A DNA stretch of 64,000 nucleotides. Origin: Phycisphaerales bacterium (GTDB lineage Bacteria; Planctomycetota; Phycisphaerae; Phycisphaerales; SM1A02). The translations under genes and the position numbers were made by a program. The DNA is taken from positions 1 to 64,000 of the forward strand of contig JASMLR010000006.1 of assembly GCA_030748575.1 (NCBI GenBank), in the 5' to 3' direction. This document shows, in pieces, positions 1 through 64,000 of the stretch. The notes beneath the pieces were generated by a model. It ran no database searches. It was not told the DNA's origin and saw only the letters and a list, made by a program, of their open reading frames with translations. Every line of letters starts with the position of its first letter. The first letter of the stretch is position 1.

Positions 1-1188
1 ACAGGGCTCAACATCCAATCTGGTACCAGTCAGACGCTCCACGGCGCGGAGGCGGCTCCGCTCTTCGTGGTCACAGAAACTGATGGCCGTCCCCTCGGCG
101 CCTGCTCGCGCCGTGCGACCGATGCGGTGCACATAGGTCTCAGGCACCATCGGCATTTCGTAGTTGACGACATGTGACACCCTGGCGACATCGATACCGC
201 GCGCTGCAATGTCCGTCGCGATCAACAAAGGAAGTTCGCCGGACTTGAATCGATCCAGCGACCGCGTGCGGGCGTTCTGACTCTTGTTCCCATGGATGGC
301 CTCTGCAAGGAGACCGGACCTCTGAAGCCGCTGGACCAACTTGTCGGCGCCCCGCTTGGTTCGGGTGAAGACGAGCGTTCGGTCCATCGCCGCGCGTCGA
401 ATCAGTCGCTCAAGCAGCACGGGCTTGTGCTTGCGGGACACGTGAAAGACCGCCTGACTGATCAGCTCGACGGTCGAGGCCACGGGGTCGACTTCGATCG
501 GAACCGGGTCCGTCAGAATGGTGTCAGCGAGCGAACGAATCTCGGGCGGCATCGTTGCCGAGAAGAACAGCGTCTGCCGCTGCCTGGGGAGCCGCTCGAT
601 GATGCGGCGGATATCCGGAATGAACCCCATGTCGAGCATGTGGTCCGCTTCGTCGAGCACGAGCACTTCGATCGCCCGCATGTCGATCAAGCCCTGGTTC
701 ATCAGGTCAAGCAACCGGCCCGGCGTCGCGACGATGACGTCCACGCCCCCACGCATCACGCGGACCTGTCCGGCCTGGCTGACGCCGCCGAAGACGACGA
801 GGTGCTTGAGGTGCAGGTTGTCGCCGTACTTCCTGAAACTCTCGTAGATCTGGCTTGCCAGTTCGCGTGTCGGGGCCAGAACCAGTGCCCTCGGAAGACA
901 TGGACGCTGCGCGCCACGCACGCGGCCGCCCCGGCGTCCCCGCCCGGATCTCTGGTCACGCCTGGGGGGCTTGACAGGTTTCGGCTGCTCACCCTGAGCC
1001 AGGTGGTGGAGGATGGGAAGCGCGAACGCGCCCGTCTTCCCCGTGCCGGTCTGCGCGCACCCGAGGACGTCGCGGCCATCAAGAATGGTCGGGATGGCGG
1101 TGGCTTGAATCGGAGTGGGCGTGTCGTATCCCGCGGCAGCAACCGCGCGAACGATGGGCGTGGAGAGCCCCAGATCATGAAAGTGCAT
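1..1188 (-). CDS. rhlE: DEAD-box ATP-dependent RNA helicase, RhlE-like (3' end cut by window)
   Basis: ATP-dependent RNA helicase of superfamily 2, acting in RNA remodelling (ribosome assembly or mRNA turnover in the family). Reading the minus strand from the ATG at 1188 gives, in order, the Q-motif region (TPTPIQATAIP), Walker A CAQTGTGKTGA, PTRELASQI, the GGV and TPGRLLDLM motifs, Walker B VLDEADHMLDMGF and motif III SAT. The last bases of the window still encode the motif VI helicase signature HRIGRTARAGAEG. The C-terminus lies beyond position 1. A short Arg/Gly-rich insert (RSGRGRRGGRVRG) sits between motifs I and Ia, which is unusual because such stretches are normally C-terminal. AAGGA lies about a dozen bases before the ATG. 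The RhlE subgroup is inferred; CshA- or DeaD-type helicases are alternatives. Confidence 0.93.
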   Translation of the reverse strand, partial: MHFHDLGLSTPIVRAVAAAGYDTPTPIQATAIPTILDGRDVLGCAQTGTGKTGAFALPILHHLAQGEQPKPVKPPRRDQRSGRGRRGGRVRGAQRPCLPRALVLAPTRELASQIYESFRKYGDNLHLKHLVVFGGVSQAGQVRVMRGGVDVIVATPGRLLDLMNQGLIDMRAIEVLVLDEADHMLDMGFIPDIRRIIERLPRQRQTLFFSATMPPEIRSLADTILTDPVPIEVDPVASTVELISQAVFHVSRKHKPVLLERLIRRAAMDRTLVFTRTKRGADKLVQRLQRSGLLAEAIHGNKSQNARTRSLDRFKSGELPLLIATDIAARGIDVARVSHVVNYEMPMVPETYVHRIGRTARAGAEGTAISFCDHEERSRLRAVERLTGTRLDVEPC

Positions 1189-1414
1189 GTTGTGGTGTCC
1201 TTGGACGTCCGGATCTTGCAGGCTTCCGGTGGCCTCTGGGGATCGGGATGTCTCAGGCGAGCGTGCGTGATCCGGAACGATGCCGGCTGTTGCTCACGCG
1301 ACTGATTGCCTGCTCAGCGGCGGACAACGCCTGCCGAGCCCGGCAATGCTATCAGAAACCTCGGGCGAATGGAACTCCATGCAGAGTAGACCCCACGCCT
1401 CGATAGCAAACACA

Positions 1415-2056
1415 TCACCCATCTGACCCGCGGCCGCGCACCACCGCCCGCACCGGCGATCCGTCGCCGCCGCGGATTGGCAGGGGCAGCGCGATGAGGT
1501 CGTACTCGCCCGCAGGAACGGACTGCAAACGCAGGCCCTCCAGAATCGTCAGGCCCCTGTCGCCGAAGCGTTGGTGCGCTGGCAAGTGGGTCTCGGCGAA
1601 GCAGTCGACGCTTGGAGTATCGACGCCAACCAGCACGACGCCACGATCGGCGAGCAGGTCGACCGTGTCCGGATGCATGCCCGCAAAATCTTCGTTGAAC
1701 TGCCCCGCCTTCGGGTACGTACCCGTGCAGAGCAACACCCGAGGCGGCGGCGAGGTCGACAGTTGGTCTGCCACATGCTCGGGCAGCACCTGCCCACCCC
1801 GCTCCAGCGGGACGTGTACCACCTGGCACGGCCCGATGAACCGCTCAAGCGGCCAGTCGGCGACGTCGCGGCCGCCCTCCACGTAGTGCCGCTCGGCATC
1901 GACGTGCGCGCCCAGATGCAGCGTTCCGTGGATGGACGAGAGATTGATCGCGTCGCCCGAGGCCATGGTGTTCTGCATGGTCCGAGTGAACGGCACGTCG
2001 CCCGGCCAGACTGCGAGTTGCTCGTCAATGGGCGATGAGATGTCGATCCACATCAT
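1415..2056 (-). CDS. kynB: Cyclase-family protein, probable kynurenine formamidase (arylformamidase)
   Basis: A 213-residue member of the cyclase/arylformamidase family, which hydrolyses N-formylkynurenine to kynurenine and formate in tryptophan degradation. It starts with the characteristic IDISSPIDEQLAVWPGD and has the metal-binding segment LHLGAHVDAERHYVEGG (canonical HxGTHVDAPxHF). It also has VDTPSVD near the middle and DGSPVRAV near the C-terminus, both typical of KynB. Length matches the family. GAAGGAG lies six bases before the ATG. No other kynurenine-pathway gene is visible in the window, so the true substrate could be another acid or amide handled by the same fold. It is followed, 226 bases downstream, by the helicase on the same strand. 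Confidence 0.82.
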   Translation of the reverse strand: MMWIDISSPIDEQLAVWPGDVPFTRTMQNTMASGDAINLSSIHGTLHLGAHVDAERHYVEGGRDVADWPLERFIGPCQVVHVPLERGGQVLPEHVADQLSTSPPPRVLLCTGTYPKAGQFNEDFAGMHPDTVDLLADRGVVLVGVDTPSVDCFAETHLPAHQRFGDRGLTILEGLRLQSVPAGEYDLIALPLPIRGGDGSPVRAVVRGRGSDG

Positions 2057-2352
2057 TCAGGGCTCCTTCAGAGATCTCTGGCGACCCACGGGGCTGGCGA
2101 ACTCCAGACAGCCCCGCGAGCCGATGGACGCCACGCCAAGGAAGCCGCCCGAGGACGCTGACGATCGGCACGCTGCTCGCCAGCGGCAACGCAGCAGCCG
2201 CCGCGAGCAGTTGGACCATGCGGGACAGAGCCCCGACGCAGAACCGCAGCGGGACCAGCGACATCGCCGGAAGGGTATTCGGCGTGGCAGCAGCGCGTCA
2301 CCCCACCGTGGGATGCACCCGGGCATGCGTGGGCGTCCTCCAGAAGGCAACA
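2057..2352. other. Intergenic stretch between kynB and tRNA-Ser, no supported gene
   Basis: About 300 bases without a convincing gene. A minus-strand frame from 2264 to 2025 encodes 79 residues with a hydrophobic N-terminal half (VQLLAAAAALPLASSVPIVSVL). It has no Shine-Dalgarno sequence and runs 32 bases into kynB, so it is not called. The stretch probably holds the kynB promoter and the trailer of the tRNA transcript. Confidence 0.5.
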
Positions 2353-2375
2353 CCGCCCCCTGACTTCGGGGGCGG
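2353..2375 (-). terminator. GC hairpin downstream of tRNA-Ser
   Basis: CCGCCCCC pairs with GGGGGCGG around a 7-base loop, about ten bases past the 3' end of the minus-strand tRNA-Ser. There is no U-run after it, so it may act as a processing or weak termination hairpin. Confidence 0.5.
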
Positions 2376-2383
2376 CCTGCGAA

Positions 2384-2472
2384 CGGACAGGGCGGGATTC
2401 GAACCCGCGGTAGAGCGTGAGCCCTACGCCGGTTTAGCAAACCGGTACCTTCAGCCGCTCGGTCACCTGTCC
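2384..2472 (-). tRNA. tRNA-Ser(GCT)
   Basis: The minus strand folds as a class II tRNA. The acceptor is GGACAGG with CCTGTCC, the anticodon stem CCGGT/ACCGG holds the loop TTGCTAA (anticodon GCT), there is a long variable arm, and the T-arm is CGGG-TTCGAAT-CCCG. The discriminator base is G at 2384. CCA is not encoded; TTC follows. It decodes AGC/AGU. Confidence 0.95.
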
Positions 2473-2588
2473 TGATGCCTCGCCCAGGGCTCGGCAAGAC
2501 GCGGCAGTGTAGCCGGTCCATCGGCGGCTGGGAGCCGCAAAAACCGGCTGCGCAGACCGCGATGTGCCCATTTTTCGGCATCACACGC

Positions 2589-2617
2589 TTGACGAGGCAC
2601 CTCTCATGGGGTGGACT
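2589..2617 (+). promoter_or_regulatory. Possible promoter of the secreted metallopeptidase
   Basis: TTGACG (five of six to the sigma-70 -35 consensus) is followed after 17 bases by TGGACT, a poor -10. The element lies 66 bases before the chosen start codon. The -35 is good, but the -10 is weak and this is inference only. Confidence 0.25.
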
Positions 2618-2682
2618 AGGGGGACGTGGGGTTGTTCCAGGCGTCGGTCCGCCGCCTGACATCCGTAAGAAGAGAGCCATCA

Positions 2683-5007
2683 ATGCACCATTGTTCATCG
2701 ACGTACGCCGCACGCGTGATCACTGTCGCCACGTTGGCGCTGTCCGCAGGGCCCGCGCTCGCAGCCGACGTGTCGGTCAAGGCGGCCTGCGAGTCGCTCA
2801 GCCTGGAGGCCTGCACACTGCAGACCCTGCAGATGCGTCCGGGAGACGGGGACACCCTTCGGCTCGATCTGGTGACCTCGGGACAGGACCGCAGCCTGGT
2901 GCTGTGGCCGCACGACAACCGCAGCGACAACTTCCGCCTCATCGTGCAGGAGTCCGACGGTTCGTTCACCGAAGAAACGCCGGGCCCCGTCACGACCTAC
3001 CGCGGAACAGATGTCAATGACACGGCGGTCATCATTGCCGTCGGATTCGAAGACGACGGCTTTCGGCTGCGGCTCATTGAAGCCGACGGAAGCCAGTGGT
3101 TCGCTGAGCCGCTCATAGACCGCCTCGAAGGCGCCGACATCAATGACTACGCGGTGTACCGCGGTGAAGCCATCATCTCACCCGAGAACATCTGCCCAAT
3201 CGACGAGGCCTGGCGCGCCGGCGGCATGCCCTCGACCGACTTTGACGGCACCGGCGGGTACCGCGGCACGCAACTGGCCGCCGAGATGGCGGTCGACGCC
3301 GACTTCGAGTTCTTTCAGCAGTATGGATCCGTCTCCGGCGTCGAGAATCGCGTCAATGCAGTCATCAACAGCGTGAACTCGATGTATGAGTCGCAGTGCT
3401 TCCTGACCCACGAGATTCAGGCCATTGTCGTCCGCAGTACCAGCGACGATCCCTACAGCAGCAACAGCATTGAAACGCGTTTGGACCAGTTGCAGAATGA
3501 CTGGAACAGTGGCAACCACCCCGGTATTGCACGTGACATCGTCCACCTCTTCACAGGCGTGGACACCGGAAGCACGATCGGGCTGGCCTACCTGGGCGCC
3601 GTCTGCTCCAGCAGCGAGTATGGCGTTGTGCAATCCAACTGCTGCGGGTCCTTCGGCTGCGCCACGGACCTCTCGGCCCACGAGATGGGGCACAACTGGA
3701 ACGCGGGCCACTGCTCATGCCCCTCAAACACAATGAACCCGTCGCTGACGTGCGCTAACAACTTCACGCAGGGCTCACGCAACACCATCATGGCCTTCGC
3801 TGACAGCATCTCCGGATGCCTGCACGTACCGGGCCCCTCTGGCGCGTGCTGCCTTGGAGCCAACTGCCAGTACCTGACGCAGGGCGAATGCACCGACATC
3901 GGCGGCGCGTATCAGGGTGACGGCACCGACTGCGGCTCAACCGAGTGCAATCTGGGTACGGGCGCCTGCTGCCTCTCCAGCGGCTCGTGCGCCACGGTCA
4001 GCGAGAGTCAGTGCAACAACGTCGGCGGCACGTATCAGGGCGACAACGTCCCGTGTGACGACGAACTCTGCGCTCTGCCCCCGACAGGTGCATGCTGCTA
4101 CGGCTCCACCTGCACGGTGACGGAAGAGCCGGACTGCGGCGGCACCTACATGGGCGACGAAACCACCTGTGACAACGACCCCTGCACCGCCAACAACTTC
4201 GCTGGCATCGGCTGGAAGGTCGTCGGCACGAATCTGGTGGACGATCCTCAGGACACCTGGACCGTGGACGTCTACGCCATGGTTGGCGCCGGAGAGCGGA
4301 TCGACGCCGTCGCGGGCAATCAGGACCAGCAGAAGACGGTCTCGTCCTCGGCCGGATTCTGGCAGAGCACCTTTGGTGGCCCCACCTCCATCGAGTGCAA
4401 CCCCGCGTTCTACCCCCTCGCCCCGGATCTTGAGTTCGACAGCCGCGTCACCATCGGCGCGCTTGACAGTTCGGGCAATCCCTTCGGCGAGAACGTCCTG
4501 AGTACGATCGGCATCGACTTCAGCAACTTCGAGAATGGCGGCGCCATCTCGGCCAACAACGGCACCTGGTATGTCCTCGCCTCGGACGCGCAGGGAGAAG
4601 CCCAGCCCGTCGTGACTGACGACTGCTCAAGCGGCCACGGCGTGCTGATCGGCCGGCTGACGGCCTATGGCCTCAGCAGCGAGGTCATGGTTGAAGCCCT
4701 CTTCCAGGGCCGCAACGTGCTGGGAACGACGTTCCAGGCCAACGCCGCCTCCACAGGAACCCTTGGCAGTTGGGCCGACTGCAACGAGAACGGCACCAGC
4801 GACGCGTGCGACATCGCAGGCGGCGGCAGCCAGGACGCCAACGGCAACGGCATCCCGGACGAGTGCGAAACGTCAGGGTGCCAGTGGGATCTCAACGGCG
4901 ACGGCGGCACAACGGTCGACGATCTGCTGATGCTCATTGCCGACTTCGGAACGACCTACGACGTCGACGACCTGCTCGCATTGCTTGCGGAGTTCGGCTG
5001 CAGTTGA
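2683..5007 (+). CDS. Secreted metzincin-like metallopeptidase with cysteine repeats and dockerin-like C-terminus
   Basis: A 774-residue exported protein. The ATG at 2683 is preferred over an in-frame one at 2626 because AAGAAGAGAG precedes it and it opens directly into a signal peptide ending PALA-AD. A beta-rich prodomain-like part is followed by the zinc motif HEMGHNWNAGH (residues 333-343) and a Met-turn NTIMAF, as in reprolysin/ADAM-type M12 peptidases. Next come three GACC cysteine modules (about 387-500) and a domain (about 506-690) that recurs in the PEP-CTERM-like protein at 59414. Then there is a CNENGTSDACD…NGNGIPDEC repeat pair and a dockerin-like WDLNGDGGTTVDDLL…DVDDLLALLAEFG end. 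The role is presumably extracellular protein degradation at the cell surface. The substrate and the partner bound by the dockerin-like end are unknown. A strong terminator follows. Confidence 0.88.
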   Translation: MHHCSSTYAARVITVATLALSAGPALAADVSVKAACESLSLEACTLQTLQMRPGDGDTLRLDLVTSGQDRSLVLWPHDNRSDNFRLIVQESDGSFTEETPGPVTTYRGTDVNDTAVIIAVGFEDDGFRLRLIEADGSQWFAEPLIDRLEGADINDYAVYRGEAIISPENICPIDEAWRAGGMPSTDFDGTGGYRGTQLAAEMAVDADFEFFQQYGSVSGVENRVNAVINSVNSMYESQCFLTHEIQAIVVRSTSDDPYSSNSIETRLDQLQNDWNSGNHPGIARDIVHLFTGVDTGSTIGLAYLGAVCSSSEYGVVQSNCCGSFGCATDLSAHEMGHNWNAGHCSCPSNTMNPSLTCANNFTQGSRNTIMAFADSISGCLHVPGPSGACCLGANCQYLTQGECTDIGGAYQGDGTDCGSTECNLGTGACCLSSGSCATVSESQCNNVGGTYQGDNVPCDDELCALPPTGACCYGSTCTVTEEPDCGGTYMGDETTCDNDPCTANNFAGIGWKVVGTNLVDDPQDTWTVDVYAMVGAGERIDAVAGNQDQQKTVSSSAGFWQSTFGGPTSIECNPAFYPLAPDLEFDSRVTIGALDSSGNPFGENVLSTIGIDFSNFENGGAISANNGTWYVLASDAQGEAQPVVTDDCSSGHGVLIGRLTAYGLSSEVMVEALFQGRNVLGTTFQANAASTGTLGSWADCNENGTSDACDIAGGGSQDANGNGIPDECETSGCQWDLNGDGGTTVDDLLMLIADFGTTYDVDDLLALLAEFGCS
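3841..4185 (+). repeat. Three tandem GACC cysteine modules inside the metallopeptidase
   Basis: Three units of about 35-40 residues start at 3841, 3961 and 4087. Each follows G-A-C-C, then a cysteine, a second cysteine, G-x-Y-x-G-D, and two closing cysteines. The units differ at many positions, so this is an old protein-level repeat. Six cysteines per unit suggest small disulphide-bonded modules. Confidence 0.85.
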
Positions 5008-5035
5008 TGCCGGGGAACATCCTTCACGTGCATGC

Positions 5036-5070
5036 GCCGCGGCCCCATCGGGGCCGCGGCGTTCGTTTTG
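5036..5070 (+). terminator. Rho-independent terminator of the metallopeptidase gene
   Basis: GCCGCGGCCCC (5036-5046) pairs perfectly with GGGGCCGCGGC (5050-5060) around ATC. GTTCGTTTTG follows. It lies 28 bases after the stop codon. Confidence 0.88.
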
Positions 5071-5313
5071 CGCCGGGGTGGGCCAGACGCACCGGCTCAC
5101 CTGGATGTTTGGAGTGTCAGGCCTGCGTTGGGCTGTCGCACTGAGCATGGCAGCGGTCAACCGCGCAAGCATGCCACCACCCCCTCTCCTATCGAGGTGT
5201 CAGCGCAGCATTACGCTGGCAATCCGCGACTGTTGAGGCGACTTTCAGCGACCAGGTCTGGACATTGTCAACCCGAGGGGGACAGCCAAATCAGCCGGCC
5301 ACCAGCCGGCGGC

Positions 5314-5421
5314 TCAATCGCCCCCGGCAGACTCCAGCAGCGATGCCATCAACCCCACAGCCAGCAATACCAGCCCGATCGCGATGAATGGAAGTCCAGG
5401 AGGCATACTCTCATCATGCAT
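5314..5421 (-). CDS. Possible 35-residue single-span membrane peptide
   Basis: A short minus-strand frame begins at an ATG preceded by AGAAGG at eight bases, an ideal ribosome-binding site. The product has a polar start, one hydrophobic stretch (LPFIAIGLVLLAVGLMASLL, about 20 residues) and a short acidic tail ending GGD. A small GCCGGC-TGGTG-GCCGGC hairpin follows the stop at 5294-5310. No family is recognised. It lies alone in the interval between the metallopeptidase and the acyltransferase. The binding site and clean transmembrane profile support it, but the size means chance cannot be excluded. Confidence 0.45.
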   Translation of the reverse strand: MHDESMPPGLPFIAIGLVLLAVGLMASLLESAGGD

Positions 5422-5516
5422 CACCCTGCCCTTCTGACCAGCCCTACGCCCAAAATGGGCCGAGGATTCACGGTCCGTCTGGGGGAGTTGTCTGGATTGA
5501 CTACCCTCCCGTCACC

Positions 5517-6818
5517 ATGTCGACCCCACCAGTTGCACACACGGTTCGCCCGCTTGGAATCTGCGAAGCCACCACCGCCCTGAACGCCCGCCGGTTCCTC
5601 GGCGCCGGCACGATGGTCATCGTGGCCGAAGGCACAGGACCAATGACCGAGAACATCTTCCGCCAGGCCGCGAAGGGTCTGTTTCTTCGGCAGGAGATCC
5701 TTCAGTGCCGCCTGAGCGAGGGCGATCCGACCCCGGACTTCGTGCGGGACGTCCGGTTCGAGGACATCCCCGTCACGGTCCAGCACGCCGAGGACGACGC
5801 GGCGCTCACGACCGTCTGGGAGCAGTTGCTCCATGAAGAACTTCCGGACCGGCGGCGGCTCTGGGAGGCTCGATTCCTGCCGACGCCCGACGGCAGCCGG
5901 TGGCGGATCCTGCTGAAGGTGCATCACGCCGTGGCGGATGGGCGGTCCATGGCGGGCATGCTGGATCAACTGCTGGACATGGCCGCCGCCCTGTGCCGCC
6001 AGGAGCCGCTGCCCGACGAGACGATTCCGGTGTCGCCCCCCGCCGAGCAGCGGCTGGCGACGCTCGTGGACCGAGCGGCCTGGGCGGAAGCGATGCAGGC
6101 CGATGCGGAGGCAGCCCCCATCACCCCGTGGGTACTGGATCACGAAGCACCGCTGGATCAACGTCGAAGCAGGATCTCGCGGCAGACGCTGCCCGAGCCG
6201 GTGGCCACACGCCTGCACGAGCAGTGCCACGCCCACGAGACGACCGTGCTGGGCGGACTGGTCGCCGCCATGGCCCGCGCGCAGGCGGCCCATGCGGGGC
6301 GGCGGATCACCATGGACACGCTGGTGCCGATCGACATGCGGCCGCTGTATGCGGCCACGCCTGACCCGCACGACCTGCAGATGGCGGCGTACTGCCACCG
6401 CATCCTGCTCACGGATGTCGGCGCCGAGGATGACCCGTGGGAACTCGCCAGGCGGTTTCGCAGTGACCTCGAAGTGCTGCTGGCGCCATGCCATGCGCCG
6501 CCCCACAACTTCCTGCCTGAAGATGTCGCCGCATCCTCCGACCCGTGGGCGGACGTGGACGGGCACTATCAGCACGGCTTCTGCCCGACCAATGTCGGCA
6601 GGCTGCCGTTCACCGGCGACCACGCCCCATTGATCACCGACCGCATTGATATGACCGCCGCCATGCAGTTTGGCGGCTTCCCGATTCTGGTGCCACTCCT
6701 GCTGCACAAGGGTGTCCTCCGAGCAACATTCACCTGGACGGAACCACTGATGGATCGCAGCACGGCGGCGAGGTGGATCGATGATGTCTGGACCGAGTTT
6801 GCCGCGCTGGCGGACTGA
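5517..6818 (+). CDS. WS/DGAT-like (condensation-fold) acyltransferase
   Basis: A CoA-dependent acyltransferase of the chloramphenicol-acetyltransferase/condensation superfamily, nearest in layout to bacterial wax ester synthase/diacylglycerol acyltransferases and Pap proteins. The catalytic HHAVADG (HHxxxDG) follows LLKV at about residue 138, where it belongs. The C-terminal half carries the NVGRLPF turn seen in these enzymes. The reading frame extends upstream to 5388, but that part is low-complexity. The ATG at 5517 opens the usual MSTPP…RPLG…TALNARRFLG start and gives 433 residues, close to the family. It would transfer an acyl group from acyl-CoA to an alcohol or glyceride; the substrate cannot be told from sequence. 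Single gene with its own transcription unit. Confidence 0.75.
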   Translation: MSTPPVAHTVRPLGICEATTALNARRFLGAGTMVIVAEGTGPMTENIFRQAAKGLFLRQEILQCRLSEGDPTPDFVRDVRFEDIPVTVQHAEDDAALTTVWEQLLHEELPDRRRLWEARFLPTPDGSRWRILLKVHHAVADGRSMAGMLDQLLDMAAALCRQEPLPDETIPVSPPAEQRLATLVDRAAWAEAMQADAEAAPITPWVLDHEAPLDQRRSRISRQTLPEPVATRLHEQCHAHETTVLGGLVAAMARAQAAHAGRRITMDTLVPIDMRPLYAATPDPHDLQMAAYCHRILLTDVGAEDDPWELARRFRSDLEVLLAPCHAPPHNFLPEDVAASSDPWADVDGHYQHGFCPTNVGRLPFTGDHAPLITDRIDMTAAMQFGGFPILVPLLLHKGVLRATFTWTEPLMDRSTAARWIDDVWTEFAALAD

Positions 6819-6877
6819 CAACGGGTGGAGCACGCGTGAGTACCCGGTGGACGGCGCCGCGCCAAGTCGTGGAAAGC

Positions 6878-6933
6878 CCTGAAACCACAGGAAAATGAAA
6901 GTCCTCGCCGCATAAAAACCCTGAAAATACAGG
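6878..6933 (+). promoter_or_regulatory. Two CCTG-N6-CAGG inverted repeats 42 bp apart
   Basis: CCTGAAACCACAGG (6878-6891) and CCTGAAAATACAGG (6920-6933) are each inverted repeats with the same half sites and A-rich spacers, and their flanks match (AAAR before, CCTGAAA shared). The start-to-start distance is 42 bases, four helical turns. They lie upstream of the predicted promoter of the HU-family gene, as a pair of operators would. Confidence 0.5.
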
Positions 6934-6943
6934 CGTATCCTGC

Positions 6944-6972
6944 TTGTCGAGTGGTCCGCACACCAGTACAGT
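6944..6972 (+). promoter_or_regulatory. Predicted promoter of the HU-family gene
   Basis: TTGTCG at 6944-6949, a 17-base spacer, and TACAGT at 6967-6972 (four of six matches each). Transcription would begin near 6979, giving a leader of about 90 bases that contains the two stem-loops described separately. Confidence 0.4.
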
Positions 6973-6981
6973 CCCGCTCGG

Positions 6982-7048
6982 TTCGAGCACGTAGCTCGAA
7001 TGTTTCCCAACGCCAGCGGGCCGGTGGAACCGGCCCGGATCATTCGAG
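6982..7048 (+). promoter_or_regulatory. Structured 5' leader with alternative stems before the HU-family gene
   Basis: Stem A is TTCGAGC (6982-6988) with GCTCGAA (6994-7000). Stem B is CGGGCCGGT (7017-7025) with ACCGGCCCG (7029-7037). A second copy of ATTCGAG at 7042-7048 can pair with CTCGAAT (6995-7001), enclosing stem B and excluding stem A. This alternative stem ends just before the ribosome-binding site AGAAAGGA at 7052-7059. The geometry fits a translational switch or autoregulatory site; function is inferred. Confidence 0.45.
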
Positions 7049-7068
7049 AGCAGAAAGGATTCCTGCAC

Positions 7069-7431
7069 ATGGCGAAGAAGACCACTCGGAAGAAGACCAC
7101 TCGCAAAAAGGCCAAGGCAACTGCCGAGGCAAAGCCCCGCACCAAGACCCAGATCTACGGTGAGATCGCTGACGGCACCGGCCTGACCCGCAAGGAAGTC
7201 GCGAGCGTCTTCGATGCGATGGCCGGCATGGTCAAGAAGGACCTCAGCCGTCGCGGCCCCGGCACCTTCACGGTCCCCGGTCTCATGAAGATTCGCAAGC
7301 ACCGCAAGCCCGCGACCAAGCGTCGTTTCGGCAAGAACCCGTTCACGGGTGAAGAGCAGTGGTTCGCCGCCAAGCCGGCCAAGAACGTCGTCAAGTTCAC
7401 GGCGCTCAAGAACCTCAAGGAAATGGTCTGA
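7069..7431 (+). CDS. HU/IHF-family DNA-binding protein with Lys-rich N-terminal tail
   Basis: A 120-residue nucleoid protein. The first 30 residues are a basic tail built on two copies of TTRKK and an alanine/lysine stretch. A HU-like fold follows: TKTQIYGEIADGTGLTRKEV as the helical N-terminal part, then LSRRGPGTFTVPGLMKIRKHRKPA in the beta-arm region and RRFGKNPFTGEE towards the end. Canonical HU is about 90 residues, so the tail is an addition, as in some deep-branching bacteria. The ATG at 7069 has AGAAAGGA nine bases upstream, which excludes the longer frame from 7000. The gene is monocistronic, with a promoter, a structured leader and a strong terminator, which suggests high and regulated expression. 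Confidence 0.85.
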   Translation: MAKKTTRKKTTRKKAKATAEAKPRTKTQIYGEIADGTGLTRKEVASVFDAMAGMVKKDLSRRGPGTFTVPGLMKIRKHRKPATKRRFGKNPFTGEEQWFAAKPAKNVVKFTALKNLKEMV

Positions 7432-7461
7432 CCTCAGATTGAGGCGTTGACCTGATTGCAC

Positions 7462-7498
7462 ACAGCCCCGTCCAGTGTCGTCTGGGCGGGGCTGTTGC
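7462..7498 (+). terminator. Terminator hairpin of the HU-family gene
   Basis: ACAGCCCCGTCCAG (7462-7475) pairs with CTGGGCGGGGCTGT (7482-7495), 14 pairs with one G-U, around TGTCGT. Only a short T-poor tail follows. Confidence 0.75.
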
Positions 7499-7541
7499 GT
7501 CCGGGCTTCCTGCGACGGCCGAGGCCCGGTAGCCTCCCTCC

Positions 7542-8453
7542 ATGAGCACATCACTCCCACCCGATCGTGGACACATTTCCACCGAGCAGCGGCAGGCCGA
7601 GGCAGAAGGTGTGCTGGACCTGCTTCCCACGGCAGATCTGGTTCGCATGATCTCGGCAGACCAGCACGTGGCAGTACGCGCCGTGGAACACGCCGCCGAT
7701 GCCCTTGCGGCACTCGCCGATGAGACTGCGGCCCGTATGCGTTCGGGCGGCCGCATGTGCTACCTCGGCGCGGGAACCAGCGGGCGGTTGGGAGTCCTCG
7801 ACGCCTCGGAGTGCCCGCCGACCTTTGGCGCCGACCCCACCACCGTGGTCGGCATCATTGCTGGCGGCGACGCGGCCCTTCGCACCTCAAGCGAAGCCCG
7901 AGAGGACGACCCGCACGCGGCCGACGACGACCTGGCCGCCGCAGCGATCGGGCCCGGCGACACCGTCATCGGCATCGCAGCCGGCGGAACGACGCCGTGG
8001 GTGCTCGGGGGTATCGAGGCGGCCCACCGACGCGGCGCCTCGACGGCGCTGCTCTGCTGCGTCAGCCGCGATGCGCCGGCAGGCTGCGACACGCTCATCG
8101 TGCTGGACACCGGGGCGGAACTGCTGACCGGCTCCACGCGATTGAAGGCCGGCACGGCAACCAAGACGGCCCTGAACGCGTTATCGACCGCGGTCTTCGT
8201 GCGGCTCGGCGCGGTCCATGGCGATCTCATGGTCGACGTTCGCGCGACCAATGACAAACTGCTCGACCGAGCCATTCGCATCCTGCAGATCTACGCGCCG
8301 CACATGGGACGGGCCGAAGCCGCCGACTGGATTGAGGCCTGTGACGGGCACGCCAAGACGGCCATCGTCGCAGTGCGGCGAGGCATCACGCCGGACGCTG
8401 CGACCCGACACCTTGAGGCCCACCACGGAAACCTGCGAGAAGCCTTGTCCTGA
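7542..8453 (+). CDS. murQ: N-acetylmuramic acid 6-phosphate etherase
   Basis: Cleaves the lactyl ether of MurNAc 6-phosphate to GlcNAc 6-phosphate and D-lactate in peptidoglycan recycling, in the cytoplasm. The 303-residue SIS-domain protein has the family start (P..HISTEQRQAEAEGVLDLLPTADLV). It also has the sugar-phosphate loop LGAGTSGRLGVLDASECPPTFG, which holds the catalytic-region glutamate, the second glutamate in the EAREDDP segment, IAAGGTTPWV, and the signature GSTRLKAGTATK. Length agrees with MurQ. It is convergent with the PfkB kinase, with two bases between the stop codons. No murP or anmK is visible nearby, so the source of MurNAc 6-phosphate is unknown. Confidence 0.95.
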   Translation: MSTSLPPDRGHISTEQRQAEAEGVLDLLPTADLVRMISADQHVAVRAVEHAADALAALADETAARMRSGGRMCYLGAGTSGRLGVLDASECPPTFGADPTTVVGIIAGGDAALRTSSEAREDDPHAADDDLAAAAIGPGDTVIGIAAGGTTPWVLGGIEAAHRRGASTALLCCVSRDAPAGCDTLIVLDTGAELLTGSTRLKAGTATKTALNALSTAVFVRLGAVHGDLMVDVRATNDKLLDRAIRILQIYAPHMGRAEAADWIEACDGHAKTAIVAVRRGITPDAATRHLEAHHGNLREALS

Positions 8454-8455
8454 TG

Positions 8456-9397
8456 TCAGTTTGCTGCCGCCGGGCGTGGACCCACGACTGCCGCCGACTG
8501 AAAGGCTGACATCCGCTCGTCCAGGTCGGCACGCGCCACGGTGCGCAGGCCCTCAAGGCCAAACGAGCCGATGGTGCAGGATGCCGTCACCGTGCCCCAG
8601 GCAAGGGCCTCGTGAATGGCACCAACGTCCGTGCGATCGGATCCTGCGAGGTGCCCCATCATGCCGCCCGCAAAGGAGTCGCCGGCACCGGTCGGATCGA
8701 CAACGCCGCTCGCTTCAACCGGGAAGGCCGGCAGGACGCCGACCGCCGTCCCGTCGCGGTGCACCAGGACGCAGCCGTGCTCGCCCTTCTTGACCACGAC
8801 AAACGTGGGACCCATTTCAAGGATTCGGCGGGCAGCCGTGATGGCGTTTCGCTCTTCGGTCAGTTGAGACGCCTCACTGTCATTGATCACCAGCCCGTCG
8901 ACGGCGCTGAGCAGTTGCAGCAGGTCGTCATGGGCAATGTTGATCCAGAGGTCCATCGTGTCAGCGACGGCCAGGGCTCGGTCAGGAAACTGCTCCAGCA
9001 GCCCGAGCTGCACGGCCGGGTGCGTGTTGGCCAGAAACACGTACCGACTGTCGGCAAAGTGCTCGGGCACCTCCGGCGGGTGCTCTTCCAGCACGCCGAG
9101 TTCGGTGAAGAGCGTCTCACGATCGTTCATGTTGTCGAAGTACCGCCCCCCCCACCGGAACGTCAGGGAGCCGGAGCGGACCTCCAGCCCTCCCAGATCG
9201 ATGCCCGAGAAGCTCTCCAGCGTCTTGCGGTGCGCCTCGGGCCAGTCGTCGCCCACGACACCAACCAGCCGGGTCGGGGCATAGTGAGATGCCGCGGCGG
9301 CGAAGTAGGCGCATGAGCCGCCCAGAACCCGCTCGGCCGATCCATGCGGAGTGTGTACGGTGTCGATCCCGATGGTGCCGGTGACGATCAATGACAT
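8456..9397 (-). CDS. PfkB/ribokinase-family sugar kinase
   Basis: A 313-residue kinase of the PfkB family. It shows the N-terminal GTIGIDTV and GGSCAYFAAAA segment and the C-terminal DPTGAGDSFAGG motif, which carries the catalytic aspartate and anion hole. INDSEASQLT lies in the middle. The substrate is not evident; the family covers ribose, fructose, adenosine and fructose 6-phosphate. It is the last gene of a long co-directional run, 11 bases after the MmgE/PrpD gene, with GAAGGAG before its ATG. The link to the tricarboxylate-type genes upstream is positional only. Confidence 0.85.
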   Translation of the reverse strand: MSLIVTGTIGIDTVHTPHGSAERVLGGSCAYFAAAASHYAPTRLVGVVGDDWPEAHRKTLESFSGIDLGGLEVRSGSLTFRWGGRYFDNMNDRETLFTELGVLEEHPPEVPEHFADSRYVFLANTHPAVQLGLLEQFPDRALAVADTMDLWINIAHDDLLQLLSAVDGLVINDSEASQLTEERNAITAARRILEMGPTFVVVKKGEHGCVLVHRDGTAVGVLPAFPVEASGVVDPTGAGDSFAGGMMGHLAGSDRTDVGAIHEALAWGTVTASCTIGSFGLEGLRTVARADLDERMSAFQSAAVVGPRPAAAN

Positions 9398-9408
9398 GGG
9401 ACGCTCCT

Positions 9409-10839
9409 TCAGACGCAGGCCGTCGCCGTCATCATTTCGAAGAGGCGATCCAGATTCGGCGCGGTCTCGATAGACATGATGTGATCGCGAAGTTCAGCGC
9501 AGCGATCAGCCCCAACGACGCCGCCTCCGAGGGCATCAAACTTGACCGCGATCTCTTCTTCGGTCATCGGATCCCGCGGATCGCCCTTTGGCACGTCCAC
9601 ACGCTCGGTGTAGGAGGTGCCGTCGGCGAGGGTGATGGTCACCTGACTCGGCTGGAACTTCGGGAACAACGCCTCGAACTCGTCGTTGGGCACGACCTTG
9701 ATCTTGTCCATGACCGGAATGAGGCCTGGATCATCGATGCGTTCCTGCTTGAACTGAAGTGGGGTCACCATGCCGTCAACAAGCCCAACCGCCAGCGAGT
9801 ACGGCAGGCTGTGATCCGCCGTCTCCTTGCTTGTCGGCCGATACTTCGCCGGATCGCCTAGGATGTCCGCCGCCCGGGCGATGACTTCCACCTTGATCTC
9901 AGCGACGTCGTCCGAGTTCACCTCGTTGGCCTTGACGATCTTCATCATGGCCGTCAGTGGCGCGTGACTCAGCGCCTCGATCGGGAACGACTTCATGCCG
10001 CAATCGAGGATCTTCCAGTGGCACTTGGGGCACGTGGGCAGCGAGTCTGTGAGCATGTCGAGGTTGAAACTGCCGCCGAACTTCTCGAAGCAGTGAACCA
10101 ACCCTTCCTTCCCGTCGATCACGTGCTCGGGCCCGCTGTATCCGCGTGCGGCGAGCAACGCCGCCTCGACGCCGCTGCGGGTCGCCATCGGATCCACGGT
10201 GTTCTTCATGTTGGTGAGCTTGCCGGCCGTCACGGCGCCCAGGCACATGCTGGGGCTGGCGCTGATGCCGATGGCCTGCTGAATCTGGTCCGCAGGCAGT
10301 CCCAGCATTCGTCCGGCGACGATGGGCGAAGCGATGCACGTGATGGTCGCATGGTGCCACCCATATTCTCGCACGCCGGGGTCGCCAAACTCGGCAAGCC
10401 GCATCTCAATCTCATGGCCAATGCAGGTGCCGAGAATGAGATCCTTGCCTGAAAGGCCGTTCATCTCGCAGATCGAAAGCGCCGCTGGAATGATGTCCGA
10501 CGGGTGCGCCGGATCGGCCTTCCAGTAGATGTCGTTGTAGTCCATCGCTCGGATGCAGAGCGCATTGAGCATGGCCGCCATCACCGGATCGGTCTTGAAG
10601 CCGCTTCCGAAGACAGTGCAGGTATCGGCACCGCCCATCTGCCTTGCGTGGTCAAGAAAGATCTCGACATCGTGCTGCTGGCTTCCACCGAGCGCGCATC
10701 CAAAGGAGTCGTACAGGTACAGCTTGGCGCACTGCACGGCCTCGTCGCTGAGATCCTCGTAGGTGAGGTTCGCAGCCCACTCGGCCAGTTGATAGGAAAT
10801 GAAGTCGGTGTTCTGCTTGCTTGTGTCGTGACCACCCAT
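9409..10839 (-). CDS. MmgE/PrpD-family protein (2-methylcitrate dehydratase-like)
   Basis: A 476-residue MmgE/PrpD protein. The family contains 2-methylcitrate dehydratase, cis-aconitate decarboxylase and iminodisuccinate epimerase. Visible features are AKLYLYDSFGCALGGS near the start, MLNALCIRAMDYNDIYW and PAHPSDIIPAALSICEM in the helical domain, and DCGMKSFPIEALSHAP leading into the lid domain. Length is right. GAGGAG precedes the ATG, and the gene starts 12 bases after the isocitrate-type dehydrogenase, so the two are almost certainly co-transcribed. Pairing with a 3-hydroxyacid dehydrogenase suggests a tricarboxylate or hydroxy-dicarboxylate substrate. Which reaction it catalyses cannot be read from sequence. 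Confidence 0.85.
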   Translation of the reverse strand: MGGHDTSKQNTDFISYQLAEWAANLTYEDLSDEAVQCAKLYLYDSFGCALGGSQQHDVEIFLDHARQMGGADTCTVFGSGFKTDPVMAAMLNALCIRAMDYNDIYWKADPAHPSDIIPAALSICEMNGLSGKDLILGTCIGHEIEMRLAEFGDPGVREYGWHHATITCIASPIVAGRMLGLPADQIQQAIGISASPSMCLGAVTAGKLTNMKNTVDPMATRSGVEAALLAARGYSGPEHVIDGKEGLVHCFEKFGGSFNLDMLTDSLPTCPKCHWKILDCGMKSFPIEALSHAPLTAMMKIVKANEVNSDDVAEIKVEVIARAADILGDPAKYRPTSKETADHSLPYSLAVGLVDGMVTPLQFKQERIDDPGLIPVMDKIKVVPNDEFEALFPKFQPSQVTITLADGTSYTERVDVPKGDPRDPMTEEEIAVKFDALGGGVVGADRCAELRDHIMSIETAPNLDRLFEMMTATACV

Positions 10840-10851
10840 GGGGCGCTCTCC

Positions 10852-11997
10852 TCAGGCGTTGACCGGGCTTTGAAGGCGACGGGCGATTTCCTGGGCGACC
10901 TCCGTAGTGGAGTTGCCCTTGCCTCGACCCTTGATGTCGTACGTGGCGATGTCGCCTGCTTCAATCACGTCCGCGACCGCCTTCTCCAGGCGAGCGGCCT
11001 CGCTGGTCTCCCCGAGCCAGTCGAGCATCATCTTGGCAGTCAGCAGCATGGCGATGGGATTGACCACATCCTGACCGGCATACTTTGGCGCACTTCCGTG
11101 CGTGGGCTCGAACACGGCGTAGTCATCGCCGATGTTGGCCGCACAGGCAAACCCGAGGCCACCGACGAGCCCGGCGGCGAGGTCGCTGATGATGTCGCCG
11201 AACATGTTCTCCGCCACAAGCACGTCGTAGTCCTGTGGACTCTTGAGGAGCCACATGCACATCGCGTCAATATTGGCTTCCCACGCGTCGATGCCTGGAT
11301 AGTCTTTGGCAACCTCGCGGAACACGCGGGTCATCAGACCCCCCGTCTCACGCAGCACATTGGGCTTCTCGACCAGGGTGACCGACGAGCGACCGAACTT
11401 CTTGGCGTACTCGAATGACTGCCGGCAGATGCTCTCGCAGCCCTGTCTGGACATGATCCGGGTGGACAGCGCGACGTTCTCGAGGCCCTTGTCCTTCCAC
11501 TTGACCATCTTGGGGTTATCGCACAGGGCGTCGTAGATCTTCTCGGGCAGCGGGTACCACTCCACACCGCCGTAGGAGCCCTCCGTGTTTTCGCGGAAGA
11601 CGACCAGGTCAACGTCGTCGCCCCGGTAGTTCAGCGGGTTGCCCGCGTACGCCTTGCAGGGACGCAGATTCGTGTGCAGGTTGAACATCTGCCGCAGCTT
11701 CACGATCGGGCTGAAGTACACCAGTCCCTTGTCCTGAAGTTCCGGGGCCAGCTCCTCGTGGGCCTCATCGCGAGGTTTGCTCGTGATCGCGCCAAAGAGG
11801 GCCGCGTCGGTGGTCTTGAGCGTCTCAATGGTGCGATCGGGCAGCGGGTTGCCCTCCTTGCACCAGAAGTCCCAACCGATGTCCGCGTGGACGTACTCGG
11901 CGTCAAAGTTCATGGCATCCAGGACGATGCGGGTGGCGTCCATGACGTCGTTACCGACGCCGTCTCCGGGCATCCAGGCGATCCGATACTTGGCCAT
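10852..11997 (-). CDS. Isocitrate/isopropylmalate dehydrogenase-family enzyme, probably NAD-dependent
   Basis: Oxidative decarboxylase acting on a 3-substituted malate; isocitrate is the likeliest substrate. The 381-residue product starts at 11997 with MAKYRIAWMPGDGVGNDV. The in-frame extension to 12120 is low-complexity and lies upstream of the conserved first strand. The substrate loop reads NLRPCKAYAGN…VFRENTEGSYGG, closer to the RENTEG of isocitrate-type enzymes than to the RENTGG of LeuB. Catalytic Lys/Asp positions are covered by NIDAMCMWLL and ENMFGDIISDLAAG, and the cofactor loop by EPTHGSAPKYAGQ. It heads the sub-operon dehydrogenase-PrpD-PfkB. Isopropylmalate, homoisocitrate or tartrate remain possible. 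Confidence 0.85.
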   Translation of the reverse strand: MAKYRIAWMPGDGVGNDVMDATRIVLDAMNFDAEYVHADIGWDFWCKEGNPLPDRTIETLKTTDAALFGAITSKPRDEAHEELAPELQDKGLVYFSPIVKLRQMFNLHTNLRPCKAYAGNPLNYRGDDVDLVVFRENTEGSYGGVEWYPLPEKIYDALCDNPKMVKWKDKGLENVALSTRIMSRQGCESICRQSFEYAKKFGRSSVTLVEKPNVLRETGGLMTRVFREVAKDYPGIDAWEANIDAMCMWLLKSPQDYDVLVAENMFGDIISDLAAGLVGGLGFACAANIGDDYAVFEPTHGSAPKYAGQDVVNPIAMLLTAKMMLDWLGETSEAARLEKAVADVIEAGDIATYDIKGRGKGNSTTEVAQEIARRLQSPVNA

Positions 11998-12116
11998 TGG
12001 TGGCGTACTCCTCTGAAGAGCCGCATTGTAGAGACTCGCCGCGCGGTTGGTTTCCCCGTGCTCGCTCAGGCCCCCCCACGCGCACGCCGACCGCCCGCGG
12101 CCCGGAGGCCTCCCCC

Positions 12117-12617
12117 TCACAGCGGCCTGGCCGAACCAACCACCGCAGCCTCGCCCGGCTTGGCGACCTCAATCCACCACAACGCCCCCTCCGGAAGCGG
12201 GTCCGGGGCCATGGCGTGAATGTCGTAGTCGTCGTGTGACGGGGCGTAGACACCCAGGCCGACGAACGACATGGTGCGATCCTCCGTGCCGATCCACGCC
12301 CGGACCACGGTCTGTCCGCCGTCGCTGTACGGCAGTTTCACGACGAGATGCCCCTCCTTGCCTGCCACGATCGACCCGTGCGACTGCGCTAACTCGACGG
12401 TCATGTCGCCAATCTGAGCCGGGTCCAGAGCCACTTCATCGTGGTGATGGCCGTGGTCATCGCCGCCTGGGAGATGCGGATGCTCGTCGTGGCCGGCGTC
12501 CGCCGCGGCGTGGGTATGAGCATCGGGGTCGCTCGCGGAATCGGCGTCGCCACATCCCACAAGGACGAGGCTGAAGACCGCAAGGGAGAGCGAAACAAGG
12601 CGTGTTGGGGGTGTCAT
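12117..12617 (-). CDS. His-rich lipoprotein of the metal-efflux cluster
   Basis: A 166-residue predicted lipoprotein. A lipoprotein signal ends in LVGC at the start of the mature protein. A region rich in His, Asp and Glu follows (HTHAAADAGHDEHPH and DDHGHHHDE), and then about 100 residues of beta-rich sequence. The chosen ATG at 12617 has AGGAG eight bases before it; the longer frame from 12737 would overlap the pump gene. It is the last gene of the RND cluster. The His clusters suggest a periplasmic metal-binding accessory or chaperone. No named family is recognised. Confidence 0.75.
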   Translation of the reverse strand: MTPPTRLVSLSLAVFSLVLVGCGDADSASDPDAHTHAAADAGHDEHPHLPGGDDHGHHHDEVALDPAQIGDMTVELAQSHGSIVAGKEGHLVVKLPYSDGGQTVVRAWIGTEDRTMSFVGLGVYAPSHDDYDIHAMAPDPLPEGALWWIEVAKPGEAAVVGSARPL

Positions 12618-12663
12618 GGACTGACTCCTGAATGATGACGGATCACGGCAGATGGCTCGGATC

Positions 12664-15600
12664 CTAGCGGTGAATGATCGCATACCCGGCGGGAACAACG
12701 ACGAGATTGAGCAGAGTTGAACTGAGCAGCCCCCCAAGGATCACAACGGAGAGTGGCGCGAGAATCTCGCTTCCAGCCTGATCGCCCTTGAGCACGATCG
12801 GCAGCAGCGCCAGCGCCGCGGTCAGGGCCGTCATGAGGATCGGAACGAGCCGCTCCAGAGAGCCCCGAACAATGGCCTCCCGCATCGGCACGCCCTCGTC
12901 CTGCATGAGATGGCTGTAGTGGTTCACCAGGAGGATGCCGTTCCGGACTGCGATGCCGAAGAGCGTGATGAATCCCACGAGGCTCGCAATGGACACGACC
13001 GGCGCCACATAGCCGCCTCCCCCGAGCAGCCCTGAGACGTTCGCGAGCAGGGAAGGCGAGTCCACAATGAAGATCGCGGCGATGCCGCCAATGAGCGCCA
13101 GGGGCAGATTGGCCATCACCAGCAGCGACACCCTGACCGAGCCAATGGCCAGGTGCAGCAGGCCGAACATGATGAGCAGCACAAGGCCGCCAAACACCGC
13201 AATGGTGCGACTCGCCGACTGCTGCGCCTCGAACTGCCCGCCGTACTGCACGCTATAGCCGGCCCTCGCCACGATCGGGTCCACCTTTGATCGGACGGCT
13301 TCGACGAGATCTCCCAGATTGTGACCGTCCGCGACGTTGAGCGACACCACCGCCTTCCGGCGAGTGTTCTCACGGGCGATCAGGTTCGACGCGTACTCCG
13401 GCCCGATGACCGCCACGTCGTCCAGCCGCACCAGGGCCCCGCCCATGCCCCGCAGAACGAACTGCTTGAGGTCCTCAAGGCTTGCGCGGTCCTGATCCGC
13501 AAGACGCACGACCAGGTCGTACCGGCGGACTCCGTCATTGACCTCATCGACCTGCACGCCGTGTATGCCAGCGCGAACCTGTTCGGCGGCCGCCTGTGGC
13601 GTGAGGCCCACCGCCGCAAGCTCGGCGGGCTGGTACCGGACCGGAATCGACTGAACCATGACCTCGCGATTGGCGGTCACATCTCGCGTGCCCGGAATCC
13701 GCTTCAAAGCGGTCTCGATCTCCCGGGCCAGTCCGCGGAGCACGTCGAGGTCCGCGCCGTAGACGTTGACCGCGATCGCCGCCGGCGTGCCCGAGAGAAT
13801 GTGACTCAGGCGGTGCTGGATCGGCTGGCCGATGTTGGCGGTGATGCCGGGCACGCCGGAGAGAATCTCGGCAATCTCCGCCCGCACGGCCATGTCGTCC
13901 GTGCCGGGGAGCACGGTCACTTCGATTTCCGAATTGCTGACCGGCTCGGCATGCTCATCTCGCTCGGCTCGCCCGGTCCGCCGGGTGACGCTGCGGACGC
14001 CGTCAACGTGGAGCAACTGCGTTTCAATGGCCGACGCCATGCGGTCGCTGGCCACCAGCGACGTCCCGGGCGGCGCGAAGAGACCAACGGTGATTGTGCC
14101 CTCCCGGAACTCGGGCAGAAAGGACGTACCGAACGTCGTCGCCAGCCAGAGCGACAGCACCGTGGCAACGCCTGCAAGGGTGAGTACCGAGCGGCGATAC
14201 CGGATCGCCGCGCGAAGCGAGGGTTCGTACCACCGCTTCAGCACGCGAACCAGCGGCCCGTCCCCTGTCCCGCGGCGGGCCGGCTGCCCGTCCAGGAGGT
14301 ACCTGCACATGGCCGGCGTCACCGTCAGGGCCACCAGCAGCGAGGCCAGAATTGAAATCATGAAGGCCAGTCCGAGCGGTCTGAAGAACCGACCCTCGAT
14401 GCCGTCGAGGAACATGAGCGGCAGAAACACCAGCGCGATGATGATCGTCGCAAAGACCATGGCCGGGCGAATCTCGTTGCTCGCCTCGAAGATCACCTCG
14501 AGCTTGGTCCGCCGTGAGCCCACATCACGGCACGCGTTCTCCCGAAGCCGCCTGAACACATTCTCAACGTCGATGATGGCGTCGTCCACCAGGCTTCCAA
14601 CCGCGATCGCCAGGCCGCCGAGCGTCATCACGTTGATGCTCTCCCCCATCCAGCCCAGAATCAGCAACGCAACGGCCAGCGACACCGGAAGCGCCGTCAG
14701 CGTGATCAGGGTCGTCCGAACGTTGAGGAGGAACAGCACCAGAATGATCGCCACGATGATGGCCGCATCGCGAAGTGCGTTGACCACATTGGCGATGGAC
14801 ACGTTGATGAGATCCGCCTGGCGGAAGACCTGCCGGTTCACGCGGACCCCCGAGGGCATGGCCGGCTCGATCGCGTCAAGCAAGGCGTCAATTCGGTCCG
14901 TCACCACGAGCGTGTTGGTTCCAGGCGCCTTTTGAACCGTCAAAATCACGGCGGGCAGTCCGCCGTCCGCTCCGGTACCTCGCCTCGGGGCTGCGCCCAG
15001 CCGCACGTCGGCCACCTGCCCGATGGTGACCGGAGCGCCGTCGTGAAAGGCGACCACCGTGCCGGCGATGTCCGATGGCGAGCGAACCCCGCCACTCTGA
15101 CGGATGGGCAGTTCGAGCCCGCCGACATCCGGCAGGTACCCGGCCGCGAGCGTGCTGTGGGAAGCATCCGCCGCCGCGACCACCTCCGCGATGGACAGGC
15201 CGTACAGGCGGAGTCGATCCTGCTCGACCAGCACCTGGTACTCCGGAAGTTCTCCGCCAATCACGGACACCTGGGCGATGCCTGGCACCGCGAGCAATCG
15301 GCTCCGAAGATCGAACTCCGCCCACGCCCGCAGTTCCAGGGGCGGGACCATACCGTCCGGCGACGACACCGCCAGGAGCATGATCTCGCCCGTGATGCTC
15401 GTGATGGGCGTCAACTCGGCGTGCGTCCCCGGGGGGAGATCGTCCCGCACTGTGTCGAGGCGTTCCGACACCAGTTGTCGCGCCCGATAGATGTCGGTGC
15501 CCCAGTCAAACTCCACCCACGCGATGGACAGCCCCTGAGCGCTGCTGGTCCGCACGCGGCGGACGCCGGAGGCGCCATTGACAGCGGTCTCCATCGGGAA

Positions 15601-15798
15601 CGTGACAAACTGCTCCACCTCATCCGCGGCAAGCCCGGGGGCCTCGGCCATGATGACAACGGTTGGCGCGTTGAGCTCCGGGAAGACGTCCACCGGCGTG
15701 TCGGGAAGCCGCGCGACCGCCCACGCAAGTACAACGCCGGCAGTGAGCAGCACCATGGCGGCGTGGTCGATCGACAACTTGATGAGTTGCTTGAGCAT
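12664..15798 (-). CDS. RND-family heavy-metal efflux permease (CzcA/CusA-like)
   Basis: Inner-membrane proton-driven pump of 1,044 residues, the usual HME-RND length. It starts MLKQLIKLSIDHAAMVLL and reaches the DTPVDVFPELNAPTVVI segment found in CzcA/CusA proteins. TM4 carries the proton-relay cluster in AIAVGSLVDDAIIDVENVF. The second half repeats the layout, with the large periplasmic loops between TM1-2 and TM7-8. It forms a tripartite system with the adaptor and outer-membrane genes immediately upstream. The ion is not shown by the sequence: the methionine triad that would mark copper/silver pumps was not located by eye. Divalent cation efflux is the default reading, supported by His-rich proteins on both sides. 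Confidence 0.9.
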   Translation of the reverse strand: MLKQLIKLSIDHAAMVLLTAGVVLAWAVARLPDTPVDVFPELNAPTVVIMAEAPGLAADEVEQFVTFPMETAVNGASGVRRVRTSSAQGLSIAWVEFDWGTDIYRARQLVSERLDTVRDDLPPGTHAELTPITSITGEIMLLAVSSPDGMVPPLELRAWAEFDLRSRLLAVPGIAQVSVIGGELPEYQVLVEQDRLRLYGLSIAEVVAAADASHSTLAAGYLPDVGGLELPIRQSGGVRSPSDIAGTVVAFHDGAPVTIGQVADVRLGAAPRRGTGADGGLPAVILTVQKAPGTNTLVVTDRIDALLDAIEPAMPSGVRVNRQVFRQADLINVSIANVVNALRDAAIIVAIILVLFLLNVRTTLITLTALPVSLAVALLILGWMGESINVMTLGGLAIAVGSLVDDAIIDVENVFRRLRENACRDVGSRRTKLEVIFEASNEIRPAMVFATIIIALVFLPLMFLDGIEGRFFRPLGLAFMISILASLLVALTVTPAMCRYLLDGQPARRGTGDGPLVRVLKRWYEPSLRAAIRYRRSVLTLAGVATVLSLWLATTFGTSFLPEFREGTITVGLFAPPGTSLVASDRMASAIETQLLHVDGVRSVTRRTGRAERDEHAEPVSNSEIEVTVLPGTDDMAVRAEIAEILSGVPGITANIGQPIQHRLSHILSGTPAAIAVNVYGADLDVLRGLAREIETALKRIPGTRDVTANREVMVQSIPVRYQPAELAAVGLTPQAAAEQVRAGIHGVQVDEVNDGVRRYDLVVRLADQDRASLEDLKQFVLRGMGGALVRLDDVAVIGPEYASNLIARENTRRKAVVSLNVADGHNLGDLVEAVRSKVDPIVARAGYSVQYGGQFEAQQSASRTIAVFGGLVLLIMFGLLHLAIGSVRVSLLVMANLPLALIGGIAAIFIVDSPSLLANVSGLLGGGGYVAPVVSIASLVGFITLFGIAVRNGILLVNHYSHLMQDEGVPMREAIVRGSLERLVPILMTALTAALALLPIVLKGDQAGSEILAPLSVVILGGLLSSTLLNLVVVPAGYAIIHR

Positions 15799-15834
15799 GT
15801 GCCTGAATCCCGTCAGTGCGGCCTGGCGAGGCCG

Positions 15835-17172
15835 TCAGTGATCCTCCGCATGGAAGGTCCCGTCCGCATGAAAGTGGCCGCCCTTCTGACGCAGACCGCC
15901 GGTCTGGCTTGCCAGATTGAGTTCGTACGCGCCGCCGAGCACCACCTCATCACCGAGCGCCACCCCGCTGTTGACCACCACCCAGCGTCCATCGTCGGTG
16001 CCCAGATCCGCTTCCACCCGAATCACGCTGTTGGGATCGGCGGGATCACGGCGGAAGAACACGCGGGCAAGACCGTCCTGCACGACGGCCGCGCGTGGGA
16101 TGGCCAGGGCGGGCGGCGCAGAGCCCTCACCCGCCAGTTCAAGGAAGGCTGACACGCCCGGCCGCATCCATGCGTGATACGTGTCAGGTGTTCCCAGTAC
16201 GGCAATGGTTCGGTGCGCCGGGTCGGCCTCGAGGCCGAGCGTCACCGCGGCCTCCACACCACCCTCGGATCGATCGGCGGACACGATGCGTCCGGTCGGG
16301 GCCGATCCGATGCGGGGGAGGTCCCCCTGCATGGCCACACCCCGCAGCCGCACCTGTTCGGGCTGGACGGTGGAGATGGCCAGCGTGGGCGGCTCGGCAT
16401 ACCCGCCGTCGGTCACTCCAAGGGACTCGACCACACCGGCCTCGGAAGCACGGACGTCGATCAGGTCGATGCCGCGATACGCCGGCGACCCGCTCGTCTC
16501 GGCGAGCAACTCCGCCTCTGGAATGCCCGTGGCCGCAGACGCTCGATGAACGGCATGCGCCCTAGCACGCCTGGCGTTCTCCAGCACCGTCTCGGCCTGC
16601 TGCACCTCGGCCCGAAGCCGCGGCGTGGCCGCCTCCAGGCCGGCAAGGTCCGCCTCGATCGCCGCATTGCGAACCCCGGCCTCAACCAGCGATGACAGTC
16701 GCTCCTGCAGCACGCGCCGCTGAACCTCGGACTCGTCCTGCCGCGCCCGCGCTACTGCAATCGTCGCAACCGCGGACTGTATGTCCTGCTCGGCCTCAAT
16801 GATCTCGTGCTGAAGTTCCGGCCATCTGGGCGAGCGGATGCGGTACAGCAGGTCTCCCGGAGATACCTGGTCGAACTGATCCACTTCCATCTGCACGGTG
16901 CCAGGAAGGGAGAGTCGGTACTCCCTTCGCGCCTTCGGCAGCAGTTCAAACGCCCCGGGGATGCGGGTCGTCTGTTCGACCTGCCGCCGCTGCACCTCAG
17001 CGAAGGTCATGCCCAGATTGCTGCGTACGGTGGGCGGAATCGCGATGCGGTTCGTTGGCGGCTTCGCGGCCGAGGGGGAGGCGTCCGCTGGAGGCGGCTC
17101 GCCCCCGCCGCACCCGGCGAGGCCGGATGCCAGCACAAGGACAGTGACAAGGGACTTCAGGCATGCAGTCAT
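15835..17172 (-). CDS. RND periplasmic adaptor (membrane-fusion) lipoprotein with His-rich tail
   Basis: Links the pump to the outer-membrane channel. The 445-residue product has a lipoprotein signal with lipobox GLAGC. A beta-barrel/lipoyl region follows, then a long coiled-coil hairpin (QHEIIEAEQDIQSAVATIAV through ETVLENARRARAHAV), then the second lipoyl half and barrel. The C-terminus ends in GGHFHADGTFHAEDH, a His cluster resembling those of CzcB/CusB-type adaptors that bind metal. Its ATG overlaps the stop of the outer-membrane gene by four bases (ATGA), showing translational coupling. The pump gene follows after 36 bases. Confidence 0.9.
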   Translation of the reverse strand: MTACLKSLVTVLVLASGLAGCGGGEPPPADASPSAAKPPTNRIAIPPTVRSNLGMTFAEVQRRQVEQTTRIPGAFELLPKARREYRLSLPGTVQMEVDQFDQVSPGDLLYRIRSPRWPELQHEIIEAEQDIQSAVATIAVARARQDESEVQRRVLQERLSSLVEAGVRNAAIEADLAGLEAATPRLRAEVQQAETVLENARRARAHAVHRASAATGIPEAELLAETSGSPAYRGIDLIDVRASEAGVVESLGVTDGGYAEPPTLAISTVQPEQVRLRGVAMQGDLPRIGSAPTGRIVSADRSEGGVEAAVTLGLEADPAHRTIAVLGTPDTYHAWMRPGVSAFLELAGEGSAPPALAIPRAAVVQDGLARVFFRRDPADPNSVIRVEADLGTDDGRWVVVNSGVALGDEVVLGGAYELNLASQTGGLRQKGGHFHADGTFHAEDH

Positions 17173-18617
17173 GGAATGACCTCCAATGCATTGATGACCG
17201 GCTCGGCCCCGGAAGGCGACTCCCCGGCGGGCGATTCCTCGGAAGGCAGGCCCTCGGTGGTCAGCCCGCTGCTCGAATGGGCCTGCGGGGGCGCGCCAAC
17301 CGCGGCCACGCCGGCCACGGCCAGCGATTCACGCTCTCGCGCGTTGATGAGCGCCAACCGTGTTCGACCTGTCTGCACGATGCTCTCGAGCAGCACCAGA
17401 ACACCGCCCTCCCCGAGTTCAAACAGACGCGTCGCAGTGGCGAGTTGGCGATCGACGAGCGGAACGACGCTGGACTCAAGCAGACGCCGCTGCTCGGTCG
17501 CAGTCGCCAACCGGGCGTTCACCGCGGCCAGTTCGCCTTCGATCCGCTCGTACGCAATCTCATAGGCGGCGCGGGCCACTTCACGTGACGCCTTCGCCTC
17601 TGCAATGGCCTGCGTGTTGGCGTTGAACACCGGAAGGGGCAGCGATCCGAAGAATCCGATTCGAGACTGCCCCTGGTCACGCTCATACAGCGGCCCGATC
17701 ACCAGGTCCGGGTACTGGCGGCGAATCTCCCGGAGCAGGGTGTGTTCGGCAACCTCGTACGCCTCTGCCAGCCGCCCGAGCTCGAGGTTGGCCGCAGGTT
17801 CGTCTTTGCCGGGCTCCAATCGGAGCATCGGCAGACATGTGACCGGCGCTTCCGGCGACAGGCCCATGAGTGCCCTGACTTTCTGTGACCACGCAGCCGC
17901 ATTGCCCCGGGCCTCAAGAAGCGCCTGCCTCTGGCTCGCCTGTTCGATGGCGAAGAGGCCGGCCTCGGTCGGCTGCAGTTCTCCAACCTCGGCAAGCCGG
18001 GCGGTCGAATCGACCAGCGGACCAATGGCGTCCAGGAGCCATTCGATCTGCTCTGCCCTGTACACGGCAGCAGACCACTGGACCCAGGCCCCCCGCAGAC
18101 GCACCCGAGCGTCCCACTCCGCCTCCGCGACTTCAACGAGGGCCACGCGAAGCGCCGCGTCGGCGCGGGCCTTTTCAGCCTCCAACCGACCCGAGATCGG
18201 AATCGTCAGCGCGAGCCCCGGCGTCATGACCCAGGGGTCCGACACGGCCTCGGTGATCCGCAGGAAGTCCAGCGAGAACTCCGGGTCCGCCCAGACCGTC
18301 GCATGCTCCACGGTCGCCGCGGCGACGCCCACGCGGAGGCGAGCCAGCCGGAGGTCGGGGTTGTAGACCAGCGCAACCAACTCCCCTTCGGCCAGCGTGA
18401 GCCCGTCGGCGGGATCGAACGCGGCGTCGAGGTGGCTTTCACCCAACTGCGAGGCGAACGCCTGCACAGAATCATCGCCCGGGCCACGCGCCCGCCACGC
18501 ATCGCGGTGGGCGTCGAGGTCCAGCGGCCTCGGCTCGTAATGTTGACAGCCCGTACCCAGCACCATGACGACACCAATCGTCCAGGCGCAGGAGGGCCGA
18601 ATCGGCAAACAGAACAC
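17169..18617 (-). CDS. TolC/CzcC-type outer-membrane efflux lipoprotein
   Basis: Outer-membrane channel of the tripartite metal pump, 482 residues. It begins at a GTG with GGAG eight bases upstream and has a lipoprotein signal ending LGTGC. The body shows the two repeated long helical hairpins of the family (ATVEHATVWADPEFSLDFL… and AEAKASREVARAAYEIAYERIEGELAAV). The C-terminus is an acidic, Ser/Pro-rich tail not typical of CzcC. It is followed by the adaptor gene with a four-base overlap. Confidence 0.88.
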   Translation of the reverse strand: MFCLPIRPSCAWTIGVVMVLGTGCQHYEPRPLDLDAHRDAWRARGPGDDSVQAFASQLGESHLDAAFDPADGLTLAEGELVALVYNPDLRLARLRVGVAAATVEHATVWADPEFSLDFLRITEAVSDPWVMTPGLALTIPISGRLEAEKARADAALRVALVEVAEAEWDARVRLRGAWVQWSAAVYRAEQIEWLLDAIGPLVDSTARLAEVGELQPTEAGLFAIEQASQRQALLEARGNAAAWSQKVRALMGLSPEAPVTCLPMLRLEPGKDEPAANLELGRLAEAYEVAEHTLLREIRRQYPDLVIGPLYERDQGQSRIGFFGSLPLPVFNANTQAIAEAKASREVARAAYEIAYERIEGELAAVNARLATATEQRRLLESSVVPLVDRQLATATRLFELGEGGVLVLLESIVQTGRTRLALINARERESLAVAGVAAVGAPPQAHSSSGLTTEGLPSEESPAGESPSGAEPVINALEVIP

Positions 18618-18700
18618 GTGCTGACTCCGGTCACAACGGCATGTGGATCACCCCCACGCCCCTGCGGGAGTGGAGGTACGACAAGCGTGTGTGAGCGGAA

Positions 18701-19147
18701 TCAGGTCAGCAGGATGACCGACCGCAACGGGCGGAGATGATCGGGCGGCCTGCATCTGGCAACCGGTCGCAGGGAAGGCGGCCCGGCAGCCACCAGTCTT
18801 GTGAACCTGATCGGAGAGGCCTCGGCGACCGCCCCGGACACGCCGGCGACCGACCGCACGCGAGCGACGAGCCGGGCGTCACAGAGGTGACAGACGCCGC
18901 GATGCTCATGGCACCAGTGGTGATGGTCCCCTTCGCCCGACGCGTCTTCGCAGTGGTCCGCATGTGCCGGGCGGGCGTGCCTGGCGGGCGCATGGCTGTG
19001 GGTGTGTCCATCATGGGTATGGACGTGATGGTGATCGGCTGCGGCCCCGCGGCACGACCGATCGCCTGCCAGACCACGAGGCGCGGCGTACAACGCCAGT
19101 ACGCACAGGAAACACAGGCTCGTTCGAATGGTCACGGGGTTCAGCAT
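18701..19147 (-). CDS. Small exported His/Cys-rich protein at the head of the metal-efflux cluster
   Basis: A 148-residue product starting at 19147, where MLNPVTIRTSLCFLCVLALYAA gives a short basic start and a signal-like hydrophobic stretch. Then come about 60 residues dense in His and Cys (DHHHVHTHDGHTHSHA, HADHCEDASGEGDHHHWCHE, CHLCDARL), and an Arg-rich end. The arrangement suggests a periplasmic metal-binding protein, possibly a sensor or buffer. Similar short His-rich proteins often precede CzcCBA operons. No named domain is recognised. It precedes the outer-membrane gene by 83 bases. Confidence 0.7.
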   Translation of the reverse strand: MLNPVTIRTSLCFLCVLALYAAPRGLAGDRSCRGAAADHHHVHTHDGHTHSHAPARHARPAHADHCEDASGEGDHHHWCHEHRGVCHLCDARLVARVRSVAGVSGAVAEASPIRFTRLVAAGPPSLRPVARCRPPDHLRPLRSVILLT

Positions 19148-19191
19148 ACATCCAGACCGCGGACTGCCAAGCAAGATCCGCCTTCGATCGC

Positions 19192-21114
19192 TCAGCGTCC
19201 GGTAAGCCTTGCCTTGACCACGGATTCTGCGCCCCCGGCAACAATGATCTCCTGCGGCACTTCACCCAGCGGGGTGAACGCATGGGACGAGCCCCCCATG
19301 GAGATGGTGGCCGCCGCAAAGTCGATGGTCGCATCTCCGGCGGGAATGGTGGCGGAATCCGCATCGGCATGGCCGGCCCGCAGGGCATCGACCAGCGAGG
19401 GGCAGGCGATGCAGATGAAGCCATTGTTGATGGCATTGCGAACATACGTCTGGCTGAAGGAGGCAGCGACCACGCATGCAATGCCCCGCACCTTGAGGCA
19501 CGTCGCCGCCTGCTCGCGGGATGATCCGGTTCCGAAGTTGTCGCCGGCGATCACGATGTCTCCCGGCTCGGCGAGGTCTGCAAAGGTCGGGTCGTAGTTC
19601 TCCATCGCCGCCGCAGCCATCTCAGCCGGCGTCACGTCATCGCGATAGGTCATCGCGCCGCTGTAGATGCCATCGGTATTGAGGTTGTCCACAGGAAGCC
19701 AGAGCGCCCGCCCGGTCACCGCGGCCGGAAAGCCCTCGATGATCGACACGGCCGAGTTGGTCGCCGCCGCGTCCCGCCGAGTGAAAGTGGTGCGAACTTC
19801 GCACGGCTCATAGGTCTTGGGCGCGGCAATGTGCCCGGCCAGCGCAGATGCGGCCACGACGGCGGGGCTTGCCAGATAGGCCTTGGCATCGCGGCTGCCC
19901 ATTCGGCCCTTGAAGTTCCGGTTGGTGGCGCTGATGCCAACCTCCCCGGCCTCCAGCGTGCCGGCGCCCAGCCCGATGCACGTTCCGCACCCCGGCGGCA
20001 GGAACGTCGCGCCGGCTTCGCCCAGCACACCCCACGTTCCATCCGCCTCCGCATCCTGCTGAATGGTCTCGCTGGCAGCGGCAACGTAGAACTCCACACC
20101 CTCGGCAATCCGATGCCCTCGCACGACAGCCGCTGCCTCGTGAAGATCCTCCAAGCGACCGTTCACGCACGAGAGCAGGTACGCCTTCTGGACGGCAACC
20201 CGCTCCGCTTCGATGTCTGGAAGCGATCGCATCACCTTGACGTGATCCGGGCCCGACACGTGTGGAATCACGGTGGCCAGATCGAGTTCGAGTTCGGCCT
20301 GATAGTCGGCGTCCGGGTCTGCTGCCACCGGATCCGCTGCCCACGCATCGACGTCAGCCGTGGAATACCTCGGCGCCCCCCGCTCGGCAAGCCAGGCGGC
20401 ACGCTCCCGCAACCAGGCATGAAGCACATCGTCGAAGGGGAAAACCCCTGCGAGCGCCCCCCACTCGGTCGTCATGTTCGCGATGCTCATCCGCTGATCC
20501 ATGGTGAGTTGGGCCATGCCGTCGCCCGCGAACTCGACAACATGATTGAGCACCTCATCATGGTTGAACGCGCCGCACAACGCGATGATGACGTCCTTGC
20601 CCGTCACACCGGCCTGCAGCCGTCCGGTCAGCGTGACGCGGGCCACCGGGGGAACCTGCCACCATGTTTCACCGGTCGCCCAGATCGCCGCAGCGTCGGT
20701 GCGAACCACGGGCGTCCCCAAGGCCGCCAATGCGCCGTAGATGTTCGAGTGGCTGTCACTGCCGACGACCATGCTTCCCGGAGTCACATAGCCTCGTTCG
20801 ATCATCACCTGATGGCTGATGCCAGTGCCGGGCTTGTAGAAATCGACGCCGTGCGTTGCCGCGAAGGACTCGATCCTGGCGTACTTCCCGAGATTCTCGG
20901 GAGAGTGGTTCTGGATATCGTGATCGATCGCAAAGACGGGCTGCGATGGGTCGTCCATCCGCGTGGCACCGATGGCCGCAAACTTTCCCATGACGGCAGA
21001 CGTGTTGTCATGGGTCATGATGTGCTTCGGTCGAATGCGAAGAAAGTCGCCCACGCGAACACTTGAAGTGCCAACAGCGTGGGCCGACGCGATTTTTTCG
21101 ATGAGAGTCGGCAT
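19192..21114 (-). CDS. Aconitase-family hydratase (single chain, LeuC-LeuD-type fusion)
   Basis: Fe-S hydro-lyase of 640 residues, most simply citrate to isocitrate. In order: RPKHIMTHDNTS and AIDHDIQNHSPENLGKY near the start, and VVGSDSHSNIYGALAALG. The cluster cysteines are in LLSCVNGRLEDL and PPGCGTCIGLGAG, with TNRNFKGRMGS between that region and the swivel domain. GDNFGTGSSREQAA lies in the C-terminal swivel domain. The long frame to 21408 crosses the neighbouring membrane-protein gene, so the ATG at 21114 is used. This is the shorter 640-residue form, not the 890-residue AcnA. It is the last gene of the ligase-lyase operon. Homoaconitate or methylisocitrate activity cannot be excluded. 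Confidence 0.88.
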   Translation of the reverse strand: MPTLIEKIASAHAVGTSSVRVGDFLRIRPKHIMTHDNTSAVMGKFAAIGATRMDDPSQPVFAIDHDIQNHSPENLGKYARIESFAATHGVDFYKPGTGISHQVMIERGYVTPGSMVVGSDSHSNIYGALAALGTPVVRTDAAAIWATGETWWQVPPVARVTLTGRLQAGVTGKDVIIALCGAFNHDEVLNHVVEFAGDGMAQLTMDQRMSIANMTTEWGALAGVFPFDDVLHAWLRERAAWLAERGAPRYSTADVDAWAADPVAADPDADYQAELELDLATVIPHVSGPDHVKVMRSLPDIEAERVAVQKAYLLSCVNGRLEDLHEAAAVVRGHRIAEGVEFYVAAASETIQQDAEADGTWGVLGEAGATFLPPGCGTCIGLGAGTLEAGEVGISATNRNFKGRMGSRDAKAYLASPAVVAASALAGHIAAPKTYEPCEVRTTFTRRDAAATNSAVSIIEGFPAAVTGRALWLPVDNLNTDGIYSGAMTYRDDVTPAEMAAAAMENYDPTFADLAEPGDIVIAGDNFGTGSSREQAATCLKVRGIACVVAASFSQTYVRNAINNGFICIACPSLVDALRAGHADADSATIPAGDATIDFAAATISMGGSSHAFTPLGEVPQEIIVAGGAESVVKARLTGR

Positions 21115-21122
21115 GTGGAGAC

Positions 21123-21686
21123 CTACGCGATGCGAATGCGATACAGAACGACAAGCGGCCAGATGATGTGCAGGATCAGGTCCAGTGTCACCGTGATCCC
21201 GGCGGCGGCAACACCGGTCGTCCGGCCGATGAATTGATACAGCCCGATGCTGAAGAGCATGGATATGACGCCCCAGCCGCAAGCAAGCATAGACCACCGG
21301 CTGAGGGGAAGTAACGCCCGCCGACTGCGACGGGCCAGGGCGATACCGAGCAACATCGCCGCAAGCGACAGAAGAACCCGGCCAATCGCCAGGAGCATCG
21401 ACACCCACACGGGCGGCAATTCACCGAGCAGTTCCTTGACCACCGTCCCCTGCTCCGCAGACCCAAACTGCAGCAGACCGCCCGTCACCTGAGAGAACAC
21501 GTGCCCGACCTTGATCAAGCCGCTGTTGGCTTCGATCGCGCCGGCGAGATGCCCGAGTTCGATGGATGCCGCGGCGAGGGCCGTCCCGAATCCGAGGTCG
21601 AACAGACCGATCAGAATGAGCATCGTGCCGACGACGGGCGCCCAGCAGGCGCAGGACTTCGACGGAGATCCGATTCGATCCGACAT
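21123..21686 (-). CDS. Four-span membrane protein, paralogue B
   Basis: A 187-residue integral membrane protein of unknown function with about four hydrophobic spans. It opens with VVGTMLILIGLFDLGFGTAL and closes with LILHIIWPLVVLYRI. The neighbouring protein at 21701 has the same plan (GTLMVALASFDAAWGLAT… HFIWPLLLLWR), so they are tandem paralogues. It ends eight bases before aconitase and starts 14 bases after its paralogue, so it is part of the operon. AGGA lies about ten bases before the ATG. No family is recognised. Confidence 0.75.
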   Translation of the reverse strand: MSDRIGSPSKSCACWAPVVGTMLILIGLFDLGFGTALAAASIELGHLAGAIEANSGLIKVGHVFSQVTGGLLQFGSAEQGTVVKELLGELPPVWVSMLLAIGRVLLSLAAMLLGIALARRSRRALLPLSRWSMLACGWGVISMLFSIGLYQFIGRTTGVAAAGITVTLDLILHIIWPLVVLYRIRIA

Positions 21687-21700
21687 GGCCGGGAATCCTA

Positions 21701-22312
21701 TCAGGCGGCGACCGAAGGCCGCTGACCCCCAGTGCGAAGGAGCGTCAGGCCACATCGCCACAAGAGCAGCAGCGGCCAGATAAAGTGAACGGCGAGTTCG
21801 GCAGAGAACATGGGAAGGCTCTCTCCCTGCGTCGGATCGCCGAGACTGTCCACCGTGAAGGACCATGTGTGCAGCGTGGACCAGACCGTCCACACGAGCG
21901 AAACGACAGCCCACACGGCCACGGGCCAGAGCGACCACCGGATCCGCCTGGCAAGCAGTACCCCGAAGGTCGCCGCAGCAATGGACATGCCGACTCGAAC
22001 CCAGCCAACTTCCACCAGGTAGTTTGGCCGAGGCAGCATCTTGAGGAGCGCCGCGGCGTGCTCGCCGGTCTCGACGCCGCTCACCGTCAGCACTCCGAAG
22101 GTGACGAAGTTCACGATGCGGCCGAGCGTCATGCCCAGGCTGTTGTCCTGCAGGTCGCCTGCGATCAGTTGCAGCTGCTCCCCGAGCGCCACAGTCGCCA
22201 GGCCCCACGCCGCGTCAAAGCTTGCAAGCGCCACCATCAGGGTGCCGAGTACGACCGGCCAGGTGCCAGAAATCCGCCCGCTTCCACGGCGGTCGATCGG
22301 AAGAGTCGCCAT
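21701..22312 (-). CDS. Four-span membrane protein, paralogue A
   Basis: A 203-residue integral membrane protein with about four spans, paralogous to the product of the next gene. Shared positions include the GT-L…D…G-AT start, a central RVG-S/RVLLS-A segment followed by G-LLARR/G-ALARR, and the closing H-IWPL—L pattern. The loop between spans one and two lacks cysteines or obvious binding motifs. It lies eight bases after the HD-like gene. The function may be transport or assembly of the encoded enzymes, but nothing in the sequence shows this. Confidence 0.75.
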   Translation of the reverse strand: MATLPIDRRGSGRISGTWPVVLGTLMVALASFDAAWGLATVALGEQLQLIAGDLQDNSLGMTLGRIVNFVTFGVLTVSGVETGEHAAALLKMLPRPNYLVEVGWVRVGMSIAAATFGVLLARRIRWSLWPVAVWAVVSLVWTVWSTLHTWSFTVDSLGDPTQGESLPMFSAELAVHFIWPLLLLWRCGLTLLRTGGQRPSVAA

Positions 22313-22320
22313 GGCAGGAC

Positions 22321-22902
22321 TCAGGCCTGCGCCGCCATCTTGCCCAGCAACTTGGCGATGTCAAAGTCAACAAAGTCCGCGTGATGGAAGATGATCGACT
22401 CGATGCTCCGCTGCACCTTCTCGCCCTCGTGGCTGTGCGTCGCAATCATGTGCATCGCCTCGGGCGGAACACCATGCTTGTAGGCCATAGCCACGCCGCT
22501 GAAGGGGTGCCGCAGCGCCTCTCCGAACGTGCCCTTGATAATGGTGCCGTCCTCATCCTTGTCAAACTCAAGCGGCTTGCCGCAATCGGCGAGCAAGGCC
22601 CCCGCAATCAGAATGTCCCGGTCGATCGGAATCTCGCACGTAAAGGCGCTCTCCAGCACATCCGCAATCGCGATGCACTGCCGCACGCAGGAGTTGAGAT
22701 GCTCAATGAACGTCATCTCGATGTCGCCCGCGAGCAAGGTGAACTTCACGGCTCGCAACTCGTCAAACGTCCACCCCTTGCCGCCGCACCCGGTTGTGAT
22801 GGCCTCGTTCCAGACCGCCGCGACCTTCGCCCGGAGCGTCTCGCACCGAATGTCCATGAGACTGGGAAACAGGCCCGCAATGTCCGAAACGCCGTAACTC
22901 AT
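22321..22902 (-). CDS. HD-domain-like protein with altered HD motif
   Basis: A 193-residue protein with the layout of a small HD phosphohydrolase. An early histidine sits in MTFIEHLNSC, then IDRDILIAGALLADCGKP, then HSHEGEKV and FHHADFVDFD. In active HD proteins the second segment reads ALLHDxGK; here it reads ALLADCGK, so one metal ligand is missing. The start at 22902 is fixed by GGAAGGAG seven bases upstream. It lies 85 bases after the lyase gene and eight before a membrane gene, inside the operon. It may be a regulatory or substrate-binding relic or use altered metal coordination. Confidence 0.75.
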   Translation of the reverse strand: MSYGVSDIAGLFPSLMDIRCETLRAKVAAVWNEAITTGCGGKGWTFDELRAVKFTLLAGDIEMTFIEHLNSCVRQCIAIADVLESAFTCEIPIDRDILIAGALLADCGKPLEFDKDEDGTIIKGTFGEALRHPFSGVAMAYKHGVPPEAMHMIATHSHEGEKVQRSIESIIFHHADFVDFDIAKLLGKMAAQA

Positions 22903-22987
22903 CAGGAACTCTCCTTCCAGGGGCGACGGCCGCGTGCCGCCAGTGCCCAAACATTCACGCCAAGGTATCGCACGCGGCCACGCAGGC

Positions 22988-23764
22988 TCATGTGTCCAGC
23001 TTTCGAGCAGCCGGCCCGTCATACTGGTGCGCTCCGGGGACGACCTTCCGCATGGGGCGCATTCGCGTTTGTTCCTCGCGGACGTGCGCGATCAGCCCGG
23101 GCGTGCGGGCGATCATGAAGAGGCCGTTCATGATCTCCGGCTCAAAGCCGAGGTCTGCCAGGACCGCGCCGATCGCACCATCGACGTTGACCGGCAATGC
23201 CTTTCCGGCCTTCCTGAATGCCGCTTCGACCGCCTCGGCCGTCCGGCAGTGATCTCCGAACGCGCCGGCCTCTCGTGCCAGTTCAAACAGCCGGGCGGTT
23301 CGTGGATCGGCCGAGTGGATGCGATGGCCAAACCCACTCATCCGCACGCCTGCCGCCTTCCAGTCAGCAAGCTGCGCGGCAGCGGCTTCCTCTAGGCTGC
23401 AGTGGGACTGGGTGGCCCGATCGCTGATTTCACCAAGTTGATGAGCGCACTTCGTGATCGCACCGCCATGGTGGGCGTTGATCGACATGAGTCCCGCACC
23501 CACGGAAGCACTCAGCGTGGCACCGGTGGATGCCAGCGTTCTCGCTGCCATGGCCGACGGAGGCGTCGCGCCGTGGTCGATCGACGACACAACGATCGCC
23601 TCCATGAGATTGCCGGTTGCCTCATCAGGCAGTTCACCACGAATGATGAGATAGACGGCCTGCCCGAAAGACACGCGTCCCATGAGGTCGGCGATGTTGT
23701 AGCCGCGGACACGAACTGCGTTGGGCTCGATCTCCGTGATGGCCGTTGGCCACTGCTCGCTCAT
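22988..23764 (-). CDS. Short citrate synthase-like protein, probable citryl-CoA lyase
   Basis: A 258-residue protein of the citrate synthase fold, about two thirds of the usual length and lacking the N-terminal part, as in bacterial citryl-CoA lyase. The three catalytic residues are in place: His99 in INAHHGGAI, His147 in GFGHRIH, and Asp195 in VNVDGAIGA. The C-terminus keeps GLIAHVREEQ. Known relatives cleave citryl-CoA to acetyl-CoA and oxaloacetate; full-length synthases run the opposite way. It overlaps the stop of the ligase alpha gene by four bases (ATGA) and has GGAGG upstream, so it is translated together with the ligase. The direction in vivo and the exact acyl substrate are inferred. 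Confidence 0.82.
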   Translation of the reverse strand: MSEQWPTAITEIEPNAVRVRGYNIADLMGRVSFGQAVYLIIRGELPDEATGNLMEAIVVSSIDHGATPPSAMAARTLASTGATLSASVGAGLMSINAHHGGAITKCAHQLGEISDRATQSHCSLEEAAAAQLADWKAAGVRMSGFGHRIHSADPRTARLFELAREAGAFGDHCRTAEAVEAAFRKAGKALPVNVDGAIGAVLADLGFEPEIMNGLFMIARTPGLIAHVREEQTRMRPMRKVVPGAHQYDGPAARKLDT

Positions 23765-24687
23765 GATGTCGCCTCCATGGGAACGCCAAGCGCCGCGCAG
23801 GCCGCGCCGGGCAGATCTCCGAATCCGTCCACAACGGTCGCGCCCGCCTCGGTGAGCGCCTTGACCTTCCCGGCGTGGGTGCCGCGATCGCCTTCGATGA
23901 TCGCCCCGGCATGGCTGAATCGCGTGCCTTCCTTTGCCGCCTTGCCGCCGATGTAGGCAACAACCGGCTTGGTGACCCGCCCCGCCCGCATCAGGTCCGC
24001 AAGGCGTTCTTCCATCGAACCACCGATCTCACCAAAGAGCACGATGGCGTCCGTCTCCGGATCGTCCTGAAACTTCAGAGCCACTTCGGGGAACGTCAGA
24101 CCGAGTACCGAGTCTCCTCCGACATGACAGATGGTCGAAACGCCCAGCCCGGCGCGGCTCAGGTAGTACCCGCAGCTGCTCGACATGCCCCCCGACCGGC
24201 TCATCACGCCGACGGTCTTTCCGGGCGTTGGCTCGTTGAACCACTGCCTGGCCGAGTCCGCGCGGCCGCCGATCATTCCGATGACCGCGCGGCCCGGGCT
24301 GATCACGCCAAGCGTGTTGGGCCCGATGAACTCGGCGTCATGGGATGCGGCGCACTCCGCAATGGCCATCGCATCCCAGAGCGGAACGCGGTCGGGAACG
24401 AGCATGACCAGCTTGACCCCGGCTTCAAAGGCCTCGATCGCCGCCCCCTTGACCAGTCGGGCTGGCACGAAGACGACTGAGATGTCCACGCCTCCCGACG
24501 CGGCAACAACTTCGGCGACGGTGTCGAACACAGGAACGCCTTCGACCTCCTGGCCACCCTTGCCTGGCGTGCACCCGCCGACCACGTTGGTGCCCACGCC
24601 CCGCATCAGCCGGGTTCTCGCGCGGCCCTCGCGTCCGGTGATGCCCTGCACAATCACCCGCTTGGTCTGGTCAATGATGATTGCCAT
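23761..24687 (-). CDS. CoA ligase alpha subunit (SucD-like), candidate citryl-CoA synthetase small subunit
   Basis: A 308-residue CoA-binding/ligase subunit of the succinyl-CoA synthetase alpha type. The start [14 protein letters not shown] is the CoA-binding Rossmann motif. [11 protein letters not shown] and [14 protein letters not shown] follow, and the phosphohistidine His259 lies in [11 protein letters not shown]. The start at 24687 is one base after the beta stop and has GGAGGG upstream. Close family members include succinyl-CoA synthetase, malate-CoA ligase, citryl-CoA synthetase CcsB, and the N-terminal part of ATP-citrate lyase. Direct coupling to a citryl-CoA lyase-like gene favours citrate as the substrate; this is inference from context. 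Confidence 0.85.
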
Positions 24688-24688
24688 T

Positions 24689-26224
24689 TCAGCAGCCCTC
24701 CATCGCGTCGTCGATGCCGTCGATGGGCAGATCCACGAAGAGCACCGGGGTGCCTGCCCGCAGGCACTCGATCTCACAGGCGATGAACTCCGAGTCCGAC
24801 CTGGCTGCCGTTTCCTCGTCGCACGCCAGCACGGGCACGCCCTCTCCCCCGTCCTTCAGAATCCCGCTGCTCCACTCGGCCATCTTTGCGGTGAGTTCTG
24901 CATTGCAGTGGTCAACATCAATCCAGACGTGCCCGCCCTCAATGGGAAATGCCTCGGCGTCACCACCGACCCAGTCCGGAACCTGCCGAGCGAGGTCGCC
25001 AGACGATCGCTCGGCCGCTGCCTCCATCAGGGTTGTGAACCGCGAGGCGCAGAAGGCCGGCGTGTCGTCCTTTCGGTACCCCTCGACGGCGCCGGGCAGG
25101 TCGCGGCACGCGTCCTCCAGAATCTCGACGGCGCGGTCTTCCGCGTTTCCGCCCAGACGGACCACGGCGGGCAGGGTCATGCCCAGTTCATTGAATGCCT
25201 TGGCCAGTCCGTAGGCAGAGTGAAACTGTTCCTGACTCGCCACCCCCGAGCCGCTTCCGAAGTACCCGCTGAGGCCCTGCTGGGCAAGAATCACCCGCGC
25301 CGCCCGGTAGACCTTCGCCGCGGACGGGTTGCCAGACGTGTCGCAGAAGTTCGCCAGCGTGTATCCCTCGTTGGTCACGGCGTCCATCGACATCATGGAC
25401 CCCCCTCCGCCGGCGCCGTGGAAGCCGATGAGCCCCCTGGTGGATTCCCACCCTTCCGTTGGAAGCTGCGCGAAGTAGAAGGTGCCGCGGTGATCTTCCT
25501 GCTCCAGGCGATAGGCCACACGCTCGAGCGCCGTGGCCGGATGATCGAGTTCGCGGGCAATCTCAATACCCAGTTCGGGGTGCCGGAACACCGCATAGTC
25601 ATCGATCGTCACCCGGCAATCGGCAGCGCACACGGTTCCGTCGCTGAGGACCACCAGTGGATTCACTTCCAGAGCGCGGGCCTCGATCTCGGTGGCGGTT
25701 CGGACAATGGTCTCGATGGCGTCCGCGAGTCGCTCGTGGGCGTCCCGCGGAATGTCCGATGCCTCCAACACCGCAAGCACAGCCGCCCGGTCGATGCCCG
25801 TCGTCACGCCGATCGGCAGTCGCGCCACGGACTCAGCCCGATCTTCGATGCCGCTGCCACCAGCACAATCAAGCAGCAGCATGGGTGATCTCGACGCGTC
25901 GTCGATCGTCAGGGATACGAAGAGTTCGTGAGCAATGTCCAGGCACGCCTCAACGAGCACTTCTTCAACCGGAAAGTTTCCGAACTGCATGCCCAGAAGC
26001 GCCGCGGCGTGCGTGGCGGCCTCCTCGGGCGAGTCGGCAAACTTCACACCTCCCAGCGCCTTCCGGCCCGTCACCCAGGCCTGAACCTTGAGGACAACAC
26101 GGCCACCGAGTTCGCCGGCGATCCGCGCGGCGTCGTCGGCTGTTTTTGCAGGTCGGCCGGGTGGAATGGACAATCCACGTTCGGCCAGTAGTGCCTTGCC
26201 TTGATACTCATGCAGCCGTGCCAT
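24689..26224 (-). CDS. CoA ligase beta subunit (SucC-like, extended), candidate citryl-CoA synthetase large subunit
   Basis: ATP-grasp subunit of the same ligase, 511 residues against about 390 for SucC. It starts [16 protein letters not shown], as SucC does, followed by [18 protein letters not shown] and the ATP-grasp loop around [13 protein letters not shown]. The ligase portion includes the glycine-rich [12 protein letters not shown] and [11 protein letters not shown], where SucC has GNGAGLAMAT and GG-A. The C-terminal 100 or so residues (from about [11 protein letters not shown]) are additional. The ATG at 26224 has GGAGG four bases before it. Frames further upstream lie in the membrane-protein gene. 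It forms the ligase with the alpha subunit downstream. Confidence 0.83.
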
Positions 26225-26256
26225 GGTGCCTCCATGCTGAAACGCGCATGGTACCG

Positions 26257-27081
26257 TCAGGCTGCGACCGACTCGCCCTCGTGCTTGAGAAAGCCGCCCC
26301 CCCATCCGAACCCCAGCGGTGTCCCGAGCAGCGCGCCCGCGGCCCAGTCGATGGGCGTCAGCCGCGCGAGGTTCGGGACGTCGCCACGTGCCCAGGCAAC
26401 CGCAACGTCTTCCGGCAGCATCGTCCCGGTCACCCACAGGGCGGCGGTCCCGGCCAGCACGACGCCGGCGGGCAGAATCATCGGCTGGACATGCGGCGCC
26501 GCCATGCGTCCCACGATGCCGGCGGCCATACCGCCCAGCACAGCCGCCATCACAGCCTGCCCCCGCAGATCGTTGACCGCAATCAACCACACGACCGGGA
26601 GCGCGACCAGGCCGCAGGCCAGCATGCGGAGGGCGTCTACCGACCGCAGCGGATCGGGCGATTCGCCCACACGCTCTGGATGCACATTCGGAACCGGTTG
26701 TCCACGCGTGAGGACGAGCCAGGTCAGGACCAGGACCACGAGCGTCCACACCATGCCGTCGGCGGCGATCAGCGCCGCCGAGCCCTCCAGCAGCGTGCCC
26801 CGGATGCCGCTGAGGCTCGTCGCCCACCAGCACATGCCCGCCCCCATCACGGCCAACCCGCTCAGGGCCGACTCCATGCGTGCCACCCCCACGGCAATGA
26901 AGCCTGCAACGGCGGTGGCTGCCAGCATGCCGATGGCCGCTGCAGCAGGCGACACGGCCTGAAGCATCGTGGGGCCCAGACTGCCGTCGGGTGCCAGAAG
27001 CATCGCGCCCGCCACGCGATAGGCCAGGGTGACCAGCACGAATCCAGCAATCAAGAGAACCCATCGGCGCGTAGCGAGCAT
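26257..27081 (-). CDS. Polytopic membrane protein of unknown function
   Basis: A 274-residue protein with roughly seven hydrophobic spans, starting RRWVLLIAGFVLVTLAYRVAGAML. A hydrophilic loop (VPNVHPERVGESPDPLRSVD) splits it into two halves. No family motif is recognised. It is the first gene of the minus-strand block, divergent from hutH across 60 bases, and 32 bases ahead of the ligase beta gene. Position suggests co-transcription with the ligase; a role cannot be assigned. Confidence 0.7.
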   Translation of the reverse strand: MLATRRWVLLIAGFVLVTLAYRVAGAMLLAPDGSLGPTMLQAVSPAAAAIGMLAATAVAGFIAVGVARMESALSGLAVMGAGMCWWATSLSGIRGTLLEGSAALIAADGMVWTLVVLVLTWLVLTRGQPVPNVHPERVGESPDPLRSVDALRMLACGLVALPVVWLIAVNDLRGQAVMAAVLGGMAAGIVGRMAAPHVQPMILPAGVVLAGTAALWVTGTMLPEDVAVAWARGDVPNLARLTPIDWAAGALLGTPLGFGWGGGFLKHEGESVAA

Positions 27082-27141
27082 GGCGGGGATGGTAGCGGCG
27101 GCTGGCGGGAGCCCTCAATTGCCACCGGATACAGTGTGCGG

Positions 27142-28662
27142 ATGACCGCCGCCCCCCTGCTCATCACCGGCGACGCCTTCGCCATTGAAGATGTCGTGGA
27201 TGTCGCCGTCGGCGGCCGTCCCGTCAGCCTTTCCGATGAAGCCATTGCGGCCGTCGCGGCCGCACGAGCGCTCGTCGATGACGCGGCCGACGGGGCCGAC
27301 CCGGTCTACGGCATCAACACCGGATTCGGTTCGCTCTCCCGCCACCGCGTCCAGCCCGAAGAGACGGCGGAGATTCAACGCAACCTGCTCCGCTCCCACG
27401 CCGCGGGCGTCGGGGAACCCCTTGACGCGGAACTGGTTCGTGGCATGCAGGTGCTGCTGCTCGGAAGCCTGTGCCGTGGCCACAGCGGCGTGCGACCCGA
27501 GCTCGTGCGCATGCTCGCCCAGCTGCTCAACCGCGACGTGGTGCCCATCGTGCCCAGCCGCGGATCGGTCGGCGCCTCGGGCGACCTCGCGCCGCTCGCC
27601 CACGCGGCGCTTGTGATGATCGGAGAAGGCGAGGCCATGTGCGGCGAGTCCGGTCCCATGCCGGGCGGAGAGGCACTTGAGCAGGCTGGTCTTGAGCCGC
27701 TCACGCTGGCGGCCAAGGAAGGACTTGCCCTGATCAATGGCACCCATCTCATGGCCTCGACGCTCGCCATCGCCTGCGATGACATCGACTCGGTCCTGGC
27801 AGCCGCGCAGGACGCCGCGGCCATGAGCATTGATGCAAGCCGCGCCAGCATCGGGCCCATGGACGAGCGGCTGCACGAAGCCCGGGGCCAGGCCGGCCAG
27901 ATCGCTGTTGCCGAGTGGATCCGCCAGCAGTTGGAGGGCAGCGAGATCCTTGCCGACCACGCCGAGGACGACCCCCGAGTGCAGGATCCCTATTGCCTTC
28001 GATGCATCCCTCAGGTACTTGGAGCGGCTGTCGAGTCGCTGATGCATGTGCGAAGCGTGGTGGAGGCGGAACTGAGCGCCGTGACCGACAACCCGCTCAT
28101 ATTTCCGGCCGAAGGTGAGATTCTCAGTGGCGGGAACTTTCACGGCATGCCGCTGGCGATCGCCGCAGACACCGCCAAGATTGCCCTCTGCCATATCGCG
28201 GGCATTGCTGAGCGGCGAATCTTCTGGCTGCTGAGCGCCCGCGACTCAGAGAACCCGGTGCCCGCCTACCTGAGCCCGGTGCCCGGGCTGCACAGCGGGC
28301 TGATGATCGCTCAATACACCGCCGCCGCCCTCTGCAACGAACTGCAGACCATCGCCGCGCCGGCCAGTGTGGGCAATGTCCCCACGTCTGCGGGCATCGA
28401 GGACTACAACTCGATGGGCGCAACGGCCGCTGGATATCTCCGCATCGCCGTCGCGTTGACGCGGCAGGTCGTTGCCATCGAGCTGCTCGTCGCGGCCGAG
28501 GGGATTGAGCATCAGCGACCACTCCGCAGCGGCGTGGGCGTCGAGCAGACGCATGCCGCCGTCCGGGCCGTCGTTCCCCCACTGACGGGCGACCGCCCGC
28601 CCGGCCCCGACATCGAAGCAGTCGCGGGCCTGATTCAAGACGGGCTGGGAGTCGCTTCCTGA
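27142..28662 (+). CDS. hutH: Histidine ammonia-lyase
   Basis: First step of histidine degradation: L-histidine to urocanate and ammonia. The 506-residue chain carries the Ala-Ser-Gly triad that forms the MIO cofactor in [14 protein letters not shown] (near residues 145-147). It also has VYGINTGFG near the start, [21 protein letters not shown], and SGGNFHGMP. The frame is open far upstream but has no family similarity there. The ATG at 27142 opens [17 protein letters not shown] as in other HutH proteins. It is followed by hutU and hutI, all on the plus strand, so it forms a hut operon whose promoter must lie in the 60 bases shared with the divergent membrane-protein gene. Confidence 0.96.
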
Positions 28663-28712
28663 TAGCATCGACGCGTTTCCGGTCCTTGCCAGTACGACAC
28701 CAAGAGGAAGCC

Positions 28713-30380
<1,668 letters not shown>

Positions 30381-30386
30381 TCACCG

Positions 30387-31643
30387 TTGCCCGACGTCAC
30401 GATTGCGAACGCTCGAATCATCACCCTGGCAGGCCCGGACGGGCCTCGGCGAGGCGACGCGATGGCGTCGCCGCACACCATTGCCCACGGCTGGCTCGCC
30501 GTTGAGGCGGGCCGCATTCACGGGGTGGGCGAAGGCGATCCTCCCTCGGACATGACGGCCGATGTGGTCCTTGATCTGGATGGGCGAGTCGTGCTTCCGG
30601 CGTGGGTCGACTGCCACACGCACGCGTGTTGGGCCGGCTCCAGGCTTGCCGAGTGGGATCGCCAACTGGCAGGGGCAACCTACTCGGAGATCCTGGCCGA
30701 TGGCGGCGGCATTCTGTCGACCGTCCGGGCGGTCCGCGAAGCCCCTCAGGAAATGCTCGCAGCCAACCTGCTCGGGCGGGTTGGACGACTGCAGACCTAC
30801 GGCACCGGAACGATCGAAGTGAAGAGCGGCTACGGCCTGACGACCGAGTCCGAACTTCGCATGCTCCGCGCCATCCATGAAGTGTCTCAAGCGGCCGACG
30901 CGCAGATTGCGGGCACCTTTCTTGGCGCCCACGCGATTGACACGGCGCAGCCCGACTTCATCGACACGGTCATCGAAGAGACGCTGCCCGCCGTCGTGGA
31001 GGAGTTCCCCCGCATCACCTGCGATGCATATCTGGAGGAGGGCGCATGGTCACTCGCCGACACGCGACGGCTGTTCCAGCGGGCGAAGGATCTCGGCTGC
31101 CCGCTTCGGCTCCACACGGACCAGTTCACGAGCATGGGCGGCGTCCCGATGGCGATCGAACTCGGAGCCAGAAGCGTCGATCATCTGGAGGCCGTCTCCG
31201 CCGAGGACATTACTGCCATCGGCAAGTCCGACACCATTGGCGTGCTGCTTCCGGCAAGCGGGTTTCATCTTGATGACCGCTACGCGCCCGGCCGCTCGCT
31301 CATCGATGCCGGCGCAGCCGTTGCCGTGGCAACCAATTGCAACCCGGGCTCCGCGCCCACCGCGTCGATGCCGCTCACGCTGGCGCTTGCGTGTCGCCGC
31401 TGCGGACTCCTGCCAATGGAAGCCATCACAGCCGCGACCTGGAACGCGGCGTGCGTCCTGGGCGTCGATCAGGAAGTCGGGTCCATCGAAGTCGGCAAGC
31501 GTGCCGACATCCAGGTCGTGGACGAGCGAGACCCGACGGCCATTCCATGGGAGTTCGGGGCCGTGCCTCCGCCCATTCTGCTGCTCAAGGGACAGCCCGT
31601 TCAATTTCTCGCCGAGTCTGACGACGGCGACTCGCAGGACTGA
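30387..31643 (+). CDS. hutI: Imidazolonepropionase
   Basis: Third step: hydrolysis of imidazolonepropionate to N-formimino-glutamate. The 418-residue amidohydrolase starts at a TTG six bases after hutU. Its first strand (VTIANARIITLAGP) is conserved, which supports this rare start over later ATGs. The zinc HxH is in VDCHTHACWAG. Further segments are TYGTGTIEVKSGYGL, GTFLGAHAID, HTDQFTSMGG and NCNPGSAPTASMPL. No hutG or hutF follows, so breakdown of formiminoglutamate must be encoded elsewhere. Methionine aminopeptidase begins three bases later. Confidence 0.93.
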   Translation: MPDVTIANARIITLAGPDGPRRGDAMASPHTIAHGWLAVEAGRIHGVGEGDPPSDMTADVVLDLDGRVVLPAWVDCHTHACWAGSRLAEWDRQLAGATYSEILADGGGILSTVRAVREAPQEMLAANLLGRVGRLQTYGTGTIEVKSGYGLTTESELRMLRAIHEVSQAADAQIAGTFLGAHAIDTAQPDFIDTVIEETLPAVVEEFPRITCDAYLEEGAWSLADTRRLFQRAKDLGCPLRLHTDQFTSMGGVPMAIELGARSVDHLEAVSAEDITAIGKSDTIGVLLPASGFHLDDRYAPGRSLIDAGAAVAVATNCNPGSAPTASMPLTLALACRRCGLLPMEAITAATWNAACVLGVDQEVGSIEVGKRADIQVVDERDPTAIPWEFGAVPPPILLLKGQPVQFLAESDDGDSQD

Positions 31644-31646
31644 CCA

Positions 31647-32462
31647 ATGGTGCTGACGAAAGCCAGCCAGATTGACGGCGCACGGGCCGCGGCCGAGCGG
31701 GTCTGCAGCGTGCACCAGGGACTCGCCGAGTTTCTGGAGCCGGGGAAGACGCTTGCGGACATCGACACCTTTGTGGCCCAGACGCTGAAGAAACTGGCCA
31801 GTCGCTCATGCTTTCTGAGATACAAAGTTCCCGGCCTCGGCCCGTTTCCAAGCCACTCCTGCCTCTCCATCAACGACTGCGTCGTGCATGGAACGCATCG
31901 TGACCTTGACCGCCCGATCCGGGAGGGCGACGTCCTGAGCATCGACATTGGCGTACTGCACAAAGGATGGATCGGCGATGCAGCGTGGACGTACGGCATC
32001 GTTGGTGTGTCCGACGAGTCGAGGCGGCTCATGGCAGTGGGCGTAGACTCGCTGCGAAGAGGCGTCGCCGCCATGCAGCCGGGCCGGCCGCTTCTGGACT
32101 GGGCCCGTGCCGTGCAGCAGTGCGTCGAAACCGAGAGCGGCTTCTCGCTCATTCGTGGGCTGGGCGGGCACGGCTATGGGAAGTCACTGCACACGGCTCC
32201 ATTTGTTGCCAATGTTGTCCCAAGGCATCCGAACGAGTGGCCGGACGCCTTCCGGACGTTTGAGCCGGGTCTTCTGCTAGCGGTGGAGCCGATGCTTGCA
32301 GCGGGCGGCCATGAAACAACATCGGACCCGGGTGCCTGGCCGATACGCACCGTGGACGGCTCCATGACGGTGCACTACGAGGCCGATGTGCTCATCACGC
32401 CGGACGGCCCCGACAATCTGAGCCAATCCATGTTTGATCTGCCCGACCTCGTCGGCGGGTAG
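31647..32462 (+). CDS. map: Methionine aminopeptidase type I
   Basis: Removes N-terminal methionine from new proteins. The 271-residue product shows all five metal ligands: Asp in SIDIGV, Asp in GDAAWTY, His in GGHGYGK, Glu in VEPML, and Glu in HYEADVLIT. LSINDCVVHG and KSLHTAPFV are also family signatures. No zinc-finger extension is present. It sits in the hut transcription unit, three bases after hutI, which is likely just gene packing. An additional map copy elsewhere in the genome is common in this group. Confidence 0.95.
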   Translation: MVLTKASQIDGARAAAERVCSVHQGLAEFLEPGKTLADIDTFVAQTLKKLASRSCFLRYKVPGLGPFPSHSCLSINDCVVHGTHRDLDRPIREGDVLSIDIGVLHKGWIGDAAWTYGIVGVSDESRRLMAVGVDSLRRGVAAMQPGRPLLDWARAVQQCVETESGFSLIRGLGGHGYGKSLHTAPFVANVVPRHPNEWPDAFRTFEPGLLLAVEPMLAAGGHETTSDPGAWPIRTVDGSMTVHYEADVLITPDGPDNLSQSMFDLPDLVGG

Positions 32463-32482
32463 GCACTTTTCGGAGATCTCCC

Positions 32483-34606
32483 ATGCTTGCGTTCGTCGCC
32501 TCTCTGGCTGCCTCCCTGCTCGCGGCACCCCTCCACCTCGCCTACCCGGACACGGTCCGCGGCGACACGGTCGACGCGCTGCACGGCGTCGACGTCGCGG
32601 ACCCGTATCGCTGGCTTGAGGCCGACGTGCGACACGACGCCTCGGTCTCGGACTGGGTTGACCGCCAGAACGACGTGACGTTCGCGCACCTGCACGCGAT
32701 CCCCCATCGGGATGCAATTCGCTCGCGTGTGGAGTCCTTGTGGAACTACGAACGCACGGGCGTACCCACCCGGTATGGCGACCGCTGGTACTTCTCCCAC
32801 AACAACGGCCTGCAGAACCAGTCGGTCTGGTATGTGACCGACGCGCTTGACGCCGAGCCCCGCGTTCTGATCGATCCGAACACGCTCTCGGAAGACGGAA
32901 CGGCGGCCATCAGCGGGATGGGATTCAGCGACGATGGTCGCTATCTGGCCTGGGCACAGTCGGACGGCGGATCGGACTGGAAGACCTGGCGGGTGCGTGA
33001 CCTCCACACCGGCGAGGACCTTCCGGAACGCATCGAGTGGAGCAAGTTCTCGGGCGCTTCGTGGATGCCGGACGGCAGCGGTTTCTACTACGCCCGGTAC
33101 GGCCAGCCCGAAGATGGCGACGCCATGCAGGCGGCCAATACCCACCAGACGCTGTGGTTCCACCGGCCGGGCACGCCTCAGTCGGAGGATGTGCTGGTCC
33201 ACGAGAACCCGAGCGAGCCCACCTGGGGGTGGTCGCCATCGGTCAGCCACGACGGCCGCTGGCTGATTGTGCACGTCTGGAAGGGCGGCGAGGAAACCCG
33301 CGTGCTCACACAGGACCTCGGCAGCCCGGGATCCGAACTTCAACCGCTCGTTCCCGAGTTTGAAGACGCGTGGTCATTCATCGGCAACGCGGGAGGCGTG
33401 TTGTACTTTCAAACGACCAAAGATGCGCCGCTTGGCCGCGTGGTCTCGGTGGACATGGACGCGGCCGATGCCAACCGAACATGGACCACAGTCATCCCGG
33501 AGTCCGAAGACACCCTGCGCGGCGTCTCTCACGTCGGGGGACATCTGGCAGCGTCATGGATGCGCGATGCGACGTCTCGGCTTTCCCTGCATGAGATGAG
33601 CGGCCGCAAGGTCCGGGACATCGACCTGCCTGGCATCGGATCCTCCTCGGGACTTTCAGGCTGGCCCGACGACCCGGAAGTCTTCTACTCGTTCCATTCC
33701 TTCACGTCCCCGCCATCGATCATCAGACATGATGTGGACTCACGAGCCACCGAAGTGTGGCGGCAGGCGTCCGTTGACTTCGATCCGTCCAAGTACAGCG
33801 TCTCGCAGGTCTTTTTCGAGAGCAAGGACGGGACGCTGGTTCCGATGTTCCTTGCGTACCGCAACGACATTGAGCGAAACGGAACCCTTCCGACGCTCCT
33901 GTACGGCTACGGTGGATTCAACATTCCGCTCATGCCCGTGTTCTCCCCGTCGCGTCTGGCATGGATGGAGATGGGCGGCGTGCTTGCCGTCGCGAACCTT
34001 CGAGGAGGCGGCGAGTATGGCCGCCAGTGGCACCTTGCCGGTACCAAGCTTCAGAAGCAGAACGTCTTTGACGACTTCATCGCTGCGGCTGAGTGGTTGA
34101 TCCGAAACGGGTACACCTCCCCGGACCGCCTGGCTATTCAGGGCGGAAGCAACGGCGGGCTGCTCGTTGGCGCGGCGATGACCCAGCGGCCGGAACTGTT
34201 TGGGGCCTGCCTGCCCGCAGTCGGCGTGATGGACATGATTCGGTACCCCCGGTTCACGATCGGCCGCGCCTGGATTCCCGACTATGGCGACCCCGAGGAC
34301 GCGGAGGAGTTCGCGGCGCTGCTGGCCTACTCGCCCTACCACAACATGGAGCAGGGCACAGCCTATCCGGCAACCCTCGTGACCACCGCCGACACCGACG
34401 ACCGCGTCGTCCCCGGGCACTCGTTCAAGTTTGCTGCGGCTCTCCAGCACGCCCAGTCACCGGAAGGCCCCCCCGTCCTGATCCGCGTCGACCGCAAGGC
34501 CGGTCACGGCGCCGGCAAGCCGACGTCGATGCGGATCGATGAAGCCGCGGACATCTGGGCGTTTCTCGTCGATGCCCTGCAGATGCAGCCGCTGCCTCGC
34601 CCCTGA
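32483..34606 (+). CDS. Prolyl oligopeptidase (S9A), with signal peptide
   Basis: Serine peptidase that cuts short peptides after proline. The 707-residue chain begins with a signal-like stretch, then YPDTVRGDTVDALHGVDVADPYRWLE, the S9A N-terminal signature. A seven-bladed propeller follows. The catalytic domain has RGGGEYGRQWH and the nucleophile Ser556 in QGGSNGGLLVGA. The aspartate lies in TADTDDRVVPGHS and the histidine in GHGAGKPT. It is probably periplasmic. A 10-base palindrome (GGAGATCTCC) contains the ribosome-binding site. Convergent with hpnE, four bases apart. Confidence 0.93.
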   Translation: MLAFVASLAASLLAAPLHLAYPDTVRGDTVDALHGVDVADPYRWLEADVRHDASVSDWVDRQNDVTFAHLHAIPHRDAIRSRVESLWNYERTGVPTRYGDRWYFSHNNGLQNQSVWYVTDALDAEPRVLIDPNTLSEDGTAAISGMGFSDDGRYLAWAQSDGGSDWKTWRVRDLHTGEDLPERIEWSKFSGASWMPDGSGFYYARYGQPEDGDAMQAANTHQTLWFHRPGTPQSEDVLVHENPSEPTWGWSPSVSHDGRWLIVHVWKGGEETRVLTQDLGSPGSELQPLVPEFEDAWSFIGNAGGVLYFQTTKDAPLGRVVSVDMDAADANRTWTTVIPESEDTLRGVSHVGGHLAASWMRDATSRLSLHEMSGRKVRDIDLPGIGSSSGLSGWPDDPEVFYSFHSFTSPPSIIRHDVDSRATEVWRQASVDFDPSKYSVSQVFFESKDGTLVPMFLAYRNDIERNGTLPTLLYGYGGFNIPLMPVFSPSRLAWMEMGGVLAVANLRGGGEYGRQWHLAGTKLQKQNVFDDFIAAAEWLIRNGYTSPDRLAIQGGSNGGLLVGAAMTQRPELFGACLPAVGVMDMIRYPRFTIGRAWIPDYGDPEDAEEFAALLAYSPYHNMEQGTAYPATLVTTADTDDRVVPGHSFKFAAALQHAQSPEGPPVLIRVDRKAGHGAGKPTSMRIDEAADIWAFLVDALQMQPLPRP

Positions 34607-34610
34607 ACGC

Positions 34611-36008
34611 TCAGCGGCTGAGGAGTCGGAACAACCACCCGGGCTGCGGACTCGCCGCCACGCCCGGGCCGCCGGCTATGGCCTGGGCCGCGAGGTAGCC
34701 GCTCCGCACCGCCCCCTCCATGGTGGCCGGCCACCCGCTGTCGCACCAGTCGCCCGCGAGATACAGGCCCTCGATATCCCCGCCCATCGCGCCGACAGGC
34801 GAAGGTGCCGCGGCCGGACGGGCTTGCTCGGCATCGGCGGTGGCGGCAAACGTTGCTCGCCGCTCCTTCACCGCCCGGCAAAGCAGCAGTTCCCGGCCTG
34901 GCAGGTCCGGGAAGGCCGCGGCGAGGTCATCCAACACACGCTGCTGGATTGCATCAGGGCCGAGGTCCATCCAGGCATCCGCCGCGCTGACAACAGCGTG
35001 CAGGTGCTGGGCTCCGGACGCATCGACGCCCTTGTTGAATACCCAATGCACACCCCTTCCGGGAAGCACCAGATGCGGCTCATCCATGACCGGGCCGTCC
35101 ACCACGACATGGACGCCGAGAATCGGGCTGTGTCCCAGTTGCTCCAATCCTTGCAGCCGCGCATCCATCGCCATCAGGCGATCATCGGCGATGGCTTCAA
35201 GCCGCTCCCACGGTATGGCAGCGCACACCGCCTCGCCGCGAACAAACTGCCGATTCGTCTCCACGCCAATCGCGCGGCGGCCATCGAGCGCGATGCCGGA
35301 AGCCGACCAGCCGCACCGCACCTCACCGCCACCCTCGGCGATGCACCGCGCCGCAGGCTCGTACAGTTCGACAAGCGGCACCGTGGGCACACCCATCGTC
35401 GCCTGCCACCGTCCGGCCATGAAGCCCTCTCGAAATACCTGCACGGCATGACGCGCCGACACGCGGTCAAGGCTCAGATTGCACGCGCTGACGACGATCG
35501 GCTCCCAGAACAGCCGGCGAACCTCGGGCCCCTGCTTCCAGTCGTCGAGCAACGCATCGAAGGTCCGTGATGCCGCGGCGAGCCTCGCCGCTGCAGACAT
35601 CCGAAGCATCCGCCACATGGCCCGCCGAACCTGCCGCTTCATGGCCCGATCCAGCAGTCGCATGCGGCGAAGAGACCCCGCCAGGTGCAGCGGCGCGGGG
35701 AGCCGGCTGGGCCGCATGACATCTCGGCCCCCGTCGGGCCGAAGCCACCTGACATCCTCGTGCCACTCAATGGCATCGCCCACGCCGATCCGCTCATACA
35801 AGTCGAGCAGGTTGGCGCAACATCCCATGAGTACGTGTTGGCAGTTGTCGAGCGTGCGACCGCTCTGCGCATCATCAAAGCTCGACGCCCGCCCTCCCAG
35901 TCGCCTTCTGGACTCGAGCACGATCGGCCTGCAGCCTCGGTCGAGCAGACGGATCGCTGCGGCCAGCCCGGCCAGGCCCCCGCCGATGACCACGACTTCC
36001 CGGCTCAA
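34611..36008 (-). CDS. hpnE: Hydroxysqualene dehydroxylase (squalene-associated FAD-dependent desaturase)
   Basis: Last step of the three-enzyme bacterial squalene route: hydroxysqualene to squalene. The 465-residue flavoprotein starts with the FAD-binding VVVIGGGLAGLAAAIRLLD, then LESRRRLGGRASSF and the conserved DNCQHVLMGCC, which separates HpnE from carotenoid desaturases. The C-terminal FAD segment is GLYLAGDWCDSGWPATMEGAV. Its ATG overlaps the hpnD stop by four bases, so hpnC-hpnD-hpnE are translationally coupled. Confidence 0.92.
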   Translation of the reverse strand: MSREVVVIGGGLAGLAAAIRLLDRGCRPIVLESRRRLGGRASSFDDAQSGRTLDNCQHVLMGCCANLLDLYERIGVGDAIEWHEDVRWLRPDGGRDVMRPSRLPAPLHLAGSLRRMRLLDRAMKRQVRRAMWRMLRMSAAARLAAASRTFDALLDDWKQGPEVRRLFWEPIVVSACNLSLDRVSARHAVQVFREGFMAGRWQATMGVPTVPLVELYEPAARCIAEGGGEVRCGWSASGIALDGRRAIGVETNRQFVRGEAVCAAIPWERLEAIADDRLMAMDARLQGLEQLGHSPILGVHVVVDGPVMDEPHLVLPGRGVHWVFNKGVDASGAQHLHAVVSAADAWMDLGPDAIQQRVLDDLAAAFPDLPGRELLLCRAVKERRATFAATADAEQARPAAAPSPVGAMGGDIEGLYLAGDWCDSGWPATMEGAVRSGYLAAQAIAGGPGVAASPQPGWLFRLLSR

Positions 36009-36880
36009 GAACGCCGCCTCCCCGCGGAGAGCATGATCCGAAGCTTCGTCAGGGTCGACAACGCCACGCCAGGCACACCGCAGCAGGCGTGCGGGTGCGC
36101 AGCCAGTCTCCGGAGCAGCTCCCGATACACCCCCGTCATCGCGCAGAGCGTTCGTCGGCAGTCGGGCGAAACCAGATCGTCAAGGGGCGCTGATGTCGCA
36201 TACGCGCGTTCCGCACGCTGGATCCACGTCCGCACAACGGACTCGCACGCCCGCTCATCACGCCACGTGGCAAGGGCAGAAGCGTCGATGCCATGCTTGC
36301 GAAGGTCCTCGGCCGGAATGTAGCAGCGACCACGCGCCGCATCGTCGCCAATGTCTCGCAGGATATTGGTCAGTTGCAGGGCAATGCCCCGCTCCACCGC
36401 GAGTTCGGGTGCGGCGTCACCGGTGTATCCCCAGATGGTGATGCACAACTCACCGACCGTCGATGCAACGCATCGGCAGTAGTCAAGAAGGTCTTCTTCA
36501 GTCTCGATGACCCGCGAGGCCAGGTCGTCCCGCTGCCCGCGAATCATGTCGACAAACGCCCGCTCGGGAAGGTCCCAGGACTGCGCAAGCCACTGCAACG
36601 CAAGCCACATCGGCTCCGGCCCGGGCTCGCCACCCCTGAGAACATCAAGCGTGGCTGATTCAAAGTCGTCCAGCATGGCCATGGCCAGATCCGGATCGTC
36701 CGCATCATCGGCGATGTCATCGGCGCGGCGCATCCACGCGTACACCGCGTACAGCGCGGTCCTCCGCGGCTCCGGCAGCAGGCGAAGGCCCCAGTAGAAG
36801 TTCCCCGCGCGGCGTTTGACCAGTGTGCGGCACCACACAGCGGCTTCCCGGGGCGGCTCCATCACCACGGAAGCACTCAT
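36005..36880 (-). CDS. hpnD: Presqualene diphosphate synthase
   Basis: Condenses two farnesyl diphosphates to presqualene diphosphate. The 291-residue trans-isoprenyl diphosphate synthase shows both aspartate-rich motifs: RRADDIADD near residue 50 and LTNILRDIGDDAARGRCYIP in the second half. KRRAGNFYWGLRLLPEPRR at the start is the HpnD form. It overlaps both hpnC and hpnE by four bases. Confidence 0.92.
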   Translation of the reverse strand: MSASVVMEPPREAAVWCRTLVKRRAGNFYWGLRLLPEPRRTALYAVYAWMRRADDIADDADDPDLAMAMLDDFESATLDVLRGGEPGPEPMWLALQWLAQSWDLPERAFVDMIRGQRDDLASRVIETEEDLLDYCRCVASTVGELCITIWGYTGDAAPELAVERGIALQLTNILRDIGDDAARGRCYIPAEDLRKHGIDASALATWRDERACESVVRTWIQRAERAYATSAPLDDLVSPDCRRTLCAMTGVYRELLRRLAAHPHACCGVPGVALSTLTKLRIMLSAGRRRS

Positions 36881-37815
36881 GCCGCGCGTCCTCGCCTCGC
36901 GGCGTTCCAGAGCAGCCAGAGTTTTCGAGGCTTAGACAAGGACACCCGGTACAGCACGGTCTCGTGATCCGCCCGCTCGATCAGGTCAAGGATGGTCAGG
37001 CCGCCGGCAGCAAACAGCCACAGCATCGAACGTAAGTCAGCCGGCCCCGCATCGAGCAGCACGTCGACCTCGTCCAGAAGCGGGCGGGTCCGCGCAACAA
37101 GGTCCCGCATGACCGCCCGGTACTCCGCGAGGAAACTCCGGTCCGGCGCGTGCCCGACCGACGCGGTCGCACTGAGCCGGGCCTCGAAGTCGCCGCTGGG
37201 CATGCATGCTCGCGGAATGTAGATGCGATCCCGCTCCACCAGGTCTCGCCGGACATCCTGCCAGTGGTTGGCGAGTTGCAGCCCGGTGCACACGGCATCG
37301 CTCGCCGTCACCAGGTCCGGTCGATCGCCCACACCGGCCAGTTGCAGCACGAGCCGGCCCACCGGGTCGGCGCTGCCTCGGCAGTAGCCGATCAGGTCGT
37401 CCCAGGAGTCATACCGGTTCTGCCGCTGATCCTGCTCGAACGCGTCAATCAGTCTGTGAAACAGCGCCGTGTCCAACCCGTACCGATCGATCATCGGCGC
37501 CAGGGCCACGAACACCGGGTGACGGGGCTCGCCCGCTTCACACAGGCGAAGTTCGGACCGCCACCATGCAAGCCGCACGGACGCTGTTGCAGCGTCTTCG
37601 GACTCGTCCGACAGATCGTCGGCCCATCTGCAGAACGCGTACACGGCGGACACACCGTCACGCATCCGATCCGGCACAAAGCGGCTCAGTACGCTGAAGT
37701 TCTCATAGTGACCGAGCGTCAAGCGGCGACAATAGGCCGCGGCCTGCTCAACAGGGACGCACTCGCAGCGTTCGGGCCCCCACCGGTCCAACATGTCGAT
37801 GATCTGGCTGCCCAT
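36877..37815 (-). CDS. hpnC: Squalene synthase HpnC (hydroxysqualene synthase)
   Basis: Converts presqualene diphosphate to hydroxysqualene. The product has LTLGHYENFSVLSRFVP and FCRWADDLSDE (first Asp motif), QNRYDSWDDLIGYCRGSADPVG, then NHWQDVRRDLVERDRIYIP (second). The start is either the ATG at 37815 (312 residues, used here) or one at 37839. Neither has a clear ribosome-binding site, and the frame beyond enters the divergent ispH leader. It is the first gene of hpnCDE, back to back with ispH. Confidence 0.9.
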   Translation of the reverse strand: MGSQIIDMLDRWGPERCECVPVEQAAAYCRRLTLGHYENFSVLSRFVPDRMRDGVSAVYAFCRWADDLSDESEDAATASVRLAWWRSELRLCEAGEPRHPVFVALAPMIDRYGLDTALFHRLIDAFEQDQRQNRYDSWDDLIGYCRGSADPVGRLVLQLAGVGDRPDLVTASDAVCTGLQLANHWQDVRRDLVERDRIYIPRACMPSGDFEARLSATASVGHAPDRSFLAEYRAVMRDLVARTRPLLDEVDVLLDAGPADLRSMLWLFAAGGLTILDLIERADHETVLYRVSLSKPRKLWLLWNAARRGRAA

Positions 37816-37881
37816 CGAGGTCGGCAGGCTATCATGCATGCCCCGCCGCGGCCCATTCACGGACTGATCGAAGGAGACCCC

Positions 37882-38940
37882 ATGCGCATCCTGCTGGCCA
37901 ACCCACGTGGCTTCTGCGCCGGCGTGTACATGGCCATCGACGTGGTCGATCAACTCCTCGCCATCGTCCCCGGGGAGGCGATCTACGTGTATCACGAAAT
38001 CGTTCACAACAAGCACGTCGTGAATCGATTTGAACGCCGCGGCGTCCAATTCGTTGAGGCCATCACCGAGGTGCCGGAAGGTGCCGTCCTCGTCTTCAGC
38101 GCCCATGGTGTCGCCCCGTCGGTCAGGTTGGAGGCGGAGCGGCGGAGCCTCATCGCCATTGACGCAACCTGCCCGCTGGTGACCAAAGTCCACGCCGAGG
38201 CCATTCGCTACGCCGCGCGAGGCTGGCAGATTCTCCTCATCGGCCACAAGGACCATCAGGAGGTCATCGGAACGCGAGGCGAGGCCCCTGAGGCCATCCA
38301 GGTGGTCGATTCGCCGGAAGTCATCCCGGGCCTGCAGATCAACGACCCCGAGAAGCTGATCTACCTGACGCAAACGACGCTAAGTATGGATGAGGCCGCG
38401 AGCATCGTCTCTGCGCTTCGATCAGCGTTTCCGGCAATCCACGAACCTCCGAGCGAAGACATCTGCTACGCGACGACCAACCGCCAAATCGCTGTGCGAC
38501 ACCTGGCGCCCGAGTGCGATCTGGTCGTCGTCGTCGGCTCCCGCAACAGTTCCAATTCACAGCGACTTCGAGAACTCGCGGAGGCAAGCGGCACGCCCGC
38601 GGTGCTCATTGACGACCACCTCGAACTCGACGAAACACTGCTCAGCGGCGTAGACGCCTTGCTGCTGACCGCCGGCGCCAGCGCTCCGGAAGACCTCGTG
38701 CAATCCGTGCTTCTCCGACTCGCCGCCAGGGAAGATGTGGTCGTTGAACAACACGACGTGTTCCACGAGTCGGTTGAGTTCGGCCTGCCCGGCACGCTCA
38801 AGAAGTTCATGCGGAGCCGAGGTGTCGACCCCACGGGGCGTCGCATCGCCATGGACAACATCGCGTCGACGCGGCTGTTCCTGACCGAAAATGACATCGA
38901 ACACCGGGTCGTCGATCTGACGGTGAGCGCATCCCGGTGA
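37882..38940 (+). CDS. ispH: 4-hydroxy-3-methylbut-2-enyl diphosphate reductase
   Basis: Last enzyme of the MEP pathway, making IPP and DMAPP with a [4Fe-4S] cluster. The 352-residue product has the three cluster cysteines: Cys12 in RGFCAGV, one in DATCPLVTKVH, and one in DICYATTNRQ. The substrate segments EIVHNKHV, SAHGVAP and GSRNSSNSQRL are present. AAGGAG lies five bases before the ATG. It shares a short intergenic region with hpnC, tying precursor supply to squalene formation, and ends in a four-base overlap with rlmN. Confidence 0.96.
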   Translation: MRILLANPRGFCAGVYMAIDVVDQLLAIVPGEAIYVYHEIVHNKHVVNRFERRGVQFVEAITEVPEGAVLVFSAHGVAPSVRLEAERRSLIAIDATCPLVTKVHAEAIRYAARGWQILLIGHKDHQEVIGTRGEAPEAIQVVDSPEVIPGLQINDPEKLIYLTQTTLSMDEAASIVSALRSAFPAIHEPPSEDICYATTNRQIAVRHLAPECDLVVVVGSRNSSNSQRLRELAEASGTPAVLIDDHLELDETLLSGVDALLLTAGASAPEDLVQSVLLRLAAREDVVVEQHDVFHESVEFGLPGTLKKFMRSRGVDPTGRRIAMDNIASTRLFLTENDIEHRVVDLTVSASR

Positions 38941-40004
38941 GCCGCGGCCAGAGCTTCTTTGACCACACGCCTGAGAGCCTGCAGGACTGGTGCGTGTCCC
39001 GCGGGATGCCTCGGCACGCCTCGAGCCAGATGCTGACCTGGGTCTATGGGAACCAGGAAGTCAATCCGGCGGCCATGACCAACATTTCGGGCGACCACCG
39101 CGCCTTGATCGCAGCATCGCTGCCCATCGAAGAAGGACGGGAGATCCGCAGGCAGGTTGCCACGGACGGAACCCGCAAACTGCTCATCGAGTGGCCTGAT
39201 GCTGAGGACCGGCTCCCGATCGCGGGTCGCCAGCCCTCCACCGAAGCCGTGTTGATTCCGGCGGACGCACGCCGGACCGCCTGCATTTCCAGCCAGGTCG
39301 GGTGTCCGGTTGGATGCCGGTTCTGCGCATCAGGGATGGGTGGACTCGAAGGCAATCTGACGGCGGGGCGTATGGTCGAGCAGGTCCATCGGCTGGGCCG
39401 GCTCGGCGCAGGCCGCATCACCAATGTCGTCTTCATGGGAATGGGTGAGCCGCTCGCCAACTACAAGGCGGTCACGTCGGCCATTCGGACCATCAATGCA
39501 CCGTGGGGCCTCGGAATCGGCGCGCGACGCATCACGGTCTCCACCGTTGGCCTGCCCGAGGCCATTCGAAGGCTCGCATCGTTCTCACTGCCCGTCACCC
39601 TTGCCCTCAGCTTGCACGCCCCCGACGACGAACTTCGAAAGTCGCTCATTCCGTGGGCGGAGCATGCATCCATCGAGGACATCCTGGCCGCCTGCCGCGA
39701 CTACTTTGAAGCGACCGGCCGCGAGATCACCATTGAGTATCTGCTCCTCCGAGACGTCAATGACCGGCCGGAACATGCTCGGCTGCTGGCCGATCGCGCA
39801 CGCTCGCTTCGGTGCAACATCAACCTGATCCGCTACAACGAGGTCGAGGGCCTCCCATACGGCCGTCCCCGTGACGCAGACGTCCACGCCTTCCAGAGCG
39901 TCCTGCGGGATGCGAGGATCAACACGCACATTCGCGCAAGCCGTGGCCGAGACATTGACGCTGCATGCGGGCAATTGCGACAAGCGGCGCAGCAAGCGCG
40001 TTGA
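38937..40004 (+). CDS. rlmN: 23S rRNA (adenine2503-C2)-methyltransferase RlmN
   Basis: Radical SAM enzyme that methylates C2 of A2503 in 23S rRNA and A37 in some tRNAs. It starts at a GTG that overlaps the ispH stop (GTGA). The cluster motif is Cys123-x3-Cys127-x2-Cys130 in GCPVGCRFCASG. Family segments are NVVFMGMGEPLANY, RRITVSTVGL, ALSLHAPDDELR and EYLLLRDVND. The cysteine that carries the methyl group should lie in the C-terminal part (DAACGQLR). The 355-residue length is typical. Confidence 0.95.
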   Translation: MSRGQSFFDHTPESLQDWCVSRGMPRHASSQMLTWVYGNQEVNPAAMTNISGDHRALIAASLPIEEGREIRRQVATDGTRKLLIEWPDAEDRLPIAGRQPSTEAVLIPADARRTACISSQVGCPVGCRFCASGMGGLEGNLTAGRMVEQVHRLGRLGAGRITNVVFMGMGEPLANYKAVTSAIRTINAPWGLGIGARRITVSTVGLPEAIRRLASFSLPVTLALSLHAPDDELRKSLIPWAEHASIEDILAACRDYFEATGREITIEYLLLRDVNDRPEHARLLADRARSLRCNINLIRYNEVEGLPYGRPRDADVHAFQSVLRDARINTHIRASRGRDIDAACGQLRQAAQQAR

Positions 40005-40017
40005 CCGCTCGGCACCG

Positions 40018-43000
40018 CTACGACGATGGCTGATCAGCCTCTCGCCGGCGGCGGATCTCACGGCGAAACGCGGCAGGGCTGATCCGGCGCAGCCGGCCGT
40101 CGAGCGAGATCTCGTGCATCCATTCGATCGCCGCGTGCCAGCCGTCATAGTGATCTTCCGGAGCGCTGGCCGCCTGCATGACCGCCTCTTTGACCAGGTC
40201 GCGTACCTGCCGCTGCGATCGCCGTCCTCGCAGCTTGGATGGAACGACCCACCGCAGCGCAGCCAGCACATGCGCAAGCCAGTCGCTCGATCGAAGGTCC
40301 AGCCGCAGCCTCCACCGAACAAACGTGCACTCGATTCGCGTGAGGTAGCGGACCGAAATGTGATCGCCCCGACCCTTCCGCACATTGAGCCGCTGCCGGG
40401 TGAGCCTGCGGTGCTCGCTGCCGATGGCCATGGACGCCACGTACACCGCGTCTCTGATGAGGAGGGACTCCGCCAGCGGCAGGACCGCAGCCCGGGTCAG
40501 TGCCCGGCCGGTGTCCGCCCGGTCGGCTCGGTACAAGGCAATGATGCGGTCGGCAAACCGTTCGGCCAACTCAAACCCACCCCAAGTCACGCACCGCCGG
40601 AGTGCCACGATGAAGTCCCGATGGGCCTCCCGGCCCGGCGACGTTTCCAGCAGGCCAGGCACTTCTCCGATCGCCCGCTCCACGAGTTGGCGGAACCGAT
40701 CCGCACGATCTCGCCCGTACCCCTTTCCACGAGCCAGCATGAGCCGATACCGCCGCACGGACTTGCCGGCCGGCTCCAGGGGTGCTTCCTGCGTGCGCAG
40801 GAGCCCGTCGGGATCACCCCATGCGGCCCTGCCGTGTTCAAAGGCCTCGGCAAGCCGCGCGACGCCGCTGGCCTTCACTCGCTGCATGGCCTGATGCATC
40901 GCATCCAGTGAGAGCGGAATGGCCCCCGACTGCCACGCCATACCGAGCAGCACCATGTCCGCGAGCCGCTCATTGTGAAACTGAAATCGGCATGCGCCCG
41001 TCACGTCCGCTGCCGTGACGGCATCGTCGCCCAGCGCCCGCTCCAGGTGGCCCGCAATGATCTGACCGAATCCTTCGGGCTCATCCCCACGGTCGATTTC
41101 CTCTTCGAACGCGCCGGTGTTGGCGACCACCCGGGTCCGACCGCGGCCAGCCACGCGAAGTGCGCCGTCAGGGTCCACCGCTCGCAGCGTGGCGAGGCGG
41201 TCATACCCGATCAGCAGATCGGCTTCGCCCCAGGGGACAATCGGCGGGACCGCTGCGCGTTCCGCCTGATCTCGCGGGCGAGAGAACACGATCTGCGCAT
41301 GGGCCCGCCGCCCGGGCCCGATCGGCATCGGATCAGCCAGCGTCTCCACGTGGTATCCCATCACGACGGCGGCCTCCTGCAGGACCGCAGCGACGACACC
41401 CGGAGCGGTGCTTCGAAGCCCCGCCAGGTGGGCGTACCACACGGGACTCTCGGCATGCAGAAACTCGGGCTGCCCCGGAACCGCCTCGTCGCCAACCCCA
41501 CGGCTGGGCGCGCGGGACCGCCGCACTTCAATCTGCTCGACGATGGGCTGCACGCGGGCGGCGACTCTGGGCGGCCATCGCAGGGGCACGGCCTCGACCG
41601 CCATCGTCGCGCGGCTCGACACCGCCTCGTGAACCGCCCACTGATCACGCTGCCTCAAACGTGAGGGTTGGCGGATTACGCACGCCCGGTCAGCCGGCCA
41701 GACGAGTTGCTGGGTCACCTGATATCCCACCCGATCGACGTCCTCGACCTCCCGGTCAAAGGTGGCCGCATCGAATCGGGGCGGAGGGCCGTCTTCGAGA
41801 ATCAGCACCGTCAGGCCGGCCGCGGCTGCGGCGCCCCGCATGTGCCGGGCCAGCTCCGCCGGGCCGGGGCTGGTCGGCCGCTGCACGCGGACCAGATTCG
41901 CTGCAGCCGAAGGGGTGACGGCCCGCGTGAGCCGCTCAAGGTCCTGGCCGCCTGACCCCGAACTCGCCGCCACGACCATCAGCCAGGATCCGCCATCCAC
42001 AGCGGCCTGCCGGACCGCGGCGGCGCCGTTGCGGCGAAACGACGAGGCCGTCCAGACTTCGCACATGACGACCCGGCCTTCAGCCGGACCAATCCGGAGG
42101 CCGTCAAAGAGCCACTGAATTGGCTCCTGCTGCCCATCTTCGGGCGGCTCCTCGCCGGCTTCGTCGGGCTCGCCCCCCGCCTCAAGCGTCGTCAGGACCG
42201 ACGCCCGAATGTGCGCCGCATGCGCCGCCTCGCCAAACTTCATGGCGTCCGGATACGCAGGGCATGGGGGCGGCGGCGAACTCAACCGCTCCTCAAGCGG
42301 CGTCCCTGTCACGACAGGCTGGATCAGCGGCGTCAGCACGCGGGCCAGCGGCGATGGATGAGTCAGGCCGGCTGCCGAGGCCCCCCCGGGCAGTTCACGG
42401 CCCCAGACGGATGCCGGGGTCTGACCATCACCGGCCAGCCGCTGGGCCCGCCGACGCGCGGCCACTTCGACGGTCTGACCACTCGGCTCCAGCACGACAA
42501 CATCCCTGCAGCGCAGCAGCAGACGCTCGATGGCGGCTTCGTCGAGCGGATTGGAAACGACCAGATGCAGCGTTGGCACCCGGCCCTCGACGCCGAGAAT
42601 GACCTCGATGCGCCGCATCGCCCGCACGACAGCACCGACGACGATGAAGCCGACCGGAGCCCTCTCCCCGGGGCTCGGCATCGAACGCGCCGAGTTCAAC
42701 TCAAGCCGTCTGGTGATTCGAAGCGGGCCGCCGAGTTGGTCCCACCGTGGACCACGTCGTCGCGGCGGGCCGGCAAGCGGGCTCCCCCCCATCCGGTTCG
42801 GATGGATCTTGACACTGGACATGGCTCGCAGGATGTCGCGGTCGACGAGCATCACGGCTGGAATGCGGGCGCCCCTGCTGAGCCGCAGCGTGTGCTCGAC
42901 CGCGTCCCGAACATGCGACACCGAGGTCGCTTCGAGTACGGGCAGGCCCGCCTCGACCAGTTGCGCGCGGAGCCCGGCTCTGCCTGCATCATCCTCCAGC

Positions 43001-43380
43001 AGCACGGCCAGTCCCTCGGCTTCCTCCAGCGGCGGATCCACCGATCGCAGCAACGCGCGAATCCCGTTCCCAACAGTGGGGCCCGAGAGTACGACCACGA
43101 CATGCCGGCCGTCCCGGGCCGCCCACCGCCCCAACTGCATCACGCGGCCCGCGTCGTCTGTTGAGCGGACGACCAGCCGGTGACGCCGCAGAAAGTCCTT
43201 GATGCTTGGCTGCAGCACCGCCCGCTCAAGCGAGCGGGACCCGCTGCTTTGCGTGAAGATGAACCGAGACACAGCGGCCTCACTCTCAAGCACGCCTTTG
43301 ATCGCCGCCTCGTGCGCCGTCAGGACTGCCTGCCCCTCATGCCGCTGCAGCGGATGGCCAACCTGGTCCGGCGACGTCAC
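40018..43380 (-). CDS. Degenerate indolepyruvate ferredoxin oxidoreductase-like protein (IorA-IorB fusion)
   Basis: A roughly 1,120-residue chain with the order of parts of a 2-oxoacid:ferredoxin oxidoreductase. First an IorA-like N-terminal region (LTAHEAAIKGVLESEAAV through LRLSRGARIPAVMLVDRD) and a TPP-domain-like middle (from about FGEAAHAAHIRASVL to AGLTVLILEDGP). Then an IorB-like gamma part (EADLLIGYDRLATLRAVDPDG, MVLLGMAWQSGAIPLSLDAMHQAM) and a C-terminal domain. The usual GDxxF/N metal-TPP signature and the CPGCPHR motif are not recognisable, and no 4-cysteine ferredoxin segment is seen. It is probably not a conventional TPP enzyme. Two GTG starts are possible (43389 and 43380); the latter gives a four-base overlap with the HAD gene. 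Confidence 0.65.
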   Translation of the reverse strand: MTSPDQVGHPLQRHEGQAVLTAHEAAIKGVLESEAAVSRFIFTQSSGSRSLERAVLQPSIKDFLRRHRLVVRSTDDAGRVMQLGRWAARDGRHVVVVLSGPTVGNGIRALLRSVDPPLEEAEGLAVLLEDDAGRAGLRAQLVEAGLPVLEATSVSHVRDAVEHTLRLSRGARIPAVMLVDRDILRAMSSVKIHPNRMGGSPLAGPPRRRGPRWDQLGGPLRITRRLELNSARSMPSPGERAPVGFIVVGAVVRAMRRIEVILGVEGRVPTLHLVVSNPLDEAAIERLLLRCRDVVVLEPSGQTVEVAARRRAQRLAGDGQTPASVWGRELPGGASAAGLTHPSPLARVLTPLIQPVVTGTPLEERLSSPPPPCPAYPDAMKFGEAAHAAHIRASVLTTLEAGGEPDEAGEEPPEDGQQEPIQWLFDGLRIGPAEGRVVMCEVWTASSFRRNGAAAVRQAAVDGGSWLMVVAASSGSGGQDLERLTRAVTPSAAANLVRVQRPTSPGPAELARHMRGAAAAAGLTVLILEDGPPPRFDAATFDREVEDVDRVGYQVTQQLVWPADRACVIRQPSRLRQRDQWAVHEAVSSRATMAVEAVPLRWPPRVAARVQPIVEQIEVRRSRAPSRGVGDEAVPGQPEFLHAESPVWYAHLAGLRSTAPGVVAAVLQEAAVVMGYHVETLADPMPIGPGRRAHAQIVFSRPRDQAERAAVPPIVPWGEADLLIGYDRLATLRAVDPDGALRVAGRGRTRVVANTGAFEEEIDRGDEPEGFGQIIAGHLERALGDDAVTAADVTGACRFQFHNERLADMVLLGMAWQSGAIPLSLDAMHQAMQRVKASGVARLAEAFEHGRAAWGDPDGLLRTQEAPLEPAGKSVRRYRLMLARGKGYGRDRADRFRQLVERAIGEVPGLLETSPGREAHRDFIVALRRCVTWGGFELAERFADRIIALYRADRADTGRALTRAAVLPLAESLLIRDAVYVASMAIGSEHRRLTRQRLNVRKGRGDHISVRYLTRIECTFVRWRLRLDLRSSDWLAHVLAALRWVVPSKLRGRRSQRQVRDLVKEAVMQAASAPEDHYDGWHAAIEWMHEISLDGRLRRISPAAFRREIRRRREADQPSS

Positions 43381-44267
43381 TCCGCACACGCTCCGGCCAG
43401 ACGAAGCTTCCCATCCAGCAGATCGTGAATCAGGTGCGCGACGCCATCGGCGTGATGCGGTCCCGTCACGGCATCCGCCACCGCAAGGACCCGATGATCG
43501 GCATTCTCAACGGCCACGCCCAGACCGCACTGCTGCAACAACAGGACGTCGTTGACACCATCACCGACCGCCGCGGCCCGCTCGGAGTCAAGACCCTCGC
43601 GGCGACAGTGGGACTGCAACATGGTCCACTTGTCCGCCTGGGGATGAAACACCTCAAGCAGGTGAACGGCTGTGCCGTGATGGGCCGAACTCGTCACGGC
43701 CTCCCAGTGCCTTGCCAGCACCCGATCGCCGAGTGCTGCGTCGATTGCGTCCACCATCGGCGCGCATGCATGGGGGCTGCCGATGGCGCCGACTCGGACC
43801 GTGTCCTCGGGCCACGGGTCGTCGTCCAACCGCTCAACCCTCTTGTAGGTGGCGCCGGTCGACTCAAACCACCATGCGGACACCGGATGAATGTCTCCAA
43901 CACCGACCATGAGGTAATCAACACCACACGTATGGTGGTCCTTGAGCAACATCGCCAGCGAAGGGGTCTCAAGCACGTGTGACACGGCATGTTCCACGTC
44001 GCGGGCAGGCACCGTCAGCCGATCGAGCGTCCTGGCAGCCGTGACGTCCTGAAGCAACGCGCCGCTCGCCGCAATCAACGCCCCGCTGTAGTCGATGCTC
44101 TCCAGAATGTCGCCGCATTCACTCAGGGTCCTGCCGGTGGCAATGACATAGGACAATCCTTCCGACGTCGCGCGATGCAGCGCCTCGCGGTTGGCGCCAG
44201 ACACCGTGCCACCGGCGCCAAGCAAGGTGCCGTCCAGATCGATCGCGAGCAGTTCGGGACGCCCCAT
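43377..44267 (-). CDS. Cof-type HAD-superfamily phosphatase
   Basis: A 296-residue haloacid dehalogenase-like hydrolase, class IIB (Cof). Motif I is LLAIDLDGTLLG, with DxDGT at the start. Motif II is IATGRTLSECGD. The lysine/motif III region is in the middle, and AAAVGDGVNDVLLLQQCGLGVAVEN is the GDxxND motif IV. The family dephosphorylates sugar phosphates or FMN; the substrate is unknown. The start at 44267 opens MGRPELLAIDLDGT. Upstream frame extension is low-complexity. It is the first gene of a two-gene unit with the giant oxidoreductase-like gene and diverges from the kinase gene. Confidence 0.9.
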   Translation of the reverse strand: MGRPELLAIDLDGTLLGAGGTVSGANREALHRATSEGLSYVIATGRTLSECGDILESIDYSGALIAASGALLQDVTAARTLDRLTVPARDVEHAVSHVLETPSLAMLLKDHHTCGVDYLMVGVGDIHPVSAWWFESTGATYKRVERLDDDPWPEDTVRVGAIGSPHACAPMVDAIDAALGDRVLARHWEAVTSSAHHGTAVHLLEVFHPQADKWTMLQSHCRREGLDSERAAAVGDGVNDVLLLQQCGLGVAVENADHRVLAVADAVTGPHHADGVAHLIHDLLDGKLRLAGACAE

Positions 44268-44365
44268 GGGGTGAACGGTAACACGCCCACAGGCGTCTGA
44301 CTTGATGTCAGGCAGGCATGCCCGTACGGTTGGGGCGTCCGGCACTTCCCGGGCATCGGAGCGCA

Positions 44366-45316
44366 ATGCACCACGACCCGACCCTCGCAACGAATCTCCT
44401 GCCGGTTCTCAGAGACGCCTGCAATGGTCATCTCGGCGACGTGTCCTGGTTCCGCGCCGACTGGCAACGGGGCGGGGCCAGCACAGGATGGTCCACCTGG
44501 ACCACAGATCAGACACCGCCGCGGGACGTCGTCGTCAAGTTTCCGGTCGTCCCCTCTGAGCTCTACTGGACCCGGAGGCTGCAATCGCCGGACGGCAGCC
44601 CTCCGGCCGTTGTCCCCCACCTGTTTGCGTCAGGCACGTCGCTCGGCCACTACGACCTTGCCTGGATCATCATCGAGCGGCTGCCCTGCGGGCCGCTCGG
44701 CCTCCGCTGGCACAAGGATCACATCAACCGAACCGCCGAGGCCGTCGCCCGGTTTCATGCCGAAACCGACCCGCTCCCGGTCGAGGGTGACGACGCCCGA
44801 CGCGAAGACTGGGCGCCGCTGCTGGAGCGGGCCCGCGCGTCGGTCCGTGACAATCACATTGCCAGTACCGCCAGATGGACCGAGGGCATCAAGCGGGTGC
44901 AGCGGCTCCATGCGGATCTGGTTGAGCGGTGGAGAGGCCGGGACACCACGCACTGGATTCACGGCGACCTGCACCTGGCCAACGCCATGTCCCGAGCCTC
45001 GGCGCAGTCGGGCGATGTGGTCCTGATCGACCTGGCCGAAGTCAGGCCGGGACACTGGACAGAAGACGCCGTCTACCTGGAACGGCAACTCTGGGGCAGG
45101 CCGGACCGGCTGGAGTTGACCAGGCCCGTGCGGGCCGTCGCGAGGGCCCGCAGGAAGGCCGGGCTCAAGGCCGAGGCCGAAGGCCACGCGCTGGCCGACA
45201 TCAGGCGGATACTGATGGCCGCCACGGCGCCGGCGTTCCTGAAGACCGAGGGGCACCCCCGCCATCTGGCAGGCGCGATCGGGCAGTTGGAGGCCGCGTT
45301 GGGGCGGCTTCACTGA
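44366..45316 (+). CDS. APH-family phosphotransferase
   Basis: A 316-residue protein of the aminoglycoside/choline kinase fold. The catalytic loop is WIHGDLHLANAM (HGDxxxxN) and the metal motif is VVLIDLAEVRPGHW, where the second acidic residue is Glu rather than Asp. The nucleotide lobe reads RDVVVKFP. The substrate is unknown; the family covers homoserine, choline, fructosamine and antibiotics. GGAG precedes the ATG. Alone in orientation between a divergent HAD gene and the YfgM-like gene 105 bases downstream. Confidence 0.82.
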   Translation: MHHDPTLATNLLPVLRDACNGHLGDVSWFRADWQRGGASTGWSTWTTDQTPPRDVVVKFPVVPSELYWTRRLQSPDGSPPAVVPHLFASGTSLGHYDLAWIIIERLPCGPLGLRWHKDHINRTAEAVARFHAETDPLPVEGDDARREDWAPLLERARASVRDNHIASTARWTEGIKRVQRLHADLVERWRGRDTTHWIHGDLHLANAMSRASAQSGDVVLIDLAEVRPGHWTEDAVYLERQLWGRPDRLELTRPVRAVARARRKAGLKAEAEGHALADIRRILMAATAPAFLKTEGHPRHLAGAIGQLEAALGRLH

Positions 45317-45421
45317 GGCTTGAGCCATCGGGGGAACCCTCGCAGTGGGCCCCGCTTGGCGGTACGATGCCGGGTCACCTTCGCCCCCACGGGGGCGGCA
45401 ACGCAGGGATTCCACTCGACC

Positions 45422-46237
45422 ATGGCTGGCAATGAAGATCGCAAACGCCTTGAGCAGGTCCACCAGACCGACCTGAATGAGGGCCGCATCAACGAGGATT
45501 TCGTGACGTGGCTCAAGACCAAAGGGCCCACGTGGCTCCTGATCATTCTTGCGTTCATCGTCGCCTACCTGTGGATGAATCGGTGGCAGGCCCAGGAGCA
45601 GCGGGAGCGGAACGAAGCCTGGGCTGACCTGGCGACCACCGTGCAGCCCGCCTCCCTGGAGGATGTTGCGATTCGCCACGCCGGCATCGACGCGGTGCCG
45701 GCCCTCGCCCGACTCACAGCCGCCGACTCCCTCCTGCGGGAGATTCAACTTGGAAGCACGACCGCCGAGGACGGCCAGACCATCGTGAAACTGGAAGGCG
45801 ACGCCCGGGCGTCGCACCTGGCTCAGGCCGGCCGCCTGTACGAAGCGGTTCTCGCCGAAGACGACGGGTCGTCCGGCAAGGCCGTCGTGATCGTGGCCGC
45901 GCTGAACGGACTGGCGGCGGTCGCGGAGTGCGAAGGCAACGTCGCAGCAGCGGAAGAACGCTATCGAGAGGCGGCGCGCCGCGCCGAAGGCTGGATGCCG
46001 GCCATCGCCGAGCAGGCGACCGCCCGCGCCGACTCGGTATCCGAACTGGCCGGGGACATCGAGTTCGCGCAGGCCCCCGCCCCGCCAGCCGTGCCGACCG
46101 GGCCACCCACGCCGGCCCCCGGACTTGCCCCGCCCCCGCTGGGCAGCACCCCGCCGCCGGCAGCGGCGCCCGAAACACCGGCGGCGCCCGAAACACCAGC
46201 CGCGTCCCCTGAGCCGGCTGCCGACTCCCCCAAGTGA
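45422..46237 (+). CDS. Membrane-anchored TPR-like protein (YfgM-like)
   Basis: A 271-residue protein with a cytoplasmic start, one span (WLLIILAFIVAYLWMNRW) and a periplasmic helical part rich in Ala and Glu. The helical part reads like YfgM/tetratricopeptide repeats (HLAQAGRLYEAVLAED, VAAAEERYREAARRAEG). A Pro/Ala-rich tail with two EPAAPETPAA-like units follows. YfgM proteins assist the SecYEG export machinery. The ATG at 45422 is chosen because the earlier frame (from 45320) is low-complexity and lacks this layout. The stop overlaps the following pseudouridine synthase GTG. Confidence 0.7.
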   Translation: MAGNEDRKRLEQVHQTDLNEGRINEDFVTWLKTKGPTWLLIILAFIVAYLWMNRWQAQEQRERNEAWADLATTVQPASLEDVAIRHAGIDAVPALARLTAADSLLREIQLGSTTAEDGQTIVKLEGDARASHLAQAGRLYEAVLAEDDGSSGKAVVIVAALNGLAAVAECEGNVAAAEERYREAARRAEGWMPAIAEQATARADSVSELAGDIEFAQAPAPPAVPTGPPTPAPGLAPPPLGSTPPPAAAPETPAAPETPAASPEPAADSPK

Positions 46238-47364
46238 CCGACTCTGCGGGACCTGCCGGTCCGGGCGGCGCTGCTGAGCCTGCGCACGCCAGCACTGATG
46301 ACGGCCCGGCCCACGCCCGCTTCACGCTCCAGCGTGATCTCCGCAAGCGGCTCGATAAGTACCTCGGCGATCGGATTCCCTGGCTGAGCCGCACCTCGCT
46401 CCAGCGGCTGATCGCAGAGTCCGCCGTGACGGTCAACGGCCGCGCGCCCAAGGCCTCCACGAAACTGCGGAAGGGCGACGTCGTCGACGTCATCCTTCCC
46501 CCGACTCCGTCCAGCGACTTGCCCGCCGAAGACATTCCGATCGCCATCCTCCATGAAGACGATGACCTGCTGATTGTCGACAAGCACGACGACATCATCG
46601 TGCATCCGGCGAGAGGGAACCAGTCGGGCACGCTCATCAATGGACTTGCCTGGCACCTGCGACAGACCGGCGGCGGGAGCCTCAGCGGGGTCGGCGCCGA
46701 TCAGGCTCGCCCTGGGGTCGTCCATCGGCTGGATCGCCACACGACCGGCGTCATGGTTGTGGCCAAAAACGAAACGGCGCATTGGCGACTCGGTAAGCAG
46801 TTCGAGCAGCGGCGGACGCGGAAGCGGTATCTGGCGTTAGTGCACGGAACCGTTGAGCCGACGACCGACGTCATTGACCTGCCACTGGGCAAACACCCCA
46901 CCATCAAGCACCGGAACGCCGTTCGATGGGATGACACCGGCAAGCAGGCCGTCACGCTCTACCGGGTGCTCGAGTCCTATGGCGACTTCTCGCTGGTCGA
47001 GGTGGAACTTCGAACCGGCCGGACCCATCAGATTCGCGTGCATCTCTCGCACCTTGGATGGCCGATCGCAGGGGATGATCTCTACGGAGGCCGGCACATT
47101 GAGGTGCGGGACATCCTGCCGCCGGATCAGAGCGAAGGCGACCGCCGGCGGCCGCTGCTGCAACGCCAGGCGCTGCACGCGGCCATGCTGGGCTTCACTC
47201 ATCCCACCACAGAGAAGGACGTTGAGTTTCAGGCGATGCTCCCGCAGGACATGGCCGAGCTCATCGGACTGCTGCGCAGCCGAGGCCCGGTTCACCGACC
47301 TGCAACGACAGGCACCGTCCTGAACGTGGACGCGCTGCTGCCGCCCCATGGAGCGGTCGAGTAA
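46234..47364 (+). CDS. rluD: RluA-family pseudouridine synthase, RluD-like
   Basis: Makes pseudouridine in 23S rRNA. A 376-residue chain with an S4 RNA-binding domain (RLDKYLGDRIPWLSRTSLQRLI, about residues 39-60). The catalytic domain carries Asp167 in GVVHRLDRHTTGVMVVAK, followed by RTRKRYLALVHG and ELRTGRTHQIRVHL. The GTG start overlaps the previous stop (GTGA). The N-terminal 30 residues are disordered, and the C-terminus is slightly longer than usual. Convergent with mraY, one base apart. RluC or RluA activity cannot be excluded without a tree. Confidence 0.92.
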   Translation: MTDSAGPAGPGGAAEPAHASTDDGPAHARFTLQRDLRKRLDKYLGDRIPWLSRTSLQRLIAESAVTVNGRAPKASTKLRKGDVVDVILPPTPSSDLPAEDIPIAILHEDDDLLIVDKHDDIIVHPARGNQSGTLINGLAWHLRQTGGGSLSGVGADQARPGVVHRLDRHTTGVMVVAKNETAHWRLGKQFEQRRTRKRYLALVHGTVEPTTDVIDLPLGKHPTIKHRNAVRWDDTGKQAVTLYRVLESYGDFSLVEVELRTGRTHQIRVHLSHLGWPIAGDDLYGGRHIEVRDILPPDQSEGDRRRPLLQRQALHAAMLGFTHPTTEKDVEFQAMLPQDMAELIGLLRSRGPVHRPATTGTVLNVDALLPPHGAVE

Positions 47365-47365
47365 G

Positions 47366-48556
47366 TCAGCGAAGTTTCGTCAGCACGAGCGCTGCAACCA
47401 CCAGCACCGCAGCAACAATCCAGAATCGCACGACCACCTGCGCCTCCTGCCAACCGAGCAGGTGAAAGTGATGGTGTATGGGGGCGCACCGAAAGAGTCG
47501 CTGCCCCTCGTGATCTCGCCTGAACCGCCTCGTAACCTTGAACCACCCCGTCTGCATGAGGCTGCTGGCAAACTCGACGTAGAAGACGCCTCCGATCACC
47601 AGCAGCAGAAACTCCTGCCGGACTGAACACGCAATGACCGCAAGCAATCCTCCAAGCGGCAGCGACCCGGTGTCGCCCATGAACACCGACGCCGGCGCGC
47701 AGTTGAACCAGAGGAAGCCCAGGCAGGCGCCCGCGATCGCCGCCGCGACCACCATCAGTTCCGATGCCCCCTCGATCCACGGGAAGAGCATGAGATGCGC
47801 CCGCTCCGGTGAGCCCGCGATGTAGGCGAGCACTGTCAGGCCGAGGGCTGCAATCGCCACCGTTCCGGGAGCCAGACCGTCCATGCCATCGGTGATGTTG
47901 ACGGCATTGCTCGTTGTCGCGATGAAGAGCGTGATGAGTGGCACAAACAGCCACATGCCCAACACGACAACCGAAGGCTCCAGGATGAGCGACTCCGCTT
48001 CTGGTTGGTAGGTTCGCTGGAATGGAAGCACCAGGGAACGCGCCGCCTCGTTGTCGCCCCCGAGCCGCCAGATGAACAGGGCTGCCACCACACCGATGCC
48101 GAACTGAAAGAGCAACTTCTCCCAGGGCTTCAGTCCCTCCCGTGAACCGGGCATCCGGCTCGCAACGGTGAGTTTGAGCCAGTCATCGATGGCCCCCACG
48201 GCCGCGAGCCAGATCAGCACGATCAGGCAGAGATGCACATGCCGATTCTGAAGGTCCGCCAGCATGAGCGTGGAGAACAGGATGGCTCCGACGATGAGCA
48301 CGCCCCCCATGGTCGGCGTGTGCCGCTTTGAGCCCATCAACGCGTTCAGATCGGCGTGCTCAAACTCCGGGGCGTCCCCGATCTTCTTCCGGATCAGCCA
48401 TCGAATGCACGGCCTTCCGAGCACCAGCACGAAGATGAACGAGCCGATCGCAGCCATGAAGACGCGGAACTCGATCTGATACAGCACCTGCAGCAGCGAG
48501 TACCCCGCCCACTGCCCGAGCCATTCATCACCGTATTGAAGAAGGTTATAGAGCAT
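47366..48556 (-). CDS. mraY: Phospho-N-acetylmuramoyl-pentapeptide transferase
   Basis: First membrane step of peptidoglycan synthesis: transfers phospho-MurNAc-pentapeptide to undecaprenyl phosphate. The 396-residue polytopic protein has SKRHTPTMGGVLIV, the aspartate pair in GAIDDWLKL, NAVNITDGMDGLAPG and the C-terminal HHHFHLLGWQEAQVV motif. About ten spans. It is the last gene of the def-fmt-queA-murE-murF-mraY run, 19 bases after murF. Its presence shows that this organism makes peptidoglycan, in line with current views of Planctomycetota. Confidence 0.96.
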   Translation of the reverse strand: MLYNLLQYGDEWLGQWAGYSLLQVLYQIEFRVFMAAIGSFIFVLVLGRPCIRWLIRKKIGDAPEFEHADLNALMGSKRHTPTMGGVLIVGAILFSTLMLADLQNRHVHLCLIVLIWLAAVGAIDDWLKLTVASRMPGSREGLKPWEKLLFQFGIGVVAALFIWRLGGDNEAARSLVLPFQRTYQPEAESLILEPSVVVLGMWLFVPLITLFIATTSNAVNITDGMDGLAPGTVAIAALGLTVLAYIAGSPERAHLMLFPWIEGASELMVVAAAIAGACLGFLWFNCAPASVFMGDTGSLPLGGLLAVIACSVRQEFLLLVIGGVFYVEFASSLMQTGWFKVTRRFRRDHEGQRLFRCAPIHHHFHLLGWQEAQVVVRFWIVAAVLVVAALVLTKLR

Positions 48557-48575
48557 CCCGTTCCATATTCATCGG

Positions 48576-49934
48576 TCATCCGGGCGCCGATGCTTCCGCT
48601 TCGAGCAATTCGGACACTCGTTCCAGCGCCATTCCCCGCGAACCCTTGAGGAGCACCGTCTCGCCGGGCCTGATCCGCCGCGCTATCCGCTCCATGCACG
48701 CATCGTCCGCAAGCGGCTCGTGCAGCAGTTCCACGCCGGGCCACCCGTCCCCCAACTGCGCAACCAGTGACCCCATGGCCTGGCCGACAAGCAGCACGGA
48801 CCGCACCTGAGCGGCCTGCACCAGCGACTGCAACGGACCCGAGAGTTCGCGGTGACATCGTGCTTCGTCCGCGCCCAGTTCCAACATGTCCCCAAGGACC
48901 AGGACGAGCGGCCCACGGGCCACTTCCGGGGCCGCCTCCAGGCAGGCTCGAACGGACTCGGGATTGGCGTTCCACGTGTCGTCGATTACCGTCACGTCCC
49001 CTGTTGAGCGAGTCTCCATGCGATGCGGGGATGCCGCTGCGGCAGCCAGGCCGGCCTCGATGTCAGCATCTTCACACCCGATGGCGCGGGCGGCCAACAG
49101 TGAGGCCAGCGCATTGAGGGCGCCGTGGCGGCCGGGCAGCCCCACGGTCCATCGCCGCCGCTCATCCTCCATCCAGCCCGGACCGCGGGCGGCCAGCACA
49201 TGATCGGCGGCGGCCTCGACGCCGAAGGTCTCGATGCGGCCCTCGCAGGCCGGCACCGGCCAGTCCTGAGCGCGAATGAACCCGACACCGCCTGGGCCCA
49301 GCGCCTCGAGCAGGGCGTACTTCTCCACCGCCACCGCGTCGAGCGACCCGAAGCCTTCCAGGTGCCCTCGGCCGACAAGTGTGACTACGGCCACATCGGG
49401 CGCGAGCATCGCCGCCAGGGGCGGAATCTCGCCGGGGCCGCTCGTACCCACTTCAGCAACCAGCACGTCGTGGTGCGGTCGCGCCGACAGCATCGTCAAC
49501 GGAACACCCAGATCGTTGTTGAATGAACGTGGGCTGGCAGCCACCGCATGTGACTCGCTGCAGATGCGGGCGATCGTGTCCTTCGTCGTCGTCTTTCCGA
49601 CGGTTCCGGTCACGGCAATCACCCGAAGGTCGGGCAACGCCCGCCGCCACGCCGTCGCCATGCGGCCGAGCGCTGCTCGAGGCTCGTCGACCTCAAGAAG
49701 CGGAAGCCCGCGCGGCCCCGCCGTCCCGGGACGCACCATGGCCGCCGCCGCGCCCGCCGAAGCAGCCGCCTGCAGGTGATCGTGCCCGTCGAACCGGGGC
49801 CCCGCGATGGCCACGAACAGGTTGCCGCTCAGGTCCACCCGCGTGTCGGTTCCGATCCCTCGCACGGGCACGTTCGGATCATCACAGTGACCACCCGCCA
49901 TGCGGGCCGCCTGACCAAGCGTCATCATGCTCAT
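48576..49934 (-). CDS. murF: UDP-MurNAc-tripeptide:D-Ala-D-Ala ligase
   Basis: Adds D-Ala-D-Ala to UDP-MurNAc-tripeptide. The 452-residue Mur ligase has the N-terminal GIGTDTRVDLSGNLFVAIAG, the ATP-binding VTGTVGKTTTKD, SFNNDLGVPLTML, HRMETRSTGDVTVIDDTWNANPES, and LVLGDMLELG. The start overlaps the murE stop (ATGA), and ATGs at 49934 and 49928 compete; the first is used. GTVGKTT replaces the more common GS-GKT form. Confidence 0.95.
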   Translation of the reverse strand: MSMMTLGQAARMAGGHCDDPNVPVRGIGTDTRVDLSGNLFVAIAGPRFDGHDHLQAAASAGAAAAMVRPGTAGPRGLPLLEVDEPRAALGRMATAWRRALPDLRVIAVTGTVGKTTTKDTIARICSESHAVAASPRSFNNDLGVPLTMLSARPHHDVLVAEVGTSGPGEIPPLAAMLAPDVAVVTLVGRGHLEGFGSLDAVAVEKYALLEALGPGGVGFIRAQDWPVPACEGRIETFGVEAAADHVLAARGPGWMEDERRRWTVGLPGRHGALNALASLLAARAIGCEDADIEAGLAAAAASPHRMETRSTGDVTVIDDTWNANPESVRACLEAAPEVARGPLVLVLGDMLELGADEARCHRELSGPLQSLVQAAQVRSVLLVGQAMGSLVAQLGDGWPGVELLHEPLADDACMERIARRIRPGETVLLKGSRGMALERVSELLEAEASAPG

Positions 49935-51418
49935 GTACGGCCCCCCAATCCCCCAAGGGAGGCGGCCGCCACGGCGCGGTCATCAAACGGAATGGACGCG
50001 CCGCCCACCAGTTGCACGGTCTCGTGCCCCTTCCCCGCGATCAGGACGCAGTCCTCCGGCCCGGCCGCCCCGATGGCCGCAGCGATCGCGGCAGCCCGAT
50101 CCACCTCGCAGGTCACCGCGTCACGTTTCTCGGCAGGAACGCCCTCCAGCATGTCCTGCAGAATGGCGTCGGGCGATTCCGTTCGCGGGTTGTCGCTGGT
50201 CAGCCACACGGCATCTGCGCCGCGGCATGCGACCGCAGCCATGCGGGGCCGTTTCGTGCGGTCGCGATCCCCGCCGCACCCGACGACCACGATGATCTTC
50301 CCCACGCCGAGTTCGCGAAGGGACGCCAGCACCGCCGCCAGAGCCCCGTCGGTATGCGCAAAGTCAACCAGCACCTGGGGCGACGAACTGACCATCTCCA
50401 GCCGTCCGGGCGGAGCGATGGCGGTCGCTGCTCTCTCCGCGCACAACTCAAGCGGGACGCCAATCGCCTCCGCGGCGGCCACGGCCTGGAGCAGGTTCAT
50501 CGCGTTGTGCCGACCGATCAGCGGCGCGTGCATCTGCACCTCGCGGCCTCCGGACCGAATCCGCAGCGTCAGCCCGTCCGGGCCCAGCGCATCCAAGTGG
50601 CCGGCCACATCGGCCTCCGACGTCAGCGAGCATCGAACAACCGGGGCGGCAGACGCCTCGGCCATGGACGCACCTGCGGCGTCGTCCATGTTGACGACGG
50701 CCACGGCGTCCTCGGCAAGCGTCTCAAACATGGATCGCTTGCAGGCCGCGTAGGCTGCCAGTGTGTCGTGGTAATCCAGATGGTCACCCGAGAGATTCGT
50801 AAAGATGGCCACGGCCAGATGGACCCCGTTGACACGACCCTGGTGCAAGGCGTGGCTACTGACCTCCATGACCGCTGCCCTGCACCCATGGGCGTGAACC
50901 GCGCCCAGCCAGTTGGCGACATCGGCCGCCATGGGCGTTGTCAACCGTGCTGGCCGGCGATGTCTTCCGTCGTCCACCACAACCCCGCCGAGCAGCCCGC
51001 ACGCCGAGGAGCCGCCCGCCAGATGCTGGATCAGGGTGGTGACGGTTGTCTTGCCGTTGGTACCGGTGACGCCCACCACGGGCAGGCGGCTGGACGGGTC
51101 CCCTTGCAGGCGATGGGCCATGGCGGCCCCCACCCGCTCGACATCGGCCGCCTCCAGGGCGGGGCCCGATGCAGCCGCGCAGCCGGCGGTGTCGCTGAGG
51201 ACGGCCACGGCTCCAGCGGCCTCCGCGTCTCTGACATAGGCCCGGCCGTCGGCGCCGGCCCCGCCGCGTGCGAGAAAGACGTCACCAGCCCCGACCTGCC
51301 GACTGTCCTCCACCACCCGCTCAGCCACCACGGACTCTGCGCCACGCAGCGGGGTGACCGCGAGTCCCTTGAGCACCGAGCCAATCGTTCGTCCACTCAC
51401 GCGTCCACCGTAGTTCAT
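49931..51418 (-). CDS. murE: UDP-MurNAc-L-Ala-D-Glu:meso-diaminopimelate ligase
   Basis: Adds the third residue of the peptidoglycan stem. ATP-binding GVTGTNGKTTV, EVSSHALHQGRV, TNLSGDHLDYH and the C-terminal SDNPRTESP are seen. DNPR is the meso-diaminopimelate-recognising form, so DAP-type peptidoglycan is expected. The start may be the ATG at 51418 (495 residues) or a GTG near 51400 preceded by GGTGG. The frame to 51805 overlaps queA and is not used. Followed by murF with a four-base overlap. Confidence 0.94.
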   Translation of the reverse strand: MNYGGRVSGRTIGSVLKGLAVTPLRGAESVVAERVVEDSRQVGAGDVFLARGGAGADGRAYVRDAEAAGAVAVLSDTAGCAAASGPALEAADVERVGAAMAHRLQGDPSSRLPVVGVTGTNGKTTVTTLIQHLAGGSSACGLLGGVVVDDGRHRRPARLTTPMAADVANWLGAVHAHGCRAAVMEVSSHALHQGRVNGVHLAVAIFTNLSGDHLDYHDTLAAYAACKRSMFETLAEDAVAVVNMDDAAGASMAEASAAPVVRCSLTSEADVAGHLDALGPDGLTLRIRSGGREVQMHAPLIGRHNAMNLLQAVAAAEAIGVPLELCAERAATAIAPPGRLEMVSSSPQVLVDFAHTDGALAAVLASLRELGVGKIIVVVGCGGDRDRTKRPRMAAVACRGADAVWLTSDNPRTESPDAILQDMLEGVPAEKRDAVTCEVDRAAAIAAAIGAAGPEDCVLIAGKGHETVQLVGGASIPFDDRAVAAASLGGLGGRT

Positions 51419-51462
51419 GGTCGGCTCATCGACCAGCCGCCCACCAGTGCCCAATCCTGCCG

Positions 51463-52524
51463 TCAAGGGAGAATCAGCATCGCATCGCCGTAGCTGTAGA
51501 ACCGGTACCGCTGGGCCACCGCTTCCGCGTAGATCCTGTGCATGAAGTCGAGCCCGGTCTTTGCCGCCACAAGCGCCAGCAGCGTTGACCGCGGCAGGTG
51601 AAAGTTCGTCAGGAGCCCATCGACCCGCCTGAACGTCCAGCCTGGTGCAATGAGCAGGTCCGTCACGCCGCCGGATCCGCCGCTCGGAAGCTCGTCCGGA
51701 AGCGACTCCAGCAGGCGGGTCGTCGTCGTGCCCACCGCGATCAGTCGCCCGCCCGCCTGTGGGCCACGGCCAATGACCTCGGCCGCCTCGGCGTCGATCG
51801 ACCACGCTTCGCCGTGCATCTCATGATCCTCCAGACGATCGGCCGTCACCGGCCGAAAGGTGCCCTCGCCAACGTGAAGCGTGACGGCCGCCTCGCGGAC
51901 GCCTCGCTCCCGGATCATGGACCGAAGTGGATCGGTCAGGTGCAGTCCGGCGGTTGGCGCGGCCACCGAGCCGGCGTGGTCAGGCCGCGCAAAGGTCGTG
52001 CGATACCACGCCCGGTCGGTCGCATCGTCGACGGATTCCTCTCGCCGGCTTCGCGCCTTGAGAATGTACGGCGGCAGCGGAGTGTGGCCCAGACCCTCAA
52101 GCGGCATGGCCGACCCGGCGAGCCACGCCCGCCCCCGCCTTGCCATCAACTCAAGTTCCCCGACGCGGCCGGCCGGACCGACCAACTCAATCCGCTCTCC
52201 TTCAAGCAGGCGGCCGGAAGCCGTCAACAGCACCAGCCATGCGCCATCTTCTTCGCCGAGATACAGACCCTCGACCCGCCCCCCACCGCGGCCAGGCCGG
52301 CCTTCCTTTCGCCGACCAATCAACCGCGCGGCGAGCACCGCCGTGTCGTTTCGAACCAACAGGTCACCCGCTTGCAAGTACTCCGGAAGGTCCGCAATGC
52401 GACGATGCTCCAGAGATTGCTCGCCCACCCGCGCCACGAGAAGCCTTGCGTCTTCCCGAGGTTCGGCGGGCCGGGTGGCGATCAGTTCGGGAGGCAGGTG
52501 ATAGCCAAGCGCGTCAACATTCAC
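51463..52524 (-). CDS. queA: S-adenosylmethionine:tRNA ribosyltransferase-isomerase
   Basis: Makes epoxyqueuosine in tRNA from preQ1. The GTG at 52524 gives 353 residues and overlaps the previous stop (GTGA). Motifs: YHLPPELIATRPAEPREDARLLV at the start, RNDTAVLAARL, TPLPPYI, YRTTFARPDHAGSVAAPTAGLHLT, HVGEGTFRPV, WTFRRVDGLLTNFHLPRSTLL, and AEAVAQRYRFYSYGDAM. An ATG 36 bases earlier is possible. Lies between the zincin-like gene and murE in the operon. Confidence 0.95.
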   Translation of the reverse strand: MNVDALGYHLPPELIATRPAEPREDARLLVARVGEQSLEHRRIADLPEYLQAGDLLVRNDTAVLAARLIGRRKEGRPGRGGGRVEGLYLGEEDGAWLVLLTASGRLLEGERIELVGPAGRVGELELMARRGRAWLAGSAMPLEGLGHTPLPPYILKARSRREESVDDATDRAWYRTTFARPDHAGSVAAPTAGLHLTDPLRSMIRERGVREAAVTLHVGEGTFRPVTADRLEDHEMHGEAWSIDAEAAEVIGRGPQAGGRLIAVGTTTTRLLESLPDELPSGGSGGVTDLLIAPGWTFRRVDGLLTNFHLPRSTLLALVAAKTGLDFMHRIYAEAVAQRYRFYSYGDAMLILP

Positions 52525-53042
52525 GGCTGGCGCTCGATGTGTACGCCCTCGGGAAGCCATCGCAGCAACTCACCTGGAACACGTTTGAGCCCCCGACGCA
52601 GCGCCTTGGCCAGGGCGTACCGCATGGCGTCGTCTCGCCGCGCGCGGACGCGGTCCGTCACCGACAGGCCGCGTGCCGCCATCTCACGAATGGCCCACTC
52701 CCAGGCGAGATGCTCCTCCATACATCGAAGCCGCTGGCTGGCGAATCCGATGGCATGATGGCCCACTTCATGCATGAAGACCGCGCACGACATGGGTCCC
52801 CGCGGGTACGGAGACTCGATCATCCGCGTCACCGTTCCGTCGCGGCTGCGAACTTCCCAGGCGCATCCGCTTGTGGATGATCGCCACTTGCGCACGCGAA
52901 TACCCCAGGTCCGCTTCATGTCTTCGACCAGCGCGTCGTACCGAGCCTGGCTGGCTCGCCGCTTCGGGGGACGCGGAGGCGGGGGCAGAGGCGCCGCCTT
53001 GCGGGGCGAGAGCAGATCCCAGAGCAGGCGAGCCGCGCTCAT
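52521..53042 (-). CDS. Zincin-like protein with HEVGHH motif
   Basis: A 173-residue protein with a basic, Pro-rich N-terminus and a core carrying a zinc-metallopeptidase motif, HEVGH at 91-95, followed by one more histidine. A downstream glutamate run (CMEEHLAWEWAIREMAARG, 107-125) is the likely third ligand, as in ImmA-type and other gluzincins. It is coupled on both sides: its ATG overlaps the fmt stop and its stop overlaps the queA GTG. No named family is recognised. A peptidase or metal-binding role is inferred from the motif only. Confidence 0.75.
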   Translation of the reverse strand: MSAARLLWDLLSPRKAAPLPPPPRPPKRRASQARYDALVEDMKRTWGIRVRKWRSSTSGCAWEVRSRDGTVTRMIESPYPRGPMSCAVFMHEVGHHAIGFASQRLRCMEEHLAWEWAIREMAARGLSVTDRVRARRDDAMRYALAKALRRGLKRVPGELLRWLPEGVHIERQP

Positions 53043-53941
53043 GGGACGGCCTCAAATGTGGTCGGCCAACTCTGACGGCAGCCCCGCGCCCACTCGGCAA
53101 AGGGTGCCGGTCGGCCCCCCGGCCGCTGGACCTCCAGAAGTTGAATGCCACCATCGGCGCATCCCAGAACACCCTCGCTGGTCAGCACACCTGGCGCCGA
53201 GGCGGCCGGGTGCGGTCCCGCCCGCAGCAGCCGCACGGCGTCGCCCCCGAGAAGCGCATCGCACCCCGGCCAGGGCGAGCACCCATTGATTCGGCACCGG
53301 GCCTCATCGGCGGTCATCGTCGGATCAATCCGGCCGATGCGACGGTCCAGTTTCGGGGCCGCCACAGCCAGCCGCTCATCCTGAGCCTCAGGGCGGAGCG
53401 AGCCGGACGCATGTGCGTCGAGCACGCGGTTGATGACGGCGGGGCCGAGCGACGCAAGCCGGTCGTGCAGATCGCCGGTGGTGTCGGTCGGCCCGATGTC
53501 GATGGCCGAGCGTGCCAGAACGTCCCCGGCATCCATGCGATCGGCCAGCGTGATGACTGACACGCCCGTCGTCTTGTCGCCGGCCATGACGGCGTGGTGG
53601 ATGGGCGCGGCGCCGCGCCACCTGGGCAGCAGTGAGGCATGAAGATTGACAGCAAACCGGTCACGCAGCAGTTCGGGAGAGAGCTTCTGCCCGAACGCGA
53701 TGACCACCCAGACTGCTGGAACGTCTCGAATCCGGTCCGACTGGGCGTTGGCGTCCTCGGTACGGAGCAGCGGAAGCCCGCGGGCCTCGGCCAGCGCGCT
53801 GACCGGCGTTGGCCGCAGCGTCCGGTTGCGGCCCGCGGGGCGATCCGGCTGAGACACAACGAGCCGGACCGCGTGGTGAGCAGCGAGGTCCTCGAGTACG
53901 GGGATGCCGAAGGCGCCGGAGCCGAAGAAGACGAGATCCAT
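53039..53941 (-). CDS. fmt: Methionyl-tRNA formyltransferase
   Basis: Formylates initiator Met-tRNA. The 300-residue product has the start LVFFGSGAFGIPVLEDL and VVSQPDRPAGR. The catalytic VNLHASLLPRWRGAAPIHHAV contains Asn-x-His in the usual place, followed by LADRMDAGDVL. The C-terminal tRNA-binding domain is INGCSPWPG onward. It follows def by six bases; the pair is one of the most conserved bacterial gene pairs. Confidence 0.96.
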   Translation of the reverse strand: MDLVFFGSGAFGIPVLEDLAAHHAVRLVVSQPDRPAGRNRTLRPTPVSALAEARGLPLLRTEDANAQSDRIRDVPAVWVVIAFGQKLSPELLRDRFAVNLHASLLPRWRGAAPIHHAVMAGDKTTGVSVITLADRMDAGDVLARSAIDIGPTDTTGDLHDRLASLGPAVINRVLDAHASGSLRPEAQDERLAVAAPKLDRRIGRIDPTMTADEARCRINGCSPWPGCDALLGGDAVRLLRAGPHPAASAPGVLTSEGVLGCADGGIQLLEVQRPGGRPAPFAEWARGCRQSWPTTFEAVP

Positions 53942-53947
53942 ATCAGG

Positions 53948-54466
53948 TCAGGCTCGCTCCAACTCACGGATCGCCCGTCGATTGCGGAGGCGGTCCATGG
54001 TGGTCATCCGATCAATGATGAGCACGCCGTCGAGGTGGTCACACTCGTGCTGATACACCCGCGCGAAGTGATCGTCGCGTGCTTCGTCGATGTCGGCCCC
54101 GTCGAGCGTTCTGGCTGTCAGCCGAACCGCAACCGGCCTGCGGACGGTGACCTCGATACCGGGCAGGCTGAGGCACCCCTCCGTGTCCTCCGCCGCCGAC
54201 GGATCGATGATTTCCACCGCCGGGTTGATAAAGACACGACCGCCCTCGGCTTCCCGATCGTCGGGATGACGCGTGACAAAGAGCCGCCACGGCACGCCGA
54301 CCTGCGGAGCAGCCAGCCCGATTCCCTCGGCCTCGTGCATCAGTTCCAGCATGCGATCGGCAACCGCCCGGACGAGGTCGGTCACCTCAGGGATCGCCTC
54401 CGCCTTCCGCTTCAGCACTTCCGCCGGGTAGGGCAGGATTTCGAGAACTCTGGGGTCAATATGCAC
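53948..54466 (-). CDS. def: Peptide deformylase
   Basis: Removes the formyl group from new proteins. The GTG at 54466 gives 172 residues that begin VHIDPRVLEILPYPAEVLKRKAE, as other deformylases do. No strong ribosome-binding site precedes it; an in-frame ATG at 54511 would add 15 residues. All three motifs are intact: GIGLAAPQVG (48-57), EGCLSLPG (96-103) and QHECDHLDG (139-147). These supply the metal ligands Cys, His, His and the catalytic Glu. First gene of the def-fmt operon. Confidence 0.93.
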   Translation of the reverse strand: MHIDPRVLEILPYPAEVLKRKAEAIPEVTDLVRAVADRMLELMHEAEGIGLAAPQVGVPWRLFVTRHPDDREAEGGRVFINPAVEIIDPSAAEDTEGCLSLPGIEVTVRRPVAVRLTARTLDGADIDEARDDHFARVYQHECDHLDGVLIIDRMTTMDRLRNRRAIRELERA

Positions 54467-54590
54467 GGAGTCATGGTAGAGCGAGCGGCCCCTACCTGCC
54501 CGCTCGCACATTGACCAGAGCCCGGGCGATGGCGTACCGTACCGGCCTCTTTCGATACCCAGCCCCTCGGACCCATGGAGCACTGACGAC

Positions 54591-56063
54591 GTGGCCCTCT
54601 TTGGACGCAAGAACCAGAACGACCAGGAGACCGGCGACGACGCCGGCGTGTTCGTACCCCATCCGGAGAAGGCCACGAAGTGGTTCAAGCATGCCTCCGA
54701 CATGGTGGAGCGAACCAGCTACGAGACGGCACTGGTGTACTACGCCAGCGGCCTGCGATTCGACCCGGCCAACGAAGCGGCGCTCGCGGCCATGCTCGAG
54801 GCCGGGAAGCGTCACGTGCTCGACGGCGGGAAGCGGATTGCGTCGAAGCAGACCAAGACGGTCGAGGGGCCGAGCCCCGTCGAGAAGATGGCTGTCGCGC
54901 TGCTTTATTGGATGACAGACCTGCAGAACCCGGCCATGGCCATCAAGGCGCTCGAGTCGACGGTCAAGGCCGATCACGCCGTGACGGGCCGCTTCTTCGC
55001 CCCCCACGTTCTGGGCATCGTCAGCCGCGGCAAGAAGCCGACCAAGCAACAGTACGTGGACGTCAAGGACCATTGCAAGGCGCTCGAGGCGTGGGACCAC
55101 GCGCTGATGGCCGGGCAGGCTGCCATGGCCCTGGACCCGACCGACGGGCCGCTTGAGCACGAAATCAAGGATCTCTCGGCGCAGCGTGCCATGTCCAAGG
55201 GCGGCTATGAAGAGGCCGCTGGCAAGGAAGGCGGCTTCCGCGAATTCGTCAAGGACATGGACAAGCAGCGCGAGCTGGAGCAGGAGGAGTCCATTGCCGG
55301 CGCCGGCGGCGGCGCCGAGCAGGTGCTCGCCCGGGCAAAGCAGCGGTTCGAAGCGTCACCCGACGTCGCCGACAACGTCAACCGATATGCCACCCTCCTG
55401 CGGCGAGAAGGTACCGATTCGGCGCTCAAGGAAGCCGAAGCGGTGTACATGCGAGGCTTCAAGAAGACCAACGAGTATCGGTTCCGCATGGCAGCCGGGG
55501 ACATTCGGATGCAGCGAACCCGCGACCGCATCAAGGCGTTGGAAGAAGCGGAGGATTCCGCAGACGCCGCAGCGAACGAGCAGCGGATTGCTACGCTCCA
55601 GACGCAACTGCTGGACTTCGAGGCCAAGGAGTTTGAAGAGCGGGCCGCCAAGTATCCCACCGACCGGACCATCCGGTTCCACCTCGGCGAGGTGATGCTG
55701 CGGAGAGGTGATACGGAAGCCGCCATGGGATGCTTCCAGAAGGCCAAAGATGAGCCGCGGCTCCGCGCCGCCGCGGGGCACCTCCTGGGACGCTGCTTCG
55801 CGATGGAAGGATGGCATGCCGAGGCGGCCGCCGAGTACCGGGACGTCCTCTCGAAGATCGACGCCACCGAAGCCGCCCGCGAACTCGAGATCCGCTACGA
55901 CCTCATGGTGTCCCTCATCGAGATGGCCAAAACGGAAGACTGCCAGAGCCACGCCCGTGATGCGTTGGAAATCTGCTCGGGCATCGCCCGGCAGGACATC
56001 ACCTACCGCGACATTCGCGACCGCCGCCGAGAGATCGACGAGTTGGTCAAACGGCTCGCCTGA
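54591..56063 (+). CDS. Tetratricopeptide-like protein of unknown function
   Basis: A 490-residue cytoplasmic protein starting at a GTG with GGAG ten bases upstream. It is almost entirely helical, with TPR-like stretches near the start (TSYETALVYYASGLRFDPAN) and in the C-terminal half (HLGEVMLRRGDTEAAMGCFQKA). Between them lies a long charged coiled-coil-like part (QRIATLQTQLLDFEAKEFEERAAKYP). No signal peptide. It precedes kdsB by six bases and diverges from def, so it may share the kdsB-pyrG transcript. Function unknown. Confidence 0.75.
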   Translation: MALFGRKNQNDQETGDDAGVFVPHPEKATKWFKHASDMVERTSYETALVYYASGLRFDPANEAALAAMLEAGKRHVLDGGKRIASKQTKTVEGPSPVEKMAVALLYWMTDLQNPAMAIKALESTVKADHAVTGRFFAPHVLGIVSRGKKPTKQQYVDVKDHCKALEAWDHALMAGQAAMALDPTDGPLEHEIKDLSAQRAMSKGGYEEAAGKEGGFREFVKDMDKQRELEQEESIAGAGGGAEQVLARAKQRFEASPDVADNVNRYATLLRREGTDSALKEAEAVYMRGFKKTNEYRFRMAAGDIRMQRTRDRIKALEEAEDSADAAANEQRIATLQTQLLDFEAKEFEERAAKYPTDRTIRFHLGEVMLRRGDTEAAMGCFQKAKDEPRLRAAAGHLLGRCFAMEGWHAEAAAEYRDVLSKIDATEAARELEIRYDLMVSLIEMAKTEDCQSHARDALEICSGIARQDITYRDIRDRRREIDELVKRLA

Positions 56064-56069
56064 CACCGC

Positions 56070-56795
56070 ATGGCCAGCGTCATCGCCGTCATCCCCACCC
56101 GAATGGGCTCCACCCGGTTCCCCGGGAAGGCGCTTGCCGCCGAGACCGGCCGCCCCCTCGTCCTGCACGTCGCCGACGCCGTCGCCCGCAGCAGCCGGGT
56201 CGATCGCATCGTTGTGGCTTCGGAAGACAGTGCCATCGAGGCCGCCTGCCGGGCCGCGGGGGTCGACCACGTCATGACGGCGGCCACCCATCCCAACGGC
56301 TCCAGCCGCATGGCAGAGGCCGCCGCCGATCTTGACGCCGATGTGTTCCTGAATGTGCAGGGCGACGAGCCGGAGATCGACGCCGGCACGATCGACGCGA
56401 CCGTCGATGCGTTGGTGGCCACGCCCGATGCGGGCGTCGCAACCGCGGCAACCCCGCTCAAGCGAGGGGCAGATCATGACAACCCCAACATCGTGAAGGT
56501 CGTGACCGCCCTCGACGGAACAGCCCTGTACTTCAGCCGGACCCCGATCCCTCATGGCGACGACACGCCGCTCAGGCACATCGGCATCTACGCCTTCCGC
56601 CCAGACGTCCTCGCCCGCTACCCGGGCCTGGAGCCGACACCGCTAGAGCAGTCGGAGCGGCTCGAACAGCTTCGGCTGCTGGAGCATGGCATCGGCATCG
56701 CCGTGGCACGCGTCCCGACCGGGCACGGCGGAATCGACACACCGGAGCAGTACGCCGCGTTCGTCGATCGATGGCGAACCAACCATCCGGATTGA
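56070..56795 (+). CDS. kdsB: 3-deoxy-manno-octulosonate cytidylyltransferase
   Basis: Activates Kdo with CTP for lipopolysaccharide assembly. The 241-residue nucleotidyltransferase has VIPTRMGSTRFPGKALA at the start, then SEDSAIEAACRA, and NVQGDEPEID. It also has the Kdo-site segments YFSRTPIPH and HIGIYAFRPDVLARYPGLEPTPLEQSE. Followed by pyrG, which makes the CTP it uses. This supports an LPS-type outer membrane. Confidence 0.95.
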   Translation: MASVIAVIPTRMGSTRFPGKALAAETGRPLVLHVADAVARSSRVDRIVVASEDSAIEAACRAAGVDHVMTAATHPNGSSRMAEAAADLDADVFLNVQGDEPEIDAGTIDATVDALVATPDAGVATAATPLKRGADHDNPNIVKVVTALDGTALYFSRTPIPHGDDTPLRHIGIYAFRPDVLARYPGLEPTPLEQSERLEQLRLLEHGIGIAVARVPTGHGGIDTPEQYAAFVDRWRTNHPD

Positions 56796-56826
56796 TGGAC
56801 ATGGGGCCGGCGCGGTAGGATCAACC

Positions 56827-58737
56827 ATGCCCCACCACCAGACGCCGTATCGCTCCCCGGATTCCACCTCCTCCGATGAATCGACCGGCGCACCACAGGA
56901 AGACGGCTTTCTGAGCCAGTTCGGACGCTCGGCGGAGACGACCGAGTTCTTCTCGCCAATCCCGGACGGCTATCGGCCCGGCGCAACGGCCTTCGTCGCC
57001 GTCATGGGCACGGTCATGTCCGGGCTCGGGAAGGGCATCTTCAGCGCGTCGCTGGCCAAGTTGATCAAGGGGAAGGGCCTGCGGGTGGCGCCGATCAAAC
57101 TCGAGGGATACCTGAACGTCGACAGCGGCACGTTGAATCCGTATCGGCACGGAGAGGTCTTTGTGCTCGACGACGGAACCGAGTGCGACATGGACCTCGG
57201 CACCTATGAACGCCTGCTCGACCAGAATCTCACTCGGAACAACTTCACGACTGCGGGGCAGATCTACACCGAGATTCTCGACCGCGAGCGGCGAGGGGGC
57301 TACCTCGGCCGCGACGTGCAGATGATTCCGCACGTCACCGGCGAAGTGAAGCGGCGGCTGCGGGAACTCGCCATGACCGGCGGCGAAGACGGCGGCCCGG
57401 TGGACGTCGTTTTCATCGAGGTCGGAGGAACGGTGGGCGACTATGAAAACGGCTTCTACATTGAAGCCCTGCGGGAACTCGCCTTTGAGGAAGGCAGGGA
57501 GAACTTCTGCTTTGTGGCGCTCACGTACGTACTCGAGCCGCCCGCGCTGGGAGAGCAGAAGTCCAAAGCGGCCCAACTTGGCATCAAGCGTCTGATGGAG
57601 TCGGGCATTCAGCCTCAGATCATCGCCTGCCGCGCAGAGCAGCCTGTGACGGAGACGGTTCGGCAGAAGGTTGCGATGTTCACGAACGTCCCGCTGCCGC
57701 GTGTCTTCTCCATGCACGATCGCGAGTCGATCTACTCGATTCCCGAGTCTATGCGAGCGGAAAGCCTTGACCGTGAAGTACTGACCATTCTGGACCGGCA
57801 CCACCTCGTCAAGCCCGTCGAGGAAGACCGCGCTCGGGCGGCATGGCAGAACTACGCCACCGGCATCCGCGCGTCCCGGCGACACACCGTACGGCTCGGC
57901 ATTCTCGGCAAGTACACGGCGCTTCGCGATGCCTATGCATCCATCGACAAGGCCATCGAGCACGTCTGCACACACCTGTCCGTCGAACCGGACGTGCGGT
58001 GGATTGACGTTACGGACTTCACCACAGACAACGCGGGTACCGAGCTTGCGACGCACGACCTGCATGCGGTCATCGTGCCGGGCGGGTTCGGCGAGCGGGG
58101 CGTGGAGGGGAAGGTCGCAGGCGTGCAGTGGATTCGTGAGCAGCAGATTCCGTTTCTCGGCATCTGCCTTGGATTCCAGGTGGCCGTCATCGAGTACGCC
58201 CGCCACGTCGCGGGCATTCGGGATGCCCATTCCACCGAATTCCGACAAGGTGACGCCGGCGCCGTCATCTCGGAACTGCCGGAGCAGAAGGAAATCGAAG
58301 GACTCGGAGGAACCATGCGGCTGGGTGGGCAGGACGTTGCCCTGACACCGGGCTCCATGGCATCCTGGCTCTACGGCGGCGAGACGCTGGTCCGGGCGCG
58401 GTTCCGGCACCGGTATGAGGTCGATCCCACCCACATCGAGCATCTGGAGCAGGCGGGGCTGGTGTTCTCCGGCAGGCATCCCAAGCATCCCATCATGCAG
58501 GTCTTGGAACTGCCACGCTCGGCGCATCCCTACTTCGTCGGCGCCCAGTTCCACCCGGAATTGACGAGTCGCCCGTTGCGACCACATCCCATGTTCATGG
58601 GGCTTCTGGCTGCTGCCGTGCGGCGGGCTTCCCCCGGCCTCTCCCGGGGCGAGGTGTCCACCCGGTGGCTGCCCGAGGACGACGGCGCCGACGATGGCGA
58701 CCCTGCGGCGGCGGTTCCCACGACAGCGGCATGCTGA
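56827..58737 (+). CDS. pyrG: CTP synthase with extended termini and divergent active-site segments
   Basis: UTP plus glutamine and ATP to CTP. The 636-residue chain has about 53 extra N-terminal residues before the P-loop segment (VMGTVMSGLGKGIFSASLA in place of the usual TGGVVSSLGKGI). The next motif reads KLEGYLNVDSGTLNPYRHGE where other bacteria have K-DPYLNVDPGTM-P-QHGE. The Asp ligand in VDSGT and Glu in FIEVGGTVGDYE are kept. The glutaminase half has Cys447 in LGICLGFQ and HPE in GAQFHPEL. TAGGATC precedes the ATG, fixing the start. The C-terminal 30 residues are disordered. Confidence 0.93.
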   Translation: MPHHQTPYRSPDSTSSDESTGAPQEDGFLSQFGRSAETTEFFSPIPDGYRPGATAFVAVMGTVMSGLGKGIFSASLAKLIKGKGLRVAPIKLEGYLNVDSGTLNPYRHGEVFVLDDGTECDMDLGTYERLLDQNLTRNNFTTAGQIYTEILDRERRGGYLGRDVQMIPHVTGEVKRRLRELAMTGGEDGGPVDVVFIEVGGTVGDYENGFYIEALRELAFEEGRENFCFVALTYVLEPPALGEQKSKAAQLGIKRLMESGIQPQIIACRAEQPVTETVRQKVAMFTNVPLPRVFSMHDRESIYSIPESMRAESLDREVLTILDRHHLVKPVEEDRARAAWQNYATGIRASRRHTVRLGILGKYTALRDAYASIDKAIEHVCTHLSVEPDVRWIDVTDFTTDNAGTELATHDLHAVIVPGGFGERGVEGKVAGVQWIREQQIPFLGICLGFQVAVIEYARHVAGIRDAHSTEFRQGDAGAVISELPEQKEIEGLGGTMRLGGQDVALTPGSMASWLYGGETLVRARFRHRYEVDPTHIEHLEQAGLVFSGRHPKHPIMQVLELPRSAHPYFVGAQFHPELTSRPLRPHPMFMGLLAAAVRRASPGLSRGEVSTRWLPEDDGADDGDPAAAVPTTAAC

Positions 58738-58743
58738 GGGTGC

Positions 58744-58772
58744 CCCACGGCAGTGAGGCCGTAGCCCGTGGG
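58744..58772 (+). terminator. Weak hairpin after pyrG
   Basis: CCCACGG (58744-58750) can pair with CCGTGGG (58766-58772) around 15 bases. No U-tract. It may mark the end of the pyrG transcript before the tRNA gene. Confidence 0.3.
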
Positions 58773-58800
58773 CTGCCCGGTCGGTACACTGCCACGCTTC

Positions 58801-58874
58801 GGCGATGTAGCTCAGTTGGTTAGAGCGAGGGATTCATAAACCCTAGGTCGCTGGTTCAAATCCAGCCATCGCCA
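58801..58874 (+). tRNA. tRNA-Met or tRNA-Ile2 (anticodon CAT), non-initiator
   Basis: The acceptor is GGCGATG with CATCGCC and discriminator A. D-arm GCTC/GAGC, anticodon loop TTCATAA, T-arm GCTGG-TTCAAAT-CCAGC. Total 74 bases, no encoded CCA. The 1-72 pair is G-C, so it is not the initiator. With CAT in the loop it could be elongator Met or Ile2 (lysidine-modified). The anticodon stem has an A·A mismatch at 31:39. Confidence 0.93.
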
Positions 58875-59302
58875 TGAACGCCGGGGCGGCGTCGGGACGC
58901 GCCCGAAGCCGCGCCGCAGGCTGGTTGAATGCTGGCCGAAGCCTGGCCAGAGCCTGATCAGTTCATGGCCGCGGCACCCCCCCACGCCTGGAATCCCGTG
59001 CCCGCTCCCCATGGCGCTCGATCAACCCGTCAGGCGGGCCCCACGGCTGGTCGACCGCGCACCACCACCATCCGCGCCGCACTCTGGCCGGCCTGGCCTG
59101 GCCGACTGGGCGAAAGCAGGCCAGCGGCGGGAATCGGCCCGCCCCGCCGAGCCTGCCTGCGGCGTCGCGGCCGTCGCGCCACCAATGACGCGGCTCAAAG
59201 GGTCACTCCTCAACCGGTCTTCCACGTGGCTCCCCCCTCGCTCCCCACCTGATGGCTCCCCCACCTGGTCCCCGCGGCTGGTTCCCTCAACTGGTTTCCC
59301 CC
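58875..59302. other. Intergenic stretch without supported gene
   Basis: About 430 GC-rich bases between the tRNA and the terminator of the exported-protein gene. Overlapping frames exist on both strands but have no ribosome-binding sites or recognisable sequence. The end (about 59220-59300) is pyrimidine-rich with several imperfect CTGGTTCCC-like units. Nothing else is seen. Confidence 0.5.
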
Positions 59303-59339
59303 CAAAAGAAACCCCGCCGCAGCGAGTGCTGCGGCGGGG
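59303..59339 (-). terminator. Rho-independent terminator of the PEP-CTERM-like gene
   Basis: On the minus strand CCCCGCCGCAGC pairs perfectly with GCTGCGGCGGGG around ACTC, followed by TTTCTTTT. It lies 74 bases past the stop codon. Confidence 0.92.
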
Positions 59340-59413
59340 CCAGAGTTGCGTGGACTGAACCGCTGGCCTCCACCCACCGAAGCGAGCGGAGAACCAAAGT
59401 CACGTCATCGCGT

Positions 59414-60070
59414 TCAGCGACGACGGCGGCGACCGGCAAGGCCGGCAACACCGAGAAGGGCCAACGCGCCAGGGGCGGGAACCCATGACACGTTCAGGGC
59501 CTGATACGTCTCGCCGTTGGCGTCCTTCCCCTGAAGGCTGACATAGCCTTCAACGGAAGCACCGGTGGCGACCGTGAACTGACCGATCAGGACCATGCCG
59601 CCCAGTTCGCCGCCCTGCGGGTCAACGGGTGTGACGAACCAGGAACCGTTGTTGGTTGTCAGGTTGCCACCAGCTTCGAAGTTTGAGAAGTCGATGCCGA
59701 TGGTCTTGAGTTCATTGGACGCAAACGGATACCCGTTGGCGTAGAGCGAACCCACGGTCACGTACGAGTCCCACTCGACCGAGGGGGCAAGCGGGAAGAA
59801 CGCGTTGTTGATGGACAGCGACGTCGCGCCACCCAAACCGTTCTGGTAGAACGCGCCCGACGAGGCCACAATGTTCAAGGTGTTTTCGGAGTTTCCGAAA
59901 ACAGCGTCGATCCGAGCACCTTCGTCGACATTCGCATAGATGCGATAGGTATCTCCGGTGCCCACGTCTGAATGGACCAACTCGACCGTAAACCCGTTGA
60001 AGGGGCTCGCTTGGGCCAGTCCGGCAAGCGTCAGCGCCGCGCCGGTTCCAAGCAGTGTCATTGCTTTCAT
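59414..60070 (-). CDS. Exported protein with PEP-CTERM-like sorting tail
   Basis: A 218-residue secreted protein. The ATG at 60070 has GGAGGAG upstream and opens a signal peptide ending AQA-SPF. The body (about residues 23-190) is beta-rich and matches the domain at residues 506-690 of the metallopeptidase at 2683. Shared stretches include ARIDAV-GN / ERIDAVAGN, FFPLAPSVEWDS / FYPLAPDLEFDS, and TIGIDFSNFE-GG followed by NNG-W. The C-terminus, VPAPGALALLGVAGLAGRRRRR, is a PEP-CTERM-type tail: motif, hydrophobic helix, arginine cluster. Such tails are cut by exosortase-type enzymes. The function of the shared domain is unknown; its single gene has its own strong terminator. Confidence 0.82.
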   Translation of the reverse strand: MKAMTLLGTGAALTLAGLAQASPFNGFTVELVHSDVGTGDTYRIYANVDEGARIDAVFGNSENTLNIVASSGAFYQNGLGGATSLSINNAFFPLAPSVEWDSYVTVGSLYANGYPFASNELKTIGIDFSNFEAGGNLTTNNGSWFVTPVDPQGGELGGMVLIGQFTVATGASVEGYVSLQGKDANGETYQALNVSWVPAPGALALLGVAGLAGRRRRR

Positions 60071-60537
60071 GACTTTTCTTCTCCTCCCGTTTGACCGGGA
60101 TGAAACTTGCCGTTGGCGGCTCCCCGCCGCAGGCACTCCAGTTACCGCCTCCTCAGTTGCCTGAAAAGACGCCGCTTCCACCAGCAATCTACTGCATCGC
60201 CGCTCGCGGGCAGGGGTGGCTTTTCCGAGTTTTTCGAAAAAATGCGGCGAGAAACCTCAAGAAACTGGCCTATTTACGATGTCACTCGAGGGCGCCGCAT
60301 CACCTCCGAGGGGGCTCCAAGCGGCGTTACGGGCTTGTTTCGACCCCTTTCGAGGCCCTCGGGCCATGCGGAACTGGAGCCCGCCGCAGCAGCCAGACCG
60401 GGCGAGTCCTGCGGGGGAGGGAGCCCCGCGTGACCGAGACCCCACCGCGACCGGGGGCCCTCTATGGCAACAAACGCCTCCGCTCGGGGGGCGGGCCTTC
60501 GGGTGAGGCCTGCGCCGGGCGGGGGCGTTCGCAGCAA
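60071..60537. other. Intergenic stretch upstream of the PEP-CTERM-like gene
   Basis: About 470 bases. The 60070 gene promoter must lie here but no clear -35/-10 pair was found. A 12-base palindrome TTTTTCGAAAAA lies at 60230-60241. The half near the tRNA is GC-rich, with frames that lack start signals. No gene is supported. Confidence 0.45.
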
Positions 60538-60609
60538 TGACCCCGAGGAGAATCGAACTCCTGTTTTGAGGATGAGAACCTCACGTCCTAGCCGCTAGAC
60601 GACGGGGCC
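60538..60609 (-). tRNA. tRNA-Glu(CTC)
   Basis: Minus strand: acceptor GGCCCCG with CGGGGTC (one G-U), anticodon stem TGAGG/CCTCA holding TTCTCAT (anticodon CTC), T-arm AGGAG-TTCGATT-CTCCT, discriminator A at 60538. 72 bases; CCA is not encoded. Confidence 0.95.
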
Positions 60610-60656
60610 GAAGCGAGGCAGTCTAACAGGAAGCGGGCGGCGAGAAAGGCGTCTGC

Positions 60657-61445
60657 CTAGTCAGGGAGCGCCAAAACGAGCCCCCCCACGACCTGGCCGC
60701 TCGGCTCGGCCGACCGCGCCCGCCGGTACCAGAGGTCGGCGGCCTCAAAGTCCTGAGGCACCCCAAACCCCATTTCATACGCGCCCGCCACCACGACCAT
60801 CGCCACGGGTGATCCGGCTTCGGCCGCCCGACGCCACCACATCGTCGACGCCTCCGGGTCAAGCGGCGTGCCCCGCCCCGAAGCCCCCGCCACGGCCAAC
60901 CCGATCATGGCATCCACATCGCCCCGGCGGGCCGCCTTGTGCCACCACGCGACGGCCTCTGCGTCATCCCGCATCGTGCCCGTTCCATTGAAGAGGCATC
61001 GGCCCCAAGCAGCCATGGCAGCCGGCCGCCCCCCTTCGGCTGCCCGCCTGAACCAGATGCTTGAGCGGGTCTCACTTCGGGTGACCCCGAGCCCATCTCG
61101 GTAACAGACGGCCAGATCGTACATCGCGTCCGAATGTCCGGCCTCCGCAGCGATCCGCCACCAGGCGGCCGCCTCGGCCCGGTCGGGGGCGGTGCCCCGC
61201 CCTGCGAAGACCGCGCAGGCAAGCCGATGCGCCGCATCGGCATCGCCCTGGGCTGCGGCCGCGTCCAGCCACCAGACGGCCTCCTCCCACCCGGTTTCGT
61301 CTTCAGTATCGAGCAGGTTGCTGGCCAGACCTTTCATGGCGGACACGTCACCGGCTTCGGCCGCTTCTCGCGTATCGGCCATGGGATCGACGTCCGGTCC
61401 ACCAGAGGCACATACGGAGAGGGTGAGGCATGCAGCGGTGATCAT
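60657..61445 (-). CDS. Sel1-repeat lipoprotein
   Basis: A 262-residue protein with a lipoprotein-like signal (MITAACLTLSVC). It carries about five or six Sel1-like repeats (AAWWRIAAEAGHSDAMYDLAVCYRDG, IWFRRAAEGGRPAAMAAWG, AWWHKAARRGDVDAMIGLAV, MWWRRAAEAGSPVAMVVVAGAYEMG). These 36-residue helical pairs usually mediate protein-protein contacts. The ATG at 61445 is chosen for the signal peptide; the frame is open to 61499. Downstream of ettA on the same strand. Confidence 0.85.
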   Translation of the reverse strand: MITAACLTLSVCASGGPDVDPMADTREAAEAGDVSAMKGLASNLLDTEDETGWEEAVWWLDAAAAQGDADAAHRLACAVFAGRGTAPDRAEAAAWWRIAAEAGHSDAMYDLAVCYRDGLGVTRSETRSSIWFRRAAEGGRPAAMAAWGRCLFNGTGTMRDDAEAVAWWHKAARRGDVDAMIGLAVAGASGRGTPLDPEASTMWWRRAAEAGSPVAMVVVAGAYEMGFGVPQDFEAADLWYRRARSAEPSGQVVGGLVLALPD

Positions 61446-61538
61446 GAGGCGGCTCCCGTCAGGGGGGCATCGGGTGCTGAATCCACCACCTGAAGCCAAC
61501 CTGCCGAGAACGCGCTCGGCCGCGTCGGGTCGTGCGGG

Positions 61539-63209
61539 TCAGCGGGTCAACTTGCGGTAGGTGATGCGACGGGGCCGATCCGCATCCATTCCCAACCGTC
61601 GCCGGCGGTCTTCCTCGTATGTGGTCCAGTTCCCAATGGACCACCGGACACGCGAGTCACCCTCAAAGGCCAGAATGTGCGTCGCGATGCGGTCGAGGAA
61701 CCACCGGTCGTGGCTGATGATCAGCGCCGTGCCCCCGAAGGATTCCAGCCCTTCCTCAATGGCCCGAATAGTGTTCACGTCCAGGTCATTGGTCGGCTCG
61801 TCGAGCAGCAGCACGTTCGCCCCGGCCCGGAGCGTCCGAGCCAGTTGCACGCGATGCCGCTCGCCGCCGGACAGCGTCCCGACGGCCCGCTGCTGCATCG
61901 CGCCCGGAAAGCCGAACCTTGACACATAGGCGCGGCTGTTGACGGTCACACCGCCCAGGTTCATCTCCTCGTCGCCGTCGCTGACAGCCTCCCAGACGCT
62001 CCGATCGTCCGGCAAGGCGTCCCGGCCCTGCTCGGCGCAGGCCAGTTCGACGGTCTCACCGATCCGCAGTTCGCCGCAGTCCGGTGGTTCATCACCAAGC
62101 AGCATGCGAAAGAGCGTGGTCTTGCCTGCGCCGTTGGGCCCGACGATGCCCACGATGGCCCCGGGGGGAATGGAGAACGCCATGTCCTCGACCAGCACGG
62201 TGTCGCCGAAGCTCTTTCGAACCCCGTCTGCGTCCACGACCAGATCTCCAAGCCTTGGCCCGGGCGGAATGAAGATCTCCACACGCCGCGCCTGCTCGGG
62301 CCGGTCCTGAGCCATGAGATCTTCATAGGCCGTGATGCGGGCCTGGCTCTTGGCTTGACGCGCCTGGGGGCTCCGGCGGACCCACTCAAGCTCGCGCTGC
62401 AACGCCTTCTGCCGTTTGCCTTCACGCCTGGTCTCGGCAGCCAGCCGCTTCTGCTTCTGCTCAAGCCACGACGAGTAGTTGCCCTCCCACGGAATCCCCT
62501 CGCCCCGGTCCAGTTCCAGAATCCAACCCGCGACGTTGTCGAGAAAGTAGCGGTCGTGCGTCACAGCAATGACCGTGCCCGCGTACCGCTGCAGGTGTTG
62601 CTCCAGCCAATCCACGCTCTCAGCGTCGAGGTGGTTCGTCGGCTCGTCCAGCAGCAGAATGTCCGGCGTCTGAAGCAGGAGCCGGCACAGGGCCACCCGC
62701 CGCCGCTCGCCCCCCGAGAGCGTGTCAACCTGCCGATCGTCGGGCGGGCAGCGGAGCGCGTCCATCGCCATTTCCAACCTGGAGTCCAGGTCCCACGCAT
62801 CCGCCGCATCGAGCGCCTCCTGGACTTCGGCCTGCCGCGCCAGCAGTGCCTCCATGGCGGCGTCATCCATGGGCTCGGCAAAGGACGCATTGATGCGATC
62901 GAACTCCTTCATCAGCGCGACGGTGTCGGCCATGCCGTCTTCAACGACCGCTCGCACCGTTCGCGTCTCGCCAAGCAGCGGTTCCTGTTCCAGATAGCCC
63001 ACGCTGTACCCCGGCACCCGCTGAACCTGGCCGTCAAAGTCGGTGTCAACGCCGGCCATGATCTTCAAGACCGTGCTCTTCCCCGCGCCATTGAGCCCCA
63101 GGAGTCCGATCTTGGCCCCGTAGAAGTACGACAGCGAGATGTCCTTGATGATGGTCCGCTTGTCGATGGTCTTGGACACTCCGAGCATGGAGTAAATGAT
63201 GTCGGGCAT
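61539..63209 (-). CDS. ettA: Energy-dependent translational throttle protein EttA (ABC-F)
   Basis: Ribosome-binding ABC-F ATPase that acts at the E site according to ATP level. The 556-residue chain has two cassettes, each with Walker A (GLNGAGKST, GPNGAGKTT), signature LSGGERRRV / LSGGERHRV and Walker B LLLDEPTNHLD / LLLDEPTNDLD. Between them lies the EttA-type linker and arm (SSWLEQKQKRLAAE and RSPQARQAKSQARI). Length equals E. coli EttA. Its ATG at 63209 lies 35 bases from the divergent ROK gene. Confidence 0.95.
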   Translation of the reverse strand: MPDIIYSMLGVSKTIDKRTIIKDISLSYFYGAKIGLLGLNGAGKSTVLKIMAGVDTDFDGQVQRVPGYSVGYLEQEPLLGETRTVRAVVEDGMADTVALMKEFDRINASFAEPMDDAAMEALLARQAEVQEALDAADAWDLDSRLEMAMDALRCPPDDRQVDTLSGGERRRVALCRLLLQTPDILLLDEPTNHLDAESVDWLEQHLQRYAGTVIAVTHDRYFLDNVAGWILELDRGEGIPWEGNYSSWLEQKQKRLAAETRREGKRQKALQRELEWVRRSPQARQAKSQARITAYEDLMAQDRPEQARRVEIFIPPGPRLGDLVVDADGVRKSFGDTVLVEDMAFSIPPGAIVGIVGPNGAGKTTLFRMLLGDEPPDCGELRIGETVELACAEQGRDALPDDRSVWEAVSDGDEEMNLGGVTVNSRAYVSRFGFPGAMQQRAVGTLSGGERHRVQLARTLRAGANVLLLDEPTNDLDVNTIRAIEEGLESFGGTALIISHDRWFLDRIATHILAFEGDSRVRWSIGNWTTYEEDRRRRLGMDADRPRRITYRKLTR

Positions 63210-63244
63210 AGTGCTGGTTCCATACTCGGGAGTACAGTGACGTG

Positions 63245-64000
63245 ATGTTGACTGGCGTGGACCTGGGAGGGACGAAGATTGAAGCCGCCGTACTCGGTGA
63301 CGATGGCGCGGTCCTCGCCCGGCACCGGGTGCCGACGCCGAAGGGACAGTATGACGCAACCATCGAGGCCGTGGCCGCCGCAGTCCGCGTCGCGGAAACG
63401 CAGGCCGGCGGAGGGGGACCCCACATTGGCATGGGCGTACCGGGCAGCCCATCGCCGAGGTCCGGCCTGATGCGAAACTGCAACTCGACGGTGCTCAACG
63501 GCCGCCCGCTGGCCGCGGACCTTCGCGCCGCAACAGGCCGGGAGATTCGCATGGCCAATGACGCCAACTGTCTGGCCCTCTCGGAAGCCACCGACGGCGC
63601 GGCGGCGGGCGTGACGTGCGTGTTTGCGGTGATCCTGGGCACCGGCGTCGGCGGCGGGATCGTGATCGATGGCAGGCTGCTCGAAGGTGCCAACGGCATC
63701 GGCGGCGAGTGGGGCCACATACCGCTTCCGTGGCCGACCGAGCAGGAGCGTTCGGCCCGCACGTGCTGGTGCGGGCGCACCGATTGCCTGGAAACGTGGC
63801 TCTCAGGCCCCGCGATCGAAAGCGAATGGGCCGGCGAGGGCCGCCCGCCGCTTCCCGCGACCACGATCGCTTCGGCCCACGCCGACGCTGACGTGCCACG
63901 CCGCTGGGTGGATCGTCTCGCCCGCGCCACGGCCGTCGTCATCGACCTGATCGATCCGGATGTCATCGTGGTCGGCGGCGGACTCAACGCGATTGAGGCC
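63245..64000 (+). CDS. ROK-family sugar kinase (3' end cut by window)
   Basis: Glucokinase/fructokinase/N-acetylglucosamine kinase-type protein. The N-terminus LTGVDLGGTKIEAAVLGDDG is the ATP motif. Catalytic Asp lies in MANDANCLALSEA. Then ILGTGVGGGIVIDG, NGIGGEWGHIPLP, and the zinc CWCGRTDCLETWLSGPAI. The reading frame remains open to the window edge, at VIVVGGGLNAIEA. The sugar is not fixed by sequence. Given murQ in the same window, GlcNAc or a related amino sugar is possible but unsupported. Confidence 0.92.
   Translation, partial: MLTGVDLGGTKIEAAVLGDDGAVLARHRVPTPKGQYDATIEAVAAAVRVAETQAGGGGPHIGMGVPGSPSPRSGLMRNCNSTVLNGRPLAADLRAATGREIRMANDANCLALSEATDGAAAGVTCVFAVILGTGVGGGIVIDGRLLEGANGIGGEWGHIPLPWPTEQERSARTCWCGRTDCLETWLSGPAIESEWAGEGRPPLPATTIASAHADADVPRRWVDRLARATAVVIDLIDPDVIVVGGGLNAIEA

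Follow-up and report, generated by a model that had tools for sequence, protein, structure and literature searches.

Fused indolepyruvate:ferredoxin oxidoreductases (IFORs) carry a set of motifs that bind TPP and Mg, supply the catalytic Glu, hold the Fe-S cluster through cysteines and form a glycine loop. In the PFOR/OGOR enzymes, the TPP (PP) domain stands at another place in the chain than in the protein described here. Pseudoenzymes, more generally, are proteins that have lost catalytic residues while keeping their fold and remaining under purifying selection.

The window (the whole analysed stretch of 64,000 nucleotides from a Phycisphaerales bacterium, contig JASMLR010000006.1) contains a fused, IFOR-like protein from which these motifs are missing. 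Its open reading frame is real, occupying 40018-43389 of the minus strand with 1123 codons from the first GTG (43389) and a stop at 40018. The GTG at 43380 is the likelier start, since it shares four bases, GTGA, with the TGA stop of the upstream HAD phosphatase gene, an overlap that recurs identically in 17 of the 36 co-oriented HAD/IFOR-like pairs of relatives. This agrees with the end coordinate of 43380 given in an earlier note on this DNA, and the signature stretches quoted there were all found in the protein. The same note called the protein giant, which holds against IorA or IorB alone and fails against fused canonical IFORs, 1222-1271 aa long on the start codons chosen in this analysis. 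A HAD-IFOR fusion was considered and rejected: among relatives with open frames of ~1500 codons, the two longest N-terminal extensions (L055 and L066), judged by eye, look like non-coding high-GC frames and unlike a HAD domain. The lysine poverty of the protein (0.9%) was likewise discarded as a sign of new function, as most neighbouring genes are similarly poor. The gene, its parts and its two neighbours are as follows.

40018..43380, minus strand: fused IFOR-like protein in degenerate form, 1120 aa if started at GTG 43380 and 1123 aa if started at GTG 43389
42805..43347, minus strand: PYR-like domain, residues ~15-195, which has lost TGYPGSP and the motif of the catalytic Glu; borders from predicted secondary structure
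42286..42729, minus strand: domain II, transketolase-C-like and well preserved, residues ~221-368
42247..42264, minus strand: CPAYPD, which resembles CPGCPH by chance and is not conserved among relatives
41575..42237, minus strand: TPP (PP) domain, shrunken in the model, residues ~385-605, without TPP/Mg motifs
42025..42054, minus strand: WTASSFRRNG, aligned opposite canonical MGDGTFFHSG
41458..41574, minus strand: linker, residues ~606-644, closing the stretch in which canonical IFOR has its Fe-S cysteines, here lost
40795..41457, minus strand: gamma (POR-like) domain, residues ~645-865, with GVGGMG replaced by an A-G-x-R-G-x-x-P-G loop and with a PIGxGRR hairpin, both family-specific
40060..40770, minus strand: helical domain at the C-terminus, residues ~874-1110, corresponding to canonical DUF6537
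43377..44267, minus strand: HAD-IIB (Cof-type) phosphatase gene, its stop overlapping the IFOR-like start as GTGA
38937..40004, plus strand: rlmN, convergent downstream neighbour, in the conserved block

The relation to IFOR and the domain order proposed in the earlier note are borne out by a profile-profile alignment of 28 proteins of the window's family (f1; f2 to f6 denote other families of the same order) with 15 canonical ones, which is collinear and full-length over 1075 columns (E=4.6e-111). Among family models, NCBIfam PRK13030 (fused IFOR) matches the window protein over residues 646-915 only (E=1.9e-18), scoring 65.6 bits, well short of the curated cut-off of 816, and no Pfam family was matched, the C-terminal DUF6537 included. 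This last domain is found by Pfam in one canonical relative and in one from genus g60 of f6, and stands barely above cut-off in one f4 relative. No convincing sequence match of the window protein was found among solved chains.

Structure prediction, one of the checks suggested in the earlier note, gave an AlphaFold model with pLDDT 86.8 and pTM 0.85; among solved structures, it matches PFOR/OFOR enzymes best. The first 18 Foldseek matches are PFOR chains; the model reaches Z 24.6 over 495 residues against 7plm (PFOR), spanning model residues 17-860, and Z 25.3 over 308 residues against 6n2n (OGOR). Taken alone, the PP part (model pLDDT 76) has oxalate oxidoreductase as its best, though weak, Foldseek match (E 8e-3) and reaches a Z of about 9 against TPP-enzyme domains; as modelled, this domain appears shrunken, yet recognisable. 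The canonical majority residue is retained at 38% in domain II, 38% in the gamma domain and 35% in the C-terminus, and at 25% in PYR and 22% in PP. In addition, f1 has some two dozen positions where a residue unlike that of most canonical proteins, in many cases a charged one, reaches a conservation of >=93%.

The motif columns were read from an alignment of 45 f1, 15 canonical and 4 f4 rows, with the divergent f1 rows L051-L053 counted apart. All cofactor columns are invariant in 15/15 canonical IFORs, and invariance holds when Rhodococcus, Sinorhizobium, Novosphingobium and Cupriavidus plasmid IFORs are added to five canonical ones. In f1, 43-44 of the 45 rows have a deletion where CPGCPH should stand; at GDGTF, the G and D are lost, with the F kept in 41/45 and a later G in 40/45. 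Also gone are the Mg/TPP-motif N, the NNEA motif of the catalytic Glu and TGYPGSP. As the earlier note had it, GDxxF is absent from the expected segment, where the aligned stretch is WTASSFRRNG, and the cysteine-rich ferredoxin part is missing as well: in the linker, Cys is kept only at the first cluster-cysteine position (40/45), and the string CxxCxxC occurs in none of the f1 copies among L076-L120. The f1 gamma domain has A-G-x-R-G-x-x-P-G in place of GVGGMG, and P-T/M-P-I-G-x-G-R-R in place of KKGLAIRNGG. The statement that CPGCPHR appears as CPAYPD does not quite stand, and CPAYPD was rejected as a vestige of that motif, given that the segment is deleted in f1 and that the look-alike is unique to the window protein among those scanned. 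A search for cofactor residues intact at shifted positions found none, f1 having no CPGCPH and no conserved GDG...N; strings of the type GD[GAS]...N occur in a few of 41 f1 proteins scanned, at scattered places.

Of 201 related genomes searched at the protein level, 121 belong to f1, and 113 of these have the gene, usually as one full-length copy; the eight f1 genomes without a match are assemblies 54-92% complete; the survey of orthologues proposed in the earlier note thus shows the degenerate form to be family-wide. Another degenerate group of IFOR-like proteins belongs to f4, and the longer proteins of f5 and f6 have all canonical motifs present. With a canonical IFOR profile, the same genomes score above 1000 bits only in f5 and f6; no f1 genome searched holds a canonical-grade IFOR, the best reaching 287 bits. 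A second, normal IFOR was not found in the window's own genome either (best 61 bits against the cut-off of 816), which has on another contig a KorA/KorB-type pair whose beta protein carries CPGC and GDG...NN and which looks like a complete enzyme in its own right. In a sample of 392 genomes of the phylum, long matches are confined to this order and one canonical protein (L173) from another family of the class, weak matches elsewhere being mostly short stretches. A search by one pattern, which also covered other phyla, gave 45 relatives classed as Phycisphaerales, Phycisphaerae, Planctomycetia or Planctomycetota, with one 'uncultured bacterium'. No viral or plasmid copies were found in two further searches, one of them limited to a pattern. 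One f4 copy (L127, in G135) is split over two frames, possibly by a frameshift or an assembly error.

In an RpoB tree built from 27 genomes, f5 comes first and f6 next, followed by f4, f2/f3 and f1 as one clade; no IFOR-type gene was found in the f2/f3 genomes sampled. The ancestral enzyme is canonical, and its motifs decayed at least once on the line to f1 and f4 and probably a second time, in place, in g60 of f6. This genus, with the degenerate copies L121-L124, nests in f6 with the canonical-bearing G158 and G172 (100/97, RpoB tree). The IFOR gene adjoins a ketoacyl-synthase gene in 11 of the 18 listed genomes having both, namely in seven with a canonical copy (G174, G172, G129, G158, G162, G184 and G124), in one with an intermediate (G176) and in three with a degenerate copy (G166, G141 and G178), and the two genes lie apart in G164, G125 and five f4 genomes; L123, a fourth g60 locus, has the same neighbour too. 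That the g60 copies sit beside the same native neighbour as canonical copies in sister genera, in a genus nested in f6, argues for decay in place.

The rival history invokes a single loss event, the degenerate form having reached g60 by transfer or through hidden paralogy. The IFOR gene tree with outgroups (32 rows chosen by hand) joins g60, f4 and f1 at 100/99, and forcing g60 to the canonical side costs 13.2 log units, with an AU p of 0.053 that only just escapes rejection, so that one origin plus transfer keeps a real, if clearly smaller, chance. The branches of the IFOR tree are very long, which makes attraction likely, and for this reason two origins of the degenerate form are judged likelier than one. 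Another tree of relatives omitted three long rows (L016, L055 and L066).

The neighbour itself is a divergent subfamily of beta-ketoacyl synthase that adjoins IFOR genes in f6 and in G124 of f5 (loci L121, L122, L123, L126 and L130). It keeps its Cys-His-His residues in the five sequences aligned. The f1 genomes searched gave weak matches only to this synthase (E 2e-18 or worse). Two copies in f6 are half eroded: that of G125 (L125, 1866-5702) keeps CPGCPH and has GDAAY, and that of G176 (L126, 2080-6009) has CAGCPQ and GQGTF with the Fe-S cysteines and gamma loop intact. They may be living intermediates or enzymes with a changed substrate.

In f1, the gene lies in a stable block with putative murF-like and mraY-like genes, pseudouridine-synthase, APH-like and HAD genes, rlmN, ispH and hpnC-D-E. 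At 34611-38940 of the window, the squalene genes hpnC-hpnD-hpnE lie on the minus strand beside ispH on the plus strand, an arrangement kept at many f1 loci. The block also retains a 305-aa protein at 45320-46237, which no NCBIfam model matches and Pfam matches below threshold only. The coupling to a HAD phosphatase, which the earlier note had left unexplained, recurs: the HAD gene is co-oriented upstream in 36 of the 43 f1 loci with enough upstream DNA (two of 45 lay at contig edges), on the opposite strand in three and not found in four. The GTGA overlap suggests that both genes are translated in a coupled manner. Because the whole block is syntenic, adjacency to HAD is weak evidence of joint function. 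The pairing is f1-specific, no HAD match having been found in f4 or g60 loci. Directly upstream of an f4 degenerate IFOR, in the position of the f1 HAD gene, lies a 338-aa open reading frame without Pfam match (L128, 6592-7608).

Selection was estimated by Nei-Gojobori counts of dN/dS in the four degenerate pairs that allowed a measurement; another three pairs, from f1, were saturated. The ratio is 0.05 for the f1 pair L052/L053 (dS 1.6, near saturation), with 0.04 in its PP domain, 0.08 and 0.11 for the f4 pairs, and 0.31 for the f1 pair L021/L023 (dS 0.09, few changes); one canonical pair gave 0.26. The degenerate form is under purifying selection where measurable, the TPP-like domain included.

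On balance, the protein is probably a pseudo-oxidoreductase, that is, a fused IFOR stripped of its cofactor sites and kept as a folded, multi-domain protein for a non-redox role. To judge from the motifs lost, it would be unable to catalyse: losing TPP/Mg binding, the Fe-S cluster and the gamma glycine loop would leave no 2-oxoacid:ferredoxin oxidoreductase chemistry and no electron transfer. Since the cofactor sites are lost yet the gene is intact in most sequenced f1 members, it probably has another job. The suggestion of a re-purposed, possibly non-catalytic relative has come through every test run here, and no positive support was found for the altered-cofactor relative also envisaged in the earlier note. 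As to the new role, to which we attach less weight than to the lost chemistry, a non-redox scaffold or ligand-sensing partner would be likeliest, its work being done by domain II together with the gamma and C-terminal helical domains; in f1, its translation, and perhaps its action as well, would be tied to that of the HAD-IIB phosphatase. Residue-level evidence directly favouring a non-redox role is nil, and the PYR and PP domains are still constrained and predicted to fold, which a role confined to the gamma domain and C-terminus would not need.

That constraint across all domains, together with the two dozen conserved, often charged f1-specific positions, is what feeds the main rival, a new enzyme in which the scaffold performs a different catalysis at a site that includes family-specific residues, for example R659, H654, E722, R801, R808, D811 or the PIGxGRR hairpin. 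We consider it unlikely, though to be taken seriously, as the protein has no known active-site motif and no family match, and as f4 and g60 mostly lack those residues, so that such an activity would be f1-specific. Far less probable is an oxidoreductase with altered cofactor binding that draws TPP or electrons from a partner such as KorAB; the KorAB-type alpha and beta proteins in the genome and the retained predicted fold would suit it, but f1 as a family has lost the positions for Mg/TPP, the Glu, Fe-S and the glycine loop all together, and KorAB looks complete by itself, on another contig. A decaying pseudogene, to which the lost motifs and the scattered in-frame stops or frame breaks of a few MAG copies could be ascribed, is very improbable, because the frame is open over ~1100 codons in most of the 113 f1 genomes and dN/dS in the measurable pairs is 0.05-0.31 and low in every domain, the TPP-like one included.

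The pseudo-oxidoreductase reading may be carried one step further. The canonical IFORs of this lineage might themselves house a further function, unrelated to redox, in domain II, gamma and the DUF6537-like C-terminus. In that case, redox chemistry would have been repeatedly discarded in the order and the hidden function kept, one and the same locus giving parallel cofactor-free descendants, with the half-eroded copies of G176 and G125 still alive; we put this forward tentatively and hold it for doubtful.

Annotation pipelines would name such proteins indolepyruvate oxidoreductases or leave them unnamed, and both mislead. Within the order, intact enzymes, partly eroded copies and cofactor-free forms make up a graded series, at least some of it at a single locus, which would allow testing how a very large multi-cofactor enzyme turns into a pseudoenzyme and lets one ask what the uncharacterised DUF6537 domain does. 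The open full-text literature, outside which most subscription journals fall, yielded no account of a pseudoenzyme within the 2-oxoacid:ferredoxin oxidoreductase superfamily and no mention of DUF6537; the portions of open literature available on IFOR in Planctomycetes or ferredoxin oxidoreductase in Phycisphaerales contained nothing evidently on the degenerate form.

Among known systems, the PFOR/OGOR enzymes (PDB 2c3y, 7plm, 6cin, 6n2n) come close in fold to the modelled PYR, domain II and gamma parts of the window protein (Z 24-25), but share only ~10-14% identity with it, and it has none of their cofactor residues. Fused IFOR (PRK13029/PRK13030; Pfam POR, TPP_enzyme_C and DUF6537) is of the same length class, domain order and fold, whereas its signatures for TPP/Mg, Fe-S and the gamma glycine loop are absent from the window protein. 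In this the window protein is like pseudoenzymes in general, its catalytic residues being lost and its predicted fold and purifying selection kept.

Follow-up and report, generated by a model that had tools for sequence, protein, structure and literature searches.

A single domain family, found in several architectures, is shared by a protein of 218 residues and a secreted metallopeptidase encoded within the window, by which we mean the whole 64,000-nucleotide stretch analysed here (positions 1 to 64,000 of contig JASMLR010000006.1 from a Phycisphaerales bacterium). We infer that this domain works at the cell surface as a module for binding or retention, without catalytic activity and with its attachment set by the tail that follows it, and we give this reading a probability of roughly 55%; its surface location, its lack of catalysis and its binding function would each belong to that reading. 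The coordinates of the features discussed below are collected in Table 1.

One domain in two secreted proteins

The sequence-only reading had aligned residues 23-190 of the 218-residue protein with residues 506-690 of the product of 2683-5007, and this match was reproduced by BLASTP (125 bits, E=1e-37, 48% identity over 162 residues). All motifs listed in that reading were present, and the similarity covered the entire domain rather than short low-complexity stretches. A profile built from the 12 copies in the same genome placed the domain at positions 4204-4752 (residues 508-690) and 59489-59995 of the window, with limits close to those first proposed. The two architectures described earlier were also confirmed, with the domain standing alone before a sorting tail in one protein and following a peptidase and cysteine modules in the other.

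The domain had been called undescribed, and this description held for the 70 members examined, none of which gave a convincing match in Pfam or NCBIfam. No convincing sequence match to the shared domain was obtained from the PDB, and no account of it was found in the open-access literature searched. Weak matches to guanine deaminase, ANF receptor and further families involved at most 3 members each, all under cut-off, and were rejected. TRAP/MtrB, which appeared in the PDB profile search, was also set aside as a short strand resemblance, with the match spanning only about 30-50 residues around the VLIAQFT strand; native TRAP scored E 0.3 or worse, and 2e-6 was reached only where MtrB chains were longer (168 residues) and matched in two stretches. 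In the window, this resemblance (VLIxQFT...G, about 30 residues) lies at 59570-59610 on the minus strand and was judged to be a chance similarity between strands.

Translation of the gene for the 218-residue protein gave a signal peptide, the shared domain and a PEP-CTERM-like tail, in that order. The coordinates first given for this gene are right; its strand, minus, had been left unstated. The gene is probably a single-gene unit, since a strong intrinsic terminator comes after it and tRNA-Glu and tRNA-Met genes flank it. Elsewhere in the window, two long open frames, at 56821-58587 (minus) and 292-1305 (plus), had no Pfam match at E 0.001.

Table 1. Features of the two domain-bearing genes in the window, and the exosortase gene of the same genome
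Feature	Position	Strand	Basis or remark
Gene of the 218-residue protein	59414..60070	minus	Translation; ATG at 60070, stop at 59414
Shine-Dalgarno-like GGGAGGAG (ribosome-binding site)	60088-60081	minus	5' of the gene of the 218-residue protein
Predicted signal peptide MKAMTLLGTGAALTLAGLAQA	60008..60070	minus	Judged by eye from sequence
Shared domain, single copy, residues 23-193	59492..60004	minus	Profile match E 1.4e-71; AlphaFold2 pLDDT 96.6
PEP-CTERM-like tail VPAPGALALLGVAGLAGRRRRR	59417..59482	minus	Weak PF07589 match, under cut-off; one exosortase in genome
Intrinsic terminator 3' of the gene of the 218-residue protein	59310..59341	minus	14-pair stem then T run; fold z-score -4.7
Secreted M12B metallopeptidase with shared domain, 774 aa	2683..5007	plus	Pfam Reprolysin_5 E 1.7e-20
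M12B catalytic domain	3286..3798	plus	Pfam and sequence
Zinc motif HEMGHNWNAGH	3679-3711	plus	Sequence
Three cysteine modules, GACCxG..C......C..GG.Y.GD...C....C	3841..4185	plus	Sequence reading
Shared domain, protease-attached copy, residues 508-690	4204..4752	plus	Profile match E 8.0e-81
Thrombospondin-3-like calcium linker DCNENG...DECE	4777..4869	plus	Acidic and cysteine positions invariant in 20 relatives
Dockerin-like tail	4879..5004	plus	First calcium loop kept, second degenerate
Exosortase with C-terminal extension	own genome, C44:150467-151261		Adjoins polysaccharide-export gene

The product of 2683-5007 was identified as an M12B reprolysin by its Reprolysin_5 score (74.5 bits, cut-off 27) and its intact HExxHxxxxxH zinc motif. 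Its cysteine modules had no Pfam match; the same repeated module was also seen in trypsin-like proteases, again with no match in Pfam. The tail of this protease scored under the cut-off of Dockerin_1 (PF00404; 13.6 bits vs 22.9, E 0.08) and is thus termed dockerin-like here. Two DxDGDxDVDD calcium loops are retained in several relatives, the second of which was lost in the protease of the window.

Copies, tails and the exosortase

The paralogue count gave exactly 12 domain copies in the 2.38-Mb genome (97% complete), with pairwise identities of 30-71%. Four of the 12 consist of a single domain and a PEP-CTERM-like tail, two of these being adjacent on contig 11, and two others, near each other on contig 55, combine a single domain with a dockerin-like tail. 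C-terminal positions are occupied in one M12B protease and in three trypsin-like proteases, of which two, adjacent on contig 11, gave weak Trypsin_2 matches and the third (contig 22), having no Pfam match, was assigned from its sequence. The remaining two copies lie in other multidomain proteins: the first is N-terminal, in a chain that also has calcium linkers and a dockerin-like end, and the second stands ahead of FG-GAP repeats. The domain is thus reused on unrelated partners (M12B peptidase, trypsin-like proteases, FG-GAP repeats) or stands alone. All of these contexts are secreted or surface-type, in line with the surface role that had been suggested for it.

Using a pattern and a profile built in this analysis, we sorted core Phycisphaerales proteins whose C-terminus could be read, in a sample skewed to strong matches. 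PEP-CTERM-like tails were found in 55 proteins, dockerin-like pairs in 46, neither in 2 and both in none; the two kinds of tail are mutually exclusive among the sampled proteins. In marine Phycisphaerales, several single-domain genes with PEP-CTERM-like tails often stand in tandem arrays.

The tail of the 218-residue protein, VPAPGALALLGVAGLAGRRRRR, has the PEP-CTERM layout of Pro-x-Pro, a hydrophobic stretch and a basic cluster at the C-terminal end. The protein resembles PEP-CTERM proteins (TIGR02595, PF07589) in its signal peptide, extracellular domain, Pro-x-Pro, hydrophobic stretch, arginine cluster and genomic exosortase, but it reads PAP rather than PEP and scores under the curated cut-offs (PF07589, 13.8 bits vs 20.7; TIGR02595, 13.9 vs 16). 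The single exosortase of the genome (PF09721 E 6.4e-45; TIGR02602 124.7 bits, over the cut-off of 105.55) is nearest to XrtD/XrtW-type models, under their cut-offs, and its presence is consistent with the PEP-CTERM-like tail.

The PEP-CTERM/exosortase (EpsH) system has been described and tied to exopolysaccharide (PMC1569441), and here the exosortase gene adjoins a polysaccharide-export gene. Together with the beta-sandwich fold, these links would fit a polysaccharide- or matrix-binding module, by which protease and anchored protein alike would dock to algal particles or to exopolysaccharide made by the cell itself. We regard this specific form of binding as doubtful, however, since no Pfam carbohydrate-binding family was matched and carbohydrate-binding modules were not at the head of the structural list.

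Distribution across two phyla

The shared domain is a real one, and its spread was followed across Planctomycetota by profile search. Each of the 9 same-genus genomes, the present one included, carries 5-14 copies. In the rest of the family 9 of 28 genomes had matches, some of them weak, and in other families of the order 2 of 24, both very weak. An even sample of the phylum yielded the domain in 9 of 392 genomes, of which three belong to a distant family; scoring in this sample was limited to the nine best candidates of each genome, and its copy counts are lower bounds. In that distant planctomycete family, the domain was joined to a different C-terminal domain that has no name. No relative was found in viral contigs.

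The domain had also been described as lineage-specific, a description that we reject given its presence in that distant family and in 152 of 399 Flavobacteriales genomes. In about two thirds of these 152 the best E was 1e-15 or lower. In a genome collection, 44 of 46 domain loci belonged to Planctomycetota and two to Flavobacteriales MAGs, which hold 39 and 19 copies. By these genome counts, the domain is common to two phyla.

Flavobacteriales have conserved single-domain proteins whose T9SS sorting tail scores over the Por_Secre_tail cut-off, and other domain proteins of this order end in dockerin-like pairs. These T9SS type A proteins carry the same domain alone before a C-terminal sorting tail, but use another secretion and anchoring system; the position before the tail is therefore kept while the sorting system changes. 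One conserved single-domain protein with a T9SS-type tail is about 330 residues long, and frames of this length occur in very many genomes of Flavobacteriales.

A tree of the domain kept the groups of the two phyla largely apart. Protease-attached copies formed one well-supported group (37 rows) and PEP-CTERM copies fell apart from it, indicating long-kept subfamilies. Five positions of the aligned 158-residue segment (D68, S69, G74, W111 and Q147) were kept in 92-100% of 140 copies from the two phyla. That the two phyla keep a single set of motifs so strongly exceeds what a spacer would need, which makes it improbable that the domain is purely a structural spacer or stability domain, without specific ligand, spread by duplication and domain shuffling, even though the tandem arrays of single-domain genes and the many repeats in giant Flavobacteriales proteins fit repeat-type spacers.

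Predicted fold and possible functions

Structure prediction with 70 relatives gave a confident AlphaFold2 model (pLDDT 96.6, pTM 0.91), in which the domain is a beta-sandwich and its highly conserved middle consists mostly of ordered loops. This dense conservation in a middle rich in loops (WDSxVTIG ... GxW) might reflect a need for stability, or even some activity of another kind. Foldseek returned no structural match below E 0.001, and a structural search of viral proteins likewise gave nothing below that threshold. After structural re-alignment, the top entry was a type II cohesin (1tyj, Z 5.9, rmsd 3.8 over 121 residues), and the top rows were mostly cohesins, with yeast Als adhesins as the next largest group, all at Z of 5.9 or less. 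Values of Z below 8 may reflect merely a common fold rather than kinship and, because the structural matches are weak, having a beta-sandwich in common may be no guide to function. These nearest solved folds are all binding modules, and the weak resemblance of the predicted fold to cohesins and Als adhesins makes a role in adhesion or matrix binding plausible.

Most of the top structural neighbours being cohesins, we considered whether the domain is itself an unrecognised cohesin, in which case anchored single-domain proteins would bind the dockerin-like tails of secreted proteases and of other dockerin proteins and assemble a surface protease complex comparable to the hypothetical 'planctosome'. 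That model was proposed for freshwater Nemodlikiaceae (Phycisphaerae) and relies on recognised cohesins and a lamin-tail anchor (PMC6461901). The present genus shares with it the class Phycisphaerae, secreted M12B peptidases, dockerin-type modules and a proposed surface attachment, but has no recognisable cohesin and shows PEP-CTERM-like anchoring instead of the lamin tail. The own genome contains at least 9 dockerins over the Pfam cut-off, yet no recognisable cohesin turned up, either there or across the 9 same-genus genomes. This situation and the dockerin-based M12B complex proposed in PMC6461901 make dockerin binding attractive, and the distribution of tails also suits it, as anchored copies lack dockerin tails and secreted copies have them.

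We nevertheless consider an unrecognised cohesin unlikely. Like the cohesin of cellulosomes (PF00963), the shared domain is a beta-sandwich of similar length in genomes with dockerins, but it often lies in the same chain as a dockerin-like tail and has no profile similarity to cohesin (hhalign probability 0.1%, with a cohesin profile of four sequences only; no match to PF00963 in 70 members). The low Z values could stem from the common fold, and dockerins are far more widespread, occurring in 60 of 61 genomes (the own genome and its relatives), than the domain, which occurs in only 20; most dockerins there therefore have another partner or none. We do not class the shared domain as a cohesin. 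A model of the domain together with the dockerin-like tail had low confidence (pLDDT 64.6) and is therefore uninformative on docking within one molecule. It is also quite unlikely, in our estimate, that the domain fills the place of the missing cohesin in marine Phycisphaerales, and perhaps in Flavobacteriales, as an unrelated or highly diverged beta-sandwich capturing dockerin-like tails; if it did, a set of secreted proteases would be presented at the surface of the cell by the PEP-CTERM-anchored single-domain proteins.

In the preferred reading, that of a surface binding or retention module, the domain would be a compact extracellular beta-sandwich of about 170 residues and not an enzyme. 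Exported single-domain copies would be held at the cell envelope through the exosortase-dependent PEP-CTERM-like tail, and the remaining copies would ride on secreted proteases and on large proteins ending in a dockerin-like calcium-binding pair. Dockerin-tailed proteins would be released bearing this calcium-loop tail. Most likely, the domain would tether these proteins to one and the same ligand, on a surface or in a matrix, or to each other, and particulate protein could then be proteolysed beside the cell.

Many Flavobacteriales, like the marine Phycisphaerales with small genomes, are degraders that live in association with particles and algae, and we know of no account of how the secreted proteases of such degraders stay near the cell. 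With 12 copies in 2.4 Mb the domain is abundant, and neither Pfam nor NCBIfam has a name for it. It connects proteases to anchored proteins and spans two phyla, with a switch of sorting tails between them. We believe that it offers a concrete, testable candidate for the way in which proteins are retained at the surface, and equally for the missing dockerin partner in cohesin-less genomes.
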